The position numbers and the translations under genes were made by a program. Below the pieces are notes generated by a model, which saw nothing but the letters and a program-made list of their open reading frames with translations, did no database searches and was not told the DNA's origin. DNA of 64,000 bases from Bacteroidota bacterium (GTDB taxonomy: Bacteria > Bacteroidota > Bacteroidia > Cytophagales > Cyclobacteriaceae): positions 1 to 64,000 of the forward strand of contig JAFDYT010000019.1 in the NCBI GenBank assembly GCA_018266055.1, in the 5' to 3' direction. Numbering within the stretch: the stretch's first letter is position 1; each line of letters begins with the position of its first letter. Shown piece after piece: positions 1 to 64,000 of the stretch.

Positions 1-1839
1 GCAGCAGACGACGCAGCGCGACAGGCGAGTATGGTGATTACGATGGCACACGAGCTTGGGCATGGAGCGTTCACACTCAAACACACCTTCGCCGACAACA
101 ACGCACTACCACAAGGCACCACCGACAACCTGATGGACTACAACAACGGCACACACCTGTGGAAACTCCAATGGGACCGCATCCATGACCCGGCGACGGT
201 GTTGGGATTGTTTGAGGGAGATGATAGTGGGGCGAGTGTAAATAATGAGGATGAGATTATGGGGTACATAATATCTGACGCTAAAGCGTATATCCGAATG
301 ATTGCTCCTCCTAATCAGGTTAAGGAGCCAAAAGAAGTATTACCACAAGGAACAGAAATAGTCTTGGTTAGCACCACTGCAGCAAACAAGTTCTCTGCTG
401 TAAAATTCCTGGATAAGAAAGAAATCTACTTGACCAGCTCTTCAAACATTACGGCTATAATTAAATTAATTAAACCAGAAAAATACCTGGTAACTAATGA
501 TTTTGATGCTGTAGTTCTGCCGTATTCTACTAGCCCAGCCGGCCAAAAAATAACAAAGGATAGTTATGTTATTGCAGACAAATCCTGTGGGGACTATTAT
601 CAAGTAAAGGAAAACACAAGTGACAATAGGGGATGGTGGGTTGAGAAAAAATCACTCAAACGAGTTGGGAATGATGTTGACCCTACATTCGACTGGATGG
701 TAAATGTGAAACTAGATGATTTGGGTTCAAATAAATTTCTTTCAGAGATTAAAAACAATCGAGCGGGTATTAATGATCGCTCTAATAAGGATATTTATGG
801 TATAAACAGCCTTAGAATGTATACCATAGTTGATAACAATGGAGTTAAACATCAAAAGGGTTTTTTCTACAGCTCTATGGATCAAGGGTACCCCGATATA
901 ATATCTGGTACGGACTTTCAGAAAAGACTAGAAAAATTAATTCTCGATGAACTTGCAAAAGAGGGGAGCTATGGATCTATCAATGCCTATGACGGTGAAG
1001 TATTTACATGGGGAAAAGGTTTTGCGGTAACAGGGACATTGATGGATGTACTCGCTCAACTTATTGAAAACAAGAATATAAATTTCGAGCAAATATTTGC
1101 TAATGTCGGAATTAAAATAGTTGATGGATCTTTATGGGTTATCAATGAAGAAGGGGCTTGGTTAAAAGATACACCTCCAAAGAAGGCAGACTATCTAGCT
1201 TCAAAATATATAAGAGGGAGTAAAGTGCTAATGAGTTTTTTTATTGAACTGGCAGAAAAAAAAGGTTATCAAAAAGAAGTCATGAATGCACAATATTCAG
1301 TCTTGCAATCTGGAGACGGATCTGCAAATTATCCTGAGTATATTCTTAATAAAGATAACACTGGATATGCAGAGAATTGGAACGATGAATCAGTTACAAT
1401 TTTAGCTCATTTATCACATTGGTGCGGGTATAGTTGGTCGCAAGGACAAAATCGCTACAAAGACACTAAGGGTGAATTAGGAGCTATCTTATATAAATAC
1501 ATATACAATACAGTTGTGAATTACCCTTCGGTTCGCCAAGGACCAGTATTGCAAACAAATATATTTACATGGAATTTGGTTGATTATACTTTATTGGAGA
1601 AACTGAAAATGTTTGGTTTAACAAAGCCTGCTGCCTTAACAGAACTGAATAGCACATGGTCTTCTAATCTTATTGACCTGGAATTCAAATATGATAAACA
1701 AAATATAAAGCGTGCAGTCAAGAAGGATTCAGACAAATATGTGAGCAACACTCAAATCGTGCTTATAAAAATGGAAACCGGCTTTATTGTTTTAACATTT
1801 AATGGAACAGCTATTACTTATGAAGAATTTAAACCTTAA
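1..1839 (+). CDS. Metzincin-like zinc metalloprotease fused to AT-rich C-terminal tip (5' partial)
   Basis: The frame is open from the first base, so the start lies before the window. Codons 17-21 read HELGH and the motif continues as HELGHGAFTLKH, a zinc-binding HExxH with a third histidine; NLMDY about 26 codons on resembles the Met-turn of metzincins. This block is GC-rich. From about base 230 the composition turns AT-rich and the remaining ~520 residues match no family I recognise. A stretch near residues 330-360 (EVFTWGKGFA...GTLMDVLAQL) recalls peptidoglycan-binding or muramidase-like effector domains, but this is only a resemblance. The gene overlaps the next one by 20 bp. A conserved metalloprotease core with a variable, low-GC tip and a small overlapping exported partner fits polymorphic toxins. 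Function of the tip is unproven. Confidence 0.6.
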   Translation, partial: AADDAARQASMVITMAHELGHGAFTLKHTFADNNALPQGTTDNLMDYNNGTHLWKLQWDRIHDPATVLGLFEGDDSGASVNNEDEIMGYIISDAKAYIRMIAPPNQVKEPKEVLPQGTEIVLVSTTAANKFSAVKFLDKKEIYLTSSSNITAIIKLIKPEKYLVTNDFDAVVLPYSTSPAGQKITKDSYVIADKSCGDYYQVKENTSDNRGWWVEKKSLKRVGNDVDPTFDWMVNVKLDDLGSNKFLSEIKNNRAGINDRSNKDIYGINSLRMYTIVDNNGVKHQKGFFYSSMDQGYPDIISGTDFQKRLEKLILDELAKEGSYGSINAYDGEVFTWGKGFAVTGTLMDVLAQLIENKNINFEQIFANVGIKIVDGSLWVINEEGAWLKDTPPKKADYLASKYIRGSKVLMSFFIELAEKKGYQKEVMNAQYSVLQSGDGSANYPEYILNKDNTGYAENWNDESVTILAHLSHWCGYSWSQGQNRYKDTKGELGAILYKYIYNTVVNYPSVRQGPVLQTNIFTWNLVDYTLLEKLKMFGLTKPAALTELNSTWSSNLIDLEFKYDKQNIKRAVKKDSDKYVSNTQIVLIKMETGFIVLTFNGTAITYEEFKP

Positions 1840-2515
1840 TATAGTTATCACACTCTCATTCCTGATACTTTGCTCATTTCAAGAACCGGCCATCGATATT
1901 GAAAGGGTTCGGAAGGATGCTCTTAGCTCGAATGAAAATATTATTCCGGAAAAGATTTTATCCCGTCTGCGAAAAAACAGATTTCTTGTAATTTATCAAG
2001 GGAACTATTGCTTTGTTCATGTTCCGTATAAGAGTTTTGCGTCAGAAAGCCAGATGAAACAATCTATAGTGGTTGTTTATAAAATGATAAATGCTGAATG
2101 GGTTCTCTCAAGAATTCTACCTTACTTTTATAATATAGCAGTGATTGATTCTTATAAGAATATTTTTATTTCAGAGAATCAGGAATGTGGATTAGAGGGT
2201 AATTGTAACACCTTTACAGAAATAGATTTTTTTGAAAGTGAGTCGTTTACCCCTTTGGCTAATTACAGAGGATTTGATAAGACTGTTTACTTAATGAACA
2301 AACTCAATAAGGGGGGTAAAAGTGAGGTTTCTAACCTTATTGGCGATACGATTGCTAATACATATGAACTTTCCAAGTTCAAATCAATCTCACCCAGAGG
2401 TTACTCATACACACTCCTCCAACAGGGGACGATTTTGAAAAGCGTTAGTGATACGTTGGGAATAGAAGGCTTTTCTAAACTTACAACTATTAATGTTGAG
2501 CGCAATGCCAAATGA
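1820..2515 (+). CDS. Small exported protein of unknown function, possible immunity partner
   Basis: 231 residues if started at the ATG at 1820, which gives MKNLNLNIVITLSFLILCS, a clean signal peptide; an upstream in-frame ATG at 1802 would put six extra residues before it. The cysteine after LIL is not preceded by the usual small residue, so a lipoprotein is possible but not clear. The rest is soluble, with no motif I recognise; two cysteines lie in ECGLEGNC. It starts inside the end of the metalloprotease-like gene and is equally AT-rich, so the two are probably co-transcribed and co-inherited. Its size, export signal and position would suit an immunity protein, but that is inference from context only. 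Confidence 0.55.
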   Translation: MKNLNLNIVITLSFLILCSFQEPAIDIERVRKDALSSNENIIPEKILSRLRKNRFLVIYQGNYCFVHVPYKSFASESQMKQSIVVVYKMINAEWVLSRILPYFYNIAVIDSYKNIFISENQECGLEGNCNTFTEIDFFESESFTPLANYRGFDKTVYLMNKLNKGGKSEVSNLIGDTIANTYELSKFKSISPRGYSYTLLQQGTILKSVSDTLGIEGFSKLTTINVERNAK

Positions 2516-2596
2516 ATTATGAGAGCAATTCTTGTTATTAGAAAGGCCAAAACTGCTGCGCGTTATAATTTTACTTTGGTAATTCTCGATATTAAA

Positions 2597-2624
2597 AATA
2601 GGCTGCCTTTCAAAGCAGCCTATT
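2597..2624 (-). terminator. Hairpin between convergent genes
   Basis: A perfect 10-bp stem (AATAGGCTGC / GCAGCCTATT) with an 8-nt loop. Read on the minus strand it is followed by TTTTAATAT, so it should terminate the DUF2141 gene that ends at 2638; it may also stop transcription arriving from the plus-strand gene ending at 2515. Confidence 0.75.
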
Positions 2625-2637
2625 CCTATCATCAAAA

Positions 2638-3042
2638 TCAATTCTTCGTCTTCAATACAATCTTTGTGTCTTTGCTTACATCGACGAGCCATTCTTCAAA
2701 GGGCTTAGGGCCGAAGGTGCCGTAGGCGTTGTTGGAGAACCCATAGCCTTCGTTGGGGATACCTAAAAAATTAGTATCGAGCTTGTCGTTGTTGTTTTCG
2801 TCGTGAAAGAAGCGCGCGGCATATTTGCCGGGCTTCAGGTTTTCAAACATCATGGTGGCTTTCTTGTCTTTGATGTGCATTGCCTTTGAGCCTACGGTTT
2901 TGTGTGTGGCGTCGAAAAGCTCAAGCATTACTTTTCCATTGTCGCTTTTAAGGTCGGTGATTTCTACTGATAGGATTACCTGCGCGTGGGTTTGCGAACT
3001 AATGGCTGCTGCAAAAAGTAAAGGAATAATAAATTTTTTCAT
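2638..3042 (-). CDS. DUF2141 domain protein, exported
   Basis: 134 residues with a signal peptide (MKKFIIPLLFAAAISSQTHA). The body matches the DUF2141 family throughout: a GKVMLELFD strand, then LKPGKYAARFFHDENNNDKLD and FLGIPNEGYGFSNNA, and a late FGPKPFE. Family members are small beta-rich periplasmic or surface proteins of unknown biochemical role. The gene lies 37 bp downstream of a TonB-dependent receptor on the same strand and is closed by a strong hairpin, so both probably form one unit and this protein may assist the receptor; that is inferred from position. Confidence 0.9.
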   Translation of the reverse strand: MKKFIIPLLFAAAISSQTHAQVILSVEITDLKSDNGKVMLELFDATHKTVGSKAMHIKDKKATMMFENLKPGKYAARFFHDENNNDKLDTNFLGIPNEGYGFSNNAYGTFGPKPFEEWLVDVSKDTKIVLKTKN

Positions 3043-3079
3043 AATGATCCTGGTTGTGAAAATAAAACTGTTTTGTTTG

Positions 3080-5473
3080 TTAAAAAAGTATCCGGAATTG
3101 TGGCACAGGGAAGATTCCCAGTTGGTATTGATTCATCACGTTGCCGGTGCGCACGTCAAAGTTTTGCATGAAAATGTTTTGGTGGTTGGTCACATTCTGT
3201 ACATCCAGCGCCCACTCCATGGTCATCCTTCCTTTGTTCACCCGATAGGTTAACCGTACGTCGGCACGGAAGTAGGCAGGATATTGCTGCGAAAATGCTT
3301 CCGACGTCTTGTACGTGATCTGTCCCAGGCTTACCGAAGCGGCGTAATCGATTGGTGTGTAGCGTCGGCCGCCGGCGGTGGTCAACTTCAAACTGAAACC
3401 CAGTGTGCGGTCTTTGCTTCCCACTTTCCATTCTTTGCCACCCAATAAGTTGACAATATAGCCACCGTCAAAGGCGGTACTTCGCCAGAGGTTATCGCTG
3501 CCTTTGTATTCCGATTTGAATAGGGAAGAGGTAAGCAGGAAGTAATACTGTTGCGAATAGAATTTCTCCAGTGTCAATTCCATTCCGTAGTTGCGGCCGA
3601 CTCCCTTGTTCACCAAATTGAATTTGTCGGGGATGGCAAAGTCAGATCCGGCGTTGAGCATGCTGAAAGGACTGGAGGTTTGCTCGATCGGCGCCCGATC
3701 GATGGATTGATAGTAGCTTTCCAGCTTCAGACGGTAATCACGGCTAAAGTTGTAATCGTACGCGATAGCCACGTGCTTGCTTCGGGTAAATCCTAAATCC
3801 TGATTCGAGTTATTCAGTCCTTCGTAGGTTTTGATGTAATACACCGGCAGGGCCTGGATCTGATTGTGAATACCTGCACCAATGCTTAGTGATTGTTTAG
3901 CGTTGAGCTGATACTTTAAGCCTGCACGAGGTTCGAGGGCGGAGGCTTTGCCTAGGGAGAAATGTTGCGCGTGTACACCAAGGTTCATGGTCAGGTTTTC
4001 GCTGAAGCGATGCTGCCAGTTGAAGTATTCCTGAAGCAGAGCACTATTGCCTTTGCCTTTGCTGATTGAACGCCAGTAATTGATATGCGCAGGGGTTTGG
4101 CGGATGATACTGTCGCCGAAGCTGGCGTTGTAGGCGTTCACCATTACGCCTGCCACAAACATGTCGGCAGCACTAAACTTATGGTTCACCACCAGGTGTG
4201 CACTCTGTTGCAATTGAGTAAACGATTGGTTGAAATAATTGGTGATGCTGATGAGCTTTGGCGGTGACGCATTGCTCCAATTGAGCGAGTCGATGTTTAT
4301 AATAGTCTGTGCGCCTGAACTTGCCAGGGTAAGCTTGTAGGAAGTTTTGGGAGAAAAGACATACGAATGAGAGACGCCAATCACGCCCATCTTGGTTTTA
4401 TTATACAAGTCTGAATTTTCGTCGCCGTAAAGGTTGCTGGTACTCTTGCTGAAATCGGTCTCACTTCCTTTAAAGCTGATGTCACTCATGCCACCAATGC
4501 CGAAGATGCTGAACTTGCCCGCTTTCTCAGTGGGCACATTGATCTTGAAACTTAAGTCCTGATAATTAGGAATGGCTGTACCTGTTCCGAAATTCAGTCC
4601 CATGGCTTTGAATATACCAAGTGTAGAGTACCGGTAGTTGACCATGAAAGTCGCTTCCTTTCCTTTTTTGATCGGCCCTTCGGCACCAAACTCAAGACCG
4701 TTAAATCCAATTTGTCCGAGGTATTCGCGCTTTAGGTTGTTACCGTTGCGCATCTGCAAATCAAACACACCGCCCACGGCATTTCCGTAGGTGGCAGGAA
4801 ATGCCGCCGTTATAAAATCAGATTTAGTCAGCGTATTGTTGTTGAGCATACTTACCGGTCCGCCAGTGCTTCCAAAAGAAGAAAAGTGGTTGGGGCTCGG
4901 GATGTCAATGCCGTTAAGGCGCCACAGCAATCCTGCCGGTGAGTTACCACGGATGACAATGTCGTTGCGCGCGTCATTTACGTTACTTACGCCGGCGAAG
5001 TTTTGAGCCATACGGCTCACGTCATTTCTACCACCAGCAAAACGAGAAGTTTCTTCCGTATTGAAAGTGCGTCCACTCACAGTGGTGAGGTCGTTGTTCA
5101 ATTCGGTCTTATCGCCGTCAGTGGTGACCACTACTTCCTTCAGTGCGATCAGGCTCTCTTTCATTTCAAAGTTGAGTTCAAGCTGTTTACCCGCCACGAC
5201 CAGGGCATTGGTACTCATAATTTCTTCATACCCAACCGAAGTTACTTTTAACGTATATCGGCCAGTAGGAACTCCAGCAATGGAATATTGACCGTTGGCG
5301 TCGGTGGTGGTGCCAAGCGCAGGGTTGGAATCCACGATCATGATCACTACGCCCGGGATAGGCGCTTTGGAGTCAATGTCGGTGACGACTCCGCGAATGG
5401 TTTGTTTAGTCTGGGCAGATAGTAAGGAAGTGCCCGAAAGAAGACTTAGGATTACGAGGGAAAGAAATCTCAT
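3080..5473 (-). CDS. TonB-dependent outer-membrane receptor with carboxypeptidase-regulatory-like domain
   Basis: 797 residues. A signal peptide (~1-20) is followed by a carboxypeptidase-D-regulatory-like beta-sandwich (~23-110, TIRGVVTDIDSKAPIPGV ... VGYEEI), a plug domain (~130-240, with NDIVIRGNSPAGLLWRLNGI) and a long beta-barrel ending in an aromatic C-terminus (FRILF). This is the Bacteroidota layout for import of siderophores, vitamins or oligosaccharides; no partner SusD gene is present, so a polysaccharide substrate is less likely. The substrate cannot be read from sequence. A DUF2141 gene follows 37 bp downstream. The 364 bp before the start codon hold no gene, and the LytTR regulator operon ends just upstream on the same strand, so this receptor may be a target of that system. 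Confidence 0.9.
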   Translation of the reverse strand: MRFLSLVILSLLSGTSLLSAQTKQTIRGVVTDIDSKAPIPGVVIMIVDSNPALGTTTDANGQYSIAGVPTGRYTLKVTSVGYEEIMSTNALVVAGKQLELNFEMKESLIALKEVVVTTDGDKTELNNDLTTVSGRTFNTEETSRFAGGRNDVSRMAQNFAGVSNVNDARNDIVIRGNSPAGLLWRLNGIDIPSPNHFSSFGSTGGPVSMLNNNTLTKSDFITAAFPATYGNAVGGVFDLQMRNGNNLKREYLGQIGFNGLEFGAEGPIKKGKEATFMVNYRYSTLGIFKAMGLNFGTGTAIPNYQDLSFKINVPTEKAGKFSIFGIGGMSDISFKGSETDFSKSTSNLYGDENSDLYNKTKMGVIGVSHSYVFSPKTSYKLTLASSGAQTIINIDSLNWSNASPPKLISITNYFNQSFTQLQQSAHLVVNHKFSAADMFVAGVMVNAYNASFGDSIIRQTPAHINYWRSISKGKGNSALLQEYFNWQHRFSENLTMNLGVHAQHFSLGKASALEPRAGLKYQLNAKQSLSIGAGIHNQIQALPVYYIKTYEGLNNSNQDLGFTRSKHVAIAYDYNFSRDYRLKLESYYQSIDRAPIEQTSSPFSMLNAGSDFAIPDKFNLVNKGVGRNYGMELTLEKFYSQQYYFLLTSSLFKSEYKGSDNLWRSTAFDGGYIVNLLGGKEWKVGSKDRTLGFSLKLTTAGGRRYTPIDYAASVSLGQITYKTSEAFSQQYPAYFRADVRLTYRVNKGRMTMEWALDVQNVTNHQNIFMQNFDVRTGNVMNQYQLGIFPVPQFRILF

Positions 5474-5837
5474 AGCTGTTTTTTTCTACAAAAAAGGGTT
5501 GGATTGAGGGTTTGATAAAATTGTGTTTACTGAACTGTTGAATTTCATCCCCCAGCCGGGGAATGTGCAGATGAAGCGAAAAGGGGGAAATAGTCCTTTA
5601 CTCTCCGGTCTTCTGAAGGCCTTTGACCTTTCTCGAATTGGATGGTGAAAATGAAGGGAACGGAGCGTAGTACAGAGTAATCATGCATTGATTTTTTTGT
5701 TAGTATTGAAAACCATTTTTAAGTTCAGTCAACGAAGCTGACTAACGTAAAACCCGAAATAAGTTTTCCCTTTTTGTAAAAAAGGATAGGAGAGTCTTGC
5801 AAATAAAACTGTTCGTGCAGTGTCCGGAAAAGGGAAA
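5474..5837. other. Intergenic region with inverted repeat
   Basis: 364 bp without a convincing gene, between a receptor gene and the end of the LytTR regulator gene. It holds an inverted repeat at 5723-5746 (GTTCAGTCA, 7-nt centre, TGACTAAC, one bulged base), which could be an operator upstream of the minus-strand receptor gene, and a weak CCTTTTT/AAAAAGG hairpin near 5769-5789 that might end the regulator transcript. Confidence 0.35.
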
Positions 5838-6605
5838 TTACCGATCAAGCCAGTCTTTAAATTCCTGCACACGTTCGCGGGCTACCACCACGTCGTTGTC
5901 GTCACTGGTTTTGAGAATGAGTTTCAGTCGCGAGTTGGTATAACTGATCATGTCCTGAATGGACTCAAGGGCGATGATGTACTTGCGGTTGATGCGGAAG
6001 AACCGCTTAGGCTCCAGCAGCTCCTGCAATTGATCGAGCGTGAAATCGAGGATGTGTTTTCGGCCGTCTTTGGTTTGTGCAAAGGTGGTTTTCTCCAGAC
6101 TATAAAAGAAAAGGATCTCGGTCGTTTCCACCGACTTCAGATGTTCACCTACTTTAATCACGAACCGCTCTTTGTACTTTTTGGTAAGCATGCTCATCGC
6201 CAACGTGATGCTTTCCATGAGTTGCGATGACGGAGAATCTTTCACGACTGTCATCGACTTGAATTTGGCAATGGCAGCACGCAGCTCATCTTCATCTACA
6301 GGCTTCAGGATGTAATCAATGCTGTTGACTTTGAAAGCCTTGAGCGCGTATTCGTCGTAGGCGGTAGTGAAGATGATGGGCGAAGTAATCTTTACCTGAT
6401 CGAAAATTTGAAAACTGATGCCGTCGGCCAACTGAATGTCCATGAAGACAAGGTCAGGCGATGGGTGCTGTTGAAACCAATGGATAGATCTTTTCACTGA
6501 ATCAATCGTATCAAGCACTGTTGATTCAGGTAGGATAACCTTGACAAGACTCTGCAAGCGCCGCGCTGCCTGCGGCTCATCTTCAACGATCAGTATCTTC
6601 ATCAT
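5838..6605 (-). CDS. LytTR-type response regulator
   Basis: 255 residues from the ATG at 6605 (a second ATG follows directly). The receiver domain (~1-120) has the acidic pocket EDE (8-10), the phospho-acceptor Asp56 in FMDIQL, and the conserved lysine in ILKPVD. The C-terminal half (~150-255) is a LytTR DNA-binding domain, with FFYSLEKTTFAQTKDGRKH, FFRINRKYII and LKTSDDNDVVVARERVQEFKDW. The start lies inside the end of the sensor-kinase gene (overlap 23 bp), so the two are translationally linked. Such regulators usually bind direct repeats upstream of exported or membrane protein genes. The receptor genes on either side are plausible targets, which is inference. Confidence 0.93.
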   Translation of the reverse strand: MMKILIVEDEPQAARRLQSLVKVILPESTVLDTIDSVKRSIHWFQQHPSPDLVFMDIQLADGISFQIFDQVKITSPIIFTTAYDEYALKAFKVNSIDYILKPVDEDELRAAIAKFKSMTVVKDSPSSQLMESITLAMSMLTKKYKERFVIKVGEHLKSVETTEILFFYSLEKTTFAQTKDGRKHILDFTLDQLQELLEPKRFFRINRKYIIALESIQDMISYTNSRLKLILKTSDDNDVVVARERVQEFKDWLDR

Positions 6606-7623
6606 CAATTTCGATCAGTGGTAATTTTACCGAAAACTTTCCTCCGGATTGTGAGATCACTACTTCTTTGTTTGTGAGAAAAGAATAACGCTGACGGATA
6701 TTTTCCAGACCGAGTCCGGAGGTAGGCTCGCCCAATACTGATTTCTTCTGCAAGTTGTTTTCTACTACAAGGTAGTCGCCGTCACGGAATAAACGAATAT
6801 GAAGCGGATCCTCCGACGACACGATGTTGTGTTTTATCGCATTTTCAATCAACAACTGAAGCGCCAATGGTGCCACCATCGATGGCGTATCATTCAATTC
6901 GATGTGAACGGAGAGATTATTACCAAAGCGGATTTCCTGCAAGAAGATGTAGGAGTGAAGGAATTTCAATTCGTCGGCCAGAGGCACCACTTCCTTCTCG
7001 CGGGTGTCAAGCACATACCGATATACTTCCGAAAGCTGCTTGATAAATTTGGCTGCTTTGTTCTGATCTTCATACACTAAGTTCGTAAGCGCATTGAGAC
7101 TGTTAAACAAGAAGTGTGGGTTTACCTGACTCTTCAAACTTTCGTACTGCGCTGCCACACTTTCGCGCTTGAACTTCTCGGCATCAATCTGCGATTGTTT
7201 CCAGCAAATCAAAAACGCACGGCTGTGCATGAAGAGTGAGACGATGAAAGTAATAATTAGAGACATGATCATGATGTTGAGCATGATCTCGTTGCGAAGT
7301 TCGAATGAAAGCAAAGGTCTCCAAATTAGCAGCAGCAGCGCTACCGCTGCGGTAGAGTAAACCACTGTGCCCGTGATGCCGATCACTAACCGTTTGACTG
7401 GCGCATCAATCCAGGATATCTTCTTATCGAGGTACTCGGCCATGTAAGAGTTTCCCAGCCACAGCGTAATCCAAATGGATACGGAGAAGAGCGTGTCATA
7501 TGCGCATTCTTTGAACGAGTTGAAACACGCCGGGCAGGTTAAGAACGAAAGTAGAATGCCACCAATCAGGCTGACCGGGAGGACAACTCTAAGTTTATTA
7601 ACAAATAATTTTGGGGCATTCAT
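6583..7623 (-). CDS. LytS/YehU-family sensor histidine kinase
   Basis: 346 residues. The N-terminal third holds about four membrane helices (for example LPVSLIGGILLSFLTC, LVIGITGTVVYSTAAVALLLLIW, IMLNIMIMSLIITFIVSLFM). The kinase core begins at LKSQVNPHFLFN, where the histidine in NPHF is the phosphorylation site typical of the His_kinase family, and ends with an ATPase domain with the N-box LLIENAIKHNI and G-box SGLGLENIRQRY. It pairs with the overlapping LytTR regulator. There is no extracellular sensor domain of size, so the signal is probably read within the membrane. The TPR-like and TonB receptor genes upstream lie on the same strand and probably in the same operon. Confidence 0.92.
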   Translation of the reverse strand: MNAPKLFVNKLRVVLPVSLIGGILLSFLTCPACFNSFKECAYDTLFSVSIWITLWLGNSYMAEYLDKKISWIDAPVKRLVIGITGTVVYSTAAVALLLLIWRPLLSFELRNEIMLNIMIMSLIITFIVSLFMHSRAFLICWKQSQIDAEKFKRESVAAQYESLKSQVNPHFLFNSLNALTNLVYEDQNKAAKFIKQLSEVYRYVLDTREKEVVPLADELKFLHSYIFLQEIRFGNNLSVHIELNDTPSMVAPLALQLLIENAIKHNIVSSEDPLHIRLFRDGDYLVVENNLQKKSVLGEPTSGLGLENIRQRYSFLTNKEVVISQSGGKFSVKLPLIEIDDEDTDR

Positions 7624-7685
7624 TCGCTACAAAGATAACCGTTATGCAATACGCTAGCCTACATGTTGCACTCATCCATCACATT

Positions 7686-8318
7686 TTATTGACAATTCTT
7701 GAGCAAGTCTTCGGTCATGCTTTTGCCCCAGGCTGGCGCGATGGGACTACTGAGTTGTTCCGTGTCGAAGAGTGCCAGCGCTCTCTTCGCGCGTTCGCAG
7801 GCTTCGGTGGTTGGTTGTTTGAAGAACTTCAATGTACCAAACTGAATCTGCGCCATCAATGCAATCGCACGCGGGTTGTTCGGATTCAACGCAACCGCTT
7901 TCTCAAAACTATTCGCCGCCAGGTTTGAATATTGCTGACCTCGAGTAGCAGGGTCTACCGTGAGTTTGATCATCGAAATGAATCCGTCGAGGGCTACAAT
8001 CTCTGAATCGTCTTTCTTTATCGCATCGGCTTTGGCCAATGTTTCCTTTGCCAGATCAAGGTACGCGTCTTTCTTACCGCCGTCGGTTTCTTTGGTAGCC
8101 ATGAAGATGTAGCCAAGGGTTGCATAGTAGTGTGGTTCCCATTTCGTCTTCTCGGCGTTGCCGATACGTTGAAAGGAATTCACCGCCTGCTGAAGTGCGG
8201 CTACATCATTGGCCGCGTATAGCTGACCGATTGTTTTTTTCATGGCTTCCGTGTATTTGTCGTCAGCCTTGGCTACAACGACAAGCAGAAGCAGGAGAGA
8301 GGTAAGAAGAGCTTTCAT
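7686..8318 (-). CDS. Exported TPR-like protein
   Basis: 210 residues with a signal peptide (MKALLTSLLLLLVVVAKA). The mature part is all-helical with at least two tetratricopeptide-like segments, one around WEPHYYATLGYIFMA and a clearer one at NLAANSFEKAVALNPNNPRAIALMAQIQ. Two cysteines, one at the very C-terminus (LLKNCQ), may form a disulfide. The start lies only 3 bp after the stop of the TonB receptor, so they are co-transcribed. Proteins of this size and layout recur next to Bacteroidota receptors with kinase-regulator pairs, but I know no defined role; a periplasmic scaffold is the likely guess. Confidence 0.75.
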   Translation of the reverse strand: MKALLTSLLLLLVVVAKADDKYTEAMKKTIGQLYAANDVAALQQAVNSFQRIGNAEKTKWEPHYYATLGYIFMATKETDGGKKDAYLDLAKETLAKADAIKKDDSEIVALDGFISMIKLTVDPATRGQQYSNLAANSFEKAVALNPNNPRAIALMAQIQFGTLKFFKQPTTEACERAKRALALFDTEQLSSPIAPAWGKSMTEDLLKNCQ

Positions 8319-8321
8319 AGG

Positions 8322-10487
8322 TTATAAGTTTGGAAGTTGGTTGACAGATTTATTTTTAGAGATGGTGATGAAGATGCCGAAGAAAAGAAAGTGTTGTGCG
8401 GGTTGTTGCACAGCCCTGCGTGCATAGACGCCGTCGCTGCCGGGCGTAGCGTTGTATTGATAGCCGAAGATATTATTATGACTCAACAGGTTCGTAGCAG
8501 AAACATACACGATCAGCCAGTTCTTGGGCAGGTAACTGATGTTCGCACTCAGATCCTGATACGAAGGTGTCTTGTCGGTTTGGAATGACGGTGAGTTGGG
8601 ATTGAAGTAGGTGCGCGGACTGCTGTACGAATAGGTTATGCCGACTTGTGATTTCAATGGCGTGATGAAGTGCTTGTACACGAATGAGAAATTGTGCGTA
8701 GAAGCAAACGTGGGCACGGCGCTGACAGGATAGTTGAGGTAGTCACGCTTGGTGTCTAGGTATGAATACGAAATCCAGTAGTCCACATTGCGCAAGGTTT
8801 GGTTGTCTCTCCAGAATACTTCCACGCCTTTGGCGTAGCCGCTGCCGTTGTTGTTGAACAGCGTATCAAGGCCCTGGTATTGAAACTTCACGAGATCGTT
8901 GTATTTCTTGTAGTAGGTTTCGATGCGGAAGGTGCGGTTGTTGTTGATGAACTGATAGTTCAGGATGAAGTGTTCGGCTTTCTCTGACTTCAGCATGTTG
9001 TTTTCACTCACATAGGGATTCTTCGCCGACTGCCGGAACTGTCCGTATGCAAAAGAGAACTGTCCTTTGTCTTTGGGTTTGAAGGCAATGGAAAGGCGAG
9101 GGTCAACTCCCGTCTGTTGGTTAAGGCTGTTGTATTCCGCTCGAAGCCCGGCGCGTGCCACCAGATGATTGCTCGCGTAGGCTTCTGCTTCGGCAAAGGT
9201 GGACGTGATGGTTTCGGTGAAGGACCGTGACCGCGTAAGGTTTGCTTCCCCATCGAAGATGGAGGTGATGTAGTTTCGGGATAGCAATTCGCCGCCCACT
9301 TTCAACTCTACTTTGTCGCTCACAGAGTTTTCGAATACTACTTTGGTGTGAGTGCCTTCTTCTTTCTCGCCGCGAGGACTGCCGTCGAGCTTCAATGCGT
9401 TTTGATTGTAGTTGTACGAGAAGCCGCCGCGCACCGACCACTTGTCGTTGAGCGATTGCTTGAGCGACGCGTTGCCGTAACGATAATCGTTGGTTAAGTC
9501 AAAGAGTTGCTTCATCGAAGGGTCGGCAATACCATGATTATAAAGCGCGAAGTTGGAATGGTTGAAGTTGCCGAAGAATTTGAACAACCCGTCTTTGCCC
9601 ACTTGCTGACGGTAAGCAGTACTTCCTTCAATCGATACGGGAGGTGCCGTCCAGTCCACACGCTGATTGATCACATGAAAGTAAGGGGTGATGTTGGTGT
9701 ACTGCACTTTTCCTGTCCACGATGCTTTGTCCCACACGTGGGTGTGCGCCACATCGCCGCCGACGGAAAGAAACCCGATGTCTGTCTGGTTCATTTCTGC
9801 TTTGTCTTTGGAGTTTAGGATCAGCGCCGACGACAAAGCCTGTCCGTACTCTGCCGAGTAGCCGCCCGTGCTGAAGCTTGTGCCTTTGAACATGAAGGGC
9901 AGGAACCTTCCGCGCGACGGCGTGTTGGGCGCTGCCGTTCCGTAGGCATTGAGTACGGCTACACCGTCAATGAATGTTCGCGTTTCGTTGCTGTCACCAC
10001 CGCGCACAAACAGCCGCCCGCTTTCGCCAACTTTCTGGGTGCCGGGTAATGTGTTGAGTGCTCCGGCGATGTCGGCGGTGGCGCCTGCGGTTGTGGCTAT
10101 GTCCACGGCTTTTAAAATCGTGCGTCGCTTTTCGTCACCGGCGGTAAACGATCCGGCCGAGATCACGACCGCTTCCAGCACATTGATTTCTTCTTTCAAT
10201 TGCACAGCAAGTTCAATCGCCTTCCCGTCAAGGTGTACTGCCTCTTCGTGTGTTTTATATCCCACGGAAGTGATGACAATAAAACGATCGCCTTTCTCGT
10301 CGGAGGTGAAGGTGAAGGAGCCGTTGGCATCGCTGCTGGCGCCGTCGTACGAATCTTTGATTACGATGTTGGCGCCGGGCAGTGGTTCACCTTTCTGGTC
10401 TTTCACAATGCCGCTGATTTTGGTTTGCCCGAAGGCGACGGTGACGAGGACTAAAAGAAGGGGAGTGAGGGAGTAGCGTTGTTTCAT
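8322..10487 (-). CDS. TonB-dependent outer-membrane receptor
   Basis: 721 residues from the ATG at 10487; an in-frame GTG at 10514 exists but the ATG gives a proper signal peptide (MKQRYSLTPLLLVLVTVAFG). A carboxypeptidase-regulatory-like domain follows (KISGIVKDQKGEPLPGANI ... SVGYKTHEE), then a plug (ALNTLPGTQKVGESGRLFVR, then GGDSNETRTFIDG) and a barrel with many alternating aromatic strands. The last strand motif HFLFFGIFITI is followed by a short polar tail, unlike the usual terminal Phe. It heads a four-gene operon (TPR-like protein, kinase, regulator). Substrate unknown; no SusD partner. The two-component pair may control this receptor in response to its ligand. Confidence 0.9.
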   Translation of the reverse strand: MKQRYSLTPLLLVLVTVAFGQTKISGIVKDQKGEPLPGANIVIKDSYDGASSDANGSFTFTSDEKGDRFIVITSVGYKTHEEAVHLDGKAIELAVQLKEEINVLEAVVISAGSFTAGDEKRRTILKAVDIATTAGATADIAGALNTLPGTQKVGESGRLFVRGGDSNETRTFIDGVAVLNAYGTAAPNTPSRGRFLPFMFKGTSFSTGGYSAEYGQALSSALILNSKDKAEMNQTDIGFLSVGGDVAHTHVWDKASWTGKVQYTNITPYFHVINQRVDWTAPPVSIEGSTAYRQQVGKDGLFKFFGNFNHSNFALYNHGIADPSMKQLFDLTNDYRYGNASLKQSLNDKWSVRGGFSYNYNQNALKLDGSPRGEKEEGTHTKVVFENSVSDKVELKVGGELLSRNYITSIFDGEANLTRSRSFTETITSTFAEAEAYASNHLVARAGLRAEYNSLNQQTGVDPRLSIAFKPKDKGQFSFAYGQFRQSAKNPYVSENNMLKSEKAEHFILNYQFINNNRTFRIETYYKKYNDLVKFQYQGLDTLFNNNGSGYAKGVEVFWRDNQTLRNVDYWISYSYLDTKRDYLNYPVSAVPTFASTHNFSFVYKHFITPLKSQVGITYSYSSPRTYFNPNSPSFQTDKTPSYQDLSANISYLPKNWLIVYVSATNLLSHNNIFGYQYNATPGSDGVYARRAVQQPAQHFLFFGIFITISKNKSVNQLPNL

Positions 10488-10652
10488 GCTCCAAAAGTGC
10501 AGCCTGCCGTTCACCTTTATAAATCAATGCTACCGAATTGTAGATCGCGGCGGAAGAGTTGTAGGTTTTGCGCGATTGAAGGCAGGTGCGACGCCCGGGA
10601 GTAGAAAAAAAAGGCTTCCTCTATACTTACTACTTCAAAAAAACGCGCAGTC

Positions 10653-10697
10653 TGTAACTCAGGTCACAGTACTAAAAAAGCGGCCAGGCTAATTTTG
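10653..10697 (+). promoter_or_regulatory. CRP/FNR-type dyad and -7 box before the CZB gene
   Basis: The dyad TGTAACTCAGGTCACA (10653-10668) matches the CRP consensus TGTGA-N6-TCACA with one mismatch. A Bacteroidota -7 box TAATTTTG lies at 10690-10697, 29.5 bp from the dyad centre. That puts the dyad centre near -42, the position of a class II activator site. The same arrangement with the same spacing occurs at 11578-11622. Confidence 0.65.
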
Positions 10698-10713
10698 AGG
10701 ACACTTTGTATTT

Positions 10714-11106
10714 ATGCACAATCCTATCGACTTCTCTCAGGCACGATTCAAGCATTTAAACTGGAAGTTCCGAATCCGGAATTTTCTTGACGGTAAGGAG
10801 CTTTTGACTAAAGAGCAGGCGGTTTCGCATCAGCACTGCGATCTGGGAAAATGGTATTACGCTGACGGCAAGGCGAAATATGGATACTTGCAGGAAATGA
10901 AGGATTTTGAGCTTGAACATAAGGCCCTTCATGATACTGTGAAAGAGATTATTCAACTCAAGGAGTCTGGAAGAAATGTGGAGTCGGAATTGAAATATAA
11001 AGAGATACTAAAAGCAAGCGACACGATTGTCCGATTGCTAAACGACGCTGAGCTTAAAATCAACATGAGTGCTGATTTATCAAAAGGAAAACTATTTATC
11101 AACTAA
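10714..11106 (+). CDS. CZB (chemoreceptor zinc-binding) domain protein
   Basis: 130 residues, nearly all one CZB domain. The four expected zinc ligands are visible: His14 in HLNW, Cys42 in HCDLGKWY, and His69 and His73 in HKALH. CZB domains bind zinc and in other proteins sense zinc or hypochlorite; here it is free-standing and soluble, not fused to a receptor. It starts a short unit with the DUF983 gene 7 bp downstream, preceded by a CRP/FNR-like promoter, so a role under low oxygen, redox or nitrosative conditions is plausible but inferred. Confidence 0.9.
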   Translation: MHNPIDFSQARFKHLNWKFRIRNFLDGKELLTKEQAVSHQHCDLGKWYYADGKAKYGYLQEMKDFELEHKALHDTVKEIIQLKESGRNVESELKYKEILKASDTIVRLLNDAELKINMSADLSKGKLFIN

Positions 11107-11113
11107 CCCCTAT

Positions 11114-11497
11114 ATGATTACTAAAGGAAACCGCCTGTACAGTATTTTTACTCACACGTGTCCTCGTTGCCATAGTGATAACTTGTTCAAGTCAGCGCCT
11201 TATCGGTTAAGGCATTTTATGGATATGCATGAGGCTTGCGGAAAGTGCGGCCAGCGCTATCACCTTGAACCTTCGTTTTACTCCGGGGCTATGTATGTAA
11301 GCCACGCACTTCAGGTAGCTTTATTGACGAGTGTGTATGTGGCGCTGCGTGTTCTTTTTAATCCGGAAAGTGAGAATGTGTACATCATCACCACCATCGC
11401 TTCGGCCGTAGTGTTGTTGCCGGTTAACCTTCGTTTATCCCGAAGCATTTATATCAATTTCTTCGTCTCTTATAATAAGGAGTACGATGTTCAATAA
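11114..11497 (+). CDS. DUF983 family membrane protein
   Basis: 127 residues from the ATG at 11114. An earlier in-frame ATG at 11069 lies inside the CZB gene and is less likely. Two CxxC pairs (Cys16-Cys19 and Cys42-Cys45) form a zinc-ribbon-like head, followed by two membrane helices (ALQVALLTSVYVALRVLF and VYIITTIASAVVLLPVNL). This is the DUF983 pattern. The family often occurs near respiratory genes, but its function is unknown. It is probably co-expressed with the CZB protein from the CRP/FNR-type promoter at 10653. Confidence 0.88.
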   Translation: MITKGNRLYSIFTHTCPRCHSDNLFKSAPYRLRHFMDMHEACGKCGQRYHLEPSFYSGAMYVSHALQVALLTSVYVALRVLFNPESENVYIITTIASAVVLLPVNLRLSRSIYINFFVSYNKEYDVQ

Positions 11498-11577
11498 TGA
11501 TGATCTAAAATCCTTCATCTCCATCATTTTCAGAAAGACATTCGTCCAATAAAAAAATCTTGGCTATGGAGCCGGAG

Positions 11578-11622
11578 TGTGATCCAGGTTACAGAGGAGC
11601 GAATGTGCTGTCTATATTTTTG
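11578..11622 (+). promoter_or_regulatory. CRP/FNR-type dyad and -7 box before the efflux operon
   Basis: The dyad TGTGATCCAGGTTACA (11578-11593) fits TGTGA-N6-TCACA with one mismatch and shares the core CAGGTYACA with the site at 10653. The -7 box TATTTTTG lies at 11615-11622, again 29.5 bp from the dyad centre. The tolC-type start codon is at 11641. Confidence 0.65.
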
Positions 11623-11640
11623 CGACCTAAATTATTTTAA

Positions 11641-12957
11641 ATGAAGAATAAATTAATCTGGCTGGTGGGTTTTTTCCTGATCACGATTACCAGTTCAGCC
11701 CAGGATACCTTATTACTTAAATTACCCGATGCCATTGAGGCTGCGCAAAAGAATAACCCTGAAATACGATTAGCCTCGTTGGAACAGGAAAAGGCTTCTG
11801 CAAAGTTTAGTCAAACCAACGCCTTGTTTCTTCCTCAGGTTAATCTGAGCTATACGGCAATGTCCACCAATAATCCTTTGAATGCATTTGGATTTAAGTT
11901 GCAGCAACAGTCAGTCACGGCCGCCGATTTTAATCCCTCGCTATTAAACAGTCCGGGTGCCAACCAAAACTATATGACGAAGGCGGAGATGAATCAGCCA
12001 TTGGTAAACCTAGACATGATTTATATGCGTAAAGCTGCAGGCCAGCAGCTGGAGGTGTATGCCTACCAGACCAAGCGCACTAAGCAATACCTAGCCTTTG
12101 AAGTTCAAAAAGCTTATGCCATGCTTCAGTTGTCTTACCAGGCGGTGGCTGTGTTGACGGAAGCTCGTCAAACAGTGAACTCTATTTATGACGCTACGAA
12201 AAATCGTTTTGAGAAAGGGTTTCTCCAAAAGTCAGATGTGCTTGCCGTACAGGTTCAGGTCTCGACAGTAGAAAGCCAATTGGCTGAAGCCAACAGCAAT
12301 GTGCGAAATGCTTCGGATTATTTGAGCTTATTGATGGGATCCAAAGACAAACCACTTTATAAAGCAGAACCTGTTGTGGCAGCAGCACAAGAGCAGGAGT
12401 TTGAGAAACAGATCCCGGAAGATCGCGCCGATTTTAAAGCCATGCAGTCAGCCTTGATGGCGCAGACAACGATGATTCGATCAGGCAAGATGTTTTACCT
12501 GCCGAAACTAAATGCATTTGGTAATTATATGTTCAATGATAAGCAGGCTTTCGGTTTCGGATCGAATGCGTATCTGGTGGGCGCTCAGTTTTCATGGAAT
12601 GTATTTTCCGGTACGGCTCAACATTATAAAATCGCGGAGCAAAAAATAGAACATTCTAAAACCGAGCTTCAGTTGGATTATCAGAAACAGCAGAGTCAAC
12701 TCGAGTTGAGCAAAGCGCTTCGCCAACTGCGCGATGCAGAGTTTACTCTTCAGCAACACGAGGTATCGGTAAGCCAGGCTGCTGAAGTTTTGCGAATCGT
12801 TCGAAATCGCTTTGAGTTGGGATTAGTATCCACCAACGATGTGTTGCAATCACAAACCACGCTCTCCACACAGAAACTTCGTCAGTCGGAGACGCTCTTC
12901 AAACGCCAGACTATCCTGGCATACCTTCAATTTTTAACATCCACTTCTGAACAATAA
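11641..12957 (+). CDS. TolC-family outer-membrane efflux protein
   Basis: 438 residues with a signal peptide (MKNKLIWLVGFFLITITSSA). The mature chain shows the internal duplication of TolC-like proteins: two long helical pairs (IEAAQKNNPEIRLASLEQEK and its counterpart LRQLRDAEFTLQQHEVSVSQ) and beta segments that form the outer-membrane barrel. It provides the exit duct for the RND pump encoded next. The adaptor gene starts 3 bp after its stop. The operon begins here, with a CRP/FNR-like promoter 48-63 bp upstream of the start codon. Confidence 0.92.
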   Translation: MKNKLIWLVGFFLITITSSAQDTLLLKLPDAIEAAQKNNPEIRLASLEQEKASAKFSQTNALFLPQVNLSYTAMSTNNPLNAFGFKLQQQSVTAADFNPSLLNSPGANQNYMTKAEMNQPLVNLDMIYMRKAAGQQLEVYAYQTKRTKQYLAFEVQKAYAMLQLSYQAVAVLTEARQTVNSIYDATKNRFEKGFLQKSDVLAVQVQVSTVESQLAEANSNVRNASDYLSLLMGSKDKPLYKAEPVVAAAQEQEFEKQIPEDRADFKAMQSALMAQTTMIRSGKMFYLPKLNAFGNYMFNDKQAFGFGSNAYLVGAQFSWNVFSGTAQHYKIAEQKIEHSKTELQLDYQKQQSQLELSKALRQLRDAEFTLQQHEVSVSQAAEVLRIVRNRFELGLVSTNDVLQSQTTLSTQKLRQSETLFKRQTILAYLQFLTSTSEQ

Positions 12958-12960
12958 ACG

Positions 12961-14058
12961 ATGAACATCATGAGCCTTACACTGAACCGATCGTTGGGAA
13001 TACTATTATCTATAGCTTCCGTGACATTGACGCACTGCTCCGGAGATAAGAAAGAGAGTGAAAGTAAAAAAGAGAACCCTATTTTGGTTTACGAGGGAAC
13101 GCCTTCGCAACAAGCGGCGGTGCAAATTAGCGTCAGCGGTCAGATTGAATCCAAAGAAACGGCGGCCATCAGCACGCGCATCATGGGCTTTGTGTCCAGC
13201 GTGAAAGTAAAGCCTGGCGACCATGTTCAACGTGGACAATTGCTGATCAGCATTAGCAATGGAGATATCCTGGCGAAGCGTGCGCAGGCGCAGGCGATGG
13301 TATCAGAAGCCGAAGCTGCCCTCAACGATGCGCAGAAAGACTACGAACGCTATGAAGAGTTGTACAAAAAGCAGAGCGCCTCTGCCAAAGAGCTTGAAAA
13401 TGCTACGTTGCGATACACGTCAGTAAAAGCTAAGGCCGAGGCTGCCCGTCAGATGAAAAATGAAGCCGACGCAATGCTTGCCTATACCAATCTGGTGGCG
13501 CCTTTTTCGGGCGTGGTTACACAGAAAAATATTGATGAAGGAAGCATCGCCAATCCGGGGATGCCATTGCTTATGCTCGCCGAAGACGGCGACTATCACG
13601 TTCGCGCCGCGGTGTCAGAAGGCGATATTGGTAAGCTTGCCCTCGGAACGAGTGCAACAGTGACGGTAAAATCCACAGGCAAATCATTCGCCGGAAAGGT
13701 TTCTGAAATCAGTCCATCGTCACAGTTTACCGGTGGGCAGTTTCAGATCAAGGTCACTGTGCCTGCGGAAGAAAAGCCGGGCCTGTTTACAGGAATGGTG
13801 GTCAATCTCCGCATCGCGTCGGAAAACAAAGGGGAAGACCAAAGCTCCTGGGTTCCGGCGTCAGCGATTGTTTACAAAGACCAGTTGACCGGACTTTATA
13901 CGATCGGGGAAAATCAGACGGCGCAGTTGCGATGGGTAAAAGTAGGGAAGAAGCAAGTCGATCGGGTAGAGATCCTTTCGGGAATAAGCGCGGCCGAAAA
14001 ATTTATTCTCAGAAGTGAGGGTAAGCTGTTTAGCGGGGCGAGCGTAGTGGTGAAATAA
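12961..14058 (+). CDS. RND efflux periplasmic adaptor (membrane fusion protein)
   Basis: 365 residues. The N-terminus carries a hydrophobic segment ending near Cys26 (TLTHCSGD), a lipobox-like site although -1 is His. Next come the lipoyl/barrel-sandwich halves (AAISTRIMGFVSSVKVKPGD with VQRGQLL, and LVAPFSGVVTQKNIDEGSI) around a helical hairpin (~95-165, rich in Ala, Glu and Lys), then beta-barrel and membrane-proximal domains to the C-terminus. It bridges the inner-membrane pump and the TolC-type duct. Spacing to neighbours is 3 bp and 27 bp. Confidence 0.93.
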   Translation: MNIMSLTLNRSLGILLSIASVTLTHCSGDKKESESKKENPILVYEGTPSQQAAVQISVSGQIESKETAAISTRIMGFVSSVKVKPGDHVQRGQLLISISNGDILAKRAQAQAMVSEAEAALNDAQKDYERYEELYKKQSASAKELENATLRYTSVKAKAEAARQMKNEADAMLAYTNLVAPFSGVVTQKNIDEGSIANPGMPLLMLAEDGDYHVRAAVSEGDIGKLALGTSATVTVKSTGKSFAGKVSEISPSSQFTGGQFQIKVTVPAEEKPGLFTGMVVNLRIASENKGEDQSSWVPASAIVYKDQLTGLYTIGENQTAQLRWVKVGKKQVDRVEILSGISAAEKFILRSEGKLFSGASVVVK

Positions 14059-14085
14059 TCAATTGTTTCTTAAGAGTTAAAACAC

Positions 14086-17000
14086 ATGAAAGAAGGTTTA
14101 TCCGGAAATATTGCAAAAGCATTTCTACAGTCGAAGCTGACGATCTTACTGATGATCGCGTTCCTCCTGATCGGAGGCTACAGCACGATGCTGATCCCCA
14201 GAGAAGAAGAGCCGCAGATCGACGTGCCTATGGCCGACATTTTTCTTCGCTATCCGGGCGCTTCGCCAAAAGAAGTAGAAGCCCGTGTAGCTAAACCACT
14301 GGAGAAAATAATCTCCAACGTGAAAGGAGTGGAGTATGTGTATTCCACTTCCATGAAAGGTCAGGCGATGGTGATTGTTCAATTCTACGTCGGCGAAGAC
14401 GTGGAGCGTTCGCTCGTGAAATTGTACAACGAGTTGATGAAGAACATGGACAAGGTGCCTGCCGGTGTGTCAATGCCGTTGGTAAAAACAAGGGCTATCG
14501 ACGACGTGCCCGTACTCGGATTAACCTTATGGAGTGAGAAATACAACGACTATGACCTTAAACAACTTGGTCAGGTCATGACCAACGAGATTAAGAAAAT
14601 ACCGGACGTTGCTGCCGTGTCGTTGATTGGGGGAAGAAGCCGTCAGGTAAACGTGGTGCTGGATAAAGACAAGATGGCCCAAAGCCATGTTGATTTTTTG
14701 TCTATTGCCAGACAGATTCAGGCCAATGATGCGCAACTGCAGTCGGGGCATTTGGTGCGAACAGATACGGCCTTCTCGGTGGACACCGGAATCTTTTTGA
14801 AAGACAGTGAGGAAGTAGGGAACCTGATTGTAGGGGTGAATCAGGGACAGCCCGTGTATTTAAAGCAGGTGGCGTCTGTGGAAGAAGGAGCGGAGAGACC
14901 CTCTCAATATGTTTTCTTTGGGTATGGTCGCCATGATCTAGCGGCGGCCGCTACCTACCCGTCTGAATATCCGGCCGTAACTTTGTCGATTGCGAAAAAG
15001 AAAGGTGCCGATGCCATGAATCTCTCTAGTCGTATTGTGGCTAAGGTTGAGCACCTGAGGAAAGAATTTGTTCCTGCTGATGTTCACATTTCCGAAACAA
15101 GAAATTACGGTGAAACCGCTTCTGAAAAAGTATCAGAGCTATTGCTCCATCTTTTCGTAGCCATCATCGCCGTCACCGGATTTGTGATGCTGGCCATGGG
15201 CTGGCGCGGTGGACTTGTGGTGTTTCTTTCTGTGCCGGTCACCTTCGCGCTCACCTTGTTTAGTTACTATCTTCTTGACTACACCCTCAACCGGATCACA
15301 CTCTTTGCGCTGGTATTTATTACCGGTATTGTGGTTGACGATTCCATCATCATTGCCGAGAACATGCACCGTCATTTTAAGATGAAACGATTGCCTCTTT
15401 TGCAGGCCGCCATCTTCGCCATCAATGAAGTAGGTAATCCAACGATACTAGCCACCTTCACGGTCATTGCCGCTGTATTACCCATGGCGTTTGTGTCTGG
15501 AATGATGGGCCCTTACATGAGCCCCATGCCGATTGGTGCTTCTATTGCCATGATGCTCTCACTCATTGTAGCGCTCACGCTGACGCCTTACCTGGGCTAT
15601 ATCTTCCTTCGTGAAAAGGAAGGGCATGGTGAAAGTACACCACCAACGCTTGAGCAATCTAAAATCTATAAACTTTACAAAGCGTCCATTCATCCCATGC
15701 TCGAAACCCGCTGGAAGCGATGGGCATTTATTATGAGCACCGTCGTGGTGTTGCTCTTCTCCATGTCATTCTTTTACACCAAATGGGTGGCGGTAAAAAT
15801 GCTCCCGTTCGATAATAAGAATGAATTTCAGGTGGTGATCGACATGCCCGAAGGAACTACGCTGGAACGTACGGCGGTTGTGGCTCAGGAAATTGCCCGC
15901 TACTTGGCGAAGCAAGAGTTGATTAAGAACTTTCAGGCACACGTCGGCACGGCCGGACCGATTAGCTTTAATGGTTTGGTGCGTCACTATGATTTGCGTC
16001 GTGGTGAAAATGTAGCCGATATACAGGTGAACCTGGTGGATAAAAAAGACCGCTCCACGCAAAGCCACGAAATCGTAAAGAGCCTTCGGCCTGCAATCCA
16101 AACGATCGCCAGAAAGTACAATGCCAACGTGAAGATGGTAGAGGTGCCACCCGGACCTCCTGTGCTCTCTACCATTGTAGCCGAGATTTACGGACCCGAT
16201 TACGAAGAACAACTCCGGATTGCCAATCAACTGAAACAAATCATCGAAAAGACACAAGGTGTGGTGGACGTCGATTGGATGACCGAAGCGGATCAACCGG
16301 AATATGTGTTCGAGGTAGATAAGGATAAAGCCATGCGCCTGGGTATTGCCCCCGCGCAAATTGTAGCCACCATGAATTCGGCTTTGTCGAACATGCATGC
16401 CGGCGTCATCCACGACCAAAATTCATTCGAGCCTGTTCAGATTGTGCTTCAGTTAAAAGACGAAGAGAAAGGAAGCCTCAACGAACTCAAAGGCCTGAAG
16501 ATGCTCAGCCAGCAAGGCACTATGGTTCCAGTCGGTGACCTGGTGCACATCACCAAAAGCATCGCGGAGAAAAGCATTTACCGAAAGAATCAAAAGCGTG
16601 TGGTGTTTGTGCTGGCCGACTTGGCCGGCGACCTGGAGAGCCCGTCGTATGCCATGATGGATATCGCCGAAAGGCTTGGGGAAATCAAATTACCTCAGGG
16701 GTACAAACTTGAGGAGTCGTACACACACCAGCCTGAGTTTGAAGACGATTACACCCTGAAGTGGGATGGAGAGTGGCAGATTACCTTCGAGGTGTTCCGC
16801 GATCTGGGAATCGCTTTTGCCGTGGTGCTGATCATGATTTATATGCTTATCGTCGGGTGGTTTCAGGATTTCAAAGTGCCGCTCGTGATGCTCGCGGCCA
16901 TTCCTTTATCACTTGTGGGCATTGTCTTTGGCCACTGGATACTCAATGCGTATTTCACTGCCACCTCTATGATCGGGTTTATTGCGTTGGCCGGAGTGAT

Positions 17001-17289
17001 GGTGCGGAATTCTGTGTTGCTCATTGACTTTATTAACATACGCCTTGAAGAAGGAATCCCGTTGAAGCAGGCGATCATTGAAGCGGGCGCCGTGCGCACC
17101 ACACCGATCTTGTTGACTGCCGGTGCCGTAGTACTCGGAGCAGTAATCATTTTGTTCGATCCGATATTCCAGGGACTGGCCATCTCCCTGATGGGAGGAA
17201 CCATCACTTCTACTTTCCTTACGCTGCTGGTAGTTCCGCTTATTTATTTCCGCATGATGCGTGGTAAAGAAGTTAAATCAAACGCTTAA
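14086..17289 (+). CDS. RND-family efflux pump, inner-membrane permease
   Basis: 1067 residues, full length for an AcrB-type transporter. It has TM1 near 12-33, a large periplasmic porter loop, TM2-TM7 from about 350, a second periplasmic loop and TM8-TM12 at the end. TM4 holds the proton-relay acidic pair in FITGIVVDDSIIIAEN, and the second half contains MIGFIALAGVMVRNSVLLIDF. GMMGPYMSPMPIGASIAMM is typical of the family. Substrate (drug, metal or lipid) cannot be assigned; the TM4 motif looks like the HAE rather than the heavy-metal branch. Encoded with its adaptor, duct and a small trailing gene. Confidence 0.93.
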   Translation: MKEGLSGNIAKAFLQSKLTILLMIAFLLIGGYSTMLIPREEEPQIDVPMADIFLRYPGASPKEVEARVAKPLEKIISNVKGVEYVYSTSMKGQAMVIVQFYVGEDVERSLVKLYNELMKNMDKVPAGVSMPLVKTRAIDDVPVLGLTLWSEKYNDYDLKQLGQVMTNEIKKIPDVAAVSLIGGRSRQVNVVLDKDKMAQSHVDFLSIARQIQANDAQLQSGHLVRTDTAFSVDTGIFLKDSEEVGNLIVGVNQGQPVYLKQVASVEEGAERPSQYVFFGYGRHDLAAAATYPSEYPAVTLSIAKKKGADAMNLSSRIVAKVEHLRKEFVPADVHISETRNYGETASEKVSELLLHLFVAIIAVTGFVMLAMGWRGGLVVFLSVPVTFALTLFSYYLLDYTLNRITLFALVFITGIVVDDSIIIAENMHRHFKMKRLPLLQAAIFAINEVGNPTILATFTVIAAVLPMAFVSGMMGPYMSPMPIGASIAMMLSLIVALTLTPYLGYIFLREKEGHGESTPPTLEQSKIYKLYKASIHPMLETRWKRWAFIMSTVVVLLFSMSFFYTKWVAVKMLPFDNKNEFQVVIDMPEGTTLERTAVVAQEIARYLAKQELIKNFQAHVGTAGPISFNGLVRHYDLRRGENVADIQVNLVDKKDRSTQSHEIVKSLRPAIQTIARKYNANVKMVEVPPGPPVLSTIVAEIYGPDYEEQLRIANQLKQIIEKTQGVVDVDWMTEADQPEYVFEVDKDKAMRLGIAPAQIVATMNSALSNMHAGVIHDQNSFEPVQIVLQLKDEEKGSLNELKGLKMLSQQGTMVPVGDLVHITKSIAEKSIYRKNQKRVVFVLADLAGDLESPSYAMMDIAERLGEIKLPQGYKLEESYTHQPEFEDDYTLKWDGEWQITFEVFRDLGIAFAVVLIMIYMLIVGWFQDFKVPLVMLAAIPLSLVGIVFGHWILNAYFTATSMIGFIALAGVMVRNSVLLIDFINIRLEEGIPLKQAIIEAGAVRTTPILLTAGAVVLGAVIILFDPIFQGLAISLMGGTITSTFLTLLVVPLIYFRMMRGKEVKSNA

Positions 17290-17300
17290 TAAATCAAATC

Positions 17301-17612
17301 ATGAAACTGTTGTTAGTAACTTGTTTGAAAGAATATCAAAAGACAGTCGCCGAGATTTTTAATAAGTCCGGGATTGCCGTCTTCAGCGTCACTAAAACTA
17401 TTGGATTCAAAGACCAGCGTCAGCACAATCTGCTCGACGATTGGTTCACCAGCGGCACCGATCAGTTTGATTCTGTCTTTGCCTTTAGTTTCACAGAGGA
17501 AGAAAAGTCGGAGCACGCGCTTGCTCTCGTTAAGGAATACAATTCGAAGCACGATACCGGTTTCCCGATAAGGGCCTTTGTCATTCCGGTAGATAAGTCG
17601 AGTTATAGCTAA
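17301..17612 (+). CDS. Small cytosolic protein trailing the RND operon, PII-like fold suspected
   Basis: 103 residues, 11 bp after the pump gene, so last in the operon. It starts MKLLLVTCLKEYQKTVAEIF, a beta-alpha pattern like PII/DUF3240 ferredoxin-like proteins, and continues with an acidic middle (HNLLDDWFTSGTDQFDSVFA) and a last strand PIRAFVIPV. Small PII-like proteins also follow some metal-efflux RND operons in Proteobacteria, where they may tune the pump. No signal peptide or membrane segment is present. The fold assignment is my inference. Confidence 0.65.
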   Translation: MKLLLVTCLKEYQKTVAEIFNKSGIAVFSVTKTIGFKDQRQHNLLDDWFTSGTDQFDSVFAFSFTEEEKSEHALALVKEYNSKHDTGFPIRAFVIPVDKSSYS

Positions 17613-17780
17613 GCCGATACGCTGACCTTCATCATAGCGGCGGCATTCGCTTTGTCTCGGCAAAGTAAATCGACCGCTGCTACGGTCTATTTCAAGTTCA
17701 AATAAAATCGGTTTTCGCGCTTCGGTTTCACTGCCGATTAATGCTATCTTCGGCGTTGATATTTTAAACCCACACCGACC

Positions 17781-18713
17781 ATGAGCATGTCTTCTTCCTT
17801 CCGTTTGATTGTAGTTCTTTTCATCACCGTACTGTCGCTATCGGCATCTGCACAAAAGCCAATCGAAGGCCGATGGGATTTGGTCGTCGCCAAAGACGGT
17901 AAAGAACTTCCTTCCTGGTTGGAGGTGCGTCACTCTGGAACACATACGTTGGTCGGTCGCTTCTGTTATGCCTTCGGCAGTGCCCGGCCTGTGGCAGAAG
18001 TAAAGTACAACAGCGGCAAGTTCAGTTTCTCTATCCCACCGCAGTGGGAGCCCGGCAACACCAACATGGACTTTGAAGGAACGGTAGAAGGCGACAGCCT
18101 TCACGGAACGATGCTTTATACCGACGGCAAAACCTATGCGTGGAAAGGGGTGCGTGCGCCCGCTCTTCGTCACGACATGAACCCCGTGTGGAATAAGCCC
18201 ACGATCATTTTCAACGGCAAAGACCTTACCGGCTGGCACGCGATGGGCGAGAACCAATGGGTAGTAGAAGGCGGTATATTGAAAAGCCCCAAGTCGGGTG
18301 CCAACCTGGTGACCGACAACGCCTACATGGATTTTAAACTGCACATCGAGTTTCGTTATCCCAAGGGAAGCAACAGCGGCGTGTATCTGCGCGGCCGCTA
18401 TGAAGTGCAAGTAACCGATAGCAAGGGGTTAGAACCTTACGACGATCAGTTCAGCGGCATCTACGGATTCTTGCCGCCCAATGAAATGGTGGCCAAAGCC
18501 GCCGGCGAATGGCAGTCGTACGACATTACGCTGATTGGAAGAAGGGTAACCGTTGTGGCCAACGGCAGCACCGTTATTAATGATCAGGTGATCCCCGGCA
18601 TTACCGGCGGTGCATTGAACAGTCGCGAAGGCGAGCCCGGCCCGATTTTGATTCAGGGTGATCACGGCCCGATTGAGTACCGCAACATCATTCTCACTAC
18701 GGTAAAAGAGTAA
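17781..18713 (+). CDS. Exported DUF1080 (3-keto-disaccharide hydrolase-like) protein
   Basis: 310 residues with a signal peptide (~1-24, SMSSSFRLIVVLFITVLSLSA). A ~100-residue beta-rich N-terminal part (IEGRWDLVVAKDGKELPSW ...) is followed by a DUF1080 lectin-like domain (~140-308) with the family hallmarks FNGKDLTGWHAMG, FKLHIEFRYPKGSNSGVYLRG, and a closing IEYRNIIL. DUF1080 proteins include enzymes that cleave 3-keto-glycosides. A second DUF1080 gene with two such domains lies at 49826. Stands alone, convergent with the SRPBCC gene 2 bp away. Confidence 0.88.
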   Translation: MSMSSSFRLIVVLFITVLSLSASAQKPIEGRWDLVVAKDGKELPSWLEVRHSGTHTLVGRFCYAFGSARPVAEVKYNSGKFSFSIPPQWEPGNTNMDFEGTVEGDSLHGTMLYTDGKTYAWKGVRAPALRHDMNPVWNKPTIIFNGKDLTGWHAMGENQWVVEGGILKSPKSGANLVTDNAYMDFKLHIEFRYPKGSNSGVYLRGRYEVQVTDSKGLEPYDDQFSGIYGFLPPNEMVAKAAGEWQSYDITLIGRRVTVVANGSTVINDQVIPGITGGALNSREGEPGPILIQGDHGPIEYRNIILTTVKE

Positions 18714-18715
18714 GC

Positions 18716-19093
18716 TTACTCGTAAAACTCCTGCAGGGAGCCGAAGTAGCTTTCGTTCCAGCCTTCCACGATGTCGTCATAGTCGATATCGGGAATATTG
18801 GTGTGGCGCAGTTCGGCCGACGTGCCTGTGGCGTGCGAATGCAGAATGATGGTGACGATAGAAGGCTCCGCTTGCTCGCCGAAGTACCATTGCTGTACAA
18901 TCTTCTTGCTCTCGACAAACTCGATGTTCTTGCCGACGATGCTGCCGTCCCACAGGGAAAACTCAGAGCCCGGCTCGGTACTCATTTCGGCGGGTTCGCC
19001 CGTCCACAACTGCAATGTGGCAGGTAAGGTGAGGGCAAGGTACACGTCTTCCGGCGGTGCGGCGATCAGGTAGTATTTTTTGTAGTCTTTCAC
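18716..19093 (-). CDS. SRPBCC/AHSA1-like protein
   Basis: 125 residues from a GTG start. The chain has the START/Bet v1-like pattern: MKDYKKYYLIAAPPEDVYLALT, then LQLWTGEPAEMSTEPGSEFSLWDG, IVGKNIEFVESKKIVQQW, and a final helix YDDIVEGWNESYFGSLQEFY. Activator-of-Hsp90-like members of this superfamily bind small hydrophobic ligands or assist folding; the specific role here is unknown. It ends 2 bp from the DUF1080 stop codon, tail to tail. The 21-bp array begins 155 bp upstream of its start. Confidence 0.8.
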   Translation of the reverse strand: MKDYKKYYLIAAPPEDVYLALTLPATLQLWTGEPAEMSTEPGSEFSLWDGSIVGKNIEFVESKKIVQQWYFGEQAEPSIVTIILHSHATGTSAELRHTNIPDIDYDDIVEGWNESYFGSLQEFYE

Positions 19094-19246
19094 AGTGCCA
19101 AGGTCAGCACTTGGGGCGGTACTTACAACTATTGCGGTTCAATTTTAAGGCCAACGGCACACAGCCAAATCTACGGAATGGCGTCCTTAAGGCGTTTTTG
19201 ACCCTTATTTACCTATGTATGGCCTGCGTGACTCGTTTTGGTACCC

Positions 19247-19609
19247 ATGTCGTCTCACTTGAGTACCAAGTCGTCTCACTTAGGTACCAAGTCGTCTCAC
19301 TTGGGTACCAAGTCGTCTCATTTGGGTACCAAGTCAGATGAATTACTGCCCATGTCGTCTCACTTGGGTACCAAGTCAGATGACTTGCTGCCCATGTCGT
19401 CTCCTTTGGGTACCAAGTCAGATGACTTACTGCCTATGTCGTCTCATTTGGGTACCAAGTCAGATGACTTACTACCCATGTCGCCTCACTTGGGTACCAA
19501 GTCAGATGACTTACTACCCATGTCGTCTCATTTGGGTACCAAGTCAGATAACTTACTACCCATGTCGTCTAACTTAAGTGCCAAGTTAATCGACATGGGG
19601 CCTAAATAG
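19247..19609 (+). CDS. Possible heptapeptide-repeat ORF spanning the tandem array (doubtful)
   Basis: An ATG at 19247 opens a 120-residue frame made almost wholly of heptapeptides SSHLGTK and SDDLLPM, ending in a non-repeat tail. No clear ribosome-binding site precedes it. The other two plus-strand frames are also largely open, which is expected for a 21-bp unit without stops. In favour of coding, I count 19 unit-to-consensus substitutions, of which 12 fall on third positions of this frame, 6 on first and 1 on second, and 10 are synonymous. Treat as a hypothesis. Confidence 0.25.
   Translation: MSSHLSTKSSHLGTKSSHLGTKSSHLGTKSDELLPMSSHLGTKSDDLLPMSSPLGTKSDDLLPMSSHLGTKSDDLLPMSPHLGTKSDDLLPMSSHLGTKSDNLLPMSSNLSAKLIDMGPK
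19249..19584. repeat. 21-bp tandem array, 16 units (array 1)
   Basis: Sixteen consecutive 21-bp units, 336 bp in all. The order is four A units, then six B-A pairs, so a 42-bp higher-order repeat follows a 21-bp one. Every full A unit plus the next two bases contains the dyad ACTTGG-GTA-CCAAGT, with GGTACC at its heart. Each A-to-B junction contains AAGTCA-GA-TGACTT. Adjacent A and B dyad centres are 10.5 bp apart and repeat every 42 bp, so all face one side of the helix. There are no spacers, so this is not a CRISPR array. Last unit (19564-19584) is degenerate. Confidence 0.95.
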
Positions 19610-19776
19610 TCTGATGCAGGGGTAAACACTGTCGTCTTGATACCTGACCAATCTCATTTATGGCGTAAAAAAGGCGTTTTGGTCCTTAGCAAAGCGAATG
19701 GAGGACAGGAGAGGGGTCTTTCTTCCTGGGTTTTGAGATCATCAATAGCCATGCCTTGGTATTGATCAACGTGCTG

Positions 19777-20985
19777 TTACACATAACTTATCCACCACTT
19801 CGCTTTGTTTCTCTTCTTTAACTCATACCAATATACGCAGGCCGGATAAAGGATGACCACCACACCAATCCACAGCGCATAGGTACCTGGCAAAGTGAGA
19901 CCGAACTTACCCACGAGCAGGGGTGATGCTTTCCCCGGCGATCCTTTAAAAATCATGGTGCTGACCGGATGGCCTGCCGCCACTACAGCTATCAGCGCCA
20001 GCATATGAATAACCAGAATATGGAGCACATAATAAAACAGGGCCACGTTGCCAAACAATGAAACGGGTTTCATCCAGTCGCGCGTTTTTGACTCAAGTCC
20101 ACGCAGCAACAGCATGGCAACACCCAGGGTGGCACACAGAAAGTCTAAAGACGGTGGATATTTTTCTACATTTAAAAACGACATGATCGTCTTCGTTACT
20201 GTTTCCTGATGACTCCAGGGATATAAATCGCCATAGTTATTGACCGCGCGCAGGGCCACAAACAATAACAGACTGCCGCAGCCAAGCCAAAGCAGTGCTC
20301 TTCTTCGTGCGGCGGGTGCGAAATCTGCATCATACAATCGGCCGAGGCAATACCCCAATGTCATTACTCCGATCCACGGAATGAGGGGATAAGTAAACTG
20401 CAGGGAATAGTCGTTGGCAAGCGGGAATAACTTTGCCACGTGAAAGAATGACCAGAGCATATCGGCTGGCGATCCTTCGGCAAAGGAAACGCTGTCGAAG
20501 GCGTTGTGGCCGCACACAATCAAGGCCCCAATAAGTAGAATAATTTTGAAATTGAAGTGCAGAAGCAACGATAAGAATAGCATGCTGAACCCGATTGTTG
20601 AAATGATGTTGCTGGTGATGTGATGAAAGGCAGGATCGAAGTGCCATGCAAAATGGACCAGTGTCAGTTGCAAAGCAATTAACCATAGGCCGCGTGTGAA
20701 CAGAAAGAAAGCCGCTTCGGATTTTGATTTGCGCTGAGCGATGAAGTACGCCGAAGTACCCGCCAACAAAATAAAGGTAGGCGCGCACAAATGTGTGATG
20801 AGTCGCGTAGCAAAGATGGCAGGAGTAGTATGCTGCAAATCGGTAGGGCTGAAGAGATACGTACCGGCAAAAAAGTAAATGCGCACGTGATCTAAAGCCA
20901 TGATGATCATGACCAGTCCGCGAAGTACATCAATCGATTCGATACGGCCAATGCCGGCGGGCACTGGTTTAGTGTGAAGTGTCAT
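19777..20985 (-). CDS. DUF1624 / heparan-alpha-glucosaminide N-acetyltransferase-like membrane protein
   Basis: 402 residues with about ten membrane helices. The N-terminus carries the family signature RIESIDVLRGLVMIIMALDH, with the Asp-His expected in this acyltransferase family, then APTFILLAGTSAYF. Relatives transfer acetyl groups across the membrane to sugars (the human enzyme acetylates heparan glucosamine); in Bacteroidota the substrates are unknown. A possible 30-residue membrane peptide is encoded 35 bp upstream on the same strand. Confidence 0.88.
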   Translation of the reverse strand: MTLHTKPVPAGIGRIESIDVLRGLVMIIMALDHVRIYFFAGTYLFSPTDLQHTTPAIFATRLITHLCAPTFILLAGTSAYFIAQRKSKSEAAFFLFTRGLWLIALQLTLVHFAWHFDPAFHHITSNIISTIGFSMLFLSLLLHFNFKIILLIGALIVCGHNAFDSVSFAEGSPADMLWSFFHVAKLFPLANDYSLQFTYPLIPWIGVMTLGYCLGRLYDADFAPAARRRALLWLGCGSLLLFVALRAVNNYGDLYPWSHQETVTKTIMSFLNVEKYPPSLDFLCATLGVAMLLLRGLESKTRDWMKPVSLFGNVALFYYVLHILVIHMLALIAVVAAGHPVSTMIFKGSPGKASPLLVGKFGLTLPGTYALWIGVVVILYPACVYWYELKKRNKAKWWISYV

Positions 20986-21020
20986 TGAATAATACGTGTA
21001 GTGTAGTTGGTGATGGAAGG

Positions 21021-21113
21021 CTAACAGAACAAGACCAGCAATGAAATAATCAGAATAGTGCCCAGTACAATACAGTAGGTCAGGCGCGAGGTGTCTTCCT
21101 GCGAGAGAAACAT
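21021..21113 (-). CDS. Possible 30-residue single-helix membrane peptide
   Basis: ATG at 21113, TAG at 21021. The product has a short polar head (MFLSQEDTSRLTY) and one continuous hydrophobic helix ending in Cys (CIVLGTILIISLLVLFC). A -7-like box TACTTTTG lies 16 bp upstream of the start codon and the DUF1624 gene starts 35 bp downstream, so it could be the first gene of that unit. No homologue is known to me. Being so short it could be chance, but the clean membrane-helix composition and the promoter argue for a real small protein. Confidence 0.4.
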   Translation of the reverse strand: MFLSQEDTSRLTYCIVLGTILIISLLVLFC

Positions 21114-21129
21114 AAATACTTTTTTACGG

Positions 21130-21137
21130 CAAAAGTA
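21130..21137 (-). promoter_or_regulatory. -7 box TACTTTTG
   Basis: Minus-strand match to the Bacteroidota -7 consensus TAnnTTTG, 16 bp before the ATG of the small membrane peptide and 144 bp before the DUF1624 start. No clear TTTG -33 element is seen upstream. Confidence 0.4.
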
Positions 21138-21236
21138 GATTTCTAGCTAGCGGTGGGGTATTACAGTTGTTTCATTTAGTGTAATTAATGTTGCCTAAAT
21201 GGGATTGGAGGTGACACTTTTGCCAATAAATTCACA

Positions 21237-22268
21237 TTAGTAGATAAACAAACCCAAGGCATAAAACTGATCGCTGGTGCCGTCAAAAGGAGCTACAACT
21301 TTGCCGTTCTTACAAAGCAAGGAAGAGTGTGCGATTGGCCCATCGCAGGTAACATACACGTCGTTGTCATAGACTGCAATTGCATACGCCTGATTGGAGT
21401 TGGAGTTGCCTTCTGTAAGCGAAACGGCTTCGCCATTTTTCCAGTACTTGGCAACTTTAAAACCCTTGGCATTCGTTTCGTATCCGGCCACGTAGACTAC
21501 ATCTCCTGAAACAGTAATTGCATAGGCACACGCAGGTGTAGTGCCGGCGGTCAGATCTATTCGTGTTCCGTTTTTCCAATACGAAGCGCGGAGATCAGTG
21601 CCTTGTGCGGAATAACTACCTGCAGCATATACGTCGGTACCCTGGACGGTAACTGCTCTTGCTATACCAGAAAACTGGTAAACTACTGTCTTGCCATTTT
21701 TCCAGATGAAGGAGTTTGGCAATGCTTTGTTAGTTTGGTAACCTGCGATAAAGAAATCAGGCGATGCATCAGCGATGGCCGAGGCAAGCCCGCTGGCCGA
21801 CTGCGATGAATTGTCCAGCAAATGATTTAGTTGCCCGATGGACCAATACGCAGGAACCGAAGTAGCTCCAAAGTGTGCTTCGCCAGCCAGGTAAACCTTT
21901 TCGTTTAGTATTGCCATGGACGTGGCCGTGATGGTATCTGCAATGGTGACGGCATTTTTGTTCTTCCAATACTTAAGGATAGACCCTTCGTAACCAACGG
22001 TATAAATATCATTGCCCGTTACCTGAATGCCGAATAGCGCACTGTTGGTTTTACCATCCGTGAGGGGAGTGGCAATCCCATTTTTCCAGTAGGTAGCGGT
22101 GAAGATTGAATCCGATCCGTATCGTTTAGCGCCGGCTAAATAGATATTGCCTGGATGATAGCGCGGCATGTGGTAATCAATAGTGCTGCAGGAAGTCATG
22201 GCGACTGCAAGCCATCCAATTCCAAAGGTATGAATGAACTTTTTCCACACGCTGATTATCCAAGTCAT
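21237..22268 (-). CDS. Lipoprotein with YWKNG propeller repeats
   Basis: 343 residues. An N-terminal hydrophobic segment ends in LAVAMTSC, a lipobox. The rest is six or seven repeats of ~45 residues with the pattern VYVAGYE...YWKNGE...L-T-G, a layout typical of a beta-propeller. It is probably exported and lipid-anchored. It follows another propeller lipoprotein by 12 bp and belongs to the cluster downstream of the ECF sigma/FecR genes. The ligand is unknown; the propeller could present a binding surface. Confidence 0.75.
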   Translation of the reverse strand: MTWIISVWKKFIHTFGIGWLAVAMTSCSTIDYHMPRYHPGNIYLAGAKRYGSDSIFTATYWKNGIATPLTDGKTNSALFGIQVTGNDIYTVGYEGSILKYWKNKNAVTIADTITATSMAILNEKVYLAGEAHFGATSVPAYWSIGQLNHLLDNSSQSASGLASAIADASPDFFIAGYQTNKALPNSFIWKNGKTVVYQFSGIARAVTVQGTDVYAAGSYSAQGTDLRASYWKNGTRIDLTAGTTPACAYAITVSGDVVYVAGYETNAKGFKVAKYWKNGEAVSLTEGNSNSNQAYAIAVYDNDVYVTCDGPIAHSSLLCKNGKVVAPFDGTSDQFYALGLFIY

Positions 22269-22280
22269 ACGCGATGCTGA

Positions 22281-23702
22281 TTATTGCAAATGTAAAACCC
22301 AAAAATCATAGTAACCATGATTTCCGGAGGTGTCGCCATCATTGCTGTCGCTGTATGCACTTATCGAGACTGTTTTATCGGCCGAAAGCGTTATCGATGC
22401 CGGCCAATCTGCGCGTGATCCTCCAACGCATCGTTGCCAGTTTAGTTTACCGTCTGCACCGATTTCTACAAGCCATACATCGGATTGTCCATGGTTGCCC
22501 GTAACATCTCCGTCAAGGCTATCTGTTAACCCCAGGAGCAGGGTTGTCCCGTTCGTAACCTCAACGGCCGATTGGAACGTGTCATTGCCCGCCCCTCCTA
22601 AACAATGTTGCCACAGCAGGTTTCCTGTTGAAGAAAGGTTTATCACCCACCCATCATCAGTAGCATTGGAAACACCGTGATCGGAATGATTATGATATCC
22701 TGTTATATCGCCGTCGCCGCTCATCGTTTCACCACTGACAAGGATAGTGCCGTTGCTTAGTTGAAGAATAGATGAAGGCCTGTCGGCTTTGCTGCCTCCG
22801 AAGTCCTTCTTCCAAATCAGTCCCCCGTTCAAGTCGACTTTGACCACCCATAGATCAGAAAGGATATCCACAGAACCGTCGTTAACGATGTGCGACCCGG
22901 CAATCTGACCATCCGTACTTTTGGTACTTGCGGCCAGAAGGAGGTTCCCATCCGAAGAAATAGTTAAGCAGGTGAACCGATCTTCGTTGGAACCGCCGTA
23001 TTTCTTCTGTTGAATTAAATTCAGGTTGACATCCAGCTTTACTAACCACGCGTCAGTATCTCCCCACGAAGAAATGTCGGTTAGGTCGCCATCCGTGCTG
23101 TTGGTGGAACCGGCCATCCACACGCTTCCGTCGGGTGCCTGGACCATAGGGCCGGCAAAGTCATTACCATTTCCTCCCAGCATCAGTGACTTGATCATGT
23201 TTCCTTCCGAATCAATTTTGATTAGCAAGGCGTCAGTTCCATCGTGAGTGGGACCAATTCCATATTTGGAAGTAAGATCTCCATATGCCGATGCGCCAAT
23301 TATAAATCCACCATCCACAGTTGCAACAATGCTCAGGCCATTCTCATCTCCATATGAGCCATAGGTTTTAGACCAAACCATTGTTCCTGCCTTAGTAAGT
23401 TTTATTACCCACACGTCTGTGCCTCCCTTTGTGTCAGGCACATCACCACTTGCATTTGATTCGGTTGTTCCAACGATCACCAAACTGCCATCCGCGAGGG
23501 TGACATGTGAAGTAGCCCAATCACCCTGTTGACCACCAGGCATTTTTTGCCATTGCGTGGTGTACTGCACTACGGGTGATACCTCAGGAGGCACCACGGG
23601 TGGTGCTACAGGTTTGACTTCACTTTGCTTGCATGCGGAAAGAATAGACAAAATGAATAAAGAGAAAAGGCGGAGATAACGGCTACTAATAAGCATATAC
23701 AT
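22281..23702 (-). CDS. Lipoprotein with WVVKLD-GG repeats (beta-propeller-like)
   Basis: 473 residues. A signal peptide ends in ILSAC (lipobox), followed by a Pro/Val-rich linker (VKPVAPPVVPPEVSPVV). Then come six or so repeats of 55-65 residues of the form DVWVIKLTKAGTMVWSKTYG ... DGGFIIGAS, with recurring GDVTGNHG-like turns. This repeat is common in Bacteroidota surface proteins and predicts a propeller. It starts at an ATG directly before a second in-frame ATG (23696). It is separated from the lipoprotein gene before it by a terminator-like hairpin, so expression of the two propeller genes may be partly uncoupled from the sigma operon. Confidence 0.75.
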   Translation of the reverse strand: MYMLISSRYLRLFSLFILSILSACKQSEVKPVAPPVVPPEVSPVVQYTTQWQKMPGGQQGDWATSHVTLADGSLVIVGTTESNASGDVPDTKGGTDVWVIKLTKAGTMVWSKTYGSYGDENGLSIVATVDGGFIIGASAYGDLTSKYGIGPTHDGTDALLIKIDSEGNMIKSLMLGGNGNDFAGPMVQAPDGSVWMAGSTNSTDGDLTDISSWGDTDAWLVKLDVNLNLIQQKKYGGSNEDRFTCLTISSDGNLLLAASTKSTDGQIAGSHIVNDGSVDILSDLWVVKVDLNGGLIWKKDFGGSKADRPSSILQLSNGTILVSGETMSGDGDITGYHNHSDHGVSNATDDGWVINLSSTGNLLWQHCLGGAGNDTFQSAVEVTNGTTLLLGLTDSLDGDVTGNHGQSDVWLVEIGADGKLNWQRCVGGSRADWPASITLSADKTVSISAYSDSNDGDTSGNHGYYDFWVLHLQ

Positions 23703-23721
23703 ATAGTGTGAGTAAAAAAAG

Positions 23722-23750
23722 AAAAGCCCAACACAGTAGTGCGGGCCTTT
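23722..23750 (-). terminator. Terminator after the 23765-24463 lipoprotein gene
   Basis: On the minus strand the stem GGCCC...GGGC with inner CAC/GTG pairing is followed by TTTTCTTTTTTT. It lies just after the stop at 23765. Confidence 0.6.
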
Positions 23751-23764
23751 CAGAATAGTGCAGC

Positions 23765-24463
23765 TTATTTCTTTAAGATGTAAATGGAGTGTGTATAGGA
23801 ATCATACTTCATCAACGTAATCGAATTGGCGTCGAAGTTGATGATGTAATAGGCACCTTTCAAAAGCTTCGTTTCATAGCCAGCCGGATAGGTTTTGGAA
23901 TCATCAAACTTTAAGCCAACGTAAGGACTGTTAAAGAGACTAAACGTGCCGGATCCTCCCGTTGAGTTATCGGATGTAAAGGTGGCGTTGTATTGCCGGC
24001 CAGTGAACACCACTTTGATGTTTTTAATGTTTTTAGTGGTGTCGGCTGCATTTGCGGTTGACACGGTGGAGTACGTAAAGGTACCGGTGTACGTGCCTTG
24101 CAACTGCTTGCCTACTTTGGTCGTGTCAACTCCCCCGCATGAAGGTGGCGGTGTAAAGGTAGAGTCAGTGGCCTCTGTAAAATTTGTCACACGTACGCTG
24201 CGCACGTTGCTTCCATCAGATGGCAATTCTTCAAATGAAAATACGAACTTGCTTCCTGCTCGTGCTGTTGTAGAACTGAAACCTGTTACAGGATTGATTG
24301 TCCGCCCGTCTTTTAGCAGGATAAGCCCTCCGGAATTTGAAGCTGGCGCCTGAAGCACCAGGCCCAATACTTTTTGATCATTGGATGGCGTAACGCTATC
24401 CTGACTTTTGTTGCATGCAGTCATTGCCGCTGTGGATAGAAGTACCCAAAGAATTTTTTTCAT
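23765..24463 (-). CDS. Small lipoprotein of unknown function
   Basis: 232 residues from the ATG at 24463. An in-frame ATG at 24508 would add 15 polar residues before the signal peptide and is unlikely. The signal ends in TAAMTAC, a good lipobox with Cys17. The mature protein is Ser/Thr/Gly-rich and beta-predicted, with GTYTGTFTYSTVS and FTGRQYNATFTSDNSTGGSG, and resembles no family I can name. It lies downstream of the STN-domain gene and is closed by a hairpin, so it may be the last gene of the sigma/FecR/STN operon. Confidence 0.7.
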   Translation of the reverse strand: MKKILWVLLSTAAMTACNKSQDSVTPSNDQKVLGLVLQAPASNSGGLILLKDGRTINPVTGFSSTTARAGSKFVFSFEELPSDGSNVRSVRVTNFTEATDSTFTPPPSCGGVDTTKVGKQLQGTYTGTFTYSTVSTANAADTTKNIKNIKVVFTGRQYNATFTSDNSTGGSGTFSLFNSPYVGLKFDDSKTYPAGYETKLLKGAYYIINFDANSITLMKYDSYTHSIYILKK

Positions 24464-24543
24464 AACGTAAAGAGTTGGTTTTGTTTTACTATCGGATGAT
24501 TTGTTCATCCTTGCTTATAAAACACCCCATCCTGAGATTACCC

Positions 24544-25764
24544 TTACTTCCTTGATTGAATAGGAATGAAATAATAGACACTCAGTTCAGGGCCGATCCA
24601 GGTCTTCGTATTCGACACTGCGGTGGGGCTGTACGTATTGCTAAGCAGATAAGGTGGATAAAGAGTATAAAACAAATGATCCCCGTTGGTAAATCGTGAA
24701 AGAGTAGCGGGTGCATTGTTGATGTAGTAGTGCGTTACAAGTTGATTGAATACGAGACCTGCCTGAAGACTTATTTTTTTGTTTCGGAAAAACTCAAGTG
24801 CTACGGAATACCGCGTCAACGTGCTTTTGGCAGCAATGGGAAATTTGCTTCCGGTAGAGTCGTAATAAAAGCCGGATTTTGTAATGTCACCGCGTGAGAA
24901 ATTAAATCGCAGACGCAGCCGCCTGGATAACCCGATGCTTGTGCCTAGTCCGTACCGCACATGTGATACACTGAAATTGGTGTGTGCTGAAAGGGTGCCA
25001 TAAAGAAGAGGGATTCCTGTTCGCACAGACATCCCAACAAAAGAAGATTCATCTAGCGCCATGCCGGAATCAATAAAAAAAGGACTCGTTTTTTCTGTTG
25101 TCTTCGGAGACGGCTTAGGTGAAGCAGCTTTTTGCGGGGCTGTATTCTTCGTCTGGTCAGGCTTTCTTTGACGATCAACGCTCCGAATAGTATCCAAACG
25201 AAGTGTGTCTTTCGGTTGAATTGGTTGAGTGATTCGGGTACGCTGAATTGCGATAGAATCAGATGGTTTTGAAGCTGCGTGATCGTGTAGTTTTTTCACC
25301 GTATCGATCGTGGGTGTAACAATCTTTACAGGGCTTATCTTATTGGTTGTCGCAATCGTATTTACGGCCTCTTGTACCGCTGGCGTTTTACCTGATTCTT
25401 TTGTCACTGCCTTTAGCGGAGGGCTAACGCGTTTGGGTTTTAGGGCGGTAGAAAGTACAATGTAATTTTCAATTCGCTTCACCGTCATGCCCTCTTTCTT
25501 CAACCACGCCAGAAGAGCGGAGATCTCAAGCTTGCTACTTTTTAATGTCAGGTACTGACGCACATTCAATGCCTGAGGACTATATGAAAACACTAACCCA
25601 GTCTGTTTTGCAGCTAATGTAAGTAATGAGTCGAGACGGTATTTTCTTGGCTCCAGAAAAATAACCTGGTGGTTTTCAGGTGAACGCTGTTGTGCCGCGG
25701 CCTGGAAAGCCAGAAATCCAATCCATAAGTATGCAATTATTTTTAGTGGCTTAGAAGCAGCCAT
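24544..25764 (-). CDS. Exported STN-domain protein with C-terminal barrel-like region
   Basis: 406 residues. A signal peptide (~1-24) is followed by a secretin/TonB short N-terminal (STN) fold (~30-100: YRLDSLLTLAAKQTGLVFSY ... LLAWLKKEGMTVKRIENYIVLS), then a ~120-residue Thr/Pro/Lys-rich linker, and a final ~170 residues of alternating aromatic strands (RLRLRFNFSRGD, YSVALEFFRNKKISLQAGLV) that look like an outer-membrane beta-barrel or porin-like module. In classic FecA systems the STN domain contacts FecR. Here the STN sits on a small, non-TonB protein and overlaps the FecR gene by 14 bp, so a compact surface-signalling partner is likely. Confidence 0.75.
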   Translation of the reverse strand: MAASKPLKIIAYLWIGFLAFQAAAQQRSPENHQVIFLEPRKYRLDSLLTLAAKQTGLVFSYSPQALNVRQYLTLKSSKLEISALLAWLKKEGMTVKRIENYIVLSTALKPKRVSPPLKAVTKESGKTPAVQEAVNTIATTNKISPVKIVTPTIDTVKKLHDHAASKPSDSIAIQRTRITQPIQPKDTLRLDTIRSVDRQRKPDQTKNTAPQKAASPKPSPKTTEKTSPFFIDSGMALDESSFVGMSVRTGIPLLYGTLSAHTNFSVSHVRYGLGTSIGLSRRLRLRFNFSRGDITKSGFYYDSTGSKFPIAAKSTLTRYSVALEFFRNKKISLQAGLVFNQLVTHYYINNAPATLSRFTNGDHLFYTLYPPYLLSNTYSPTAVSNTKTWIGPELSVYYFIPIQSRK

Positions 25765-26734
25765 CTCCTGAAATAAAAACAGTGTTATCTTTTATCTCGT
25801 AGGTGAGATGTAAGGATTCGGCGATTACATCCATGATGAAAGACAACGATTGATTATGATACTCCGTCGTTAATGGGCATTCTTTCAACTTGGTGTTGGT
25901 AAAAACGAATTGCACTCCGTAGGCTTTACTTAGCTGCCTGGTAACCTCGTCCAGCGAAGTATTGGAAAAGGAAAGCGCGCGCGTGGCATAGGCGATGTTG
26001 TTTTCACTGACCAGTTTTTCAAGACTCAACTCTCCGGTTGCCCGTCGGTATATTCCTTTCATCCCTGCTTCTATGATAATTTCCTTACGGCTGGTACTCA
26101 TCAGTACCTTGCCGCGTGTTACTTCGGTTTCGACTTCGTTTTTTATTGAGTCGTTTTGCACATTGAATGCAGTGCCCAATACTTTTATCCGGATATCGTC
26201 TACGGTAATCACAAAAGGCTTGGATGGGTTGTGTGAAACATCAAAATAAGCTTCCCCTTTCAGTACGATGTTTCGTTGCGGGCCTTCCATTCCTTTTGGC
26301 CATTGAATATGACTCTTTCTGTTCATCGTCACGGAAGAGCCGTCTGGCAGCGTCATTGCCACCACATCCTGATGTGCCTCACGTGCCTCCCAGGTAAGTG
26401 TATCCGGTGGATTGAGATTCCAGAAATAAATAACTATGCCGGCACCAACAAGCAAAGCCAGAGATGCAGCTAGGCGGAAGGGAGTGAAGAATATTTGTTT
26501 AGCGACAGTTTTATTTTTGAGAAGTGGCTGCAATTTTCTCCAGACTTCTTCTTTATCTGCACGGCGTTCTTCCTGCGTTTCGGCAAACCATATTTTTTCA
26601 AATTGTTGATAGCGAGTCTTATTTTCTTCCGAGGCTTCGATCCAGTCGTTTACCTGCATGGCCTCCTCGGGCGTTGCTTCTCCTGCGAGAAACTTACCAA
26701 GAAGGGTGTCGTCAATCAAAGTGGGGTTTGTCAT
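25751..26734 (-). CDS. fecR: FecR-family anti-sigma factor
   Basis: 327 residues from the ATG at 26734 (an in-frame GTG at 26743 also exists). A cytosolic helical N-terminus (TLIDDTLLGKFLAGEATPEE) precedes one membrane helix (LAASLALLVGAGIVIYFW), a FecR domain (~120-220, DVVAMTLPDGSSVTMNRKSH, GEAYFDVSHNPSKPFVITV) and a DUF4974 domain at the end (LSFSNTSLDEVTRQLSKAYG). It should hold the ECF sigma factor at the membrane and release it on a periplasmic signal. The sigma gene ends 12 bp upstream and the STN gene overlaps its 3' end. Confidence 0.92.
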   Translation of the reverse strand: MTNPTLIDDTLLGKFLAGEATPEEAMQVNDWIEASEENKTRYQQFEKIWFAETQEERRADKEEVWRKLQPLLKNKTVAKQIFFTPFRLAASLALLVGAGIVIYFWNLNPPDTLTWEAREAHQDVVAMTLPDGSSVTMNRKSHIQWPKGMEGPQRNIVLKGEAYFDVSHNPSKPFVITVDDIRIKVLGTAFNVQNDSIKNEVETEVTRGKVLMSTSRKEIIIEAGMKGIYRRATGELSLEKLVSENNIAYATRALSFSNTSLDEVTRQLSKAYGVQFVFTNTKLKECPLTTEYHNQSLSFIMDVIAESLHLTYEIKDNTVFISGDGCF

Positions 26735-26746
26735 GAAGGCCACAGG

Positions 26747-27307
26747 TTACAGGTAGTCTTTTAATTTTTCTCTCAATATCCGCAAAGCTTTGCCCATTTG
26801 CGCTTCAATGGTTTTTACCGACAGGTCCATTTCTTCTGCAATTTCCACGTACCTCTTTCCTTCTAACCGACTCTTTTCAAAGATAATACGGCACTGCGGC
26901 GGCAAATCATTCATCGCATTGCTGATCTGCGTGTCTAACTCTTCAAATGTGTTCAAGTCTGAATCCACCATCGTATGAGTCACCATTTCGCGAGCGGCAA
27001 CTACACGGTGATTGGATTTTATCTTTTCATGACGAATGACATTAAGGCAATGCCGGTACACTGCGGTGTATAAATAAGCTTTGGCGGAGTCTGTGGTTTC
27101 AAGATCAGTTTTCATTTCCCACCACCTGGTGAATATCGATTGAACGGCGTCGTTGGCTTTGTCTTCATCTTTTAACATAGCAGTTGCATAACGGTGCAGC
27201 CCGTCAAAGAAATTATCAAAGCTTTCTTTAAAAAGCCGTTCAAACTGAAATGAAGTCTTTTTGCTCTCCAAACCCCTTATATCATTAATAAACAGATGAA
27301 AGGTCAT
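26747..27307 (-). CDS. ECF-type RNA polymerase sigma-70 factor
   Basis: 186 residues. Region 2 (~25-95) contains DAVQSIFTRWWEMKTDLETT and AKAYLYTAVYRHCLNVIRHE; region 4 (~120-175) has LPPQCRIIFEKSRLEGKRYV, then EIAEEMDLSVKTIEAQMGKA, the helix-turn-helix typical of the Bacteroidota FecI-like group. It heads the operon with fecR and the STN-domain gene and probably drives genes for the downstream lipoproteins. A -7-like box lies upstream. Confidence 0.93.
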   Translation of the reverse strand: MTFHLFINDIRGLESKKTSFQFERLFKESFDNFFDGLHRYATAMLKDEDKANDAVQSIFTRWWEMKTDLETTDSAKAYLYTAVYRHCLNVIRHEKIKSNHRVVAAREMVTHTMVDSDLNTFEELDTQISNAMNDLPPQCRIIFEKSRLEGKRYVEIAEEMDLSVKTIEAQMGKALRILREKLKDYL

Positions 27308-27311
27308 TTAC

Positions 27312-27336
27312 CCCTATCGGGTAGGGCTCAAAATTA
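27312..27336 (-). promoter_or_regulatory. Promoter and inverted repeat before the ECF sigma gene
   Basis: The minus-strand box TAATTTTG (27336-27329) matches TAnnTTTG. Between it and the start codon at 27307 lies a 5-bp inverted repeat CCCTA-TCGGG-TAGGG (27312-27326), overlapping the expected transcription start, so it could be an operator or a leader hairpin. No clear -33 TTTG was found. Confidence 0.45.
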
Positions 27337-27381
27337 AGAAATTCTTTATGCTAAGGGTTTTCCTGCGGTAGGGAGCGTACT

Positions 27382-29766
27382 TTATTCATTCTGTAGTGAT
27401 TTCACAGGATTCATGCTGGCCACGGATATCACTTTATACCCAACCACGGCAATGGAAATCGTAAACATCGCCAGCACTGCAATCACAAAAGTCGCTACAC
27501 CTACTCCCTGATGATAACGCCAGATGGAATTCATCAGCAAGTTGCAGAGCATGAAGCTGAGGTAGGAGCCAATGGCCGAGGCCACTGCCAGGATCAATAG
27601 AAACTCGGTGTTGATCACCATGGCAATGTTGGCCATAGAGGCACCCAATACTTTTCGCACGCCGATTTCTTTCATTCTGCGAATGATGTTCAGTGACACC
27701 AGCGAGAACAACCCCGTGACGGAAAGCATCATGGCCACCGCTCCGATAAACACATACATGTACAAAATGTTAATGTTAACAACCGTGGCATCGTTGAGGA
27801 AATTCACCATCATGTTGCCGTTGTACAGGCGGTTGGGGAAAAGCTTTTTCCACTCGTGAGCCATAAACGCATTGACGGCGGGCACAGCCTCTGCCGAGGT
27901 GTTTACAATCAGGTTGGTGTAACTGTCAGGCAATACATACCGGATCATCAGCGCGTCGAGCTCGCGCCACAGGCCTTGCGTGTAAATGTCTTTTACCACG
28001 CCCACTACACGAAGGTGAATGCTGTCGCGCCAGATGATTTCCTGTCCGATAGGATCGGTAAGTCTGAACTGGTCGGCCATCTTTTGTGAGATGATGATCG
28101 ATTCGCGCTGATCGTTTTCTGAATCCGTGATGAAGTCGCGGCCTTTCAGCAAGGTAATCCCCATGGTTTGAAGGTAATGATCGCCTACTTCAATGATGTC
28201 TACCTCCGTTTGAACCGAGGCATGCGTCACGGGTTCGTGCAGGTGGTTGGATAGTATTCCGCTGCGGGCGCCGGCCATGGAGTGCACCGAAGGGTTTTGT
28301 TCCAGCGCATGCTTGTATTGATCAAACTCTTCCCGGTTGTTTACCCAACTGATAATGGAGCCGCGTACATCAAAGCCCAGGTCATACTGTTTTTGATACT
28401 GTGCGTTTTGGTAAAACCCGATGGCGCTTACAATGGCCACCAGCGAGATGGCAAACTGCATGCCTAGCAGCAATCGTGTAAAAAGGTTAGTGCCGCCGAA
28501 TTTCAATTTGCCTTTTAATATACTGGCCGGCTCAAACCGGCTGATGTACAGCGCAGGATAACTACCCGCCAATATGCCGGTAAAGAGCAGCACGCCGACC
28601 AGAAACAACACAAAGCCTGGCGAGTCGAGATAATGCGCTCGCAACTGCATGTATTCCCACAAGTAATTCCAGCCTTGCAACAACACATCGGCAAAAGCCA
28701 AACCTACCAGTAAGGCAAGCAGGCAAATGACGATGGTTTCGCCCATGAATTGGGCGATCAGTTGATGACGTCGGCTGCCCATCACTTTGCGAATGCCGAT
28801 CTCTTTCAATCGGCGCGATGAAATGGCGATGGTGGTATTGGTCAGGTTAAAGCAGGCAATCATAAGAATAAAGATGGCCATGATCGAGGAGCCCAATACC
28901 GCCGACTGCGGTGGAGCGACAAAGGTCCACGCAGTGGTATATTCGGCCCGGTCTTTAGCGGCCATGCCGGGCAGCCTCTCTAAAAGGAATTCCCTGACTT
29001 TAAAATCTTCCCGCGCCTGATTGTTGTTGGCGACGTAACCCTGCAGTTGATCATGCACATTCTTCACGCGACTGGGGTCGTTGATGAGCAGGAACAGTGT
29101 ACACACTTCCTTCCAGTTGTCTTCAAACAACAGGGAGTGCTCGTCGCTGATGTTTTCAAAATTAAGGTAGCTTGACCCATTCTTGTGATAAAAGCTGGAG
29201 TTCATCGGCTGTTCCTTATACACGCCGGCTACTTTCAGTTCTTTCAGCTTGGTTCCAATTACCTGTGTCACCGTTTTTCCAAGCGCCTCTTGTGCTGAAT
29301 GAAACAGCTTCACCGCCATCTCTTCACTTAAATACACGCTGGTGCGATCTTTTAAAGCGTCAGGGGTTCCGGCTATGAATTCAAATGAAAACATGCGGAA
29401 GAAGTCGGGATCGACGTAGTATAAGTTGGCCGCAAAAAGATCTTCGTCGCGTTTGAAGTTAGAGTAGGAGTAGTAGTAGCGCGACGATTGCGCCACGTCG
29501 GGCATGGTGTTGTGTACAATACTTCCCAATGGCATAGACGCATAGCCAAACCGGGTAACCGTACCTCCGAATTCACGTAGCGAAGAAACACGGTATATCT
29601 TTTCACTTTGTGTATGGATGGCGTCAAAGGTGGAGCTGTATTCGTTGGCGAAATAGGAGACAATGCAGCAGGCGATGGCGATGCCCATGCCAAACACATT
29701 GATAAGGATGAATAGCTTGTTTTTCAGAATGCTCCGAAGGGTGATCAGGAAGTAGTTTTTAATCAT
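27382..29766 (-). CDS. MacB/FtsX-type ABC transporter permease
   Basis: 794 residues in the two-FtsX layout usual for Bacteroidota. TM1 lies at ~16-38 (LFILINVFGMGIAIACCIVS), then a MacB-like periplasmic domain, three helices around 290-400 (AVLGSSIMAIFILMIACFNL), a second periplasmic domain, and three helices at the end. Each FtsX domain is followed by the conserved R-x-KEIGIRKVMG / MKEIGVRKVLG segment. The ATPase is not encoded next to it. Such proteins export or move lipoproteins, peptides or signals; the substrate is unknown. It is a single gene between the sigma operon and a long non-coding stretch. Confidence 0.9.
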   Translation of the reverse strand: MIKNYFLITLRSILKNKLFILINVFGMGIAIACCIVSYFANEYSSTFDAIHTQSEKIYRVSSLREFGGTVTRFGYASMPLGSIVHNTMPDVAQSSRYYYSYSNFKRDEDLFAANLYYVDPDFFRMFSFEFIAGTPDALKDRTSVYLSEEMAVKLFHSAQEALGKTVTQVIGTKLKELKVAGVYKEQPMNSSFYHKNGSSYLNFENISDEHSLLFEDNWKEVCTLFLLINDPSRVKNVHDQLQGYVANNNQAREDFKVREFLLERLPGMAAKDRAEYTTAWTFVAPPQSAVLGSSIMAIFILMIACFNLTNTTIAISSRRLKEIGIRKVMGSRRHQLIAQFMGETIVICLLALLVGLAFADVLLQGWNYLWEYMQLRAHYLDSPGFVLFLVGVLLFTGILAGSYPALYISRFEPASILKGKLKFGGTNLFTRLLLGMQFAISLVAIVSAIGFYQNAQYQKQYDLGFDVRGSIISWVNNREEFDQYKHALEQNPSVHSMAGARSGILSNHLHEPVTHASVQTEVDIIEVGDHYLQTMGITLLKGRDFITDSENDQRESIIISQKMADQFRLTDPIGQEIIWRDSIHLRVVGVVKDIYTQGLWRELDALMIRYVLPDSYTNLIVNTSAEAVPAVNAFMAHEWKKLFPNRLYNGNMMVNFLNDATVVNINILYMYVFIGAVAMMLSVTGLFSLVSLNIIRRMKEIGVRKVLGASMANIAMVINTEFLLILAVASAIGSYLSFMLCNLLMNSIWRYHQGVGVATFVIAVLAMFTISIAVVGYKVISVASMNPVKSLQNE

Positions 29767-30270
29767 AGCCGTGCGTATTCAACAAATGTGCCATTACTCA
29801 AAGGACGAGATTAAACCTAAAATTCAGGCTTTTGACCTGCCACTGCGTTCGTAAATGAAATGAGGTGTCCGTTTTAGGACTCCTTTATCCTGTTTTAGTT
29901 AATCGAAAAGGTAAATGTTTTTCCTCATATCTTATAAACATCTGCAACTCTTACTAAGGAAATAGTCTAACCTGTTCGTACACTTTTATAACATCTTATA
30001 GCGTACACTTACCGCTGACGTTTCCTGAATTCACCAGTAAGCTAATAGCCTTTCCTATTAAATTGATTGATCCTTATTTCATGATATAGGTCAAGAATGT
30101 CTTTTAAAGATATCCTTTTCACTTGACGTAGGTTAAGAAATGCGTATCGTCATGAAAATAGTTGTCTGAAAATTTTGTGCTCACCTGCCCGTCACAATAT
30201 CATTGTATCACCAACAGCGCAGCACAGGGTTCATACATACCAAAGCGCGCGACGGTAAACAGGATAACTA
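29767..30270. other. 504-bp AT-rich intergenic region
   Basis: No plausible gene. It lies between the start of the permease gene (minus) and the second array. It contains two FNR-like boxes (annotated separately at 30080-30137) and a pair of CGTACACTT direct repeats near 29976 and 30003. Nothing else stood out. Confidence 0.6.
30080..30137 (+). promoter_or_regulatory. Tandem FNR/CRP-type boxes upstream of array 2
   Basis: Two 16-bp sites, CATGATATAGGTCAAG (30080-30095) and CTTGACGTAGGTTAAG (30122-30137), share TGAY-NN-AGGTYA with the sites at 10653 and 11578. Their half-sites are closer to FNR (TTGAT-N4-ATCAA) than to CRP. Centres are 42 bp apart, four helical turns. No perfect -7 box lies at the spacing seen in the other two promoters; TAGTTGTC at 30159 is a weak match. 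Confidence 0.45.
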
Positions 30271-31011
30271 ATGAACGCATTCACACCTTATTCATCTTCA
30301 CTTGATCACCGTAGCGGCGACTTGCGTGCGATGGAGCAAGAGGTGGATACTATAAAGGGTATGTGGAGTTATGTTTCTTCTGAAGTCGTACACGTTTATC
30401 AGGTAGAGCGTACGACTTCTCGTAATAACGTAACGACTTCTTGTAGAAACGTGAGGTTTACTCGTAGCAAGGTGACGGCTTCTCGTAATAACGTGATGAC
30501 TTCTCGCAGAAACGTGACGACTTCTCGTAATAAGGTGACGTTTTCTCGTAGAAACGTGACGACATCTCGTAGAAAAGTGAGGTTTCTTCGTAATAAGGTG
30601 ACGACTTCTCGCAGAAAGGTGATGACTTGTCGTAGAAACGTGACGCTTCTTCATAATAAGGTGACGACTTATCGCAGAAGCGTGATGACTTTTCGTAGAA
30701 ACGTGACGTTTCTTCGTAATAAAGTGACGACTTCTCGTAATTTCAGTACCATGCTTCAGAATTTACGTCGGAGTGCTTCATTCGCGCGTCTGTTCAGCGA
30801 ACAATGTGCTCTGTTCAGCGAACGGATCATGCGCATGGTCGCGCCGTTTTTTTGTTTTCTATCCACCGTCCGTCGTGTAGCCTCAGGCCATGACGTGATG
30901 TGTGTAAAAATACGTAGTCTGTTTTTCAGGCCGGGTGATTCCATGCACTACAACTGCAGTAACGTAGGGTATAAGGAAAACCCATTTGTTCTGCTGAAAA
31001 CAACCTGCTAG
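30271..31011 (+). CDS. Doubtful 246-codon ORF containing array 2
   Basis: An ATG at 30271 opens a frame that runs through the second 21-bp array (Arg/Thr/Val/Ser-rich heptapeptides such as RNKVTTS) and on for ~90 residues of basic, cysteine-containing sequence. The opposite strand is also open from 30654 to 30298 and there encodes heptapeptides SRHLITR / SRHVSTR. Codon-position variation shows no clear bias on either strand. A real protein product is uncertain; the two FNR-like boxes upstream suggest that something here is transcribed. Confidence 0.2.
   Translation: MNAFTPYSSSLDHRSGDLRAMEQEVDTIKGMWSYVSSEVVHVYQVERTTSRNNVTTSCRNVRFTRSKVTASRNNVMTSRRNVTTSRNKVTFSRRNVTTSRRKVRFLRNKVTTSRRKVMTCRRNVTLLHNKVTTYRRSVMTFRRNVTFLRNKVTTSRNFSTMLQNLRRSASFARLFSEQCALFSERIMRMVAPFFCFLSTVRRVASGHDVMCVKIRSLFFRPGDSMHYNCSNVGYKENPFVLLKTTC
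30400..30735. repeat. 21-bp tandem array, 15-16 units (array 2)
   Basis: Fifteen clear 21-bp units from 30421 plus a degenerate one at 30400, together 336 bp, the same size as array 1. Units alternate between a CGTAATAA type and a CGTAGAAA type; the last nine form three 63-bp super-repeats. The core AAnGTGAnG is nearly invariant. AGAA-type units are dyad-symmetric about TGA (best in unit 30694-30714, AGAAACG-TGA-CGTTTCT). No spacers. Read on the minus strand the units share the 8-mer AAGTCGTC with array 1. Confidence 0.95.
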
Positions 31012-31096
31012 TCGATTGATGTGTAAATAAATGTGTAACCGCAGTGATGCTGAAGCGGTGCGATTCATGAGTTGCACCGGGGAGGTTAACTGCACA

Positions 31097-31726
31097 ATGC
31101 CTAACAAAACGATGAAGTTTGAAGCCTACGCCGGTATAAGTAAACTACCAGTACCGGGGAAGTTAGCACGGGGGCGTGAGTGTATCATGCAGACGACGGG
31201 GAATCCGAATTTCCCGACGCCTATCCCCACAATGACTACGTTGGCCACGCTCGTCAACCAGGCGGAGGCGGCCTACCTGCAAGCAAAAGCAGGGGGCCCC
31301 GACGACACGGCGATGATGCGTGCCAAAGTAGAAGCGCTTGAGCTGGCGATGAAGCAATTCGTCAGTTACGTGGAAGCAATAGCCAACCAAAACCTGGCTA
31401 CTGCCGACGCGGTTATCCGTAGTGCTGGTCTGTTTGTGAAAACACGAACTACCAGAAAGACCTCCGAGTTCTCTGTATTTGCCACCGGCAACCCCGGTGA
31501 GGCAAAGATAGCGTACAAAGGAGTATCGCGCGGCTCCATTGAAGTTCAGATGAGTACCGACATCACCAACCCTGCCAACTGGCGCACCATTTACTTGGGC
31601 ACGCGCGGGCGCATCGTGCGCGGCGAGCTGGAGGTGAACACCCGGTATTACTTCAGAGCCCGCATGATCACTAAAAACGGTCCCAGCGAGTGGAGCGAAG
31701 TACGGATCATCTACCTGCCCGCCTAA
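31097..31726 (+). CDS. Fibronectin type III-like protein of unknown function
   Basis: 209 residues from the ATG at 31097, chosen because GGGGAGG lies 11 bp before it; an ATG five codons later is possible and the frame extends upstream to 31031. There is no signal peptide. The N-terminal half is helical (LATLVNQAEAAYLQAKAGG, then an Ala-rich helix with VSYVEAIANQN). The C-terminal ~85 residues look like an FnIII module (GSIEVQMSTD ... YYFRARMITKNGPSEWSEV). Proteins of this layout recur as singletons in Bacteroidota; I know no function. It ends at a strong terminator. Confidence 0.75.
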   Translation: MPNKTMKFEAYAGISKLPVPGKLARGRECIMQTTGNPNFPTPIPTMTTLATLVNQAEAAYLQAKAGGPDDTAMMRAKVEALELAMKQFVSYVEAIANQNLATADAVIRSAGLFVKTRTTRKTSEFSVFATGNPGEAKIAYKGVSRGSIEVQMSTDITNPANWRTIYLGTRGRIVRGELEVNTRYYFRARMITKNGPSEWSEVRIIYLPA

Positions 31727-31748
31727 CGGCGCACAGCGTAGAGCACCT

Positions 31749-31778
31749 AAAGACTGCCTCACAAGGGCAGTCTTTTTT
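31749..31778 (+). terminator. Rho-independent terminator
   Basis: A perfect 10-bp stem AAAGACTGCC / GGCAGTCTTT with a 7-nt loop runs straight into a T tract. It lies 22 bp after the stop of the FnIII-like gene. Confidence 0.93.
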
Positions 31779-32318
31779 TGTGGGGTTAAGAATGTCAACC
31801 CTTCATTATTGTTGGTCTCCCGAGGAGTCAATACACCTTTTAGACCAAATCAGCTCTAAATTAGGCATACTTTTTGTGCTAATTTTCTTAGCATTGGCGT
31901 TAGTATTCTGCTAAGCTATATTGAAAACAAATATTTATCAGGAAGTTATCAACAATTATGGCAATATTTCGGTAAGCCAAAAACCCAAATAATGGCCAAA
32001 ATTAGGTGTTTTCAGCGCGCCTATAAAAGTTATCAACAATTCAACAATATCGGAAATATAAATATTTTATACTTCTTCTAAACGGTCATTTGCAGAATTG
32101 AATATCACAAAATACCTTTACGATATAGGAAAAAAAATAAGCCATACTTCCGCGTTTTTAGGGGGCGAGGGAGTAGGGCTTAACCAATAACATGGGACGT
32201 GCGTAGTGCTGGCGGCGACTGTCAATTGCAGGCCATAGGGTGCAAATCCCTAACGCTCCACTGTTATTAGGTCAAAACTAACACCTTAATTGACAAGACA
32301 AAATTTAATTTGATATTT
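31779..32318. other. 540-bp AT-rich intergenic region with DnaA-box-like repeats
   Basis: No plausible gene. It starts with a truncated REP half-site (31808-31823). Two perfect 15-bp direct repeats AAGTTATCAACAATT (31943-31957 and 32027-32041) lie 84 bp apart; each contains TTATCAACA, one mismatch from the DnaA box TTATCCACA. A small hairpin TAGGG-TGCAAAT-CCCTA at 32236-32252 resembles a tRNA T-arm, but no tRNA can be folded around it. Confidence 0.5.
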
Positions 32319-32801
32319 ATGGATATACAATTAAAAATTTCGGATGAACAGGCCAGGGAGCTCCTGGCTTATTATCAAGGAGAATATAAAAAATTAGAAC
32401 TAAAGCAACGCGAATTGCTTGACCTAATGGCACAACTAGGCGGCCAGCCAAAGAAGCCAAACACTATTTTATCAACTCCATTTCTTTTCTCGAACACAGT
32501 GTACAATAAGGAATGGTCGTGGACTGACAAAGCTAGATTTGCCTTAAAGGGTTTTAACAAGTGCCTAACAGCAAAGGAAATAGTTAAAATAATTTCTAGT
32601 TCTTATGAGACTGAGATATTAATGTCAGAAGATTCTTTTCAAAACGCTTTCAGAGCATTAGCGAGTACATTAAGCACGAGGATAAAAGACAAAAGTATTT
32701 TTGGTCGATACAAACCTACTGACGGCGGCGAATTCAAAGTAGGCTTAATAGAATGGTTTGACGCCGATGGAAACCCACTAAATGAATATCGCAATGATTA
32801 A
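32319..32801 (+). CDS. Small protein with winged-helix (HARE-like) C-terminus
   Basis: 160 residues from the ATG at 32319. A short N-terminal coiled coil (ISDEQARELLAYYQGEYKKL, then ELKQRELLDLMAQLGG) is followed by a Pro-rich hinge and a ~90-residue winged-helix-like domain (WSWTDKARFALKGFNKCLTA with EIVKIISSSYET, later ALASTLSTRIKDKSIFGRYK and a last strand VGLIEWFDADG). Comparable small wHTH proteins occur in Bacteroidota accessory regions. DNA binding is predicted from the fold only. AT-rich, with REP elements on both sides. Confidence 0.65.
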   Translation: MDIQLKISDEQARELLAYYQGEYKKLELKQRELLDLMAQLGGQPKKPNTILSTPFLFSNTVYNKEWSWTDKARFALKGFNKCLTAKEIVKIISSSYETEILMSEDSFQNAFRALASTLSTRIKDKSIFGRYKPTDGGEFKVGLIEWFDADGNPLNEYRND

Positions 32802-32813
32802 TAAAAACTTCGT

Positions 32814-32857
32814 TATTGTTGGTCTCCTTTAGTTATTGTTGGTTCCAGACAATAGCA
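32814..32857. repeat. Degenerate REP elements
   Basis: Two incomplete copies of the ATTGTTGGTC...GACCAACAAT palindrome seen around the RAYT gene: ATTGTTGGTCTCC at 32814 and ATTGTTGGTTCCAGACAAT at about 32835. The context AACTTCGTTATTGTTGG is shared with the intact copy at 34382. Confidence 0.7.
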
Positions 32858-32858
32858 T

Positions 32859-32903
32859 GTCTTATTTGAGCGCGTGAGCAATGCGCGTGACTTGTGCCGT
32901 ATT
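32859..32903. repeat. Dispersed ~45-bp repeat, copy 1
   Basis: Similar over its length to 33452-33496 (shared blocks GTCTTATT, AGCGCGT, GCGTGACTTGTGC). Each copy lies shortly upstream of a small orphan gene (32995 and 33517). No coding or palindromic character recognised. Confidence 0.7.
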
Positions 32904-32994
32904 TGTCTCTCCTCAATTCTTCGACCCCTTCAGGATCAAAAAATAGAACAAAGAACTTTTGCTTTGCTAAAAACCGTTTCCTTAGTTCGCGTCG

Positions 32995-33189
32995 ATGGAG
33001 ATTTACCCGCCCGGCACGATTGTCTCAGTAAGCTTCACCCGTGAATTTGGTAAGATCATAAAGCGTTGCTGGTGCGGTGGACCCAAAACGAAGTTGCATT
33101 ACGAGGTTTTAGTAATCAATCAGGATGGGAAGGAAGAAGTCTGGGTATACAATCACGATGATTTAATCCTTGAGATTCCTATTAACTAA
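32995..33189 (+). CDS. 64-residue SH3-like small protein, unknown function
   Basis: A short beta-rich protein: MEIYPPGTIVSVSFTREFG, then KLHYEVLVINQDGKEEVWVY and a C-terminal DLILEIPIN. A Cys-x-Cys pair (RCWCGG) could bind a metal. The pattern of five short strands suggests an SH3-like barrel. Only 13 bp separate it from the next small gene, so they may be co-transcribed. No family recognised. Confidence 0.55.
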   Translation: MEIYPPGTIVSVSFTREFGKIIKRCWCGGPKTKLHYEVLVINQDGKEEVWVYNHDDLILEIPIN

Positions 33190-33202
33190 TTAAATTTAAA
33201 GT

Positions 33203-33430
33203 ATGAATTGGTGGAGCACAATAGGTTTAATTTTAGATATGGCAGGCGTAACCCTTATTTTCTTCTGGGGTATTAGAAGCCCTTTAGATACGCCAACAAG
33301 TGTAATGGAATCACTTCATCGCGAGCTCCATTCGCCTAAAGAGAAAATGTTTAAGCTTATATCAAAAATTGGATACGTTCTAATTGTAGTAGGGTTCTCT
33401 CTACAACTAATAGGAAGTAACGTGAAATGA
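33203..33430 (+). CDS. 75-residue membrane protein with two helices
   Basis: Two predicted membrane helices (WWSTIGLILDMAGVTLIFFW and IGYVLIVVGFSLQLIGS) connected by a polar loop rich in His, Glu and Lys. No family recognised. It follows the SH3-like gene by 13 bp. Confidence 0.6.
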   Translation: MNWWSTIGLILDMAGVTLIFFWGIRSPLDTPTSVMESLHRELHSPKEKMFKLISKIGYVLIVVGFSLQLIGSNVK

Positions 33431-33451
33431 ATTTGGTATTCACCAGCGCAA

Positions 33452-33496
33452 GTCTTATTCAAGCGCGTAAGCGGTGTGCGTGACTTGTGCTATTAG
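33452..33496. repeat. Dispersed ~45-bp repeat, copy 2
   Basis: Partner of 32859-32903; lies 20 bp upstream of the exported-protein gene at 33517. Confidence 0.7.
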
Positions 33497-33516
33497 AACA
33501 CTTATAATAAATTGGA

Positions 33517-34320
33517 ATGAAGACTCTAGTCTTATTATCGATCACTACGTTGTCTATTTTTTCAGCCTTCGGACAAATACAAGTTGATATTAACCTGCAG
33601 GTAGATGACGATGTTGCCAAAACAAGTGAGATTAAGGTCACGATAAAAGACGCAGCAAATATTGTTTCAACGTTTAATGTCAAGCAAGTCCACCCTGGCA
33701 CACAAAATCAAACATCGGTGATAACCAAGCCGGGTGTTTACTCCATTGCCTTTGACTATTTGCAAAAGGATAAATGGAAAAGAACAGACTATGAATTTAC
33801 TGTTGATGGAAAAGAAAAGCGGGTGGAAATCTATTTGGATTTTGACCGTAACGACAGAGGTAGTGAATACTTAAAGGATCTGACCGTTTCAAAGATTTAC
33901 ACCTCGCGTAATTTATCAATTGTTCCAGTCTGGGGAATGAAAAGAGGAAAACAGCCTGTTTATAAAATACGTAGTCAATCTGACACTGTGTTTTACGGCC
34001 AAAGTATAACTAGTCATTTTTACGGAAGACTTCTTTATCGGATTGGTGACTCCACTCGTAAATCATTTGGCGGATCCTACTGCGAATCAACAGTTAGCGA
34101 AAAACCATTAACAAAAGGTGACTCCGTTTACTCATTCATTCCAACATACAACCCTAATAACGTATTTGTTGTCCGCTTACCTGGACATTATAAGTACGCT
34201 GTTATGATCGGAACGCAGAGGTATGATAGTGGTATATTGTCATCCCTGATCCGATCTGCAAAGACAAGAAAGAGAGTACTGATCAATTATGAATTAGAAA
34301 GTAGTTTCACTATTGAATAA
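33517..34320 (+). CDS. Exported protein of unknown function
   Basis: 267 residues with a signal peptide (MKTLVLLSITTLSIFSAFG). The N-terminal ~100 residues look like a beta-sandwich (VDINLQVDDDVAKTSEIKVT ... GVYSIAFDYLQKDKWKRTDY). The rest is beta-rich with repeated aromatic-Gly positions (YKIRSQSDTVFYGQSITSHF). No motif or family recognised. AT-rich like the surrounding accessory genes. A palindrome with a TTC loop at 34330 may terminate its transcript. Confidence 0.65.
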   Translation: MKTLVLLSITTLSIFSAFGQIQVDINLQVDDDVAKTSEIKVTIKDAANIVSTFNVKQVHPGTQNQTSVITKPGVYSIAFDYLQKDKWKRTDYEFTVDGKEKRVEIYLDFDRNDRGSEYLKDLTVSKIYTSRNLSIVPVWGMKRGKQPVYKIRSQSDTVFYGQSITSHFYGRLLYRIGDSTRKSFGGSYCESTVSEKPLTKGDSVYSFIPTYNPNNVFVVRLPGHYKYAVMIGTQRYDSGILSSLIRSAKTRKRVLINYELESSFTIE

Positions 34321-34329
34321 GTTGCTATT

Positions 34330-34346
34330 CGACCCTTTCAGGGTCG
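34330..34346 (+). terminator. TTC-loop hairpin, possible terminator
   Basis: CGACCCT-TTC-AGGGTCG is a 7-bp perfect stem with a 3-nt loop, followed by CTTTCTT, 10 bp after the stop at 34320. It belongs to the same small-hairpin family as the six in the 160-bp tandem repeat at 35222; the bases after it (TCTTCAATCAAGGAATTTCT) also match the start of that repeat. Confidence 0.5.
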
Positions 34347-34381
34347 CTTTCTTCAATCAAGGAATTTCTATAAACTTCGTT

Positions 34382-34441
34382 ATTGTTGGTCTCCCGACCA
34401 ACAATCTTACCTTGGTTATTGTTGGTCTCCCGACCGACAAT
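34382..34441. repeat. REP palindrome pair upstream of RAYT
   Basis: Two 24-bp imperfect palindromes, ATTGTTGGTC-TCCC-GACCAACAAT (34382-34405) and a copy with one change (34418-34441), in direct orientation and 36 bp apart. Copies downstream of the transposase gene (35023, 35192) are in inverted orientation. Confidence 0.9.
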
Positions 34442-34487
34442 CTTACTCTAAAGTATTTTGTTTCTGATTTCTGCATTATTTTCGATT

Positions 34488-35015
34488 ATGAAATTGGAGC
34501 ATCATCATGTTCAATTTTTTACGGCTGTGTGTTACGATTGGATTTGTCTGCTAGAGACAGACGAGTCTAAAGAAATAATTATCGAAGCACTTCAGTATCA
34601 GGTGAGGGCTGGTCATGTTAAGGTCGCGGCGTTTGTGATCATGCCAAATCATCTTCATCTCATTTGGCGGATTCAGAATACATACAATCTTGAAGACGTG
34701 CAACGTGATTTTTTAAAGTTTACGGCAAAGAGATTATTGAAGGTTATTCGTGACAAAAAGGGCGAGCAAGAATTAGAGCAGCTTTTTGTTGGGCTAAAGG
34801 ACAGGAGATTTCAAGTATGGAAACGCAACTCGCTAAGCGTTGATTTGATTCACGACTGGTTCTTCAGGCAAAAGTTTGATTACCTTCACAATAATCCTTG
34901 TCAGCCGCATTGGCAGTTGGCGTCTCTCCCTGAAGATTATAAATATAGTTCAGCGTGCTTTTATGAAACCGGGGTGAATGAATTTGGGTTTCTTACTCAT
35001 TATGATGAGATTTAG
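34488..35015 (+). CDS. REP-associated tyrosine transposase (RAYT, Y1/HUH family)
   Basis: 175 residues from the ATG at 34488, giving the usual family opening (HHHVQFFTAVCYDWICLLE). The HUH metal-binding motif is His55-Leu-His57 in VIMPNHLHLIW. Tyr132 in FDYLHNNP is the candidate nucleophile, and YKYSSA follows as in relatives. RAYTs nick and move REP palindromes; intact REPs flank the gene on both sides in opposite orientation, so the whole forms a REP-RAYT locus. The last 29 bp of the gene and the following REP are duplicated downstream. Confidence 0.93.
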   Translation: MKLEHHHVQFFTAVCYDWICLLETDESKEIIIEALQYQVRAGHVKVAAFVIMPNHLHLIWRIQNTYNLEDVQRDFLKFTAKRLLKVIRDKKGEQELEQLFVGLKDRRFQVWKRNSLSVDLIHDWFFRQKFDYLHNNPCQPHWQLASLPEDYKYSSACFYETGVNEFGFLTHYDEI

Positions 35016-35221
35016 TTTTGAGATTGTTGGTCGGGAGACCAACAATAACCAAATGGTGTTAGATTTTGAAACCGGAACAATTATCATCGAACCAGTTGAT
35101 AGAATATATAAAATATTCATGTTGAGACTACTCGGCATCACCAACAATAGCCAATGGTTTCTTACTCATTATGATGAGATTTAGTTTTGAGATTGTTGGT
35201 CGGGAGACCAACAATAACCAA
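34987..35221. repeat. 66-bp perfect direct repeats with inverted REP copies
   Basis: Bases 34987-35052 and 35156-35221 are identical over 66 bp. Each holds the 3' end of the RAYT gene with its stop codon and one REP (ATTGTTGGTC-GGGA-GACCAACAAT at 35023-35046 and 35192-35215). The second copy has no coding sequence in front, so it is a duplicated scar. Offset 169 bp. Confidence 0.95.
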
Positions 35222-35541
35222 TCTTCGATCAAGGAATTTCTATAAACATATGATCCCTTCGGGATCGCAGCTGCATAGAGGATTGAATTGCAGTTACTAC
35301 CGATGCCGAAGGCATCGCATGTGTATAGCAAAAGACTTTACTTGACGACGCGACCCCGAAGGGGTCGAATGTAACGTGTTGTCTTCGATCAAGGAATTTC
35401 TATAAACATATGATCCCTTCGGGATCGCAGCTGCATAGAGGATTGAATTGCAGTTACTACCGATGCCGAAGGCATCGCATGTGTATAGCAAAAGACTTTA
35501 CTTGACGACACGACCCCGAAGGGGTCGAATGTGACGTGTGC
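35222..35541. repeat. 160-bp tandem duplication with evenly spaced triloop hairpins
   Basis: Two near-identical 160-bp copies (35222-35381 and 35382-35541). Each holds three 6-bp-stem hairpins with TTC or GAA loops: GATCCC-TTC-GGGATC, GATGCC-GAA-GGCATC and GACCCC-GAA-GGGGTC, starting at 35252, 35302 and 35352, exactly 50 bp apart (and +160 in copy 2). The copies begin right where the second REP repeat ends. With the REP region this makes 643 bp without a gene before 35659. Confidence 0.95.
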
Positions 35542-35658
35542 TTCTGGTCTTTATGACGTAGCCACACTCTGCCAACTCACTTTACGCTTCATCCGCCATT
35601 AACTCCATTCACCCAATTTGATAATCTGTAATCTTCGCAAAATGTATTATTTTTCGAG

Positions 35659-36804
35659 ATGAAATTTCGTCTCGCTCTCGCCGTTGTCTTTGCGTGTGGT
35701 TCTTTCTCGGGTTGGTCGGCACCGTTCTTTCCACCTTCCGATACCAGCATCTCAAGCCTAAAGTTTTTAGGCGAATACGACATTCCCTTCAACTACAATT
35801 TTAAATCGACGACGGTAGGCGGACTCTCCGGCATCGACTACGACCGCAAGACCGACACCTATTATATGATCTGCGATGACCGCTCGGCCATCAATCCGGT
35901 ACGGTATTATACAGCCAAGATAAAGATTACACCCACGGGCATTGATACGGTTGAGTTTCTCGATGTGCATTCGTTGTTGCAACCCAACGGCAAACCCTTT
36001 CCGTCGGCCAAGGAAGATCCTGCGCTGGTGCCTGATCCGGAAGCCATTCGTTACAATCCAAAGACCAAGCAAATTGTGTGGACCAGCGAAGGCGAACGCA
36101 ATGTAAAAGCAACGCCTGTCGTGCTGGTCGATCCGTCGATCAACCTTGCTAATCCTGACGGCAGCTATGCAGGGAAGTTTGACATCCCTGAAAACCTGAA
36201 GATGAAGTCCACCGACAATGGTCCGCGTCAAAATGGAGTGCTGGAAGGAATTACCTACACCGACGACTACAAGACGCTGTTTGTGTCGCTGGAAGAACCG
36301 CGCTATGAAGACGGTCCGCGTGCCGATGTGGTGAAGACTGATTCGTGGATACGGATTTACCGCTACGATGCGGCAACGAAAAAGAACACTGGTCAATATG
36401 CGTATGCGCTTGAGCCAGTCGCCAAAAAGCCTAAGCCGGAAACTGCTTTCAAAGTGAATGGTGTTTCAGAGATCTTCGCGCTCAGCGCCAACAAGCTGCT
36501 GGTGATGGAGCGTTCGTTTTCTACCGGCCACCTGGCGTGCGTGATCAAAGTATTTGTGGCCGACTTGAAACATGCAGGCAACGTAGCCGACGTGAATTCG
36601 TTGACTGAAAACCCACCGACGGCACCGGCTTCCAAAAAGTTATTGCTTAACATGGACGACATGACGCAGTACATCGACAACATTGAAGGCATCACCTACG
36701 GGCCGGATCTTCCCAACGGCCACAAGACATTGCTGTTCATTGGCGATAACAACTTCAACTTTCTGGAGAAGGCACAAGTGCTGCTCTTTGAAGTGATTCC
36801 CTGA
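35659..36804 (+). CDS. Phytase-like esterase family protein, exported
   Basis: 381 residues with a signal peptide (MKFRLALAVVFACGSFSGWSA). The body follows the esterase-like phytase pattern: GGLSGIDYDRKTDTYYMICD, VPDPEAIRYNPKTKQIVWTS, LEGITYTDDYKTLFVSLEE, VNGVSEIFALSANKLLVMER and NIEGITYGPDLPNGHKTLLF with IGDNNFN near the end. These six or so beta blades suggest a propeller. Family members are linked to phosphate-ester or other ester hydrolysis, but activity is rarely shown. Single gene, first after the accessory stretch; GC content returns to the core level here. Confidence 0.85.
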   Translation: MKFRLALAVVFACGSFSGWSAPFFPPSDTSISSLKFLGEYDIPFNYNFKSTTVGGLSGIDYDRKTDTYYMICDDRSAINPVRYYTAKIKITPTGIDTVEFLDVHSLLQPNGKPFPSAKEDPALVPDPEAIRYNPKTKQIVWTSEGERNVKATPVVLVDPSINLANPDGSYAGKFDIPENLKMKSTDNGPRQNGVLEGITYTDDYKTLFVSLEEPRYEDGPRADVVKTDSWIRIYRYDAATKKNTGQYAYALEPVAKKPKPETAFKVNGVSEIFALSANKLLVMERSFSTGHLACVIKVFVADLKHAGNVADVNSLTENPPTAPASKKLLLNMDDMTQYIDNIEGITYGPDLPNGHKTLLFIGDNNFNFLEKAQVLLFEVIP

Positions 36805-36941
36805 CCTTTCCGTCTTTTATTCTTGCGCTCACATGATCAGGGTATATCCTTGCGCATGTTTTTTTATGAGGTTTGTCATAGTGCATGGGTTAGAAATACT
36901 CTAACTCGTGTGGTGTAAGACACGATTTATCTCTAAAGGTT

Positions 36942-38399
36942 ATGACCGCAAAGGAAACAGGCTCTCTCAGGAAAGAACTACTGGCGATTGACGAACTGAT
37001 GACAGGAGCCGAAAAGCAATTTTCGAAACAGATCAGGAAAGTCCACCCCAATAATTATAAAAGCGCGTTGAACTTGCTTCACTATCTGGTGTTGCGCAGT
37101 CAGGACATCCGCGCGCTGCAAGACCGTCTGCATGCTGTAGGGCTTTCGTCGCTCACCAGCGCGGAGAGTCACGTGCGCGGACAGCTTCAGTCGGTGCTGC
37201 ACTTTCTTGGCGTAAAGCAGAAGTCGCCTTCGCACATCATGAACTACGAGCAGGGCAAAGAATCGCATAATAAAAATGTGCTTTCGCTCATGGGCGAAAA
37301 ACAAAACGAGTCGATTCCATTTATCATGGCCACGTTCGACAAGAAGTACGCCGACGATTACGCTACGGTAAAGAGCATGCTGCAATCGGGCATGAACGTA
37401 GCGCGTATCAACTGCGCCCACGACGACGAGAGCACGTGGTTTCGCATGATTCAGAATATCAAACGCGCGTCGAAGATCACCGGCCTGTCGTGCAAGATTT
37501 ACATGGACCTTGCTGGTCCGAAGATTCGCACGAGCCTGATCGACGAGAAGAAAGTAAAGATCAAAGAAGGGAAAACCATTTCGCTGGTGGATGAAGAACA
37601 CCTTACTGCCGACGACAAAGTGGTAGGCTGTACAATCAAAGGCATTGTGAGTCAGCTTAAAGAAGGCGAGCGCGTGCTGTTTGACGACGGCCTCATAGAG
37701 ACTCGTGTAGAGAATATTGAAGGCGACCGCGCGATACTTCAGGTGTTGCGCATCTCGTCTAAAAAGCCGTGCATCAAACACGGTAAGGGAATCAACTTCC
37801 CCGACTCCAAACTTCAGTTCTCGGCGCTTACCGAATACGACCGCGAATGCCTTCCGTTTGTGTTGAAGCACGCCGACATGGTGGGCTATTCGTTTGTGCG
37901 CAATGCCGACGACCTGATGGAATTGAAACACGCGATGGGCAAAGGAAAGAAACCTGCGCTGATTATTAAGATTGAAACACCCGAAGCAGTGCTGAATCTT
38001 CCGTCACTTTTGTTTTGCGGATTGGAAGACGAGCACGTAGGCGTGATGATTGCACGTGGCGACCTGGCCGTAGAAATTGGCTTCGAACGGATGAGCGAAA
38101 TTCAGGAAGAGATCTTATGGATTTGCGAAGCAGCTCATGTGCCCGTGATCTGGGCAACACAAGTATTGGAGACCTTGAACAAGTCGGGCGTGGCGACACG
38201 CTCTGAAGTGACCGACGCGGCGCACGCGGGACTATCGGATTGCGTGATGATCAACAAAGGCCATCATATCATCCGCGTGATTGAAACGCTGCGCGATATT
38301 TTGCTGCGCAGTGGCGGCCATCACGACAAGAAGCGATATACGTTCCGTCCGCTTACGCTGGCGACGCGTTTTCTTTCCTCTGATAATTCACTTCGGTAA
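36942..38399 (+). CDS. Atypical pyruvate kinase-like enzyme
   Basis: 485 residues. The first ~125 are a helical extension without a known domain. The catalytic A domain and B domain follow: MNVARINCAHD (151-161), DLAGPKIRT (189-197), a B domain with LKEGERVLFDDGLIE, the catalytic lysine in LIIKIETPEAV, VMIARGDLAVEIG, and ATQVLETLNKSGVATRSEV. The usual C-terminal allosteric domain is missing; the chain ends soon after the A domain. Leu and Lys replace Thr113 and Glu117 of muscle enzyme numbering, substitutions reported for K+-independent pyruvate kinases, and Ser77 is Ala. It may be a true pyruvate kinase or a paralogue with altered substrate. Confidence 0.8.
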   Translation: MTAKETGSLRKELLAIDELMTGAEKQFSKQIRKVHPNNYKSALNLLHYLVLRSQDIRALQDRLHAVGLSSLTSAESHVRGQLQSVLHFLGVKQKSPSHIMNYEQGKESHNKNVLSLMGEKQNESIPFIMATFDKKYADDYATVKSMLQSGMNVARINCAHDDESTWFRMIQNIKRASKITGLSCKIYMDLAGPKIRTSLIDEKKVKIKEGKTISLVDEEHLTADDKVVGCTIKGIVSQLKEGERVLFDDGLIETRVENIEGDRAILQVLRISSKKPCIKHGKGINFPDSKLQFSALTEYDRECLPFVLKHADMVGYSFVRNADDLMELKHAMGKGKKPALIIKIETPEAVLNLPSLLFCGLEDEHVGVMIARGDLAVEIGFERMSEIQEEILWICEAAHVPVIWATQVLETLNKSGVATRSEVTDAAHAGLSDCVMINKGHHIIRVIETLRDILLRSGGHHDKKRYTFRPLTLATRFLSSDNSLR

Positions 38400-38579
38400 C
38401 TTTCCATTCAAAATCCGCTCTGGAAAAGGAGAGGAGTACCATCCGGTTTGGCCTTTTGTTTAAACCAAAGTCACCTTCTTCGGTCTTAACTGATCAACGG
38501 CAGGCGAAAATTGAAAATTGGTCTCATTTCGCCGGTTTAAATTTCCCGTGTGCTATTCATTCTTTAGATTTGGAGGATT

Positions 38580-41500
38580 ATGAAGCGGATACTGATACTT
38601 AGTAGTGGGTTTATTCTGGCGCTGGTGGTGGCCATGAACCTTAGAGACAATGCGAACTACGGAAAGACCGAAGAAAGCGCCTCCGACGAGCGCGAAGAGC
38701 GTGAGCGCGAGGGGCGTGAAGGGATGGGAGAGAAGGAAAACGGGCCGCGTGAGTTTCTTAATTATCATTTAGGTATCCGCACACGGTCTGATCAGGACAA
38801 ACCTGGCTATCCGGCCAACCATCAGTGGCAGGAGTTGAAGAAAGCGCAGGCGCTGGCGGCGTTTCAGAAAAAGAATACTGCGACAGCCCGCACACAGAGT
38901 GTGGCCAACGGCGTGACTAGTTTTATAGAACGTGGACCGGGCAACGTGCCGGGCCGCACCCGCGGAATAATTGTCGATCCGGATGATGCTTCCAACAAAA
39001 CATGGTTCGTGGGGTCGGCCAGCGGTGGAATCTGGAAAACCATTGACGGCGGCACGAGCTGGAAATGGCTTACGCCGAATGTGCCCAACCTGGCGACGAC
39101 TACGTTGGCCATGGCCGCTTCAAATCACAATACCATTTTCGCCGGTACTGGCGAAGGTTTCGGACTAGTGGACGGCGTAATTGGCACAGGCATTTTCAAA
39201 AGCACTGATAAAGGAAATACCTGGAACTTCCTGAGCAACTCGCTCGTGATGGGAAGCGTGAACCGACTGGCAGTGGATCCAGCCAATGAAAACAATGTGT
39301 TAGCGGCTTCCAACAAAGGCATCTATCGCTCTACCGATGGCGGCACCACCTGGACATTAAGCTTTAGTGGTGTAGTGCAAGACCTGCGCCCTACGCCAGG
39401 AAATTTCTCCGTGCTCTATGCCACACAATATGGTGTTGGTGTACTAAAATCTACTGACAGCGGCGTGACTTGGAAACTCAGCAACACGGGCATGACGCCA
39501 ACGGGTCGGATTGAAATCGCGGTGTCGCCGGTGAATACCAGTCGCATCATCGCGTCGAGCCAGGGATCGCTATCGGGTGTAAATTCAGATCTATACTTGT
39601 CCACCGACGCAGGAGCTTCCTGGTCGTTGGTGACACTTACCCTCGGCACCAAGACTGTTGACTTTCTGGCCAGCACAGCAGGTAGTCAGGGATGGTATGA
39701 CAACACGGTTACGTTCAGTCCGTACGATCAAAACGTAGTGTACGTCGGTGGTATCGGTATCTTTCAGGTTACGCTTGGTGCGCCGGGTACAGGCTCTACC
39801 GGCACGTATTCGTTAGCAGAGAATGGAACGAGTTCGTTTTTAAACCTTGTCAACTTTGGCGCCACTGCCGACGGCGGTAAACTGGAGATCGGCGGCTCGG
39901 CTAGTTCAGATACAGTGAAAGTATTGTTTGGTCCCGGCATTTCGCAAAAGGCGCATCGGTTTTTGGTGCCCGTCGGTGCTACGTCGGGAGTGAAAGACAC
40001 CAGCTACGTGTATCAGGATTATGTGGACGTGCCTTTTCAGGTGTGGAACGTGACCAAGAAACAACAACTGATGGTTTCCTTTCGCGATCAGGATCGCAAT
40101 GGTGTTTTTGATTTGATTGCCGAGAATACGTCGAGCACCGTAGCCACGCAGCAGAGCAGGGAGTATGTGTTTATTAATAATGTGGCGTACAATCCACTAG
40201 CACCCAGCCCGTCCATCGCAGTGAAAGGCGGGCATGTGTTTAATGAAATGTATTTCTTCTGGCCCGACCTTGCCAGTGGCGGCACGTGGAATCCGTTGAG
40301 TCTTCCGTCGTCGAATTTATTGATCACCTACAAAGTCATTTATAAATATACCAGCACGGTGGCAACGGTGATCGATCCGTATGGCGACTATGATGCCAAG
40401 AACAGCAGCGTGCATCCTGATCAACACAATATTTATCCAATTCCGGTAAACACCTCGTCGAAGACGTATCAGCTTCTCATCGCCAACGACGGTGGCTTAT
40501 TCCTTTCTTCTACATCAACTTCGCCGGGCACTACGGCAGGTGAGTGGACGAAGGTTGGTAATGGTTACAACACGAGTCAGTTTTATGGAGCCGACAAGAA
40601 ACCAGGAGCACAGGAATACCTTGGCGGGATGCAAGACAACTCTACGTACTTCACGCCGTCGGGAACAGTATCATCGGCGGCTACCTTTTTCTCTACGCAT
40701 CCGCAGCTAGCTGGCGATGGATTTGAAGTGTTGTGGAATACCAACGATCCGAAGAAGATGATCGGCGGCGCAGAGTACAATTACTTCTCGCGCTCCCTCG
40801 ACGGTGGTGTTTCGTGGACGTCGGCATTTTCCGGACTTACCCTTTCAGGCTCTTCGCCTGACGCTTCTAAGTTTCCTTTTATCTCCAAGCTGGCTTGTTC
40901 CAAACAAGCTCCGGATATTCTCTATACAGTCGGCTCAGAAGGCGTGTGGAAGTCGACCAACTTTGGCGCAGCCTGGACGCTCACACCCATCACTTCGGGA
41001 TGGGGCTCGTCGTCGTTCGCCGATGTGGAAGTGTCGCGCGCCAATGCCAACATTGTGTGGGCAGGCAGCGGTATGTATTCGGGCAGCAACCTCTTTGTGT
41101 CCACCAATGCAGGAAAGACCTTTACGGCGGTACCAAATCCTACCGGTGTTAAGCTTGGAAACATCACGCGCATTGCTACACATCCTACTGAAGAGAAAAC
41201 AGCGTATGCAGTTTTCTCTTTTGCGCAGACTGCAAAGATCCTGATGACCAAAGACCTCGGCCAAACCTGGACAGACATTAGCGGCTTTGGTTCTGGCACA
41301 TCAAGTACTACAGGATTCCCCGACGTGGCAGTGTATTCGCTGTACGTGCGTCCCGACAACCCCAAGATTATCTGGGCAGGAACCGAAATCGGTATTGTAG
41401 AGTCGATCGATGCGGGTGCGACGTGGGCGCTGCTGACGGATTTCCCCAGTGTAGCCGTATGGGATATGAAAGGACAAGACAATGAAATTGTACTGGCCAC

Positions 41501-42623
41501 GCACGGTCGTGGAATATGGACGGCAGAGGTAGCAACCGATCAAAACGCTAACTTCCCCGTGCCGTCTATAGTAGCTACAGGCACTTCACCTCAATCGAAA
41601 TTTGTAGTGCAGGTCAATGTTCCCTACAAATACGATTCCGTTCAGGTGGTCATCAATACGCAGAAGCTGAAGTTTGTTCCACCGTCTGCAGGAGTATTTA
41701 ACTTGCAGATCTCGAATGTCAATCCAGGAACGGTCGTGTTACAACTAATCGCCTACAAAGGTTCTGCACCAATCTATTCTCAGTCGCTCACCACTCCGCA
41801 ACTGACACTAGCTGCGACACGGCAGCAGTACTTCGACTATTTTATAAGTACATCTAACTTCTATACCAACGGCCTTTCATTACAGTCGATGGGTCCTTCG
41901 AATACGAGTCTTCAAAGTGCACACAACTATGCTACCAATCAGGATGCATCAGCGACCTTGCTCGTGCCGATTGTAGTTTCTTCAGGAAGCAACACCTCGA
42001 TTTCCTATCAGGACATCGCGATTGTGAAACCAGGAACGGCGGGTTCGGTATTTGGTCAGGCTGCCTTCAATGATTATGTAGTGGTGGAAGGTACTAAGGA
42101 CGGATTAACATGGACGCCCATTGCGGATGGTTACAATGCATCGGGCAACACAGGATGGTTGTCAACCTACAACGCCGCGCAAAGTGGAAGCCTTGCTCAG
42201 ACGGTGTCGCAGACATTCGATCTGAAAAAGAACTTCAATGCGGGCGATACCCTGCTCATTCGGTTCAGGCTTCATGCCAATGTAGAAACACTTTCCGCCT
42301 GGGGCTGGTCAGTCGATAATTTGTACATTCAGCAAACACCCACTGGCGTTGAGCCAGTCACGGTTCATACAGTTTCTGTGTACCCCAATCCAACCGATGG
42401 AAAGTTCTTTGTGAATTATACCCTTGACGGGAAATCGTCGGTAAGTCTGTCCCTGATCGACCCAAAGGGAAGATCATTGATGGTGCGCGACCTTGGCGTG
42501 AGAGAGTCAGGCGAACATCAGGAGGAAGTTGATGCGGAATCGACTGAGAACGGCGTGTATTTCGTACGGATCAAGAGCACTGAATTTGATAAAGTAGTCA
42601 AGCTGCTGATCGACAAAAAGTAG
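38580..42623 (+). CDS. Large secreted sortilin/BNR-repeat protein with T9SS C-terminal sorting domain
   Basis: 1347 residues. A hydrophobic signal (~3-20) is followed by a charged Glu/Arg-rich segment (~35-60). VPS10/sialidase-type BNR repeats then recur, with signatures such as STDGGTTWTLSFS, STDSGVTWKLSNT, STDAGASWSLVT and SIDAGATWALLTD, grouped in two halves (~115-330 and ~600-960), i.e. two propeller-like units. The last ~80 residues are a type A T9SS sorting domain (VSVYPNPTDGKFFVNY ... GVYFVRI with a basic end). The protein is therefore exported and surface-attached or released. Ligand or substrate unknown. A GGAGG box stands 4 bp before the ATG. Confidence 0.9.
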   Translation: MKRILILSSGFILALVVAMNLRDNANYGKTEESASDEREEREREGREGMGEKENGPREFLNYHLGIRTRSDQDKPGYPANHQWQELKKAQALAAFQKKNTATARTQSVANGVTSFIERGPGNVPGRTRGIIVDPDDASNKTWFVGSASGGIWKTIDGGTSWKWLTPNVPNLATTTLAMAASNHNTIFAGTGEGFGLVDGVIGTGIFKSTDKGNTWNFLSNSLVMGSVNRLAVDPANENNVLAASNKGIYRSTDGGTTWTLSFSGVVQDLRPTPGNFSVLYATQYGVGVLKSTDSGVTWKLSNTGMTPTGRIEIAVSPVNTSRIIASSQGSLSGVNSDLYLSTDAGASWSLVTLTLGTKTVDFLASTAGSQGWYDNTVTFSPYDQNVVYVGGIGIFQVTLGAPGTGSTGTYSLAENGTSSFLNLVNFGATADGGKLEIGGSASSDTVKVLFGPGISQKAHRFLVPVGATSGVKDTSYVYQDYVDVPFQVWNVTKKQQLMVSFRDQDRNGVFDLIAENTSSTVATQQSREYVFINNVAYNPLAPSPSIAVKGGHVFNEMYFFWPDLASGGTWNPLSLPSSNLLITYKVIYKYTSTVATVIDPYGDYDAKNSSVHPDQHNIYPIPVNTSSKTYQLLIANDGGLFLSSTSTSPGTTAGEWTKVGNGYNTSQFYGADKKPGAQEYLGGMQDNSTYFTPSGTVSSAATFFSTHPQLAGDGFEVLWNTNDPKKMIGGAEYNYFSRSLDGGVSWTSAFSGLTLSGSSPDASKFPFISKLACSKQAPDILYTVGSEGVWKSTNFGAAWTLTPITSGWGSSSFADVEVSRANANIVWAGSGMYSGSNLFVSTNAGKTFTAVPNPTGVKLGNITRIATHPTEEKTAYAVFSFAQTAKILMTKDLGQTWTDISGFGSGTSSTTGFPDVAVYSLYVRPDNPKIIWAGTEIGIVESIDAGATWALLTDFPSVAVWDMKGQDNEIVLATHGRGIWTAEVATDQNANFPVPSIVATGTSPQSKFVVQVNVPYKYDSVQVVINTQKLKFVPPSAGVFNLQISNVNPGTVVLQLIAYKGSAPIYSQSLTTPQLTLAATRQQYFDYFISTSNFYTNGLSLQSMGPSNTSLQSAHNYATNQDASATLLVPIVVSSGSNTSISYQDIAIVKPGTAGSVFGQAAFNDYVVVEGTKDGLTWTPIADGYNASGNTGWLSTYNAAQSGSLAQTVSQTFDLKKNFNAGDTLLIRFRLHANVETLSAWGWSVDNLYIQQTPTGVEPVTVHTVSVYPNPTDGKFFVNYTLDGKSSVSLSLIDPKGRSLMVRDLGVRESGEHQEEVDAESTENGVYFVRIKSTEFDKVVKLLIDKK

Positions 42624-42630
42624 CTGGTAA

Positions 42631-42990
42631 TTAGTCTTTTATACCCTGTAAGTTCTTCGTCACTTTGATAGGGAAACCGGTGAGAAGGCCCATGGTTTTG
42701 GCAGCGCCGAGGATGAAGACGTTGTCGCTGATAATCCAGGTAGTATTCACCAGATTTTTATGTCGCTGCATGGCAGCTTGCCACAACTTTCGGGCAGAGG
42801 TATCGAAGCCTTTCATATTCTGACAATTGTAAACCAATGACACTTTTGCATGGTTGTTAGCCTTTTTCATTTGCTCATCCCACCGATGAAGCGCATCCGT
42901 GGCTACGGCCACGTCTAAGAAGCCGGTAAAATCGAACTGCAGGTATTCTTTGCTATTGATTGTCACCGTAGTGATTTCTACTGAATTCAT
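42631..42990 (-). CDS. STAS/SpoIIAA-like small protein
   Basis: 119 residues. The order beta-strand, helix, strand, helix (YLQFDFTGFLDVAVATDALH, VSLVYNCQNMKGFDTSARKL, TTWIISDNVFILGAAKTMGL) fits the SpoIIAA-like / STAS fold, which often acts as a phosphorylation-controlled binding partner or a lipid-binding domain. Divergently oriented to the Crp/Fnr gene with a 99-bp shared promoter region, so it could be regulated by that protein. Function unknown. Confidence 0.7.
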   Translation of the reverse strand: MNSVEITTVTINSKEYLQFDFTGFLDVAVATDALHRWDEQMKKANNHAKVSLVYNCQNMKGFDTSARKLWQAAMQRHKNLVNTTWIISDNVFILGAAKTMGLLTGFPIKVTKNLQGIKD

Positions 42991-43036
42991 GCTAGATTAA
43001 TTTTCTATTTAAGTTAAAAAAAATATTTAGAACTAA

Positions 43037-43075
43037 ATTGCACCCTTGATCAGGCGCGTGCTGCCTGATGGCAAT
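43037..43075. promoter_or_regulatory. Dyad between the STAS-like and Crp/Fnr genes
   Basis: Perfect 7-bp inverted repeat ATCAGGC-GCGTGCT-GCCTGAT (43049-43069), framed by a second pair ATTGC (43037) / GCAAT (43071). It ends 15 bp before the crp-like start codon. It could be an autoregulatory operator or a 5'-leader hairpin. It does not match the AGGTYA motif of the other CRP/FNR-type sites. Confidence 0.5.
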
Positions 43076-43089
43076 ACTTTTATTAAATC

Positions 43090-43710
43090 ATGGAGTTAGG
43101 CAGTATTTTTCCACAATTCGATCATGCTCTTCTTAAACACCTTGAGGCGATCGGTCAGGTTACCGAATTTGAGGAAGGTGAAATGCTGATGCGCTCAGGC
43201 CAGTACTTTAAGAACTCACTGCTGATTTTAGAGGGGCAGGTAAAACTTTACCGCGAAGGGCAGGAAGGTGAGGAGTTTTTTCTCTACTACCTTGAAAAAG
43301 GAAATGCCTGTGCGCTATCGATGATCTGCGCGGAAAAGAATGAATCAAGCGCCATCAAGGCAAGGGCGCTTTCGAAAGTGACTGCGCTGGCCATCCCCAT
43401 TCATTATATGGATGGCCTCATGCGCGAATACCGCCAGTGGTATTATTTTGTGTTGGAAACCTATCGATCCAGATTCAGCGAATTGCTGGAAGTAATCGAC
43501 CATGTTGTTTTTCATTCAATGGATGAAAAACTCGAGTTTTACCTTACCCGTCAGTTTGATTTGTTGGGTGATAGAATCACCGTTACGCATCAGGAGATAG
43601 CCGATGACCTGAACTCCTCACGCGAAGTTATTTCGCGGCTGTTAAAAAAGCTGGAGTCGCAGAAACGGATCTCCATTTCGCGTAACGAAATCACCAAGCT
43701 CAAATTCTGA
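43090..43710 (+). CDS. Crp/Fnr-family transcriptional regulator
   Basis: 206 residues. An N-terminal cyclic-nucleotide-binding-like domain (~1-120, GEMLMRSGQYFKNSLLILEG, FFLYYLEKGNACALSMICAE) and a C-terminal winged helix (~150-206, TVTHQEIADDLNSSREVISR then LLKKLESQKRISI). The recognition helix reads R-E-V-I-S-R: it keeps the Arg-Glu...Arg of CRP (TGTGA readers) and the Glu...Ser-Arg of FNR (TTGAT readers). There is no FNR-type N-terminal cysteine cluster. It is a candidate reader of the CRP/FNR-type boxes at 10653, 11578 and 30080-30137, though the genome will have other members. Confidence 0.92.
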   Translation: MELGSIFPQFDHALLKHLEAIGQVTEFEEGEMLMRSGQYFKNSLLILEGQVKLYREGQEGEEFFLYYLEKGNACALSMICAEKNESSAIKARALSKVTALAIPIHYMDGLMREYRQWYYFVLETYRSRFSELLEVIDHVVFHSMDEKLEFYLTRQFDLLGDRITVTHQEIADDLNSSREVISRLLKKLESQKRISISRNEITKLKF

Positions 43711-43717
43711 GCAGGTT

Positions 43718-43864
43718 CTATAGCAAAAGCAGAATGGCAACGAGGGTGGCCCAGATCAGCCCGGCAGTGGTAATGAACAAATCTCTGGCGGTAATGGGCT
43801 CTGCCGTATGAACGCCGAGCGCCAACTTTCTCACAACAATCACGATTGTATTCATAGCAAACAT
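43718..43864 (-). CDS. Possible 48-residue membrane protein
   Basis: From the ATG at 43864 (or 43855, giving 45 residues). It has an amphipathic start (MNTIVIVVRKLALGVHTAEP) and one C-terminal membrane helix (LFITTAGLIWATLVAILLLL). Ends 7 bp from the Crp/Fnr stop codon, tail to tail. No homologue known to me; the size and helix make a small membrane protein plausible. Confidence 0.4.
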   Translation of the reverse strand: MFAMNTIVIVVRKLALGVHTAEPITARDLFITTAGLIWATLVAILLLL

Positions 43865-43996
43865 TGTCTCGGGGCGTTTATCTTGTTCCCAGCCTGGTTG
43901 TAACCCCTGGGATGGCAATTCAGGACACTTATTTTACAGGTTGTGGAATTGGGCTTCAATTTTCTATCTTGGAAGCGGCTTCACAATGCGTTGCAA

Positions 43997-44992
43997 ATGA
44001 AAAAAGTAGTCACTTTTGGGGAAATACTCATGCGGCTTTCGCCGCCTTCGTGGCAACGTATTGAACAGGCGTCGCAATGGAATGCGGTCTATGCCGGTTC
44101 AGAAGCCAATGTGTCGGCATCGTGCTGCAAGCTTGGAATGGCCGCGACTCACGTTACGGTGTTGCCGGATGATGAAATTGGAGAAGCCGCTGCTTCGACG
44201 TTGCGTTCGTATGGGATAAATACAGCACAAGTGCAACGCACACCAGGACGGATTGGTATTTATTTTTATGAAAATGCAGCGTCGGTTCGTTCTCCTAAAA
44301 TCATTTACGATCGCTTTCATTCGTGCTTTGCAAACATAAAACCCGGATCGGTAGATTGGGAAGAAGCGATGGCTGGTGCCGATTGGTTTCACTGGACAGG
44401 CATTACGCCGGCGGTGTCTGAAGGTGCGGCCACAGTGTGCAAGGAGGCGCTGCTCGCGGCGCGCAAGAAGGGAATGAAGGTTTCCGGCGACATCAACTAT
44501 CGGCGTGTGCTGTGGCAATATGGGAAATCGGCGCGTGAGGTAATGCCTGAAATGATTAGTTATTGCGATTTGCTGGTGGGTGGACTTGAAGATTTTAAGA
44601 ATTGCATCGGGATCGAAGATACGTCATTTGAAAAAGCATGTGAAAAAATCGTGAAGCAGTTTCCTTCTGTGAAGAAAATTGCCACCACACATCGCGAAAC
44701 CAAAAGTGCATCCCATCAATTTGTTGATGCAGTATTGTGGAGTAAGAATTCCCTGCTGAAGTCGTCGCGCTATGAGTTGTTTCCCATCGTTGACCGGATT
44801 GGTGCCGGCGACGCGTTTATGGCCGGACTGATCGTGGGTGAACTTTCGGGTAAAACGGATCAACAAACACTTGAATTTGCAACCGCCGCGTGTGCATTGA
44901 AGCACACCATTGAAGGCGATGTAAACCTGGCCTCTGCAGAAGAAATTGAATCGCTCATGCAAAACAACAACACCGGAAAACTTTTGCGATGA
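43997..44992 (+). CDS. kdgK: 2-dehydro-3-deoxygluconokinase (PfkB family)
   Basis: 331 residues from the ATG at 43997; the frame extends upstream but the family start MKKVVTFGEILMRLSPP is here. The ribokinase fold shows the N-terminal GEILMRLSPP, substrate-side GSEANVSASCCKLG, and the C-terminal PfkB signature DRIGAGDAFMAGLIVGEL with the catalytic Asp in GAGD. It phosphorylates 2-keto-3-deoxygluconate to KDPG in the lower hexuronate / Entner-Doudoroff route. Its stop overlaps the start of the aldolase gene (ATGA), so the two are translationally coupled. UxaC and UxuA lie 8-13 kb away in the same block. Confidence 0.9.
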   Translation: MKKVVTFGEILMRLSPPSWQRIEQASQWNAVYAGSEANVSASCCKLGMAATHVTVLPDDEIGEAAASTLRSYGINTAQVQRTPGRIGIYFYENAASVRSPKIIYDRFHSCFANIKPGSVDWEEAMAGADWFHWTGITPAVSEGAATVCKEALLAARKKGMKVSGDINYRRVLWQYGKSAREVMPEMISYCDLLVGGLEDFKNCIGIEDTSFEKACEKIVKQFPSVKKIATTHRETKSASHQFVDAVLWSKNSLLKSSRYELFPIVDRIGAGDAFMAGLIVGELSGKTDQQTLEFATAACALKHTIEGDVNLASAEEIESLMQNNNTGKLLR

Positions 44993-45654
44993 GGGCATCT
45001 AAATCTGATATTCTTAGCGCTATCGAAAAGACAGGACTCGTGCCGCTGTTTTATCATGACGATGTTTCTACGGCGACACACGTGATTGAAGCGTCGTATC
45101 GTGGCGGTGCCCGTGTTTTTGAGTTTGCCAATCGTGGCCCGAATGCTTTAACGGTATTCCGTGAATTAGTAAACCGGTTTTCATCGTATGCTGATTTTTA
45201 TCTTGGCATTGGCACCATTATGAATGCGCCACAGGCAAAAGAGTTTATCGATGCCGGCGCGCAGTTCCTGGTATCGCCGATTTTCAAAACCGAGATTGCT
45301 GAAGTAGTTACTCATGAAGATATTATCTGGATTCCCGGCACAGGCACAATGACTGAGATTGTCACCGCAGTAGATGCCGGCACAGCGTTGGTAAAAGTAT
45401 TCCCTGGTGCTGTGTTAGGTCCTGTTTTTGTTTCATCGGTGTTGCCGATTTTACCTGCGCTCAAGATAATGCCGACCGGAGGCGTTGAGCCCAACGAGCA
45501 AAACCTGTCGGCATGGTTTAAGGCAGGTGTCTTTTGTGTAGGAATGGGATCGCAGTTGTTTCCTGCGATCTATGTTGCATCCAACAATTGGATCGCTATT
45601 GAAAATCAGGTTCGCGAGACCCTTCAGATCATCGGCAAGGTGAGACCTAAATAA
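44989..45654 (+). CDS. eda: KDPG/KHG aldolase
   Basis: 221 residues, class I aldolase barrel. The Schiff-base lysine is in GTALVKVFPGA; the upstream glutamate region FEFANRGPNAL and the phosphate-binding loop MPTGGVEP are in place. It cleaves 2-keto-3-deoxy-6-phosphogluconate to pyruvate and glyceraldehyde-3-phosphate (and often 4-hydroxy-2-oxoglutarate). Starts within the kinase stop codon. It completes the glucuronate degradation route in this window. Confidence 0.93.
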   Translation: MRASKSDILSAIEKTGLVPLFYHDDVSTATHVIEASYRGGARVFEFANRGPNALTVFRELVNRFSSYADFYLGIGTIMNAPQAKEFIDAGAQFLVSPIFKTEIAEVVTHEDIIWIPGTGTMTEIVTAVDAGTALVKVFPGAVLGPVFVSSVLPILPALKIMPTGGVEPNEQNLSAWFKAGVFCVGMGSQLFPAIYVASNNWIAIENQVRETLQIIGKVRPK

Positions 45655-46722
45655 TCAACGCCAGGCGTTGCGCAAAAAGCGAAGCCAGTTTTTGCTGGTC
45701 ACATTCTCAATATCTTCTTTACTGTAGCCTCGTTTTTCCAGCAGCGTTGGCAACCGTTGCAGATCAGCGATCGTCTCAATGTCGGTAGGGCATTGTTCCT
45801 TACCAAAAGCACCGTCCAGGTCAGAGCCGATGCCGATGTGAAGACTGTTACCGGCAAGCTGGCAGATGTGATCCATGTGATCGATTAGTTTGTCGAGATT
45901 ACAATCCATGGACTGAGGTGTGGACGTTCCTCGCACCCAATTCGGAACGAGCATCCAGGCATCCATTACGCCGCCAATTACCGCGCCGCGTTCGATCAAC
46001 GCTTTAATTTGTTCGTCGCTGAACTGGCGGTTGTGCGGCACTAGCGATCTGCAATTATTGTGACTGGCCCATACATGCCCGTTGAAATTGTTCAGTGCTT
46101 CCCAAAAACTGTCGTCACACAAGTGCGTGGCATCGAGAATGACGTTGAGTCGCTCCATCTCTTTAAGCAGTGATTTCCCTGCTTGTCCTATTCCGCCGGT
46201 AGCGTCGGTGCCTTGTGCGTAGCGGCCGGGCCCGTAATGTGCTAGGCCAATCGCGCGAAGCCCATTCGCATAAGCGCGTTCCAAATGAGCTAAGGTCACG
46301 ATTGAATCGGCACCTTCCAGACTAAGGATATAGCCAATTGGCTTTTTGACCGAAGAATCTTTTTCCCATTGTGCAAGGTGATCGTCCAACGACTTGGAAT
46401 TCGTTATAGGCCGTAGCTCGCCAGCTTCCTCCATGGCTTTGTACCAGGCAAGCTGAGCCTGCGTGTGCGCCCAGGCTTGCTCTGGCGAATGCCATCCAGG
46501 CAATGGATTTTGAGGCGAAACATAACGCGCAATTTGCGTAGCCACCACCACGCCTACATTGCCTTTTCGAAGCTCTTCAAAGTTCACCACACCTTTGCCG
46601 CGGTCGGGTTTGTCAGTCAGGTTTTTTTCGCGTTCGCGAATTTCCTGAATCGGTCGGGTCAAGTCGCGATTCCATTCCATCGCGTTCATACTTAAATCGA
46701 GATGAGCGTCTACCAACAGCAT
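45655..46722 (-). CDS. Membrane dipeptidase family M19
   Basis: 355 residues. The binuclear metal site begins at His7-x-Asp9 in LLVDAHLDLSMN; YILSLEGADSI holds the bridging Glu, and ILDATHLCDDSFW and VWASHNNCRSLVPHNRQ carry further His ligands. No signal peptide, so it acts in the cytosol. M19 enzymes cleave dipeptides, many with a D-residue at the C-terminal side. It is the last gene of a tight minus-strand operon (10 bp after the PLP enzyme), which suggests it frees D-amino acids for that enzyme. Confidence 0.92.
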   Translation of the reverse strand: MLLVDAHLDLSMNAMEWNRDLTRPIQEIREREKNLTDKPDRGKGVVNFEELRKGNVGVVVATQIARYVSPQNPLPGWHSPEQAWAHTQAQLAWYKAMEEAGELRPITNSKSLDDHLAQWEKDSSVKKPIGYILSLEGADSIVTLAHLERAYANGLRAIGLAHYGPGRYAQGTDATGGIGQAGKSLLKEMERLNVILDATHLCDDSFWEALNNFNGHVWASHNNCRSLVPHNRQFSDEQIKALIERGAVIGGVMDAWMLVPNWVRGTSTPQSMDCNLDKLIDHMDHICQLAGNSLHIGIGSDLDGAFGKEQCPTDIETIADLQRLPTLLEKRGYSKEDIENVTSKNWLRFLRNAWR

Positions 46723-46732
46723 CGTTAAAAAA

Positions 46733-47839
46733 TCAAAGGGTTATTGTTCGGTTTCTAGCCACCATATTCCAGCGTGTGGTGGCAAGGTGGTTTTCAATCA
46801 CTGTGGCCCTGTCATATAAGGCCACCGTTGGGCAGACGTGAAAAGGAACTCCGTACAATACATCGCCAACGGAATAATTATTTTCCCCATTCACTTTCAG
46901 TACCATGTGTTCTTCGCTGTGACCTACCGGCTGGAGGTTGTTAGCATTGAGAAATAACACACGTTTATCAAGAGGGTTTTCTGAAGCGATGGACTTGTGG
47001 CCAAGGTCGATGCAAATTAAATCCGCTTCTGGTTTTGAAATCACGCGTGTGATGACCAACGCCCCGTATACAAATGGCTGCTCGGCAAACGTGTCGTGGT
47101 ACCCGTGGTCCCAGTAAATAAATGTACCTGGACTGCACACTACATTTTTTCTGAGTTCATGAATAGGAAATGTCGTGGTTCCACCGACCACAATAACAGG
47201 TTCCGGAAGGCCAGCGTCAGTCATTCGTTTTTGCATGTTGAGCACCGGTGCAAAACCTTGGTTGCACTTTTGTGTTCGAAGGGCAAGGTCAGCATCGCGC
47301 AGGTGACCATCGTAGGCGTGAATGCCCACAACCTGTACCGCATCTAATTCACTCGCGCTGAGGTAAAGCGTATCCGCTTGTTGGCCAGGTTTTATACCGG
47401 TACGGTTCATACCGATATTCAAATCAATGTACACATTGATCTTTTGTTTGCTTTCACTGAAAACATGGTTGAGTTGCGAAAGCGTTTCAGTATTGTCGAA
47501 CAAGCATGAGAATTTGGTGTTCGGATATTTCTTTACCACAGACGCGAAGCGGCTTATCTTTGGACCCACTGGCTGATATGCCAACAAAACGTCCGGCGCG
47601 CCGGCTTCGCCGAGCATCTCTGCTTCGGCGATGGTCGCACACTTGAATTGCGTAAAGCCGGAAGAAAGTAAAATCTTTGTTACGTCGGCTGACTTGTGTG
47701 TTTTTACATGAGGCCTCAGCCGACTTACATCGGGAAGCATCGTCTTGAGAATTTCAATGTTCTTTTTGACCTGGGCAGGATATACTGCCAACGTGGGCGA
47801 GTCAACCTGATCGATGTTTGAAATTTGATACCATTCCAT
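46733..47839 (-). CDS. D-threonine aldolase / D-serine dehydratase-like PLP enzyme (fold type III)
   Basis: 368 residues. An alanine-racemase-type barrel with the PLP lysine likely Lys46 in LRPHVKTHKSA, and VDSPTLAVYPAQVKKNI at the start. The C-terminal domain has a His334-x-Cys336 pair in PFHVCPTVAL, the zinc site of the D-TA/DSD1 group. Members either dehydrate D-serine to pyruvate and ammonia or cleave D-threonine. The RidA gene 11 bp upstream (a 2-aminoacrylate deaminase family) favours dehydratase chemistry. Encoded between RidA and the M19 dipeptidase. Confidence 0.88.
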   Translation of the reverse strand: MEWYQISNIDQVDSPTLAVYPAQVKKNIEILKTMLPDVSRLRPHVKTHKSADVTKILLSSGFTQFKCATIAEAEMLGEAGAPDVLLAYQPVGPKISRFASVVKKYPNTKFSCLFDNTETLSQLNHVFSESKQKINVYIDLNIGMNRTGIKPGQQADTLYLSASELDAVQVVGIHAYDGHLRDADLALRTQKCNQGFAPVLNMQKRMTDAGLPEPVIVVGGTTTFPIHELRKNVVCSPGTFIYWDHGYHDTFAEQPFVYGALVITRVISKPEADLICIDLGHKSIASENPLDKRVLFLNANNLQPVGHSEEHMVLKVNGENNYSVGDVLYGVPFHVCPTVALYDRATVIENHLATTRWNMVARNRTITL

Positions 47840-47850
47840 GCTAAACCTTC

Positions 47851-48321
47851 TTAAACGTTCAACTCAAACATAGCTTCAATTTCCACGGGAATATTGTCGG
47901 GGAGAGAGCCCATGCCTACGGCACTTCGCACACCTACGCCGTTATCTGTGCCCCATACTTCGGCAAACAGTTCGCTGCAGCCATTGATCACAAAGGGATG
48001 ACGGCCAAATTCCGGCACGGCATTCACCATACCCAGCACTTTTATCACACGCTTAATTTTATTGAAGCTTCCGAGATTTGCTTTTAGGGTTGCCAACATC
48101 GCAAGCCCTACCTGACGAGCAGCCAGTTTTGCTTCATCGACCGTAAGATCAATCCCTACCTTGCCAATGATTAATCCTCCATCATCCTTTACGGTGCCGT
48201 GACCAGAGAGAAACACATGATGCCCGTCGATGAGGAAGGGCTTGTACACGCCGAGAGGCTTAGGAGCCGGAGGTAAGGTTAATCCAAGTTTTTCAAAACG
48301 CTGATCAGGGGTGAGATTCAT
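47851..48321 (-). CDS. RidA/YjgF-family protein
   Basis: 156 residues from the ATG at 48321; the frame extends 28 codons upstream but overlaps the permease gene there. It has the YjgF-like start LGLTLPPAPKPLGVYKPFLI, DGHHVFLSGHGTV and the late GVGVRSAVGMGSLPDNIPVE, with the conserved Arg and Glu of enamine deaminases. It likely hydrolyses reactive 2-aminoacrylate made by a PLP dehydratase. Second gene of the GntP-RidA-PLP-dipeptidase operon (11 bp spacings). Confidence 0.9.
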   Translation of the reverse strand: MNLTPDQRFEKLGLTLPPAPKPLGVYKPFLIDGHHVFLSGHGTVKDDGGLIIGKVGIDLTVDEAKLAARQVGLAMLATLKANLGSFNKIKRVIKVLGMVNAVPEFGRHPFVINGCSELFAEVWGTDNGVGVRSAVGMGSLPDNIPVEIEAMFELNV

Positions 48322-48332
48322 TTTATTGTTAA

Positions 48333-49646
48333 TTAGATGAACAGTTGCAAGATAAGTACGCCAATAAGTCCGCCAACGGAAATGATGGTCTCCATCAATG
48401 ACCACGACAATAGTGTTTGTTTTATAGTAAGATTGAAGTACTCTTTGTAAAGCCAGAAGCCACTGTCGTTAACATGAGAAAACATGAGGCTACCAGCGCC
48501 GACTGCAAGTACCATCAGGTTGGGATTCGCATGCGTCAACCTGATCATTGGCGCAATGATTCCTGCGGCCGTAAGGCCAGCAACAGTGGCTGACCCAATA
48601 CTTACGCGGATAACGGCAGCGATCAGCCAACCAAGCATCAGCGGATTAACATTCAGGTCTTGAAACGACTTTGCAATTTGTAAGCCTACGCCACTGTCGA
48701 TCATGATTTCTTTTAATGCACCGCCACCGGCCATAATCAATAAAATCATGGAGATATCCTTGACCGCATCAGCGTAAATGCCAGCGAGTTTGCTCGCCGA
48801 GATTTTCCTTCCAATGCCCAGTGTCACACTGGCGAAGGCCAATGAGATCAACATGACAATATCCGGATCACCAAGGAATGAAAGCAGTTGACGGGCTTTT
48901 CCCGTTAAGGGTAAAATAGTAAGTGCCAACGAAGTACTGGCCAATAGAAGTACCGGCAGCAGGGCAGAGATTAAGGAGTTGAACAGACTTGGTAATTGAT
49001 TCTCCGGCAGCGAAGGTGGCCTGAAGGTCTCCAATGGTTGTGAGTTCATGCGCTTGAGTGTGCTCGCGAAGATCGGGCCTGCCAGGATTACTGTAGGAAT
49101 GGCGACGATAATACCGTACAGTAAGGTCTGGCCAATGTCGGCATTGAATTGGCCGACCAGCGCAGTGGGCGAAGGATGCGGCGGAAGAAACCCATGTGTT
49201 ACTGATAATGAGGCCAGCATGGAGATGCCAAGAAATACGACGGGCAGTTTGTTTTGAAAGGCGACAGCAAACACCAGCGGCACAATCAGCACAAAGCCTA
49301 CATTATAAAACAAAGGAATACCTACTACGAAGCCTGTAGCCACCAGCGCCCACTGAATGTAGCGAGTGCCGAAGATTTTCATCATGCCTCGTGTGATTTG
49401 CTGAGCTGCACCACTTTCAGCAACGAGTTTGCCGAGCATTGCCCCACATACAATGATGACCAACAGGGAGCCAAGCAATTGCCCCATGCCTTTGCGAATG
49501 GAGTTGACAATCGTGGTGAGGTCCATGCCTAGAAGAAAACCGGCCAGCAACGACACAAAAAGGAAAGCGAGGAACGCATTCATTTTAAGTCGAGCGATAA
49601 GCAAGACCAATACCAGGATGCAGCAGGAGATGATAAGTATTGACAC
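48333..49646 (-). CDS. GntP-family permease (gluconate/D-serine type)
   Basis: 437 residues with about twelve helices if started at the GTG at 49646, which gives the usual family N-terminus (MSILIISCCILVLVLLIARL, then KMNAFLAFLFVSLLAGFLLG). A TTG at 49694 is the only other option; no ATG is available upstream. Family marks include GFLPPHPSPTALVGQFNADI and the late SMLVGVGLAI-like helices. GntP proteins import gluconate, and the DsdX branch imports D-serine. As first gene of an operon for RidA, a D-TA/DSD-type enzyme and a dipeptidase, D-serine or related D-amino acids is the better guess, although the neighbouring sugar-acid genes keep gluconate possible. Confidence 0.88.
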   Translation of the reverse strand: MSILIISCCILVLVLLIARLKMNAFLAFLFVSLLAGFLLGMDLTTIVNSIRKGMGQLLGSLLVIIVCGAMLGKLVAESGAAQQITRGMMKIFGTRYIQWALVATGFVVGIPLFYNVGFVLIVPLVFAVAFQNKLPVVFLGISMLASLSVTHGFLPPHPSPTALVGQFNADIGQTLLYGIIVAIPTVILAGPIFASTLKRMNSQPLETFRPPSLPENQLPSLFNSLISALLPVLLLASTSLALTILPLTGKARQLLSFLGDPDIVMLISLAFASVTLGIGRKISASKLAGIYADAVKDISMILLIMAGGGALKEIMIDSGVGLQIAKSFQDLNVNPLMLGWLIAAVIRVSIGSATVAGLTAAGIIAPMIRLTHANPNLMVLAVGAGSLMFSHVNDSGFWLYKEYFNLTIKQTLLSWSLMETIISVGGLIGVLILQLFI

Positions 49647-49825
49647 GTCGGTAAGAAAGGTGGTGAAAGTACTACTTACAACCTGTAACTGCAATGAAGA
49701 TACCTGTACAATGTTGAAAAATTAATTTGATTAACTCGTCGTCATTGATCGCATAAAATCAATTGGTGCAGTCACATATTTTCGGTTAATTTAAAGTGAT
49801 TTACTCAATCCGAAATTTTATACGA

Positions 49826-51181
49826 ATGGGAAGAGGCCTGCGTTGTTCAGTGAGTTTGCTTTTTATCTGGATGTCGCTTTCACCGGCGATGGGGCAATGG
49901 AAGAAACTCTTTAACGAAAAAAACTTAGACGGCTGGAAGCAGTTGAATGGCCAGGCTCGATACGAAGTTGTAAATAAAGAGATTGTAGGAACCACTGTGG
50001 CAGGATCGCCCAACTCATTTCTGGCCACAGAGAAAACATACCGCAACTTTATTCTTGAGCTTGAATTTAAACTTGACGGAGAAAGTAATTCGGGCATTCA
50101 AATCCGAAGCGAGAGCAAACCTGATTATAAAGAAGGTCGCGTGCATGGATATCAGGTAGAAATTGACCCATCGCCACGTGCCTGGACCGGCGGTATCTAT
50201 GACGAAGCCCGTCGGGATTGGCTTTATCCGTTAGAGTATAACCCCGAAGCAAAGGCAGCTTTCAAAAAATCAGCATGGAATAAAATTCGCGTGGAGTGCA
50301 TTGGGAACGTCATCCGCACCTGGGTAAATGGTGTGGCTGCCGCCTGTCTTGTTGACGACATGACTCCGGAAGGGTTTATTGCGCTGCAGGTTCATTCTGT
50401 GAGCAAACCGGAGGACGCTGGTGTGAAAATTCATTTTCGGAATATCCTTATTCAAACGGAAAACCTGAAGCCTTCTGCGGCGGATGATATTTTTGTAGTG
50501 AACACGATTCCTAATACACTGGCTGAGCCTGAAAGCAGAAATGGAGTTGCCCTACTTTGGGACGGAAAATCTACTACGGGATGGCGAGGCGCTTACAAAA
50601 ATGAATTTCCCGACAAGGGCTGGGAGATTAAAGAAGGAACGTTGAGAGTATTACCGTCGTCGGGTGGCGAGTCAACGAATGGCGGTGACATTGTCACGGA
50701 GAAAGAATATGGAGCATTCGACCTTCAGTTTGAATTCAAACTAACCGAAGGCGCCAACAGCGGAGTAAAATATTTCGTCACCGAAAAAGAAAAGAATTCG
50801 GGTTCGGCCATCGGATTGGAATATCAAATCCTTGACGACGAAAAGCATCCTGACGCCAAACTCGGCGCAGTTGGCAATCGCACGTTGGCATCGCTTTACG
50901 ATTTGATCCCTTCATTAAAAATTTCGCGCGGCCTTCACAAAATCGGCGAGTGGAATTACGGGCGCATCGTAGTTCATCCGGATAATCGTATTGAGCATTG
51001 GCTCAATGGTTATAAAGTAGTCGAGTATCAGCGTGGCACACCAATCTACTACGCGCTTGTGGCACGAAGTAAATATGCGCAGTGGGAGAATTTCGGTATG
51101 GCGCCCACGGGTCATATCCTGTTGCAAGACCACGGCAACAACGTTTCGTTCAGAAGCATTAAAATCAAAGAGTTGAAATAA
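49826..51181 (+). CDS. Exported protein with two DUF1080 domains
   Basis: 451 residues from the ATG at 49826 (a GTG at 49796 is in frame); the ATG gives a signal peptide MGRGLRCSVSLLFIWMSLSP. Two DUF1080 lectin-like domains follow: ~27-215 (LFNEKNLDGWKQLNGQARYE, FILELEFKLDGESNSGIQIR) and ~245-448 (LLWDGKSTTGWRGAYKNE, FDLQFEFKLTEGANSGVKYF). DUF1080 proteins include 3-keto-disaccharide hydrolases. It precedes a Tat-exported Gfo/Idh/MocA oxidoreductase by 13 bp, a pairing that would suit oxidation of sugars to 3-keto forms and their cleavage. Confidence 0.9.
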   Translation: MGRGLRCSVSLLFIWMSLSPAMGQWKKLFNEKNLDGWKQLNGQARYEVVNKEIVGTTVAGSPNSFLATEKTYRNFILELEFKLDGESNSGIQIRSESKPDYKEGRVHGYQVEIDPSPRAWTGGIYDEARRDWLYPLEYNPEAKAAFKKSAWNKIRVECIGNVIRTWVNGVAAACLVDDMTPEGFIALQVHSVSKPEDAGVKIHFRNILIQTENLKPSAADDIFVVNTIPNTLAEPESRNGVALLWDGKSTTGWRGAYKNEFPDKGWEIKEGTLRVLPSSGGESTNGGDIVTEKEYGAFDLQFEFKLTEGANSGVKYFVTEKEKNSGSAIGLEYQILDDEKHPDAKLGAVGNRTLASLYDLIPSLKISRGLHKIGEWNYGRIVVHPDNRIEHWLNGYKVVEYQRGTPIYYALVARSKYAQWENFGMAPTGHILLQDHGNNVSFRSIKIKELK

Positions 51182-51194
51182 AATCTTTAAAGCC

Positions 51195-52541
51195 ATGAAA
51201 ACTTCACGTCGCAATTTTATTAAACGTACCTCGGTGGCTGCTCTGGGGGCGATCGCATTCAGTGCCAAAAGTTACGCCAATATTCTTGGTGCCAACGACA
51301 AGGTTCGTGTGGGCGTCGTTGGCTTCTCCGACCGCTTTCGCAACTCGTTGTTTCCTGCCTTTAATTTTCACTATCAGGAGTTGAACTTTGATATTATCGC
51401 TGTGTCTGACATCTGGAAGAAAAGGAGAGAAGAGGGGCAAGCCTTTCTGAAAGGAAAACTCAGTCACGATGTGCGGGCATGTGTGAATAATGATGAGCTC
51501 TACACCATAAAAGATCTTGATGCTGTGTTCATCAGCACCGCTGATTTTCAACATGCGCTGCATGCCATAGAAGGAGTAAAGGCGGGGTGTGATGTGTATT
51601 GCGAAAAGCCATTTGCCGAAACGATGGAAGACAATCGGGCCGCATTGAAGGCCATAAAGGAAAGTAACAAGATTGTGCAGATTGGTTCGCAACGGCGCAG
51701 CGGCACAAACTATAGAGCGGCAGCTGAATTTATCCGGCAGGGAAAGTTTGGCGATATCACTATGGTTGAACTGACATGGAATGTAAACCAGCCGGGCCGG
51801 TGGCGACGTCCCAATCTTGTCGCTCAATTGCGCGAAGAAGACACCGACTGGAAACGGTTTTTATTGAATCGCCCGTTCGAGGCATTTGATGCACGCAAGC
51901 ATCTGGAGTACCGGTTATTCTGGCCTTACTCTTCGGGTATGCCCGGCCAATGGATGAGTCATCAGATTGATACGGTGCATTGGTTCAGTGGATTAAAACA
52001 TCCGCGCAGCGTGGTAGCCAACGGCGGCGTGTATCATTGGAAAGACGGAAGGAAAAACTGGGACACTACTACTGCGGTTTTTGAATATGGCCCTGAAAAC
52101 GATTTGACTTCTGGTTTCCAGGTGACCTTTAGTTCGCGTATGCACAACGGCGATGAGAATCCTGCTGAGATTTATTTTTCCAACGGCGGCGAGCTTAACC
52201 TGATCACCAATACTATTTCAGCGCATGGCGGTTTGACGGAACGTTCCGCGAAAGAAATGAACATGAGTGCCAACCTGTTGCCTACACTGGATTTAAGCAC
52301 GCTGAGTGAAAAAGTGGTGGCGTCGGCCAATACTGGGGGAGATGTACTTACGTCCAACCATGTGCGCAACTGGATGGAGTGTGTGCGTAGCCGCCAGCAG
52401 CCCAACGCGCCGGTAGAAGCAGGATATGCCCACTCGATTGCCAACATCATGACTACGGCTGCATCGCACACGGGCATGAAAGCAACCTTCGACGAAAAAA
52501 CGCAGGAGGTGATGGTGAACGGAAAAATCTTTACGTATTAA
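51195..52541 (+). CDS. Gfo/Idh/MocA-family oxidoreductase, Tat-exported
   Basis: 448 residues. The N-terminus has a Tat signal (SRRNFIKRTSVAALGAIAF). The Rossmann domain has VRVGVVGFSDRFRNSLFPAF, VYCEKPFAETMEDNRAALKA (the Glu-Lys-Pro signature) and the later PYSSGMPGQWMSHQIDTVHW typical of the family. It should oxidise or reduce a sugar or inositol using NAD(P) in the periplasm. It lies 13 bp after a DUF1080 gene and 9 bp before the SDR gene, so it is part of the same plus-strand run. Substrate unknown; a role in 3-keto-sugar metabolism is inferred. Confidence 0.9.
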   Translation: MKTSRRNFIKRTSVAALGAIAFSAKSYANILGANDKVRVGVVGFSDRFRNSLFPAFNFHYQELNFDIIAVSDIWKKRREEGQAFLKGKLSHDVRACVNNDELYTIKDLDAVFISTADFQHALHAIEGVKAGCDVYCEKPFAETMEDNRAALKAIKESNKIVQIGSQRRSGTNYRAAAEFIRQGKFGDITMVELTWNVNQPGRWRRPNLVAQLREEDTDWKRFLLNRPFEAFDARKHLEYRLFWPYSSGMPGQWMSHQIDTVHWFSGLKHPRSVVANGGVYHWKDGRKNWDTTTAVFEYGPENDLTSGFQVTFSSRMHNGDENPAEIYFSNGGELNLITNTISAHGGLTERSAKEMNMSANLLPTLDLSTLSEKVVASANTGGDVLTSNHVRNWMECVRSRQQPNAPVEAGYAHSIANIMTTAASHTGMKATFDEKTQEVMVNGKIFTY

Positions 52542-52550
52542 TTTCGACTT

Positions 52551-53375
52551 GTGACCAATACAGAAACTCTTTTTAGTGTAGCGAATAAAACGGCCGTCAT
52601 TACCGGCGGCACCGGCGTGCTTGGTGGCGCGATGGCTCATGGACTGGCTGATGCAAATGCTAATGTGGTAATTCTTGGCCGGAAAAAAGAAGTCGGCAAT
52701 GCGCTGGTGAGTGCCATCACCGCAAGAGGAAAAAAAGCATTGTTCGTCCAAGCCGATGTGTTGAAAGCGGATGAGTTGGCTGCAGCCAATGAAAAAATTC
52801 TTTCCACATTTGGTGCGGTTGATATTCTCATCAATGCCGCTGGCGGAAACTTGCCGGGCGCCATCATTACTCCTGATCAGAATTTTTTTGATTTGAATAT
52901 CCAGGAATTTGAAAAGGTAGTTGACCTTAACCTTACGGGAACTGTGTTGCCCACAAAAATCTTTTGTGCCGATATGGCGAAGCGAAAAGCGGGAGTCATT
53001 ATCAATATTGCATCCATGGCGTCATACCGGCCGATCACGCGGGTAGTGGGATATTCGGCGGCCAAGTCGGCGGTGAATAATTTTACTGAATGGCTGGCTG
53101 TGGAAATGGCGAAAAAGTTTGGCGAAGGAATCCGAGTTAATGCCATCGCTCCCGGATTTTTCCTTACGGAACAAAACCGAAATTTACTTACCAATTCCGA
53201 TGGCAGCTATACCGCTCGCGGTGAGGCAGCAATCAAACAAACACCGTACGGCCGCTTTGGTAAGCCCGACGAACTGATTGGCACGTTGCTCTGGCTTTGT
53301 TCTGATGCGTCGAAGTTTGTCACTGGCGTTACTGTTCCGGTGGACGGAGGCTTTACTGTTTTTTGCGGAGTGTAA
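52551..53375 (+). CDS. SDR-family oxidoreductase, candidate fructuronate reductase
   Basis: 274 residues from a GTG start; no nearer ATG exists before codon 24. Rossmann motif TGGTGVLGGAMAHGLA, NAAGG, and the catalytic Tyr-x-x-x-Lys in VVGYSAAKSAVNNF are all present; the C-terminus ends VTGVTVPVDGGFTVFCGV. Placed directly before uxaC and the hexuronate transporter, and with no UxuB-type long-chain dehydrogenase in the window, it is the best candidate for reduction of D-fructuronate to D-mannonate. SDR enzymes fill this step in other Bacteroidota clusters. Confidence 0.82.
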   Translation: MTNTETLFSVANKTAVITGGTGVLGGAMAHGLADANANVVILGRKKEVGNALVSAITARGKKALFVQADVLKADELAAANEKILSTFGAVDILINAAGGNLPGAIITPDQNFFDLNIQEFEKVVDLNLTGTVLPTKIFCADMAKRKAGVIINIASMASYRPITRVVGYSAAKSAVNNFTEWLAVEMAKKFGEGIRVNAIAPGFFLTEQNRNLLTNSDGSYTARGEAAIKQTPYGRFGKPDELIGTLLWLCSDASKFVTGVTVPVDGGFTVFCGV

Positions 53376-53384
53376 TCAGAATCC

Positions 53385-54794
53385 ATGAACAGCACTCCGA
53401 ATTTTCTAGGTCCTGATTTTTTGTTGGAGAATGAATTTTCGTCACGCCTCTACCACGAGTACGCCGAAGGCATGCCGATCATCGATTACCATAACCATCT
53501 TTCTCCACACGATATTAATTCCAACCGGCAATTTCAGAATCTTACTGAACTGTGGCTCGATGGCGATCATTACAAGTGGCGGGCCATGCGCACGAATGGT
53601 GTTCCTGAAAAATACTGCACCGGCGATGCGCCACCTTTTGAGAAATTCGTGAAGTGGGCAGAAACGATGCCTTACGCTATTCGCAACCCACTGTATCATT
53701 GGTCGCACCTTGAACTGAAAAATTACTTTGGCATTAATGAACTGTTGTCGCCGGCTACTGCGCGCACCATCTATTCCCAATGCGGAGCGTTATTGCTTCA
53801 GGAGGATTTTAAAGTTCGTGGTCTGCTGAACAAAATGAAAGTTGAAGTGGTATGCACCACAGACGATCCCGTTGATTCCCTTACCAGTCATCAGCAACTC
53901 GCGCAAAGCGATGTGAGTTTGCGCATGCTGCCCACGTTCAGGCCGGACAAAGTTTATGCTTTTTCTGACCCGGTGGCGTACAGTGTGTATCTTGAAAGGA
54001 TATCGGCGGCTGCGGGAATTGTCATTGAGCGTTATGATCAATTGCTCGAGGCTCTGGAAAAAAGAATCGACTTTTTTCATCAGCAAGGTTGTCGAGTTTC
54101 TGATCACGGGCTTGAGTTGCTGCCTTTTGTCCTTAATGCCGAACAAACGGCGGCAGCATTATTTCATAAAGTAAGAAATGGTTCTTCGCTCAGCGACGAA
54201 GAGCAGCAATCACTTCGTGCTGCAATACTGATTCAATTGTCTAAGATGTATCACCAACGTGGTTGGGTACAGCAGTTTCACCTTGGGGCATTGCGAAACA
54301 ACAGCAGCAGAAAATTACGTGAGTTAGGACCGGACTCAGGCTTTGATTCTATTGGCGACTTTCCGCAGGCGCGATCTATGTCACAGTTTTTTAATTTCCT
54401 TGACAACTCCAATCAGTTGACTAAGACGATCATCTACAACCTCAATCCCGCCGATAACGAAGTGTTTGCTACGATGATTGGCAACTTCAACGATGGGAGC
54501 ATAGCAGGAAAGATACAGTGGGGTAGTGGGTGGTGGTTTCTTGATCAAAAGGACGGGATGGAGAAACAACTCAATACACTTTCAAACCTCGGGCTGCTTT
54601 CGCGATTTGTTGGCATGGTCACAGACTCACGCAGCTTTCTTTCATTCCCGCGCCACGAATATTTCAGAAGAATACTCTGCAATCTGATTGGAAAAGACAT
54701 GGCCAAAGGCGAGCTACCGCACGATTTGCCCTGGATGGGAAAGATTGTGCAAGACATCTGCTATCACAACAGTAAAAACTATTTTGGATTTTGA
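53385..54794 (+). CDS. uxaC: Glucuronate isomerase
   Basis: 469 residues, full length for UxaC. Metal ligands His36 and His38 lie in PIIDYHNHLSP; typical family segments are WKAMRTNG-like WRAMRTNGVPEKYCTGDA, VVCTTDDPVDSLTSHQQLAQ, RMLPTFRPDKVYAFSD and GMVTDSRSFLSFPRHEYFRR. It converts D-glucuronate to D-fructuronate (and galacturonate to tagaturonate). 9 bp after the SDR gene; the transporter follows, with the ATG 23 bp after its stop. Confidence 0.95.
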   Translation: MNSTPNFLGPDFLLENEFSSRLYHEYAEGMPIIDYHNHLSPHDINSNRQFQNLTELWLDGDHYKWRAMRTNGVPEKYCTGDAPPFEKFVKWAETMPYAIRNPLYHWSHLELKNYFGINELLSPATARTIYSQCGALLLQEDFKVRGLLNKMKVEVVCTTDDPVDSLTSHQQLAQSDVSLRMLPTFRPDKVYAFSDPVAYSVYLERISAAAGIVIERYDQLLEALEKRIDFFHQQGCRVSDHGLELLPFVLNAEQTAAALFHKVRNGSSLSDEEQQSLRAAILIQLSKMYHQRGWVQQFHLGALRNNSSRKLRELGPDSGFDSIGDFPQARSMSQFFNFLDNSNQLTKTIIYNLNPADNEVFATMIGNFNDGSIAGKIQWGSGWWFLDQKDGMEKQLNTLSNLGLLSRFVGMVTDSRSFLSFPRHEYFRRILCNLIGKDMAKGELPHDLPWMGKIVQDICYHNSKNYFGF

Positions 54795-54817
54795 AGACTG
54801 ATGCAACTCCGTCTTTT

Positions 54818-56122
54818 ATGAAGAGCTATCGGTGGCGGATTGTGATGATTTTGTTTTTGGCCACCACAATCAATTACATTGATCGAAACGTGTTGTCGTT
54901 TACCATGATCGACGAAGGTTTTCGCAAGACGATGTTGGGATTACCTGACGGCGCCACGCTCACCGACGCTGACATCAACACATTTAAAGAGCGAATGGGT
55001 TTTGTGGATGCGGCATTTAAGACTGCTTATGCCATCGGATTTCTCTTGGTAGGTTGGTTTATTGACAAAGTGGGTACACGCCGCGGTTTTTCGTGGTCGA
55101 TTATTGTGTGGAGCCTGGCCGGCGTGTTCAACGCCTTTGTCAATTCTGTGCGCGGACTTAGCCTTACGCGGTTCATGCTGGGCATCGGCGAGGCAGGAAA
55201 TTTTCCGTCGGCGGTTAAGTCGGTGGCGGAGTGGTTTCCAAAAAAGGAGCGGGCCTTTGCTACGGGCATTTTCAATGCCGGAGCAAACGTAGGCATCATC
55301 TGCACCGCGTTTGCCGTACCGGCGATTACACTTTACTTTGGATGGCGCGTGTCGTTCATTCTCACCGGCCTGCTGGGTTTTGTAGTGCTGTTGCTTTGGC
55401 GATTTATTTATAAGAAACCGGAAGAGCATAGTACGATCAGCCGCGAGGAGTTAGCCCATATTAAAAGCGATGGCGACGAGCGCGACGATAGTGCACAAAA
55501 GATTTCGTATGCGCGTCTTCTCACGTTCAGACAAACATGGGCCATCGTGGTGTGTAAATTTCTTGCCGATCCGATCTGGTATTTCTACCTGACGTGGCTT
55601 CCCGATTTTTTTAATTCCAATGAAGCCTTAGATCAGAAACTTGATCTCAAAAACATCAGTCTGCCTTTCCTTGTGATTTACCTCGTGTCGGATATTGGAA
55701 GTATTTTCTTCGGATGGCTTTCGTCGAAATTTATTACCATGGGCTGGTCGGTAGCGAAGGCCCGCAAGACCACAATGCTTATTTGCGCCTTGTGCGTAAC
55801 CAGTATTTTTCTGGCGTCTACTACGCACAGTATTTTTGTGGCTGTCGCGCTGGTGGCGCTGGCCACGGCCGCCCATCAGGGATGGTCGGCAAATGTGTAC
55901 ACCATGAGCTCGGATATGTTTCCTAAAAACGCCGTGAGTTCGGTGATGGGCATTGGCGGAATGTTTGGCGCCGTGAGCGGTATTGCGCTTGCAGCTTCCG
56001 CCGGGATTATTCGGGTGAAGTTTGGATATCTGCCGCTCTTTGTACTCGCATCCTCAAGCTATCTTATCGCGTGGCTGATCATGACGCGTCTAGTTCCGGA
56101 TTGGAAACGTGTTACGGATTAA
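54818..56122 (+). CDS. MFS hexuronate transporter (ExuT-like)
   Basis: 434 residues from the ATG at 54818 (TTG at 54791 also in frame). About twelve helices. [20 protein letters not shown] is the typical anion:cation symporter start, and [20 protein letters not shown] with [20 protein letters not shown] is the family signature. Encoded right after uxaC, so it likely imports glucuronate/galacturonate. Its 3' end overlaps the end of uxuA on the other strand by 11 bp. Confidence 0.9.
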
Positions 56123-57284
56123 CTGACCGCGCAATTCCCAATTCCAATCCACGCAACTCGGCTAACCCTTTCAGTCGCCCGATGGCGGAATATCCTGGCG
56201 TTGTTTTCTTTGAAAGATCGTCAAGCATCTGATGCCCGTGATCCGGGCGCATCGGGATAGATATCTTTCTTTCGTTCATCACCTTTATCACTTCTTTCAC
56301 CACAGCAAACATATCTGTGTCGCCGTCAAGGTGATTGGCTTCATAAAAATTTCCGTCAGAGTCTCGTCGCGTGTTTCTAAGGTGAAGAAAATGAATATGA
56401 TCGCCGAGTCGCTGCACCATAGCAGGTAAGTCGTTGTCAGCGCGTGCGCCGTAGGAGCCGGTGCAAAAGCACAGCCCGTTGGCCACAGAAGGAACTGCGT
56501 CAAGCAAAGCTCTTGCATCTTGCTCTGTGCTGTGAATGCGGGGCAATCCGAGCAGCGAATAAGGCGGATCGTCAGGATGAATAGCCATTTTCAATCCGAC
56601 TTGCTCTGCGGTAGGGATTACCTCTCTCAAAAAATGAAACAAGTTCTGTTGCAAGGCGGCTGCATTGATGTGCGAATAATGTTGCAGTTCGCTCAGCACC
56701 TGCGCCACGGTGAAGTGCTCGTCGCTTCCGGGAAGGCCCAAAAGAATATTTTTAAACACGCGATCTTTTTGTTCGTCGGTAGCGCGATCAAACCATTGCT
56801 TTGCTCTGTTGATTTCCTCAGTTGAATAATCGCCGGAAGCATTGGGGCGTTTGAGTTGGAATAAGTCGAAGGCGATGAAGGCAGCGCGTTCAAAGCGCAA
56901 CGCACGACTTCCTTCTGGTAGAGTATAACTGGTGTCGGTGCGCGTCCAATCGAGGATCGGCATAAAGTTGTACGTGATGACCTTAAGTCCGCATTTCGCC
57001 AGATGATGCAGACTCTCTTTATAGTTTGCGATGTAGATGTCGCAGTGGCCTGTTCTCTTTTTAATATCCTCATGCACTGGCAGACTTTCTACTACCGTCC
57101 ACGTCATGCCCGCTTCTTCAATCTGATTTTTCCTTTTCACAATTTCTTCCACCGTCCAGATTTCCCCAACGGGAATATGATGCAGCGCGGTGACTACGCC
57201 CGTGCATCCTGCTTGCCGGATATCGCTGAGTTTCACAGTGTCGTTCGGACCGTACCACCGCATGGTCTGTTCCATTAAATACAT
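56112..57284 (-). CDS. uxuA: Mannonate dehydratase
   Basis: 390 residues, usual length. It opens [20 protein letters not shown], followed by [15 protein letters not shown]; metal-binding and active-site segments include [58 protein letters not shown] and [14 protein letters not shown]. It dehydrates D-mannonate to 2-keto-3-deoxygluconate, the substrate of the kinase at 43997. Convergent with the transporter gene, overlapping by 11 bp. Confidence 0.95.
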
Positions 57285-57327
57285 GGCTTGCGCTAATTTT
57301 CTACAAGGTATTAAAAGCGAATAAAAA

Positions 57328-57357
57328 AATAAGCCTTCGGGTGACCGAAGGCTTATT
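57328..57357 (-). terminator. Strong terminator after the M16 peptidase gene
   Basis: A 13-bp perfect stem AATAAGCCTTCGG / CCGAAGGCTTATT with a GTGA loop, followed on the minus strand by TTTTTTTATTCGC. It lies 20 bp after the stop at 57378 and separates that gene from uxuA. Confidence 0.93.
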
Positions 57358-57377
57358 GAGTTGAAATGAAGCGTTAA

Positions 57378-60206
57378 TTATTTCTCCGGATAGAGCACGG
57401 CCTGGAGATAATTGTTCATGTTAAAGTATTTGACCGCCGTTTCCTTCAGGTCTTTAGTAGTAACTGCCTTAAGGCGATCTTCAAATGAAAGGAGATCCCC
57501 GGAGCCTGTTCCAAGTTCTACCGTCTGCTGCAATTTGTTAAGCCAGTAGTTATTGTCTTTCAGGTCTTCGAGGTGCTTTTTGCTCATCGTTTCTTTTACT
57601 TTCGCCAGGTCAGCTTCCAGCGGACCGTTGTCTTTTATCTTTTGAATTTCGGCAAACGTAGCGGCAATCAGCTTATCTACATTCTCCGGTCCGCAAGGCA
57701 ACGAAACATTAATTGAATAATTGTTGTACGGGTTTTTGCTCATCGAGGCGCGCATTCCGCCACCGTAAATGCCACCCATGTCTTCGCGCAGCGTTTCAAT
57801 CAACTTAATATTCATTACCTCCATCAGCATTTGCAATTTGAAATTCTCGTCGTCCGAGTATTTTGTTTCGCCGGTAAAGGCAATGCTGATGAAGCTCTTG
57901 GGTTCGGCGCCTTTTTTAATCTCTTTCTTCACCACACCCTTTATCGGGCGGATGCCAAGATCTTTAAACGTGGTGCTGACAGGAGTAGAAGGCAAACTGC
58001 CCAGGTAGGTAGCAACCAACTCTTTTAATTTGCCGGTGTCAAAACTTCCCACAAAAATGAAGGTAAACCCGTCGGCGTTGCCAAATCTCTCTTTGTAAAT
58101 CTCCAGCGCGCGATCCAGATTTATTTTTGAAAAATCACTGGGCCTAGGGAAGCGTGATGCGCGCGGGTGATTGTTTACAAGGATTCGCTGCACGGAATCT
58201 TGAAATACCGTCTGCGGATTGGCCAGCATATTTTGCACCATCGCCTGTTGCTTGGAAACAAACGACGCAAAAAGCGTTTCGTCTTTACGCGGTTGCGTCA
58301 GGTTCAAATACACTAACTGAAGCATTGTTTCCAGGTCGGCAGTTCCACTCTGGCCGCGTACTCCTTCTGTGAGCGTTCCAAAGACAGGCATGGCAAACGC
58401 AGTTTTACCCGACGTAATTTTGCGCACATCCGTAGGGGTAAGGTCTTTTACACCCATTTGCGATACCACTGTCGAAGCGTAAGCGGCATTGTAATAGTCT
58501 TTTTGATCATACAGCGACTGGCCACCAAATCGCGTGGCGGTCATTACAATCTGATCGTTTTTAAAGTCAGTCTTTTTGTAAATCACTTTTACACCGTTGC
58601 TCAAAGTAAGCTCGGTATAGCCCATCTCGTTGTTTTCCTTTTCTGAAACAATCTTTCCAGGCGCAGGGGCTTTGTCCATTAGGCTAGAGGCCACTGCTTT
58701 TTCTTCGTACGCAGTTACCGGAATTTTTTCCGCTTTGTTGGTAATGGCAAGCAATTCGTCAGAAGTAGGGATTGGCACCTCAGACTTATCCGATCCCGTA
58801 AAGGCGACAAGCTTATTTTCCGTAGTGGGGATAGTCTTAGCGGTATATTGATTTACTTCATCAAGAGTAATCGTTGGCAACAGCTCTTTGTAATACGTAA
58901 ACTCATTTTCAATTCCGGGAATGGATTCCTGAGAAAGAAAATTGCGTATTAGCTCTTCTGCATGATCTTGCGATTCCGTTTTGTCCTTTTCATTATAGAA
59001 TCGTTCCATCATGCGCAGGCTGGATTTTTTTGCGCGATCTAATTCGCCAGCGGTAAATCCAAACTTGCGGGCGCGTTCGTTTTCCTGCACGATGGCCGTG
59101 ATGGCCGGCTCGGCGCCGCCTTTGCCTACCAGCATAAAGGAATTGTACACTTCATGGCCATGGAGAAAACTATTGAGACTGCTGCCGGCAAAAACAAACG
59201 GAGGGTTTGGCTTTTGCGTCAACTCCTGAATGCGCTGGCTAAACATCGATCCAAAAAGCGCTTTAATTAATGTGTTGCGGTAATCGGCTAGCGTAACGTC
59301 GGGTTTTGATAGCTTGGTAGAATAATAAATCTGCACCACGTTGTTGGTCGCTTCTTTATCCGTTACCGACAATCCTTCTGACACAGAGCGCTCGGGAATA
59401 GATGCATACGCGCGCGGTCTTTCCTTAGCAGGGTTTTTTAGCTTCTCAAAGTGCGCTTTGATTTTTGCTTCGGCGTCGGCGACATCCAGATCTCCCACTA
59501 CAATTACCGCCATCAAATCCGGACGATACCAGTCTTTATAGAACCGGCGAATTACATCGTATTTAAAATTTTTCAGAATCTCGTCTTTGCCGATCGGCAG
59601 GCGCTCGGCATATTTTGAACCGGCAAACAATTTCGGCAACACCACTTTATTCATGCGGTCGTTTGCACCTTTGCCCAGGCGCGATTCTTCCAGCACTACG
59701 CCGCGCTCTTTGTCAATCTCGGCATCTTCAAACGTCACCGTGCTTGCCCAATCTTCCAACACCAGTAATCCTTTGTCGAAATTTTCAGGGCGATCCGTAG
59801 GGATAGGAAGGATGTACACCGTTTCATCAAAACTGGTGTAGGCGTTCAGGTCGGCGCCAAACTTTACACCGATGGATTGAAGGAACGACACCAATTCATT
59901 CTTCTTAAAATTCTTTGTGCCGTTAAAAGCCATGTGCTCGGTAAAGTGCGCGAGTCCGCGCTGGTCATCGTCTTCAAGAATTGATCCGGCTTTTACTACC
60001 AGGCGCAATTCTACTTTCTTCTCAGGCTTTCCGTTTTTGCGGATGTAATAAGTGAGGCCATTGGAGAGTTTTCCAATCTTAATGTCGGGCGACACAGGCA
60101 ATGTGCTTTTGAGATCGAGCTGTGCCGAGGCCGCCACAGCCAGAAGCACAAGCGCGGCGCACAAGCCATGCCGCAGGGTGTTTACTACATTACGTTTTAC
60201 GTTCAT
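57378..60206 (-). CDS. M16-family (pitrilysin/insulinase) zinc peptidase, exported
   Basis: 942 residues from the ATG at 60206; a TTG at 60260 is in frame but the ATG precedes the signal peptide (LCAALVLLAVAASA). The inverted zinc motif His87-x-x-Glu90-His91 lies in GLAHFTEHMAFNGTKNF, with the downstream Glu in EESRLGKGANDRMN. Two M16 pairs (active and inactive halves) span ~40-470 and ~520-942. It probably degrades short peptides in the periplasm. Single gene with its own terminator. Confidence 0.93.
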   Translation of the reverse strand: MNVKRNVVNTLRHGLCAALVLLAVAASAQLDLKSTLPVSPDIKIGKLSNGLTYYIRKNGKPEKKVELRLVVKAGSILEDDDQRGLAHFTEHMAFNGTKNFKKNELVSFLQSIGVKFGADLNAYTSFDETVYILPIPTDRPENFDKGLLVLEDWASTVTFEDAEIDKERGVVLEESRLGKGANDRMNKVVLPKLFAGSKYAERLPIGKDEILKNFKYDVIRRFYKDWYRPDLMAVIVVGDLDVADAEAKIKAHFEKLKNPAKERPRAYASIPERSVSEGLSVTDKEATNNVVQIYYSTKLSKPDVTLADYRNTLIKALFGSMFSQRIQELTQKPNPPFVFAGSSLNSFLHGHEVYNSFMLVGKGGAEPAITAIVQENERARKFGFTAGELDRAKKSSLRMMERFYNEKDKTESQDHAEELIRNFLSQESIPGIENEFTYYKELLPTITLDEVNQYTAKTIPTTENKLVAFTGSDKSEVPIPTSDELLAITNKAEKIPVTAYEEKAVASSLMDKAPAPGKIVSEKENNEMGYTELTLSNGVKVIYKKTDFKNDQIVMTATRFGGQSLYDQKDYYNAAYASTVVSQMGVKDLTPTDVRKITSGKTAFAMPVFGTLTEGVRGQSGTADLETMLQLVYLNLTQPRKDETLFASFVSKQQAMVQNMLANPQTVFQDSVQRILVNNHPRASRFPRPSDFSKINLDRALEIYKERFGNADGFTFIFVGSFDTGKLKELVATYLGSLPSTPVSTTFKDLGIRPIKGVVKKEIKKGAEPKSFISIAFTGETKYSDDENFKLQMLMEVMNIKLIETLREDMGGIYGGGMRASMSKNPYNNYSINVSLPCGPENVDKLIAATFAEIQKIKDNGPLEADLAKVKETMSKKHLEDLKDNNYWLNKLQQTVELGTGSGDLLSFEDRLKAVTTKDLKETAVKYFNMNNYLQAVLYPEK

Positions 60207-60470
60207 CTTGGTTTGGTTTGGTTGATATGGTGCGATTCTATTCAGACCTTGTACGACCAAAATAGAACAACGTTTATTTTATTCCAATTGATTAAGATTA
60301 TTTAAGGTTTTTTTTAGGGAATGAGCGATTTCCAAAGTAACAATTATCAATTTTTAAGGATAACCCTATGAAAATAATTTTGTGAAGTCAGAGAAAATGC
60401 CGATGCTTCGCCTTCACTACATTAAGCTCAGGCCCTGAGCATTTATTTTATAGACTATGCAATTCAAGTT

Positions 60471-60941
60471 CTAATCGTACCATCTATTATTTCTCCACTT
60501 CTTGTCTACACTGGTGTAGTACATTGTCACCATAAATCCTTTTGAATAACTTAATCTAAATTCGTTCTTGCTCTTAAGCCTTGAAAACTTGATTCCATAC
60601 TTTATTGGATAGTCTGCCGGGATTTGACCGGTTTGTGCAAGGATACTTTCAATTTCTTTGATTGTTTGTTCACTTCTCGCTCTTTGTACTTTGTCAACTG
60701 CCATGGAAGAGAAAAATTGCCCGAGAATAAATAATGGTATAGCTAGAATGAATGAAAAGAATTCTTTTAATCTGCTTCTATCCCAAATCAAATATCCTAT
60801 CAATAAAGCTGTTGAAGCACAAAATAAAATTATCAGTAAAACTAAAAGGTAGAACATTTCAATTAGAACAAGATCGTCAATGAACGGAATGACCATACCT
60901 AGTATAAAAATGAATATAGCTATTAATTTATGTCGTTTCAT
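60471..60941 (-). CDS. Small membrane protein of unknown function
   Basis: 156 residues. Three membrane helices in the first ~90 residues (LIAIFIFILGMVIPFIDDL, FYLLVLLIILFCASTALLIG, FFSFILAIPLFILGQFF), then a soluble C-terminal tail with many Lys/Arg/Tyr (GIKFSRLKSKNEFRLSYSKG). No family recognised. 10 bp downstream of another small membrane protein gene, so probably co-transcribed. AT-rich relative to the surrounding genes. The 264 bp between it and the M16 gene hold only a GCTCAGG/CCTGAGC palindrome near 60426. Confidence 0.6.
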   Translation of the reverse strand: MKRHKLIAIFIFILGMVIPFIDDLVLIEMFYLLVLLIILFCASTALLIGYLIWDRSRLKEFFSFILAIPLFILGQFFSSMAVDKVQRARSEQTIKEIESILAQTGQIPADYPIKYGIKFSRLKSKNEFRLSYSKGFMVTMYYTSVDKKWRNNRWYD

Positions 60942-60951
60942 TGATATTTAG

Positions 60952-61428
60952 TTACCAAAGCAATCTCTTCACCTTTGCTTCTTTCAGTCGACCAAACTTT
61001 CTTACATAATTCAAATCATTCTTGTTATCGTACATCAATTGAATTTCAAAATAATTGATGTACTCCAGCATGGCCAATAACAAAAATGCAATAGCTCCGT
61101 ATTTGTCCCAATTTCCTTTAGATGGGTAAAATAGGATAATAATCGCTGAGCCAATCACTAAAGCAAGGTCTATTAATTTTAATCTTTTAAAAATATTTGT
61201 CAGATTGCTTATGGTCTTGTTTTTTATTTGTTGGGAGAGATCAAACCACAAATAACTTCCCTGCAAAAGAAGGACTCCATTTAACGTCATGGCAAGTATA
61301 GAATTTAGTCCAACGGCCTCGTTACGCACATTACAGTTTACTAAAAATGCAAAAGGCAGTACAAACACGTTGATGAATTCCAGCACGAAAAGGTTTTGCA
61401 ATCTCTTTAGTAATTTTCTTTTTCTCAT
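60952..61428 (-). CDS. Small membrane protein of unknown function
   Basis: 158 residues. About four helices (LFVLEFINVFVLPFAFLV, LAMTLNGVLLLQGSYLWF, LIDLALVIGSAIIILFY, GAIAFLLLAMLEYINYF), basic termini (MRKRKLLKRL and LKEAKVKRLL). No family recognised. It precedes the 60471-60941 gene by 10 bp; both may form a two-gene unit. Confidence 0.6.
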   Translation of the reverse strand: MRKRKLLKRLQNLFVLEFINVFVLPFAFLVNCNVRNEAVGLNSILAMTLNGVLLLQGSYLWFDLSQQIKNKTISNLTNIFKRLKLIDLALVIGSAIIILFYPSKGNWDKYGAIAFLLLAMLEYINYFEIQLMYDNKNDLNYVRKFGRLKEAKVKRLLW

Positions 61429-61482
61429 TCTCTAAAATTTTCCAATAGTTCACCTTGATTACTCGAGCCAATTTAATATCAA

Positions 61483-61890
61483 CTATTCAATCTTATCAAC
61501 CTTAAATACTCTGGCATGGTCTGGTTTATCTTCAATATGCCCAAGTTTATATTCTTCTGGTATTCCTTTGTCGATATAGAATTGCCCGGTGAGCTTTATG
61601 TACTCGTTTTTGCTAAAGTAGTCTCTGTCTAACTGACTGGCGCTGTCTGACTCTATAAAGAAATAGTCATCGTCGCTGGGCTCAGTCGCCGGATTTGTTT
61701 TGTACATAGTGGTGTCTACAAAGTTTGCGCAGTGGCACATCCAGTCGACACGCGTAGCAATAATTGTTTCAGTGGTATGGGATAGAATGAAAGGCCGATC
61801 AAATGGAGTGACGGTAGAATTGTAAAATAAAATGCTTAAGGCCAATCCAGTGGTGCTTAGTAACAAAATCACTAGACCTTTTATTTTCAT
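61483..61890 (-). CDS. Membrane-anchored small protein of unknown function
   Basis: 135 residues. One N-terminal helix (GLVILLLSTTGLALSILFYN) works as signal or anchor. The exported part has a CHC pair (DWMCHCANFVDT), acidic stretches and a final FKVDKIE. It starts 3 bp after the penicillin-acylase stop, so the two are co-transcribed. No function known to me; the CHC pair might bind a metal. Confidence 0.6.
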   Translation of the reverse strand: MKIKGLVILLLSTTGLALSILFYNSTVTPFDRPFILSHTTETIIATRVDWMCHCANFVDTTMYKTNPATEPSDDDYFFIESDSASQLDRDYFSKNEYIKLTGQFYIDKGIPEEYKLGHIEDKPDHARVFKVDKIE

Positions 61891-61893
61891 AGT

Positions 61894-63999
61894 CTACTTT
61901 CCTTCGAGTACCAGCTTTGTCGATGACTTTATAATCTCGTCTTTGTTCATCATCATTTTCCTGAACGTGCCCTTCACATACATTTCCGATTGGTCGCGGT
62001 AGTGACGGCTAAAAGGATTTCCCGATTGACCAGTAGGCAAAATACTGATGCTGTTTTCGATGTCAGAGAAATCGACGACGCGTCGGGTGCTTGGGCCCGC
62101 CAGCACTTTGTATTCGCCGGTTTCAGAGAAATCGCTGATCATGTTGTTGATCATCTCCGGGCTGCCGTTCATGGGAAACGGGCCTACTTCGAAGAAGCTG
62201 CGCAGCGCGGCAATCTTGCCGAGCGGATGAGGATTCTCCAGCGTATTGGCTTTGTCCCACGTCCACTGCGATACATTGCCACCCCATTTGTTCGTCAGGA
62301 AAGAAACAGACTCGCGGAACGACTGAAGTAAAATATCACTGCGGTTTTCCTTTTTGTCTTTGGAGTAAACGTTATCCCACCACAGTGAATTCTCGCGCGC
62401 GATCTGCGCCGCAATCTCGCTCTTTACCATGTGGTTTGACGCGAGAAAACGCTTATAGTTGGTGTCGCCCAGTTCGTCGGCGTAGGTATTGCGCAAAAAT
62501 TGGTTGATCCACTTATAATAAATGGTAGGGGCCGCATCGCGCGTGGTGACGGTGCCATTCCAGTTCTTGAGCACCTTCAGCGCTTCTTGTTCTTCACTGG
62601 ATAAGGTTTCACCCGCTGCCGCCGTGAGAAGGACTTTTACATTTTCAGTAAGCAGCGGATTAGTCACGTCAATCATCATCGAGCTGATGGATGTTCTATC
62701 CCAATCGCTTTTAGACTCCAGCAACTGCATGATGCGTTTGGCGCGATCTTCAGGCACATAATAGCCGGGATAAAGCATGCCCGCAATGGAATCAGGCTGG
62801 TTGTTGGCCGAATAGACATAGTTCCATTTCGGATTGACTGCCTGCGGATTTTGTGAGAAATCGAGAAAGGATTTGATGTCGTCTTTGCCGCTTGCACCGT
62901 CGAGCACAAAGTTGCGGTTGGCGCCGCTGTGCAGTGTATATAACTTGGCGGTTGCCCACCAGGCTATGTTTCCTTTGGCATCGCCGTACATTACATTCAA
63001 TCCGGGTGCGGCAATAAGCGATACGCCATGCTGAAATTCGCCGATGTTTTTCGCATGCGATATTTCGTACACCGCTTGCAAGGTTTTCATGGGTTGCTGC
63101 GTATAAGTCCACTGCATGGACAAAGGCGAAGTAACGTTGAGGTCATCCAGTAAGTCGTTTACGATTGGCCCATGGCGCGTGATCTTTACGTCGAGCAAGA
63201 CGTCCTTTTCATTTTTTACTTTGATTGTTTTCTTAATCACGTCGTAGTTCTTCCAGCCGTCGGGCGTTTTGTACTGCGCTGGGTCGCCAGGGTTGTTTTC
63301 TTCTTTATAAAAATCGAGGTCGTCGTTTTCAAACATCGTGAGGCCGTATGCATATTCCCTGTTGTGTCCCAGCAGCGGAAAGGGAACACCGGCCAGATGA
63401 TAGCCGTAGATTTCGTAGTCGGGCGTTACAATGTGGGCTTCGTACCACACGGTAGGTTGCGAGTACGCAATGTGCGGATCGTTGGCCAATATAACTTTAC
63501 CATTCTTTGCTTTGCCGGGCGCCACGACCCAGCCGTTGCTGCCAATGAATGCGGGCACCGGAAGCTGATCGACGATGTGATTTACGGCCGCGGAGATATT
63601 TCCGTACTGATCGCGCGGGCCTTTGGTGTTGCGGATCATCGTGGTGTTTGGTGTCGGCGTGATGCCGAGTTCTTTCACGTAATCGTCGCCGAGTTTTTCC
63701 TTAAGCTCCGTCAGCAGCGGGTCGGTTTTTTGTGCCATCGCAAAGCTGAATGACATGTAGCCAAACACGTTGTAGATATCCTTGAGTGTATATTTTTCTT
63801 TTTGAACGCCTACCAGCGAAAATTCAATCGGTGTGGGACCCTTTTCAATAAATTGGTTGACGCCATTGAGATAGGCGAGGGAAAGGAGATATGTTTCACT
63901 TTTTTTATCCAGGCTGTCGATGGCTTTGGCCGACGCCTCTTCAATACCGAGTCCGGCAAAGAACTTGTCGTTTTTGAGCGCGATGGATCCAAAGATTTC
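61894..63999 (-). CDS. Penicillin acylase family N-terminal-nucleophile hydrolase (5' partial)
   Basis: About 701 residues visible; the frame stays open to the window edge, so the start lies outside. The first ~110 visible residues correspond to the end of the alpha chain (LLSLAYLNGVNQFIEKGPTP, YMSFSFAMAQ). The beta chain begins at the catalytic serine in FIGSNGWVVAPGKAKNGK, followed by LANDPHIAYSQPTVWYEAHI and later YSANNQPDSIAGMLYPGYYV. Such enzymes are exported, cut themselves before the serine, and cleave amide bonds of penicillins or acyl-homoserine lactones. A small exported protein gene follows by 3 bp. Confidence 0.92.
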   Translation of the reverse strand, partial: EIFGSIALKNDKFFAGLGIEEASAKAIDSLDKKSETYLLSLAYLNGVNQFIEKGPTPIEFSLVGVQKEKYTLKDIYNVFGYMSFSFAMAQKTDPLLTELKEKLGDDYVKELGITPTPNTTMIRNTKGPRDQYGNISAAVNHIVDQLPVPAFIGSNGWVVAPGKAKNGKVILANDPHIAYSQPTVWYEAHIVTPDYEIYGYHLAGVPFPLLGHNREYAYGLTMFENDDLDFYKEENNPGDPAQYKTPDGWKNYDVIKKTIKVKNEKDVLLDVKITRHGPIVNDLLDDLNVTSPLSMQWTYTQQPMKTLQAVYEISHAKNIGEFQHGVSLIAAPGLNVMYGDAKGNIAWWATAKLYTLHSGANRNFVLDGASGKDDIKSFLDFSQNPQAVNPKWNYVYSANNQPDSIAGMLYPGYYVPEDRAKRIMQLLESKSDWDRTSISSMMIDVTNPLLTENVKVLLTAAAGETLSSEEQEALKVLKNWNGTVTTRDAAPTIYYKWINQFLRNTYADELGDTNYKRFLASNHMVKSEIAAQIARENSLWWDNVYSKDKKENRSDILLQSFRESVSFLTNKWGGNVSQWTWDKANTLENPHPLGKIAALRSFFEVGPFPMNGSPEMINNMISDFSETGEYKVLAGPSTRRVVDFSDIENSISILPTGQSGNPFSRHYRDQSEMYVKGTFRKMMMNKDEIIKSSTKLVLEGK

Positions 64000-64000
64000 C

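Follow-up and report, generated by a model that had tools for sequence, protein, structure and literature searches.

A tandem array of 21-bp dyad units in a Cyclobacteriaceae genome as a putative dispersed copy of a two-turn array class linked to FN3-like genes in Bacteroidota

Tandem arrays upstream of a family of FN3-like genes, both in the genome investigated here and in other Bacteroidota, share a conserved period of about two helical turns while their unit sequences are not conserved. The association between the gene family and this period is one in which we place high confidence. The array W1, located in the 64 000-bp stretch of Cyclobacteriaceae DNA that was analysed (contig JAFDYT010000019.1, the window), is by its homology an orphan, dispersed copy of this array class, and its main interest lies outside its own coordinates, in a link between period and gene family that extends over several families of the phylum. 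The features of the window are shown in Table 1.

Table 1. Arrays and genes located in the window
Feature	Position	Strand	Description
Array W1	19249..19584	.	16 x 21 bp; A-unit consensus GTCGTCTCACTTGGGTACCAA, B-unit consensus GTCAGATGACTTACTNCCCAT
Decayed edge unit	19585..19605	.	Directly after W1; partly decayed; from the unit-wise listing
AHSA1-like gene (PF08327)	18716..19093	-	Start ~156 bp from W1
Acyltransferase-like gene (HGSNAT_cat, PF07786)	19777..20985	-	End ~193 bp from W1
Array W2	30412..30740	.	21-bp units, 63-bp higher-order period; part of an FN3 module
FN3-like gene after W2	31112..31726	+	ORF opens at 31031; family match from 31112

The initial annotation had described W1 as a 336-bp block of 16 exact 21-bp units, four A units followed by six B-A pairs, and this layout was confirmed at the positions given in Table 1; the block was gap-free and without indels. 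TRF reported periods of 42, 84 and 126, and W1 shares the period of 20–21 bp, or a multiple of it, that marks the FN3-linked array class. Nine matches to ACTTGGGTACCAAGT were found in W1 at up to two mismatches (three perfect, 0.14 expected) and six to AAGTCAGATGACTT at up to one mismatch (four perfect, 0.00 expected). The annotated dyads, ACTTGG-GTA-CCAAGT in the A units and AAGTCA-GA-TGACTT at the A-to-B junctions, were therefore present as described, but perfect only in 3 of 10 A units and in four of the six junctions. The distance of 10.5 bp between A and B dyad centres (19369 and 19379.5, for example) follows from the matched positions; that all dyads share one helical face is a consequence of the period and adds no independent evidence. 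Dyad symmetry of the 42-bp consensus was only modestly above that of letter shuffles (p 0.035 by paired positions and 0.084 by arm length), and the whole of W1 folded better than versions with permuted unit columns, on either strand (z -2.8 and -3.5). Unique spacers between repeats, as expected of a CRISPR, were absent, the units being in gap-free tandem, and the view that W1 is of an unusual kind, has its dyads in register and fits no known repeat class was upheld by negative results from Rfam and the literature. An imperfect direct repeat of ~30 bp (ATGGCGT...AAGGCGTTTT...), seen by eye, flanks W1 at 19178-19208 and 19660-19689, and could be an insertion footprint or chance. Elsewhere in the window, a 160-bp direct repeat in two copies, 98% alike, was observed at 35222-35539, and a 36-bp unit occurring twice, which contains an inverted repeat around GGTCTCCCGACC, at 34375-34446.

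The FN3-like family gene encodes a protein of ~203 aa with a C-terminal FN3-like domain. The assignment is drawn from weak Pfam matches and from PDB profile matches to FN3 domains (best E 2e-5), and sequence search supports the FN3 fold for the C-terminal part only; a single-sequence model of the protein encoded in the window had a mean pLDDT of 44. The own genome (G000; 4.79 Mb in 21 contigs) yielded 16 family matches, two of which are pieces at contig ends. A periodic array was located upstream of all 14 own genes that have upstream sequence, that of C17:494561 being degenerate, and two of these arrays had periods of 41 and 20 bp. Upstream arrays were also found at family genes in the genus, in the order and in other families of the phylum. 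Distribution of the family is patchy, with matches in 10 of 58 genomes of the genus (E 1e-3) and 8 of 395 genomes of the phylum (E 1e-8), each count including the own genome and two genomes matched via the FN3 part only. No match to the family was found on phage or plasmid sequences in IMG/VR, PLSDB or INPHARED.

Upstream periodicity was compared by a uniform statistic, the best lag from 12 to 70 within the last 1 kb before the gene, with a score cut-off of 0.55 and a two-turn lag set of 20, 21, 40, 41, 42, 62 and 63. The top lag fell within the two-turn set in 45/45 FN3 family genes (14 own, 31 elsewhere in the phylum), which are not all independent because some are mutual orthologues or paralogues (e.g. 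L239/L240), compared with 3/29 AHSA1 loci, 14/79 acyltransferase loci and 70/500 random 1-kb pieces of the own genome. A score of at least 0.55 was reached by 41 of the 45 and by none of the 29 AHSA1 loci, one of the 79 acyltransferase loci and eight of the 500 random pieces. The four family genes below the cut-off, L199, L208, L245 and L247, had top lags of 20, 63, 63 and 41 respectively. Five of the 41 arrays above it had a top lag of 40 or 41 (with a base period of 20 in one), a spacing that is off the codon and remains at about two turns. A separate comparison of 41 loci gave no common motif, only A/T-rich words near the gene and, within this genome, a few leader words.

The 45 genes were those with at least 153 of 204 model positions matched and a fetched locus with upstream sequence; they include the own gene C8:304991, which is cut by a contig end. 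Left out were C17:15404 (the FN3 part of a 1553-aa frame), the contig-end pieces C2:5-217 and C7:180167-180379, which are without upstream sequence, the genus matches L193 and L194 (FN3 part only) and other partial FN3 matches, five further near-full matches from G108 whose loci were not fetched, and L248 and L249, which match in the FN3 part only and have no 21-bp lag. Two further family genes of G583, outside the 45, also have arrays. For the controls, 47 relatives had an AHSA1 match and the locus was fetched for 29 of them; 79 of 80 acyltransferase loci were used, one being too short.

Arrays of other sequence were recovered in the own genome by protein-level search. A sample of 1.24 Mb, comprising the window and 60 further stretches, contained ten long arrays with periods of 21 bp or a multiple and with units mostly unrelated to one another; array densities were not estimated, because the sample was partly chosen to hold known arrays. 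Six of the ten were FN3-linked, homologous downstream genes being detected by BLAST at four, W2 among them, with C1 and C6 added from the family matches. Only four homologous pairs were identified among 19 arrays of this genome at E 1e-4. The array at C3:103465 matched one near C8:136376 (74.7% over 510 bp), that at C3:183208 matched one at C8:94558 (70.8% over 500 bp) and the C1 array matched one at the end of C2 (86.9% over 122 bp). W2 is unrelated to W1 in sequence. Several other repeats were observed in the course of this survey: heptamer arrays (TACCTCG / GAGGTAC) upstream of several FN3 modules (L163 493-640, L164 3115-3153 and L172 3516-3594), further 7- and 14-bp arrays downstream of FN3 modules, and an array of period 41 with 7.6 copies (L137 9313-9667; C17 ~689313), for which no adjoining family gene was found here. 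A small contig (L154, in C5, 4564 bp) stands apart from the others in its TAG and GCC-rich simple repeats and is possibly contamination.

W1 itself has no FN3-like gene nearby among the 16 family matches of the genome. Its DNA occurs at one other place in the genome, C12:4527-4835, where an array matching W1 at 78.5% over 303 bp belongs to an FN3 module on the opposite strand; the minus strand of W1 agrees with the C12 consensus at 36/42 positions, and the plus strand at 26 of 42. Of the dyads, AAGTC-N4-GACTT is retained in the sister array in C12, whereas that of the A units (ACTTGG/CCAAGT) is not. Four arrays of the sample are orphans, and an FN3-linked homologue was found in the genome for three of them (W1, C3:103465 and C3:183208); the fourth, C2:53466, had no FN3-linked homologue among the arrays compared. 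These data place W1, as far as homology can indicate, as an orphan and dispersed copy of the FN3-linked array class.

The AHSA1-like gene beside W1 is present in 48/62 genomes of the genus, own included, and no array was found upstream of the orthologous gene in any of the 29 relatives, all of other species, whose locus was fetched. A scan of genome contigs with the acyltransferase detected no close relative of the W1 locus (best identity 51%) and was used as a control only. It had been stated beforehand that W1 would be a neutral minisatellite if relatives carried the locus without the period or the dyads. This is the case at 29 of 29 AHSA1 loci of other species, but neutrality does not follow for the class as a whole, since the class is kept upstream of FN3-like genes (45/45). 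The earlier interpretation of W1 was, overall, partly supported.

Evidence for rapid change of the units was obtained from closely related loci. The FN3-like proteins at C12 and C17 are 94% identical, and on the leader side the flanks match at 85% over 417 bp, up to a point 3-15 bp into the arrays. On the far side, similarity returns 10-27 bp after the arrays with a 38-bp segment (79%), and the main block, 91% over 922 bp, begins 47 and 178 bp after them; resemblance between the two loci is confined to the module and the sequence close to it. The arrays themselves gave no match at E 10. These near-identical paralogues, with flanks that still match, have entirely different unit sequences. In a genus of another family (g65), two unit types occur at loci whose spacer and gene are similar; the types have AATTTCAWTTT in common and differ in the palindromic part, and one orphan array of g65 passes from one unit type into the other. 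This mixing of types, together with the replacement of arrays between C12 and C17, points to turnover of units inside arrays. Array-only copies also exist in g65; two of these, L257 and L258, are located upstream of an orthologous gene in two species (orthology assigned by eye), which we take to be exonuclease III-like.

Constraint on an array was assessed at a single locus of one genus, by comparison of three orthologues. When the array was divided into five 50-column blocks, three of these were 94% identical three ways and the remaining two were affected by a 42-bp indel, one of the species having exactly 42 extra bp; gene blocks of the same loci were 84-100% identical and spacer blocks 74-92%. 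A terminator-like stem with a T-run was seen by eye after the array of this locus.

The reading that we prefer, tentatively and at slightly less than an even chance, is that W1 is an orphan copy of the two-turn array class and that these arrays constitute a cis-acting dyad platform read by a putative protein. Such a platform would be a row of dyad units of about two turns each in the nucleic acid; its candidate reader would be a dimeric or polymerizing protein, which might recognize it mainly via spacing and self-complementarity, and the array would control or mark the gene located ~0.05-0.7 kb downstream. Units may be homogenized by unequal exchange, which would let the sequence change quickly and leave the spacing and the dyad character intact. 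On this view W1, located ~156 bp upstream of a core gene, and other orphans would be platforms that have dispersed, with the unit of an FN3 locus. Confidence in this mechanism is moderate to low. The unrelated arrays beside 94%-identical proteins at C12 and C17 speak against the linked protein itself recognizing a specific sequence. Consensus units of 31 arrays exceeded letter shuffles in dyad symmetry (Fisher p 8e-5 for pairs, 0.002 for arms), W1 and C3b being left out of the combined value as relatives of C12 and C8; within this genome alone the excess was modest and marginal (p 0.053 and 0.23). This modest excess counts against the platform, as do the lack of a motif common to 41 loci compared, the 6/33 arrays that fold no better than scrambled versions on the sense strand, and the copies of an array, which show no covariation at the best dyad centre.

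The folding of the arrays may also be interpreted at the level of RNA. Arrays transcribed as chains of 21-nt hairpins could form a structured leader or a separate small RNA that has the FN3-like gene as its partner or its target, and the orphans would then be further loci of the same RNA; we judge this unlikely. It would account for the folding scores, which against column-permuted arrays (n=33) averaged z -1.9 for sense and -1.7 for antisense, with positive sense values in the six arrays mentioned above, W2 and C8 among them. The sense and antisense values did not differ (p 0.36), and wobble states over all arrays were strand-symmetric (63 G.T vs 63 A.C), so there is no overall preference for the sense strand. 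Six arrays of g65, several being orthologues, favoured the sense strand in wobble states, with G.T to A.C at 18 to 5, a bias that fits RNA better, and units of this genus can be drawn as a hairpin with a 7-bp stem and a 7-nt loop near TTTCAWT (86% paired vs 74% in shuffles), the loop being kept between the two unit types and the stem changed on both sides. Covariation in 42 units, chosen out of 74 distinct ones, scored 0.36 vs 0.15 in shuffles, but much of this two-sided change represents one inherited split between the unit types. The terminator-like stem with its T-run after a g65 array, seen by eye, is also consistent with transcription. Against it, no copy-level covariation was detected at the best dyad centre, covariation within exceeding that between in 7/27 arrays with a choice of centre that biases the result downwards, and no Rfam family reached its curated cut-off in 15 loci, four matches with E <= 0.1 being far below the cut-offs. 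From the folding, wobble and covariation results together, we favour a DNA platform over a chain of RNA hairpins.

Neutral amplification would dispense with a reader altogether. Minisatellites could be amplified beside FN3-like genes, with the 21-bp period arising from the amplification mechanism and the dyads aiding slippage, and such an origin is compatible with copy-number change in whole units, with the rapid turnover described above and the heptamer arrays nearby, and with the absence of W1 from relatives. It does not readily explain the 45/45 linkage across families, the degenerate arrays that still keep the period, or array conservation equal to that of the gene among the three orthologues (one locus only), and we consider it improbable.

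A coding function was also assessed. W1 is spanned by an ORF (19238-19609) in which one frame is open and reads as heptads, SSHLGTK/SDDLLPM; a small repetitive protein would then be encoded upstream of the FN3-like gene. The best point in its favour is that the arrays of C12, C17 and C8 read on in frame from a common leader peptide. No frame is open, however, on the W1 strand corresponding to the sense strand of C12, and open frames in general occurred at the level of chance: where the period is a multiple of 21, a sense frame was open in 13/15 arrays of this genome and in 8/14 of relatives, against 10.8 and 7.2 expected from permuted unit columns. Both strands lack an open frame in six of 33 tightly bounded arrays, some arrays have periods of 20, 40 or 41 bp, and no synonymous excess was detected in any frame of ten arrays, a comparison of low power with only 7-29 distinct changes each. 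Coding heptads were therefore rejected as a general reading; coding is not supported for the arrays, an open frame is not required, and a protein product is very unlikely.

Terminal inverted repeats were sought in the 300-bp flanks of eight arrays, where the best inverted scores were 15-22 (match 2; print limit 28), W1 scoring 18 for inverted and 23 for direct repeats, and strong terminal repeats beside the arrays were rejected in all eight. The least probable reading is that the array, recognized as a folded structure, is where a mobile FN3 module recombines or transposes. In its favour, the similarity of C12 and C17 is confined to the module and near flanks, array-only copies are dispersed, a tyrosine-recombinase-like ORF (L002 2-871, by eye) adjoins the C12 array and an imperfect direct repeat lies on both sides of W1. 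Against it, the eight arrays lack strong terminal inverted or direct repeats, the array sits inside the module, and the orthologous pair L252/L240 has a second homologous block further downstream, 90% alike over 315 bp; these two loci may thus not have moved at all.

The cis-acting DNA platform remains our preferred reading. A wider proposal, in which a small FN3-domain protein and an upstream array read by its two-turn period and self-complementarity, in place of its sequence, would form a phylum-wide unit, with private, fast-changing repeat units at each locus and with orphans such as W1 extending each code to other genes, is more doubtful. Sequence search can hardly detect a feature whose spacing is conserved across families of a phylum but whose letters vary freely. 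Should the linkage be borne out, an uncharacterized gene family gains a constant cis element and it becomes testable what reads a 21-bp period without reading its sequence; near-identical paralogues with unrelated arrays are natural experiments for this.

In the open-access literature, which includes few subscription journals, no description of such arrays or of a link to an FN3-like gene was found, an absence that is not proof. Iterons and tandem operator arrays are tandem sites spaced by about two helical turns upstream of a gene, with one recognition sequence kept. The two-turn spacing upstream of a gene is alike in the arrays described here, putative platforms in which the spacing is kept and the sequence is not. 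REP and BIME elements are dispersed, intergenic palindromic repeats, and REPs have a common sequence genome-wide, whereas the present arrays are gap-free, have 21-bp units and are tied to one gene family. The BrickBuilt/PgRS elements of Porphyromonas gingivalis are described as minisatellite-carrying MITEs with gap-free tandem units of 23 or 41 nt (PMC4596501). Their description shows further likenesses, including occurrence in Bacteroidota, an intergenic location, predicted folding, leader and tail segments, and differences in unit number, which there are between strains (PMC4596501). The elements differ in that each BrickBuilt/PgRS family repeats a single unit sequence throughout the genome and has terminal inverted repeats of IS5-like type (PMC4596501), while here the units differ from locus to locus, with four homologous pairs among 19 arrays in place of the single genome-wide unit of a MITE-borne minisatellite, and no strong terminal repeats were found. 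Unlike BrickBuilt/PgRS as described (PMC4596501), the arrays reported here have a linked gene family.
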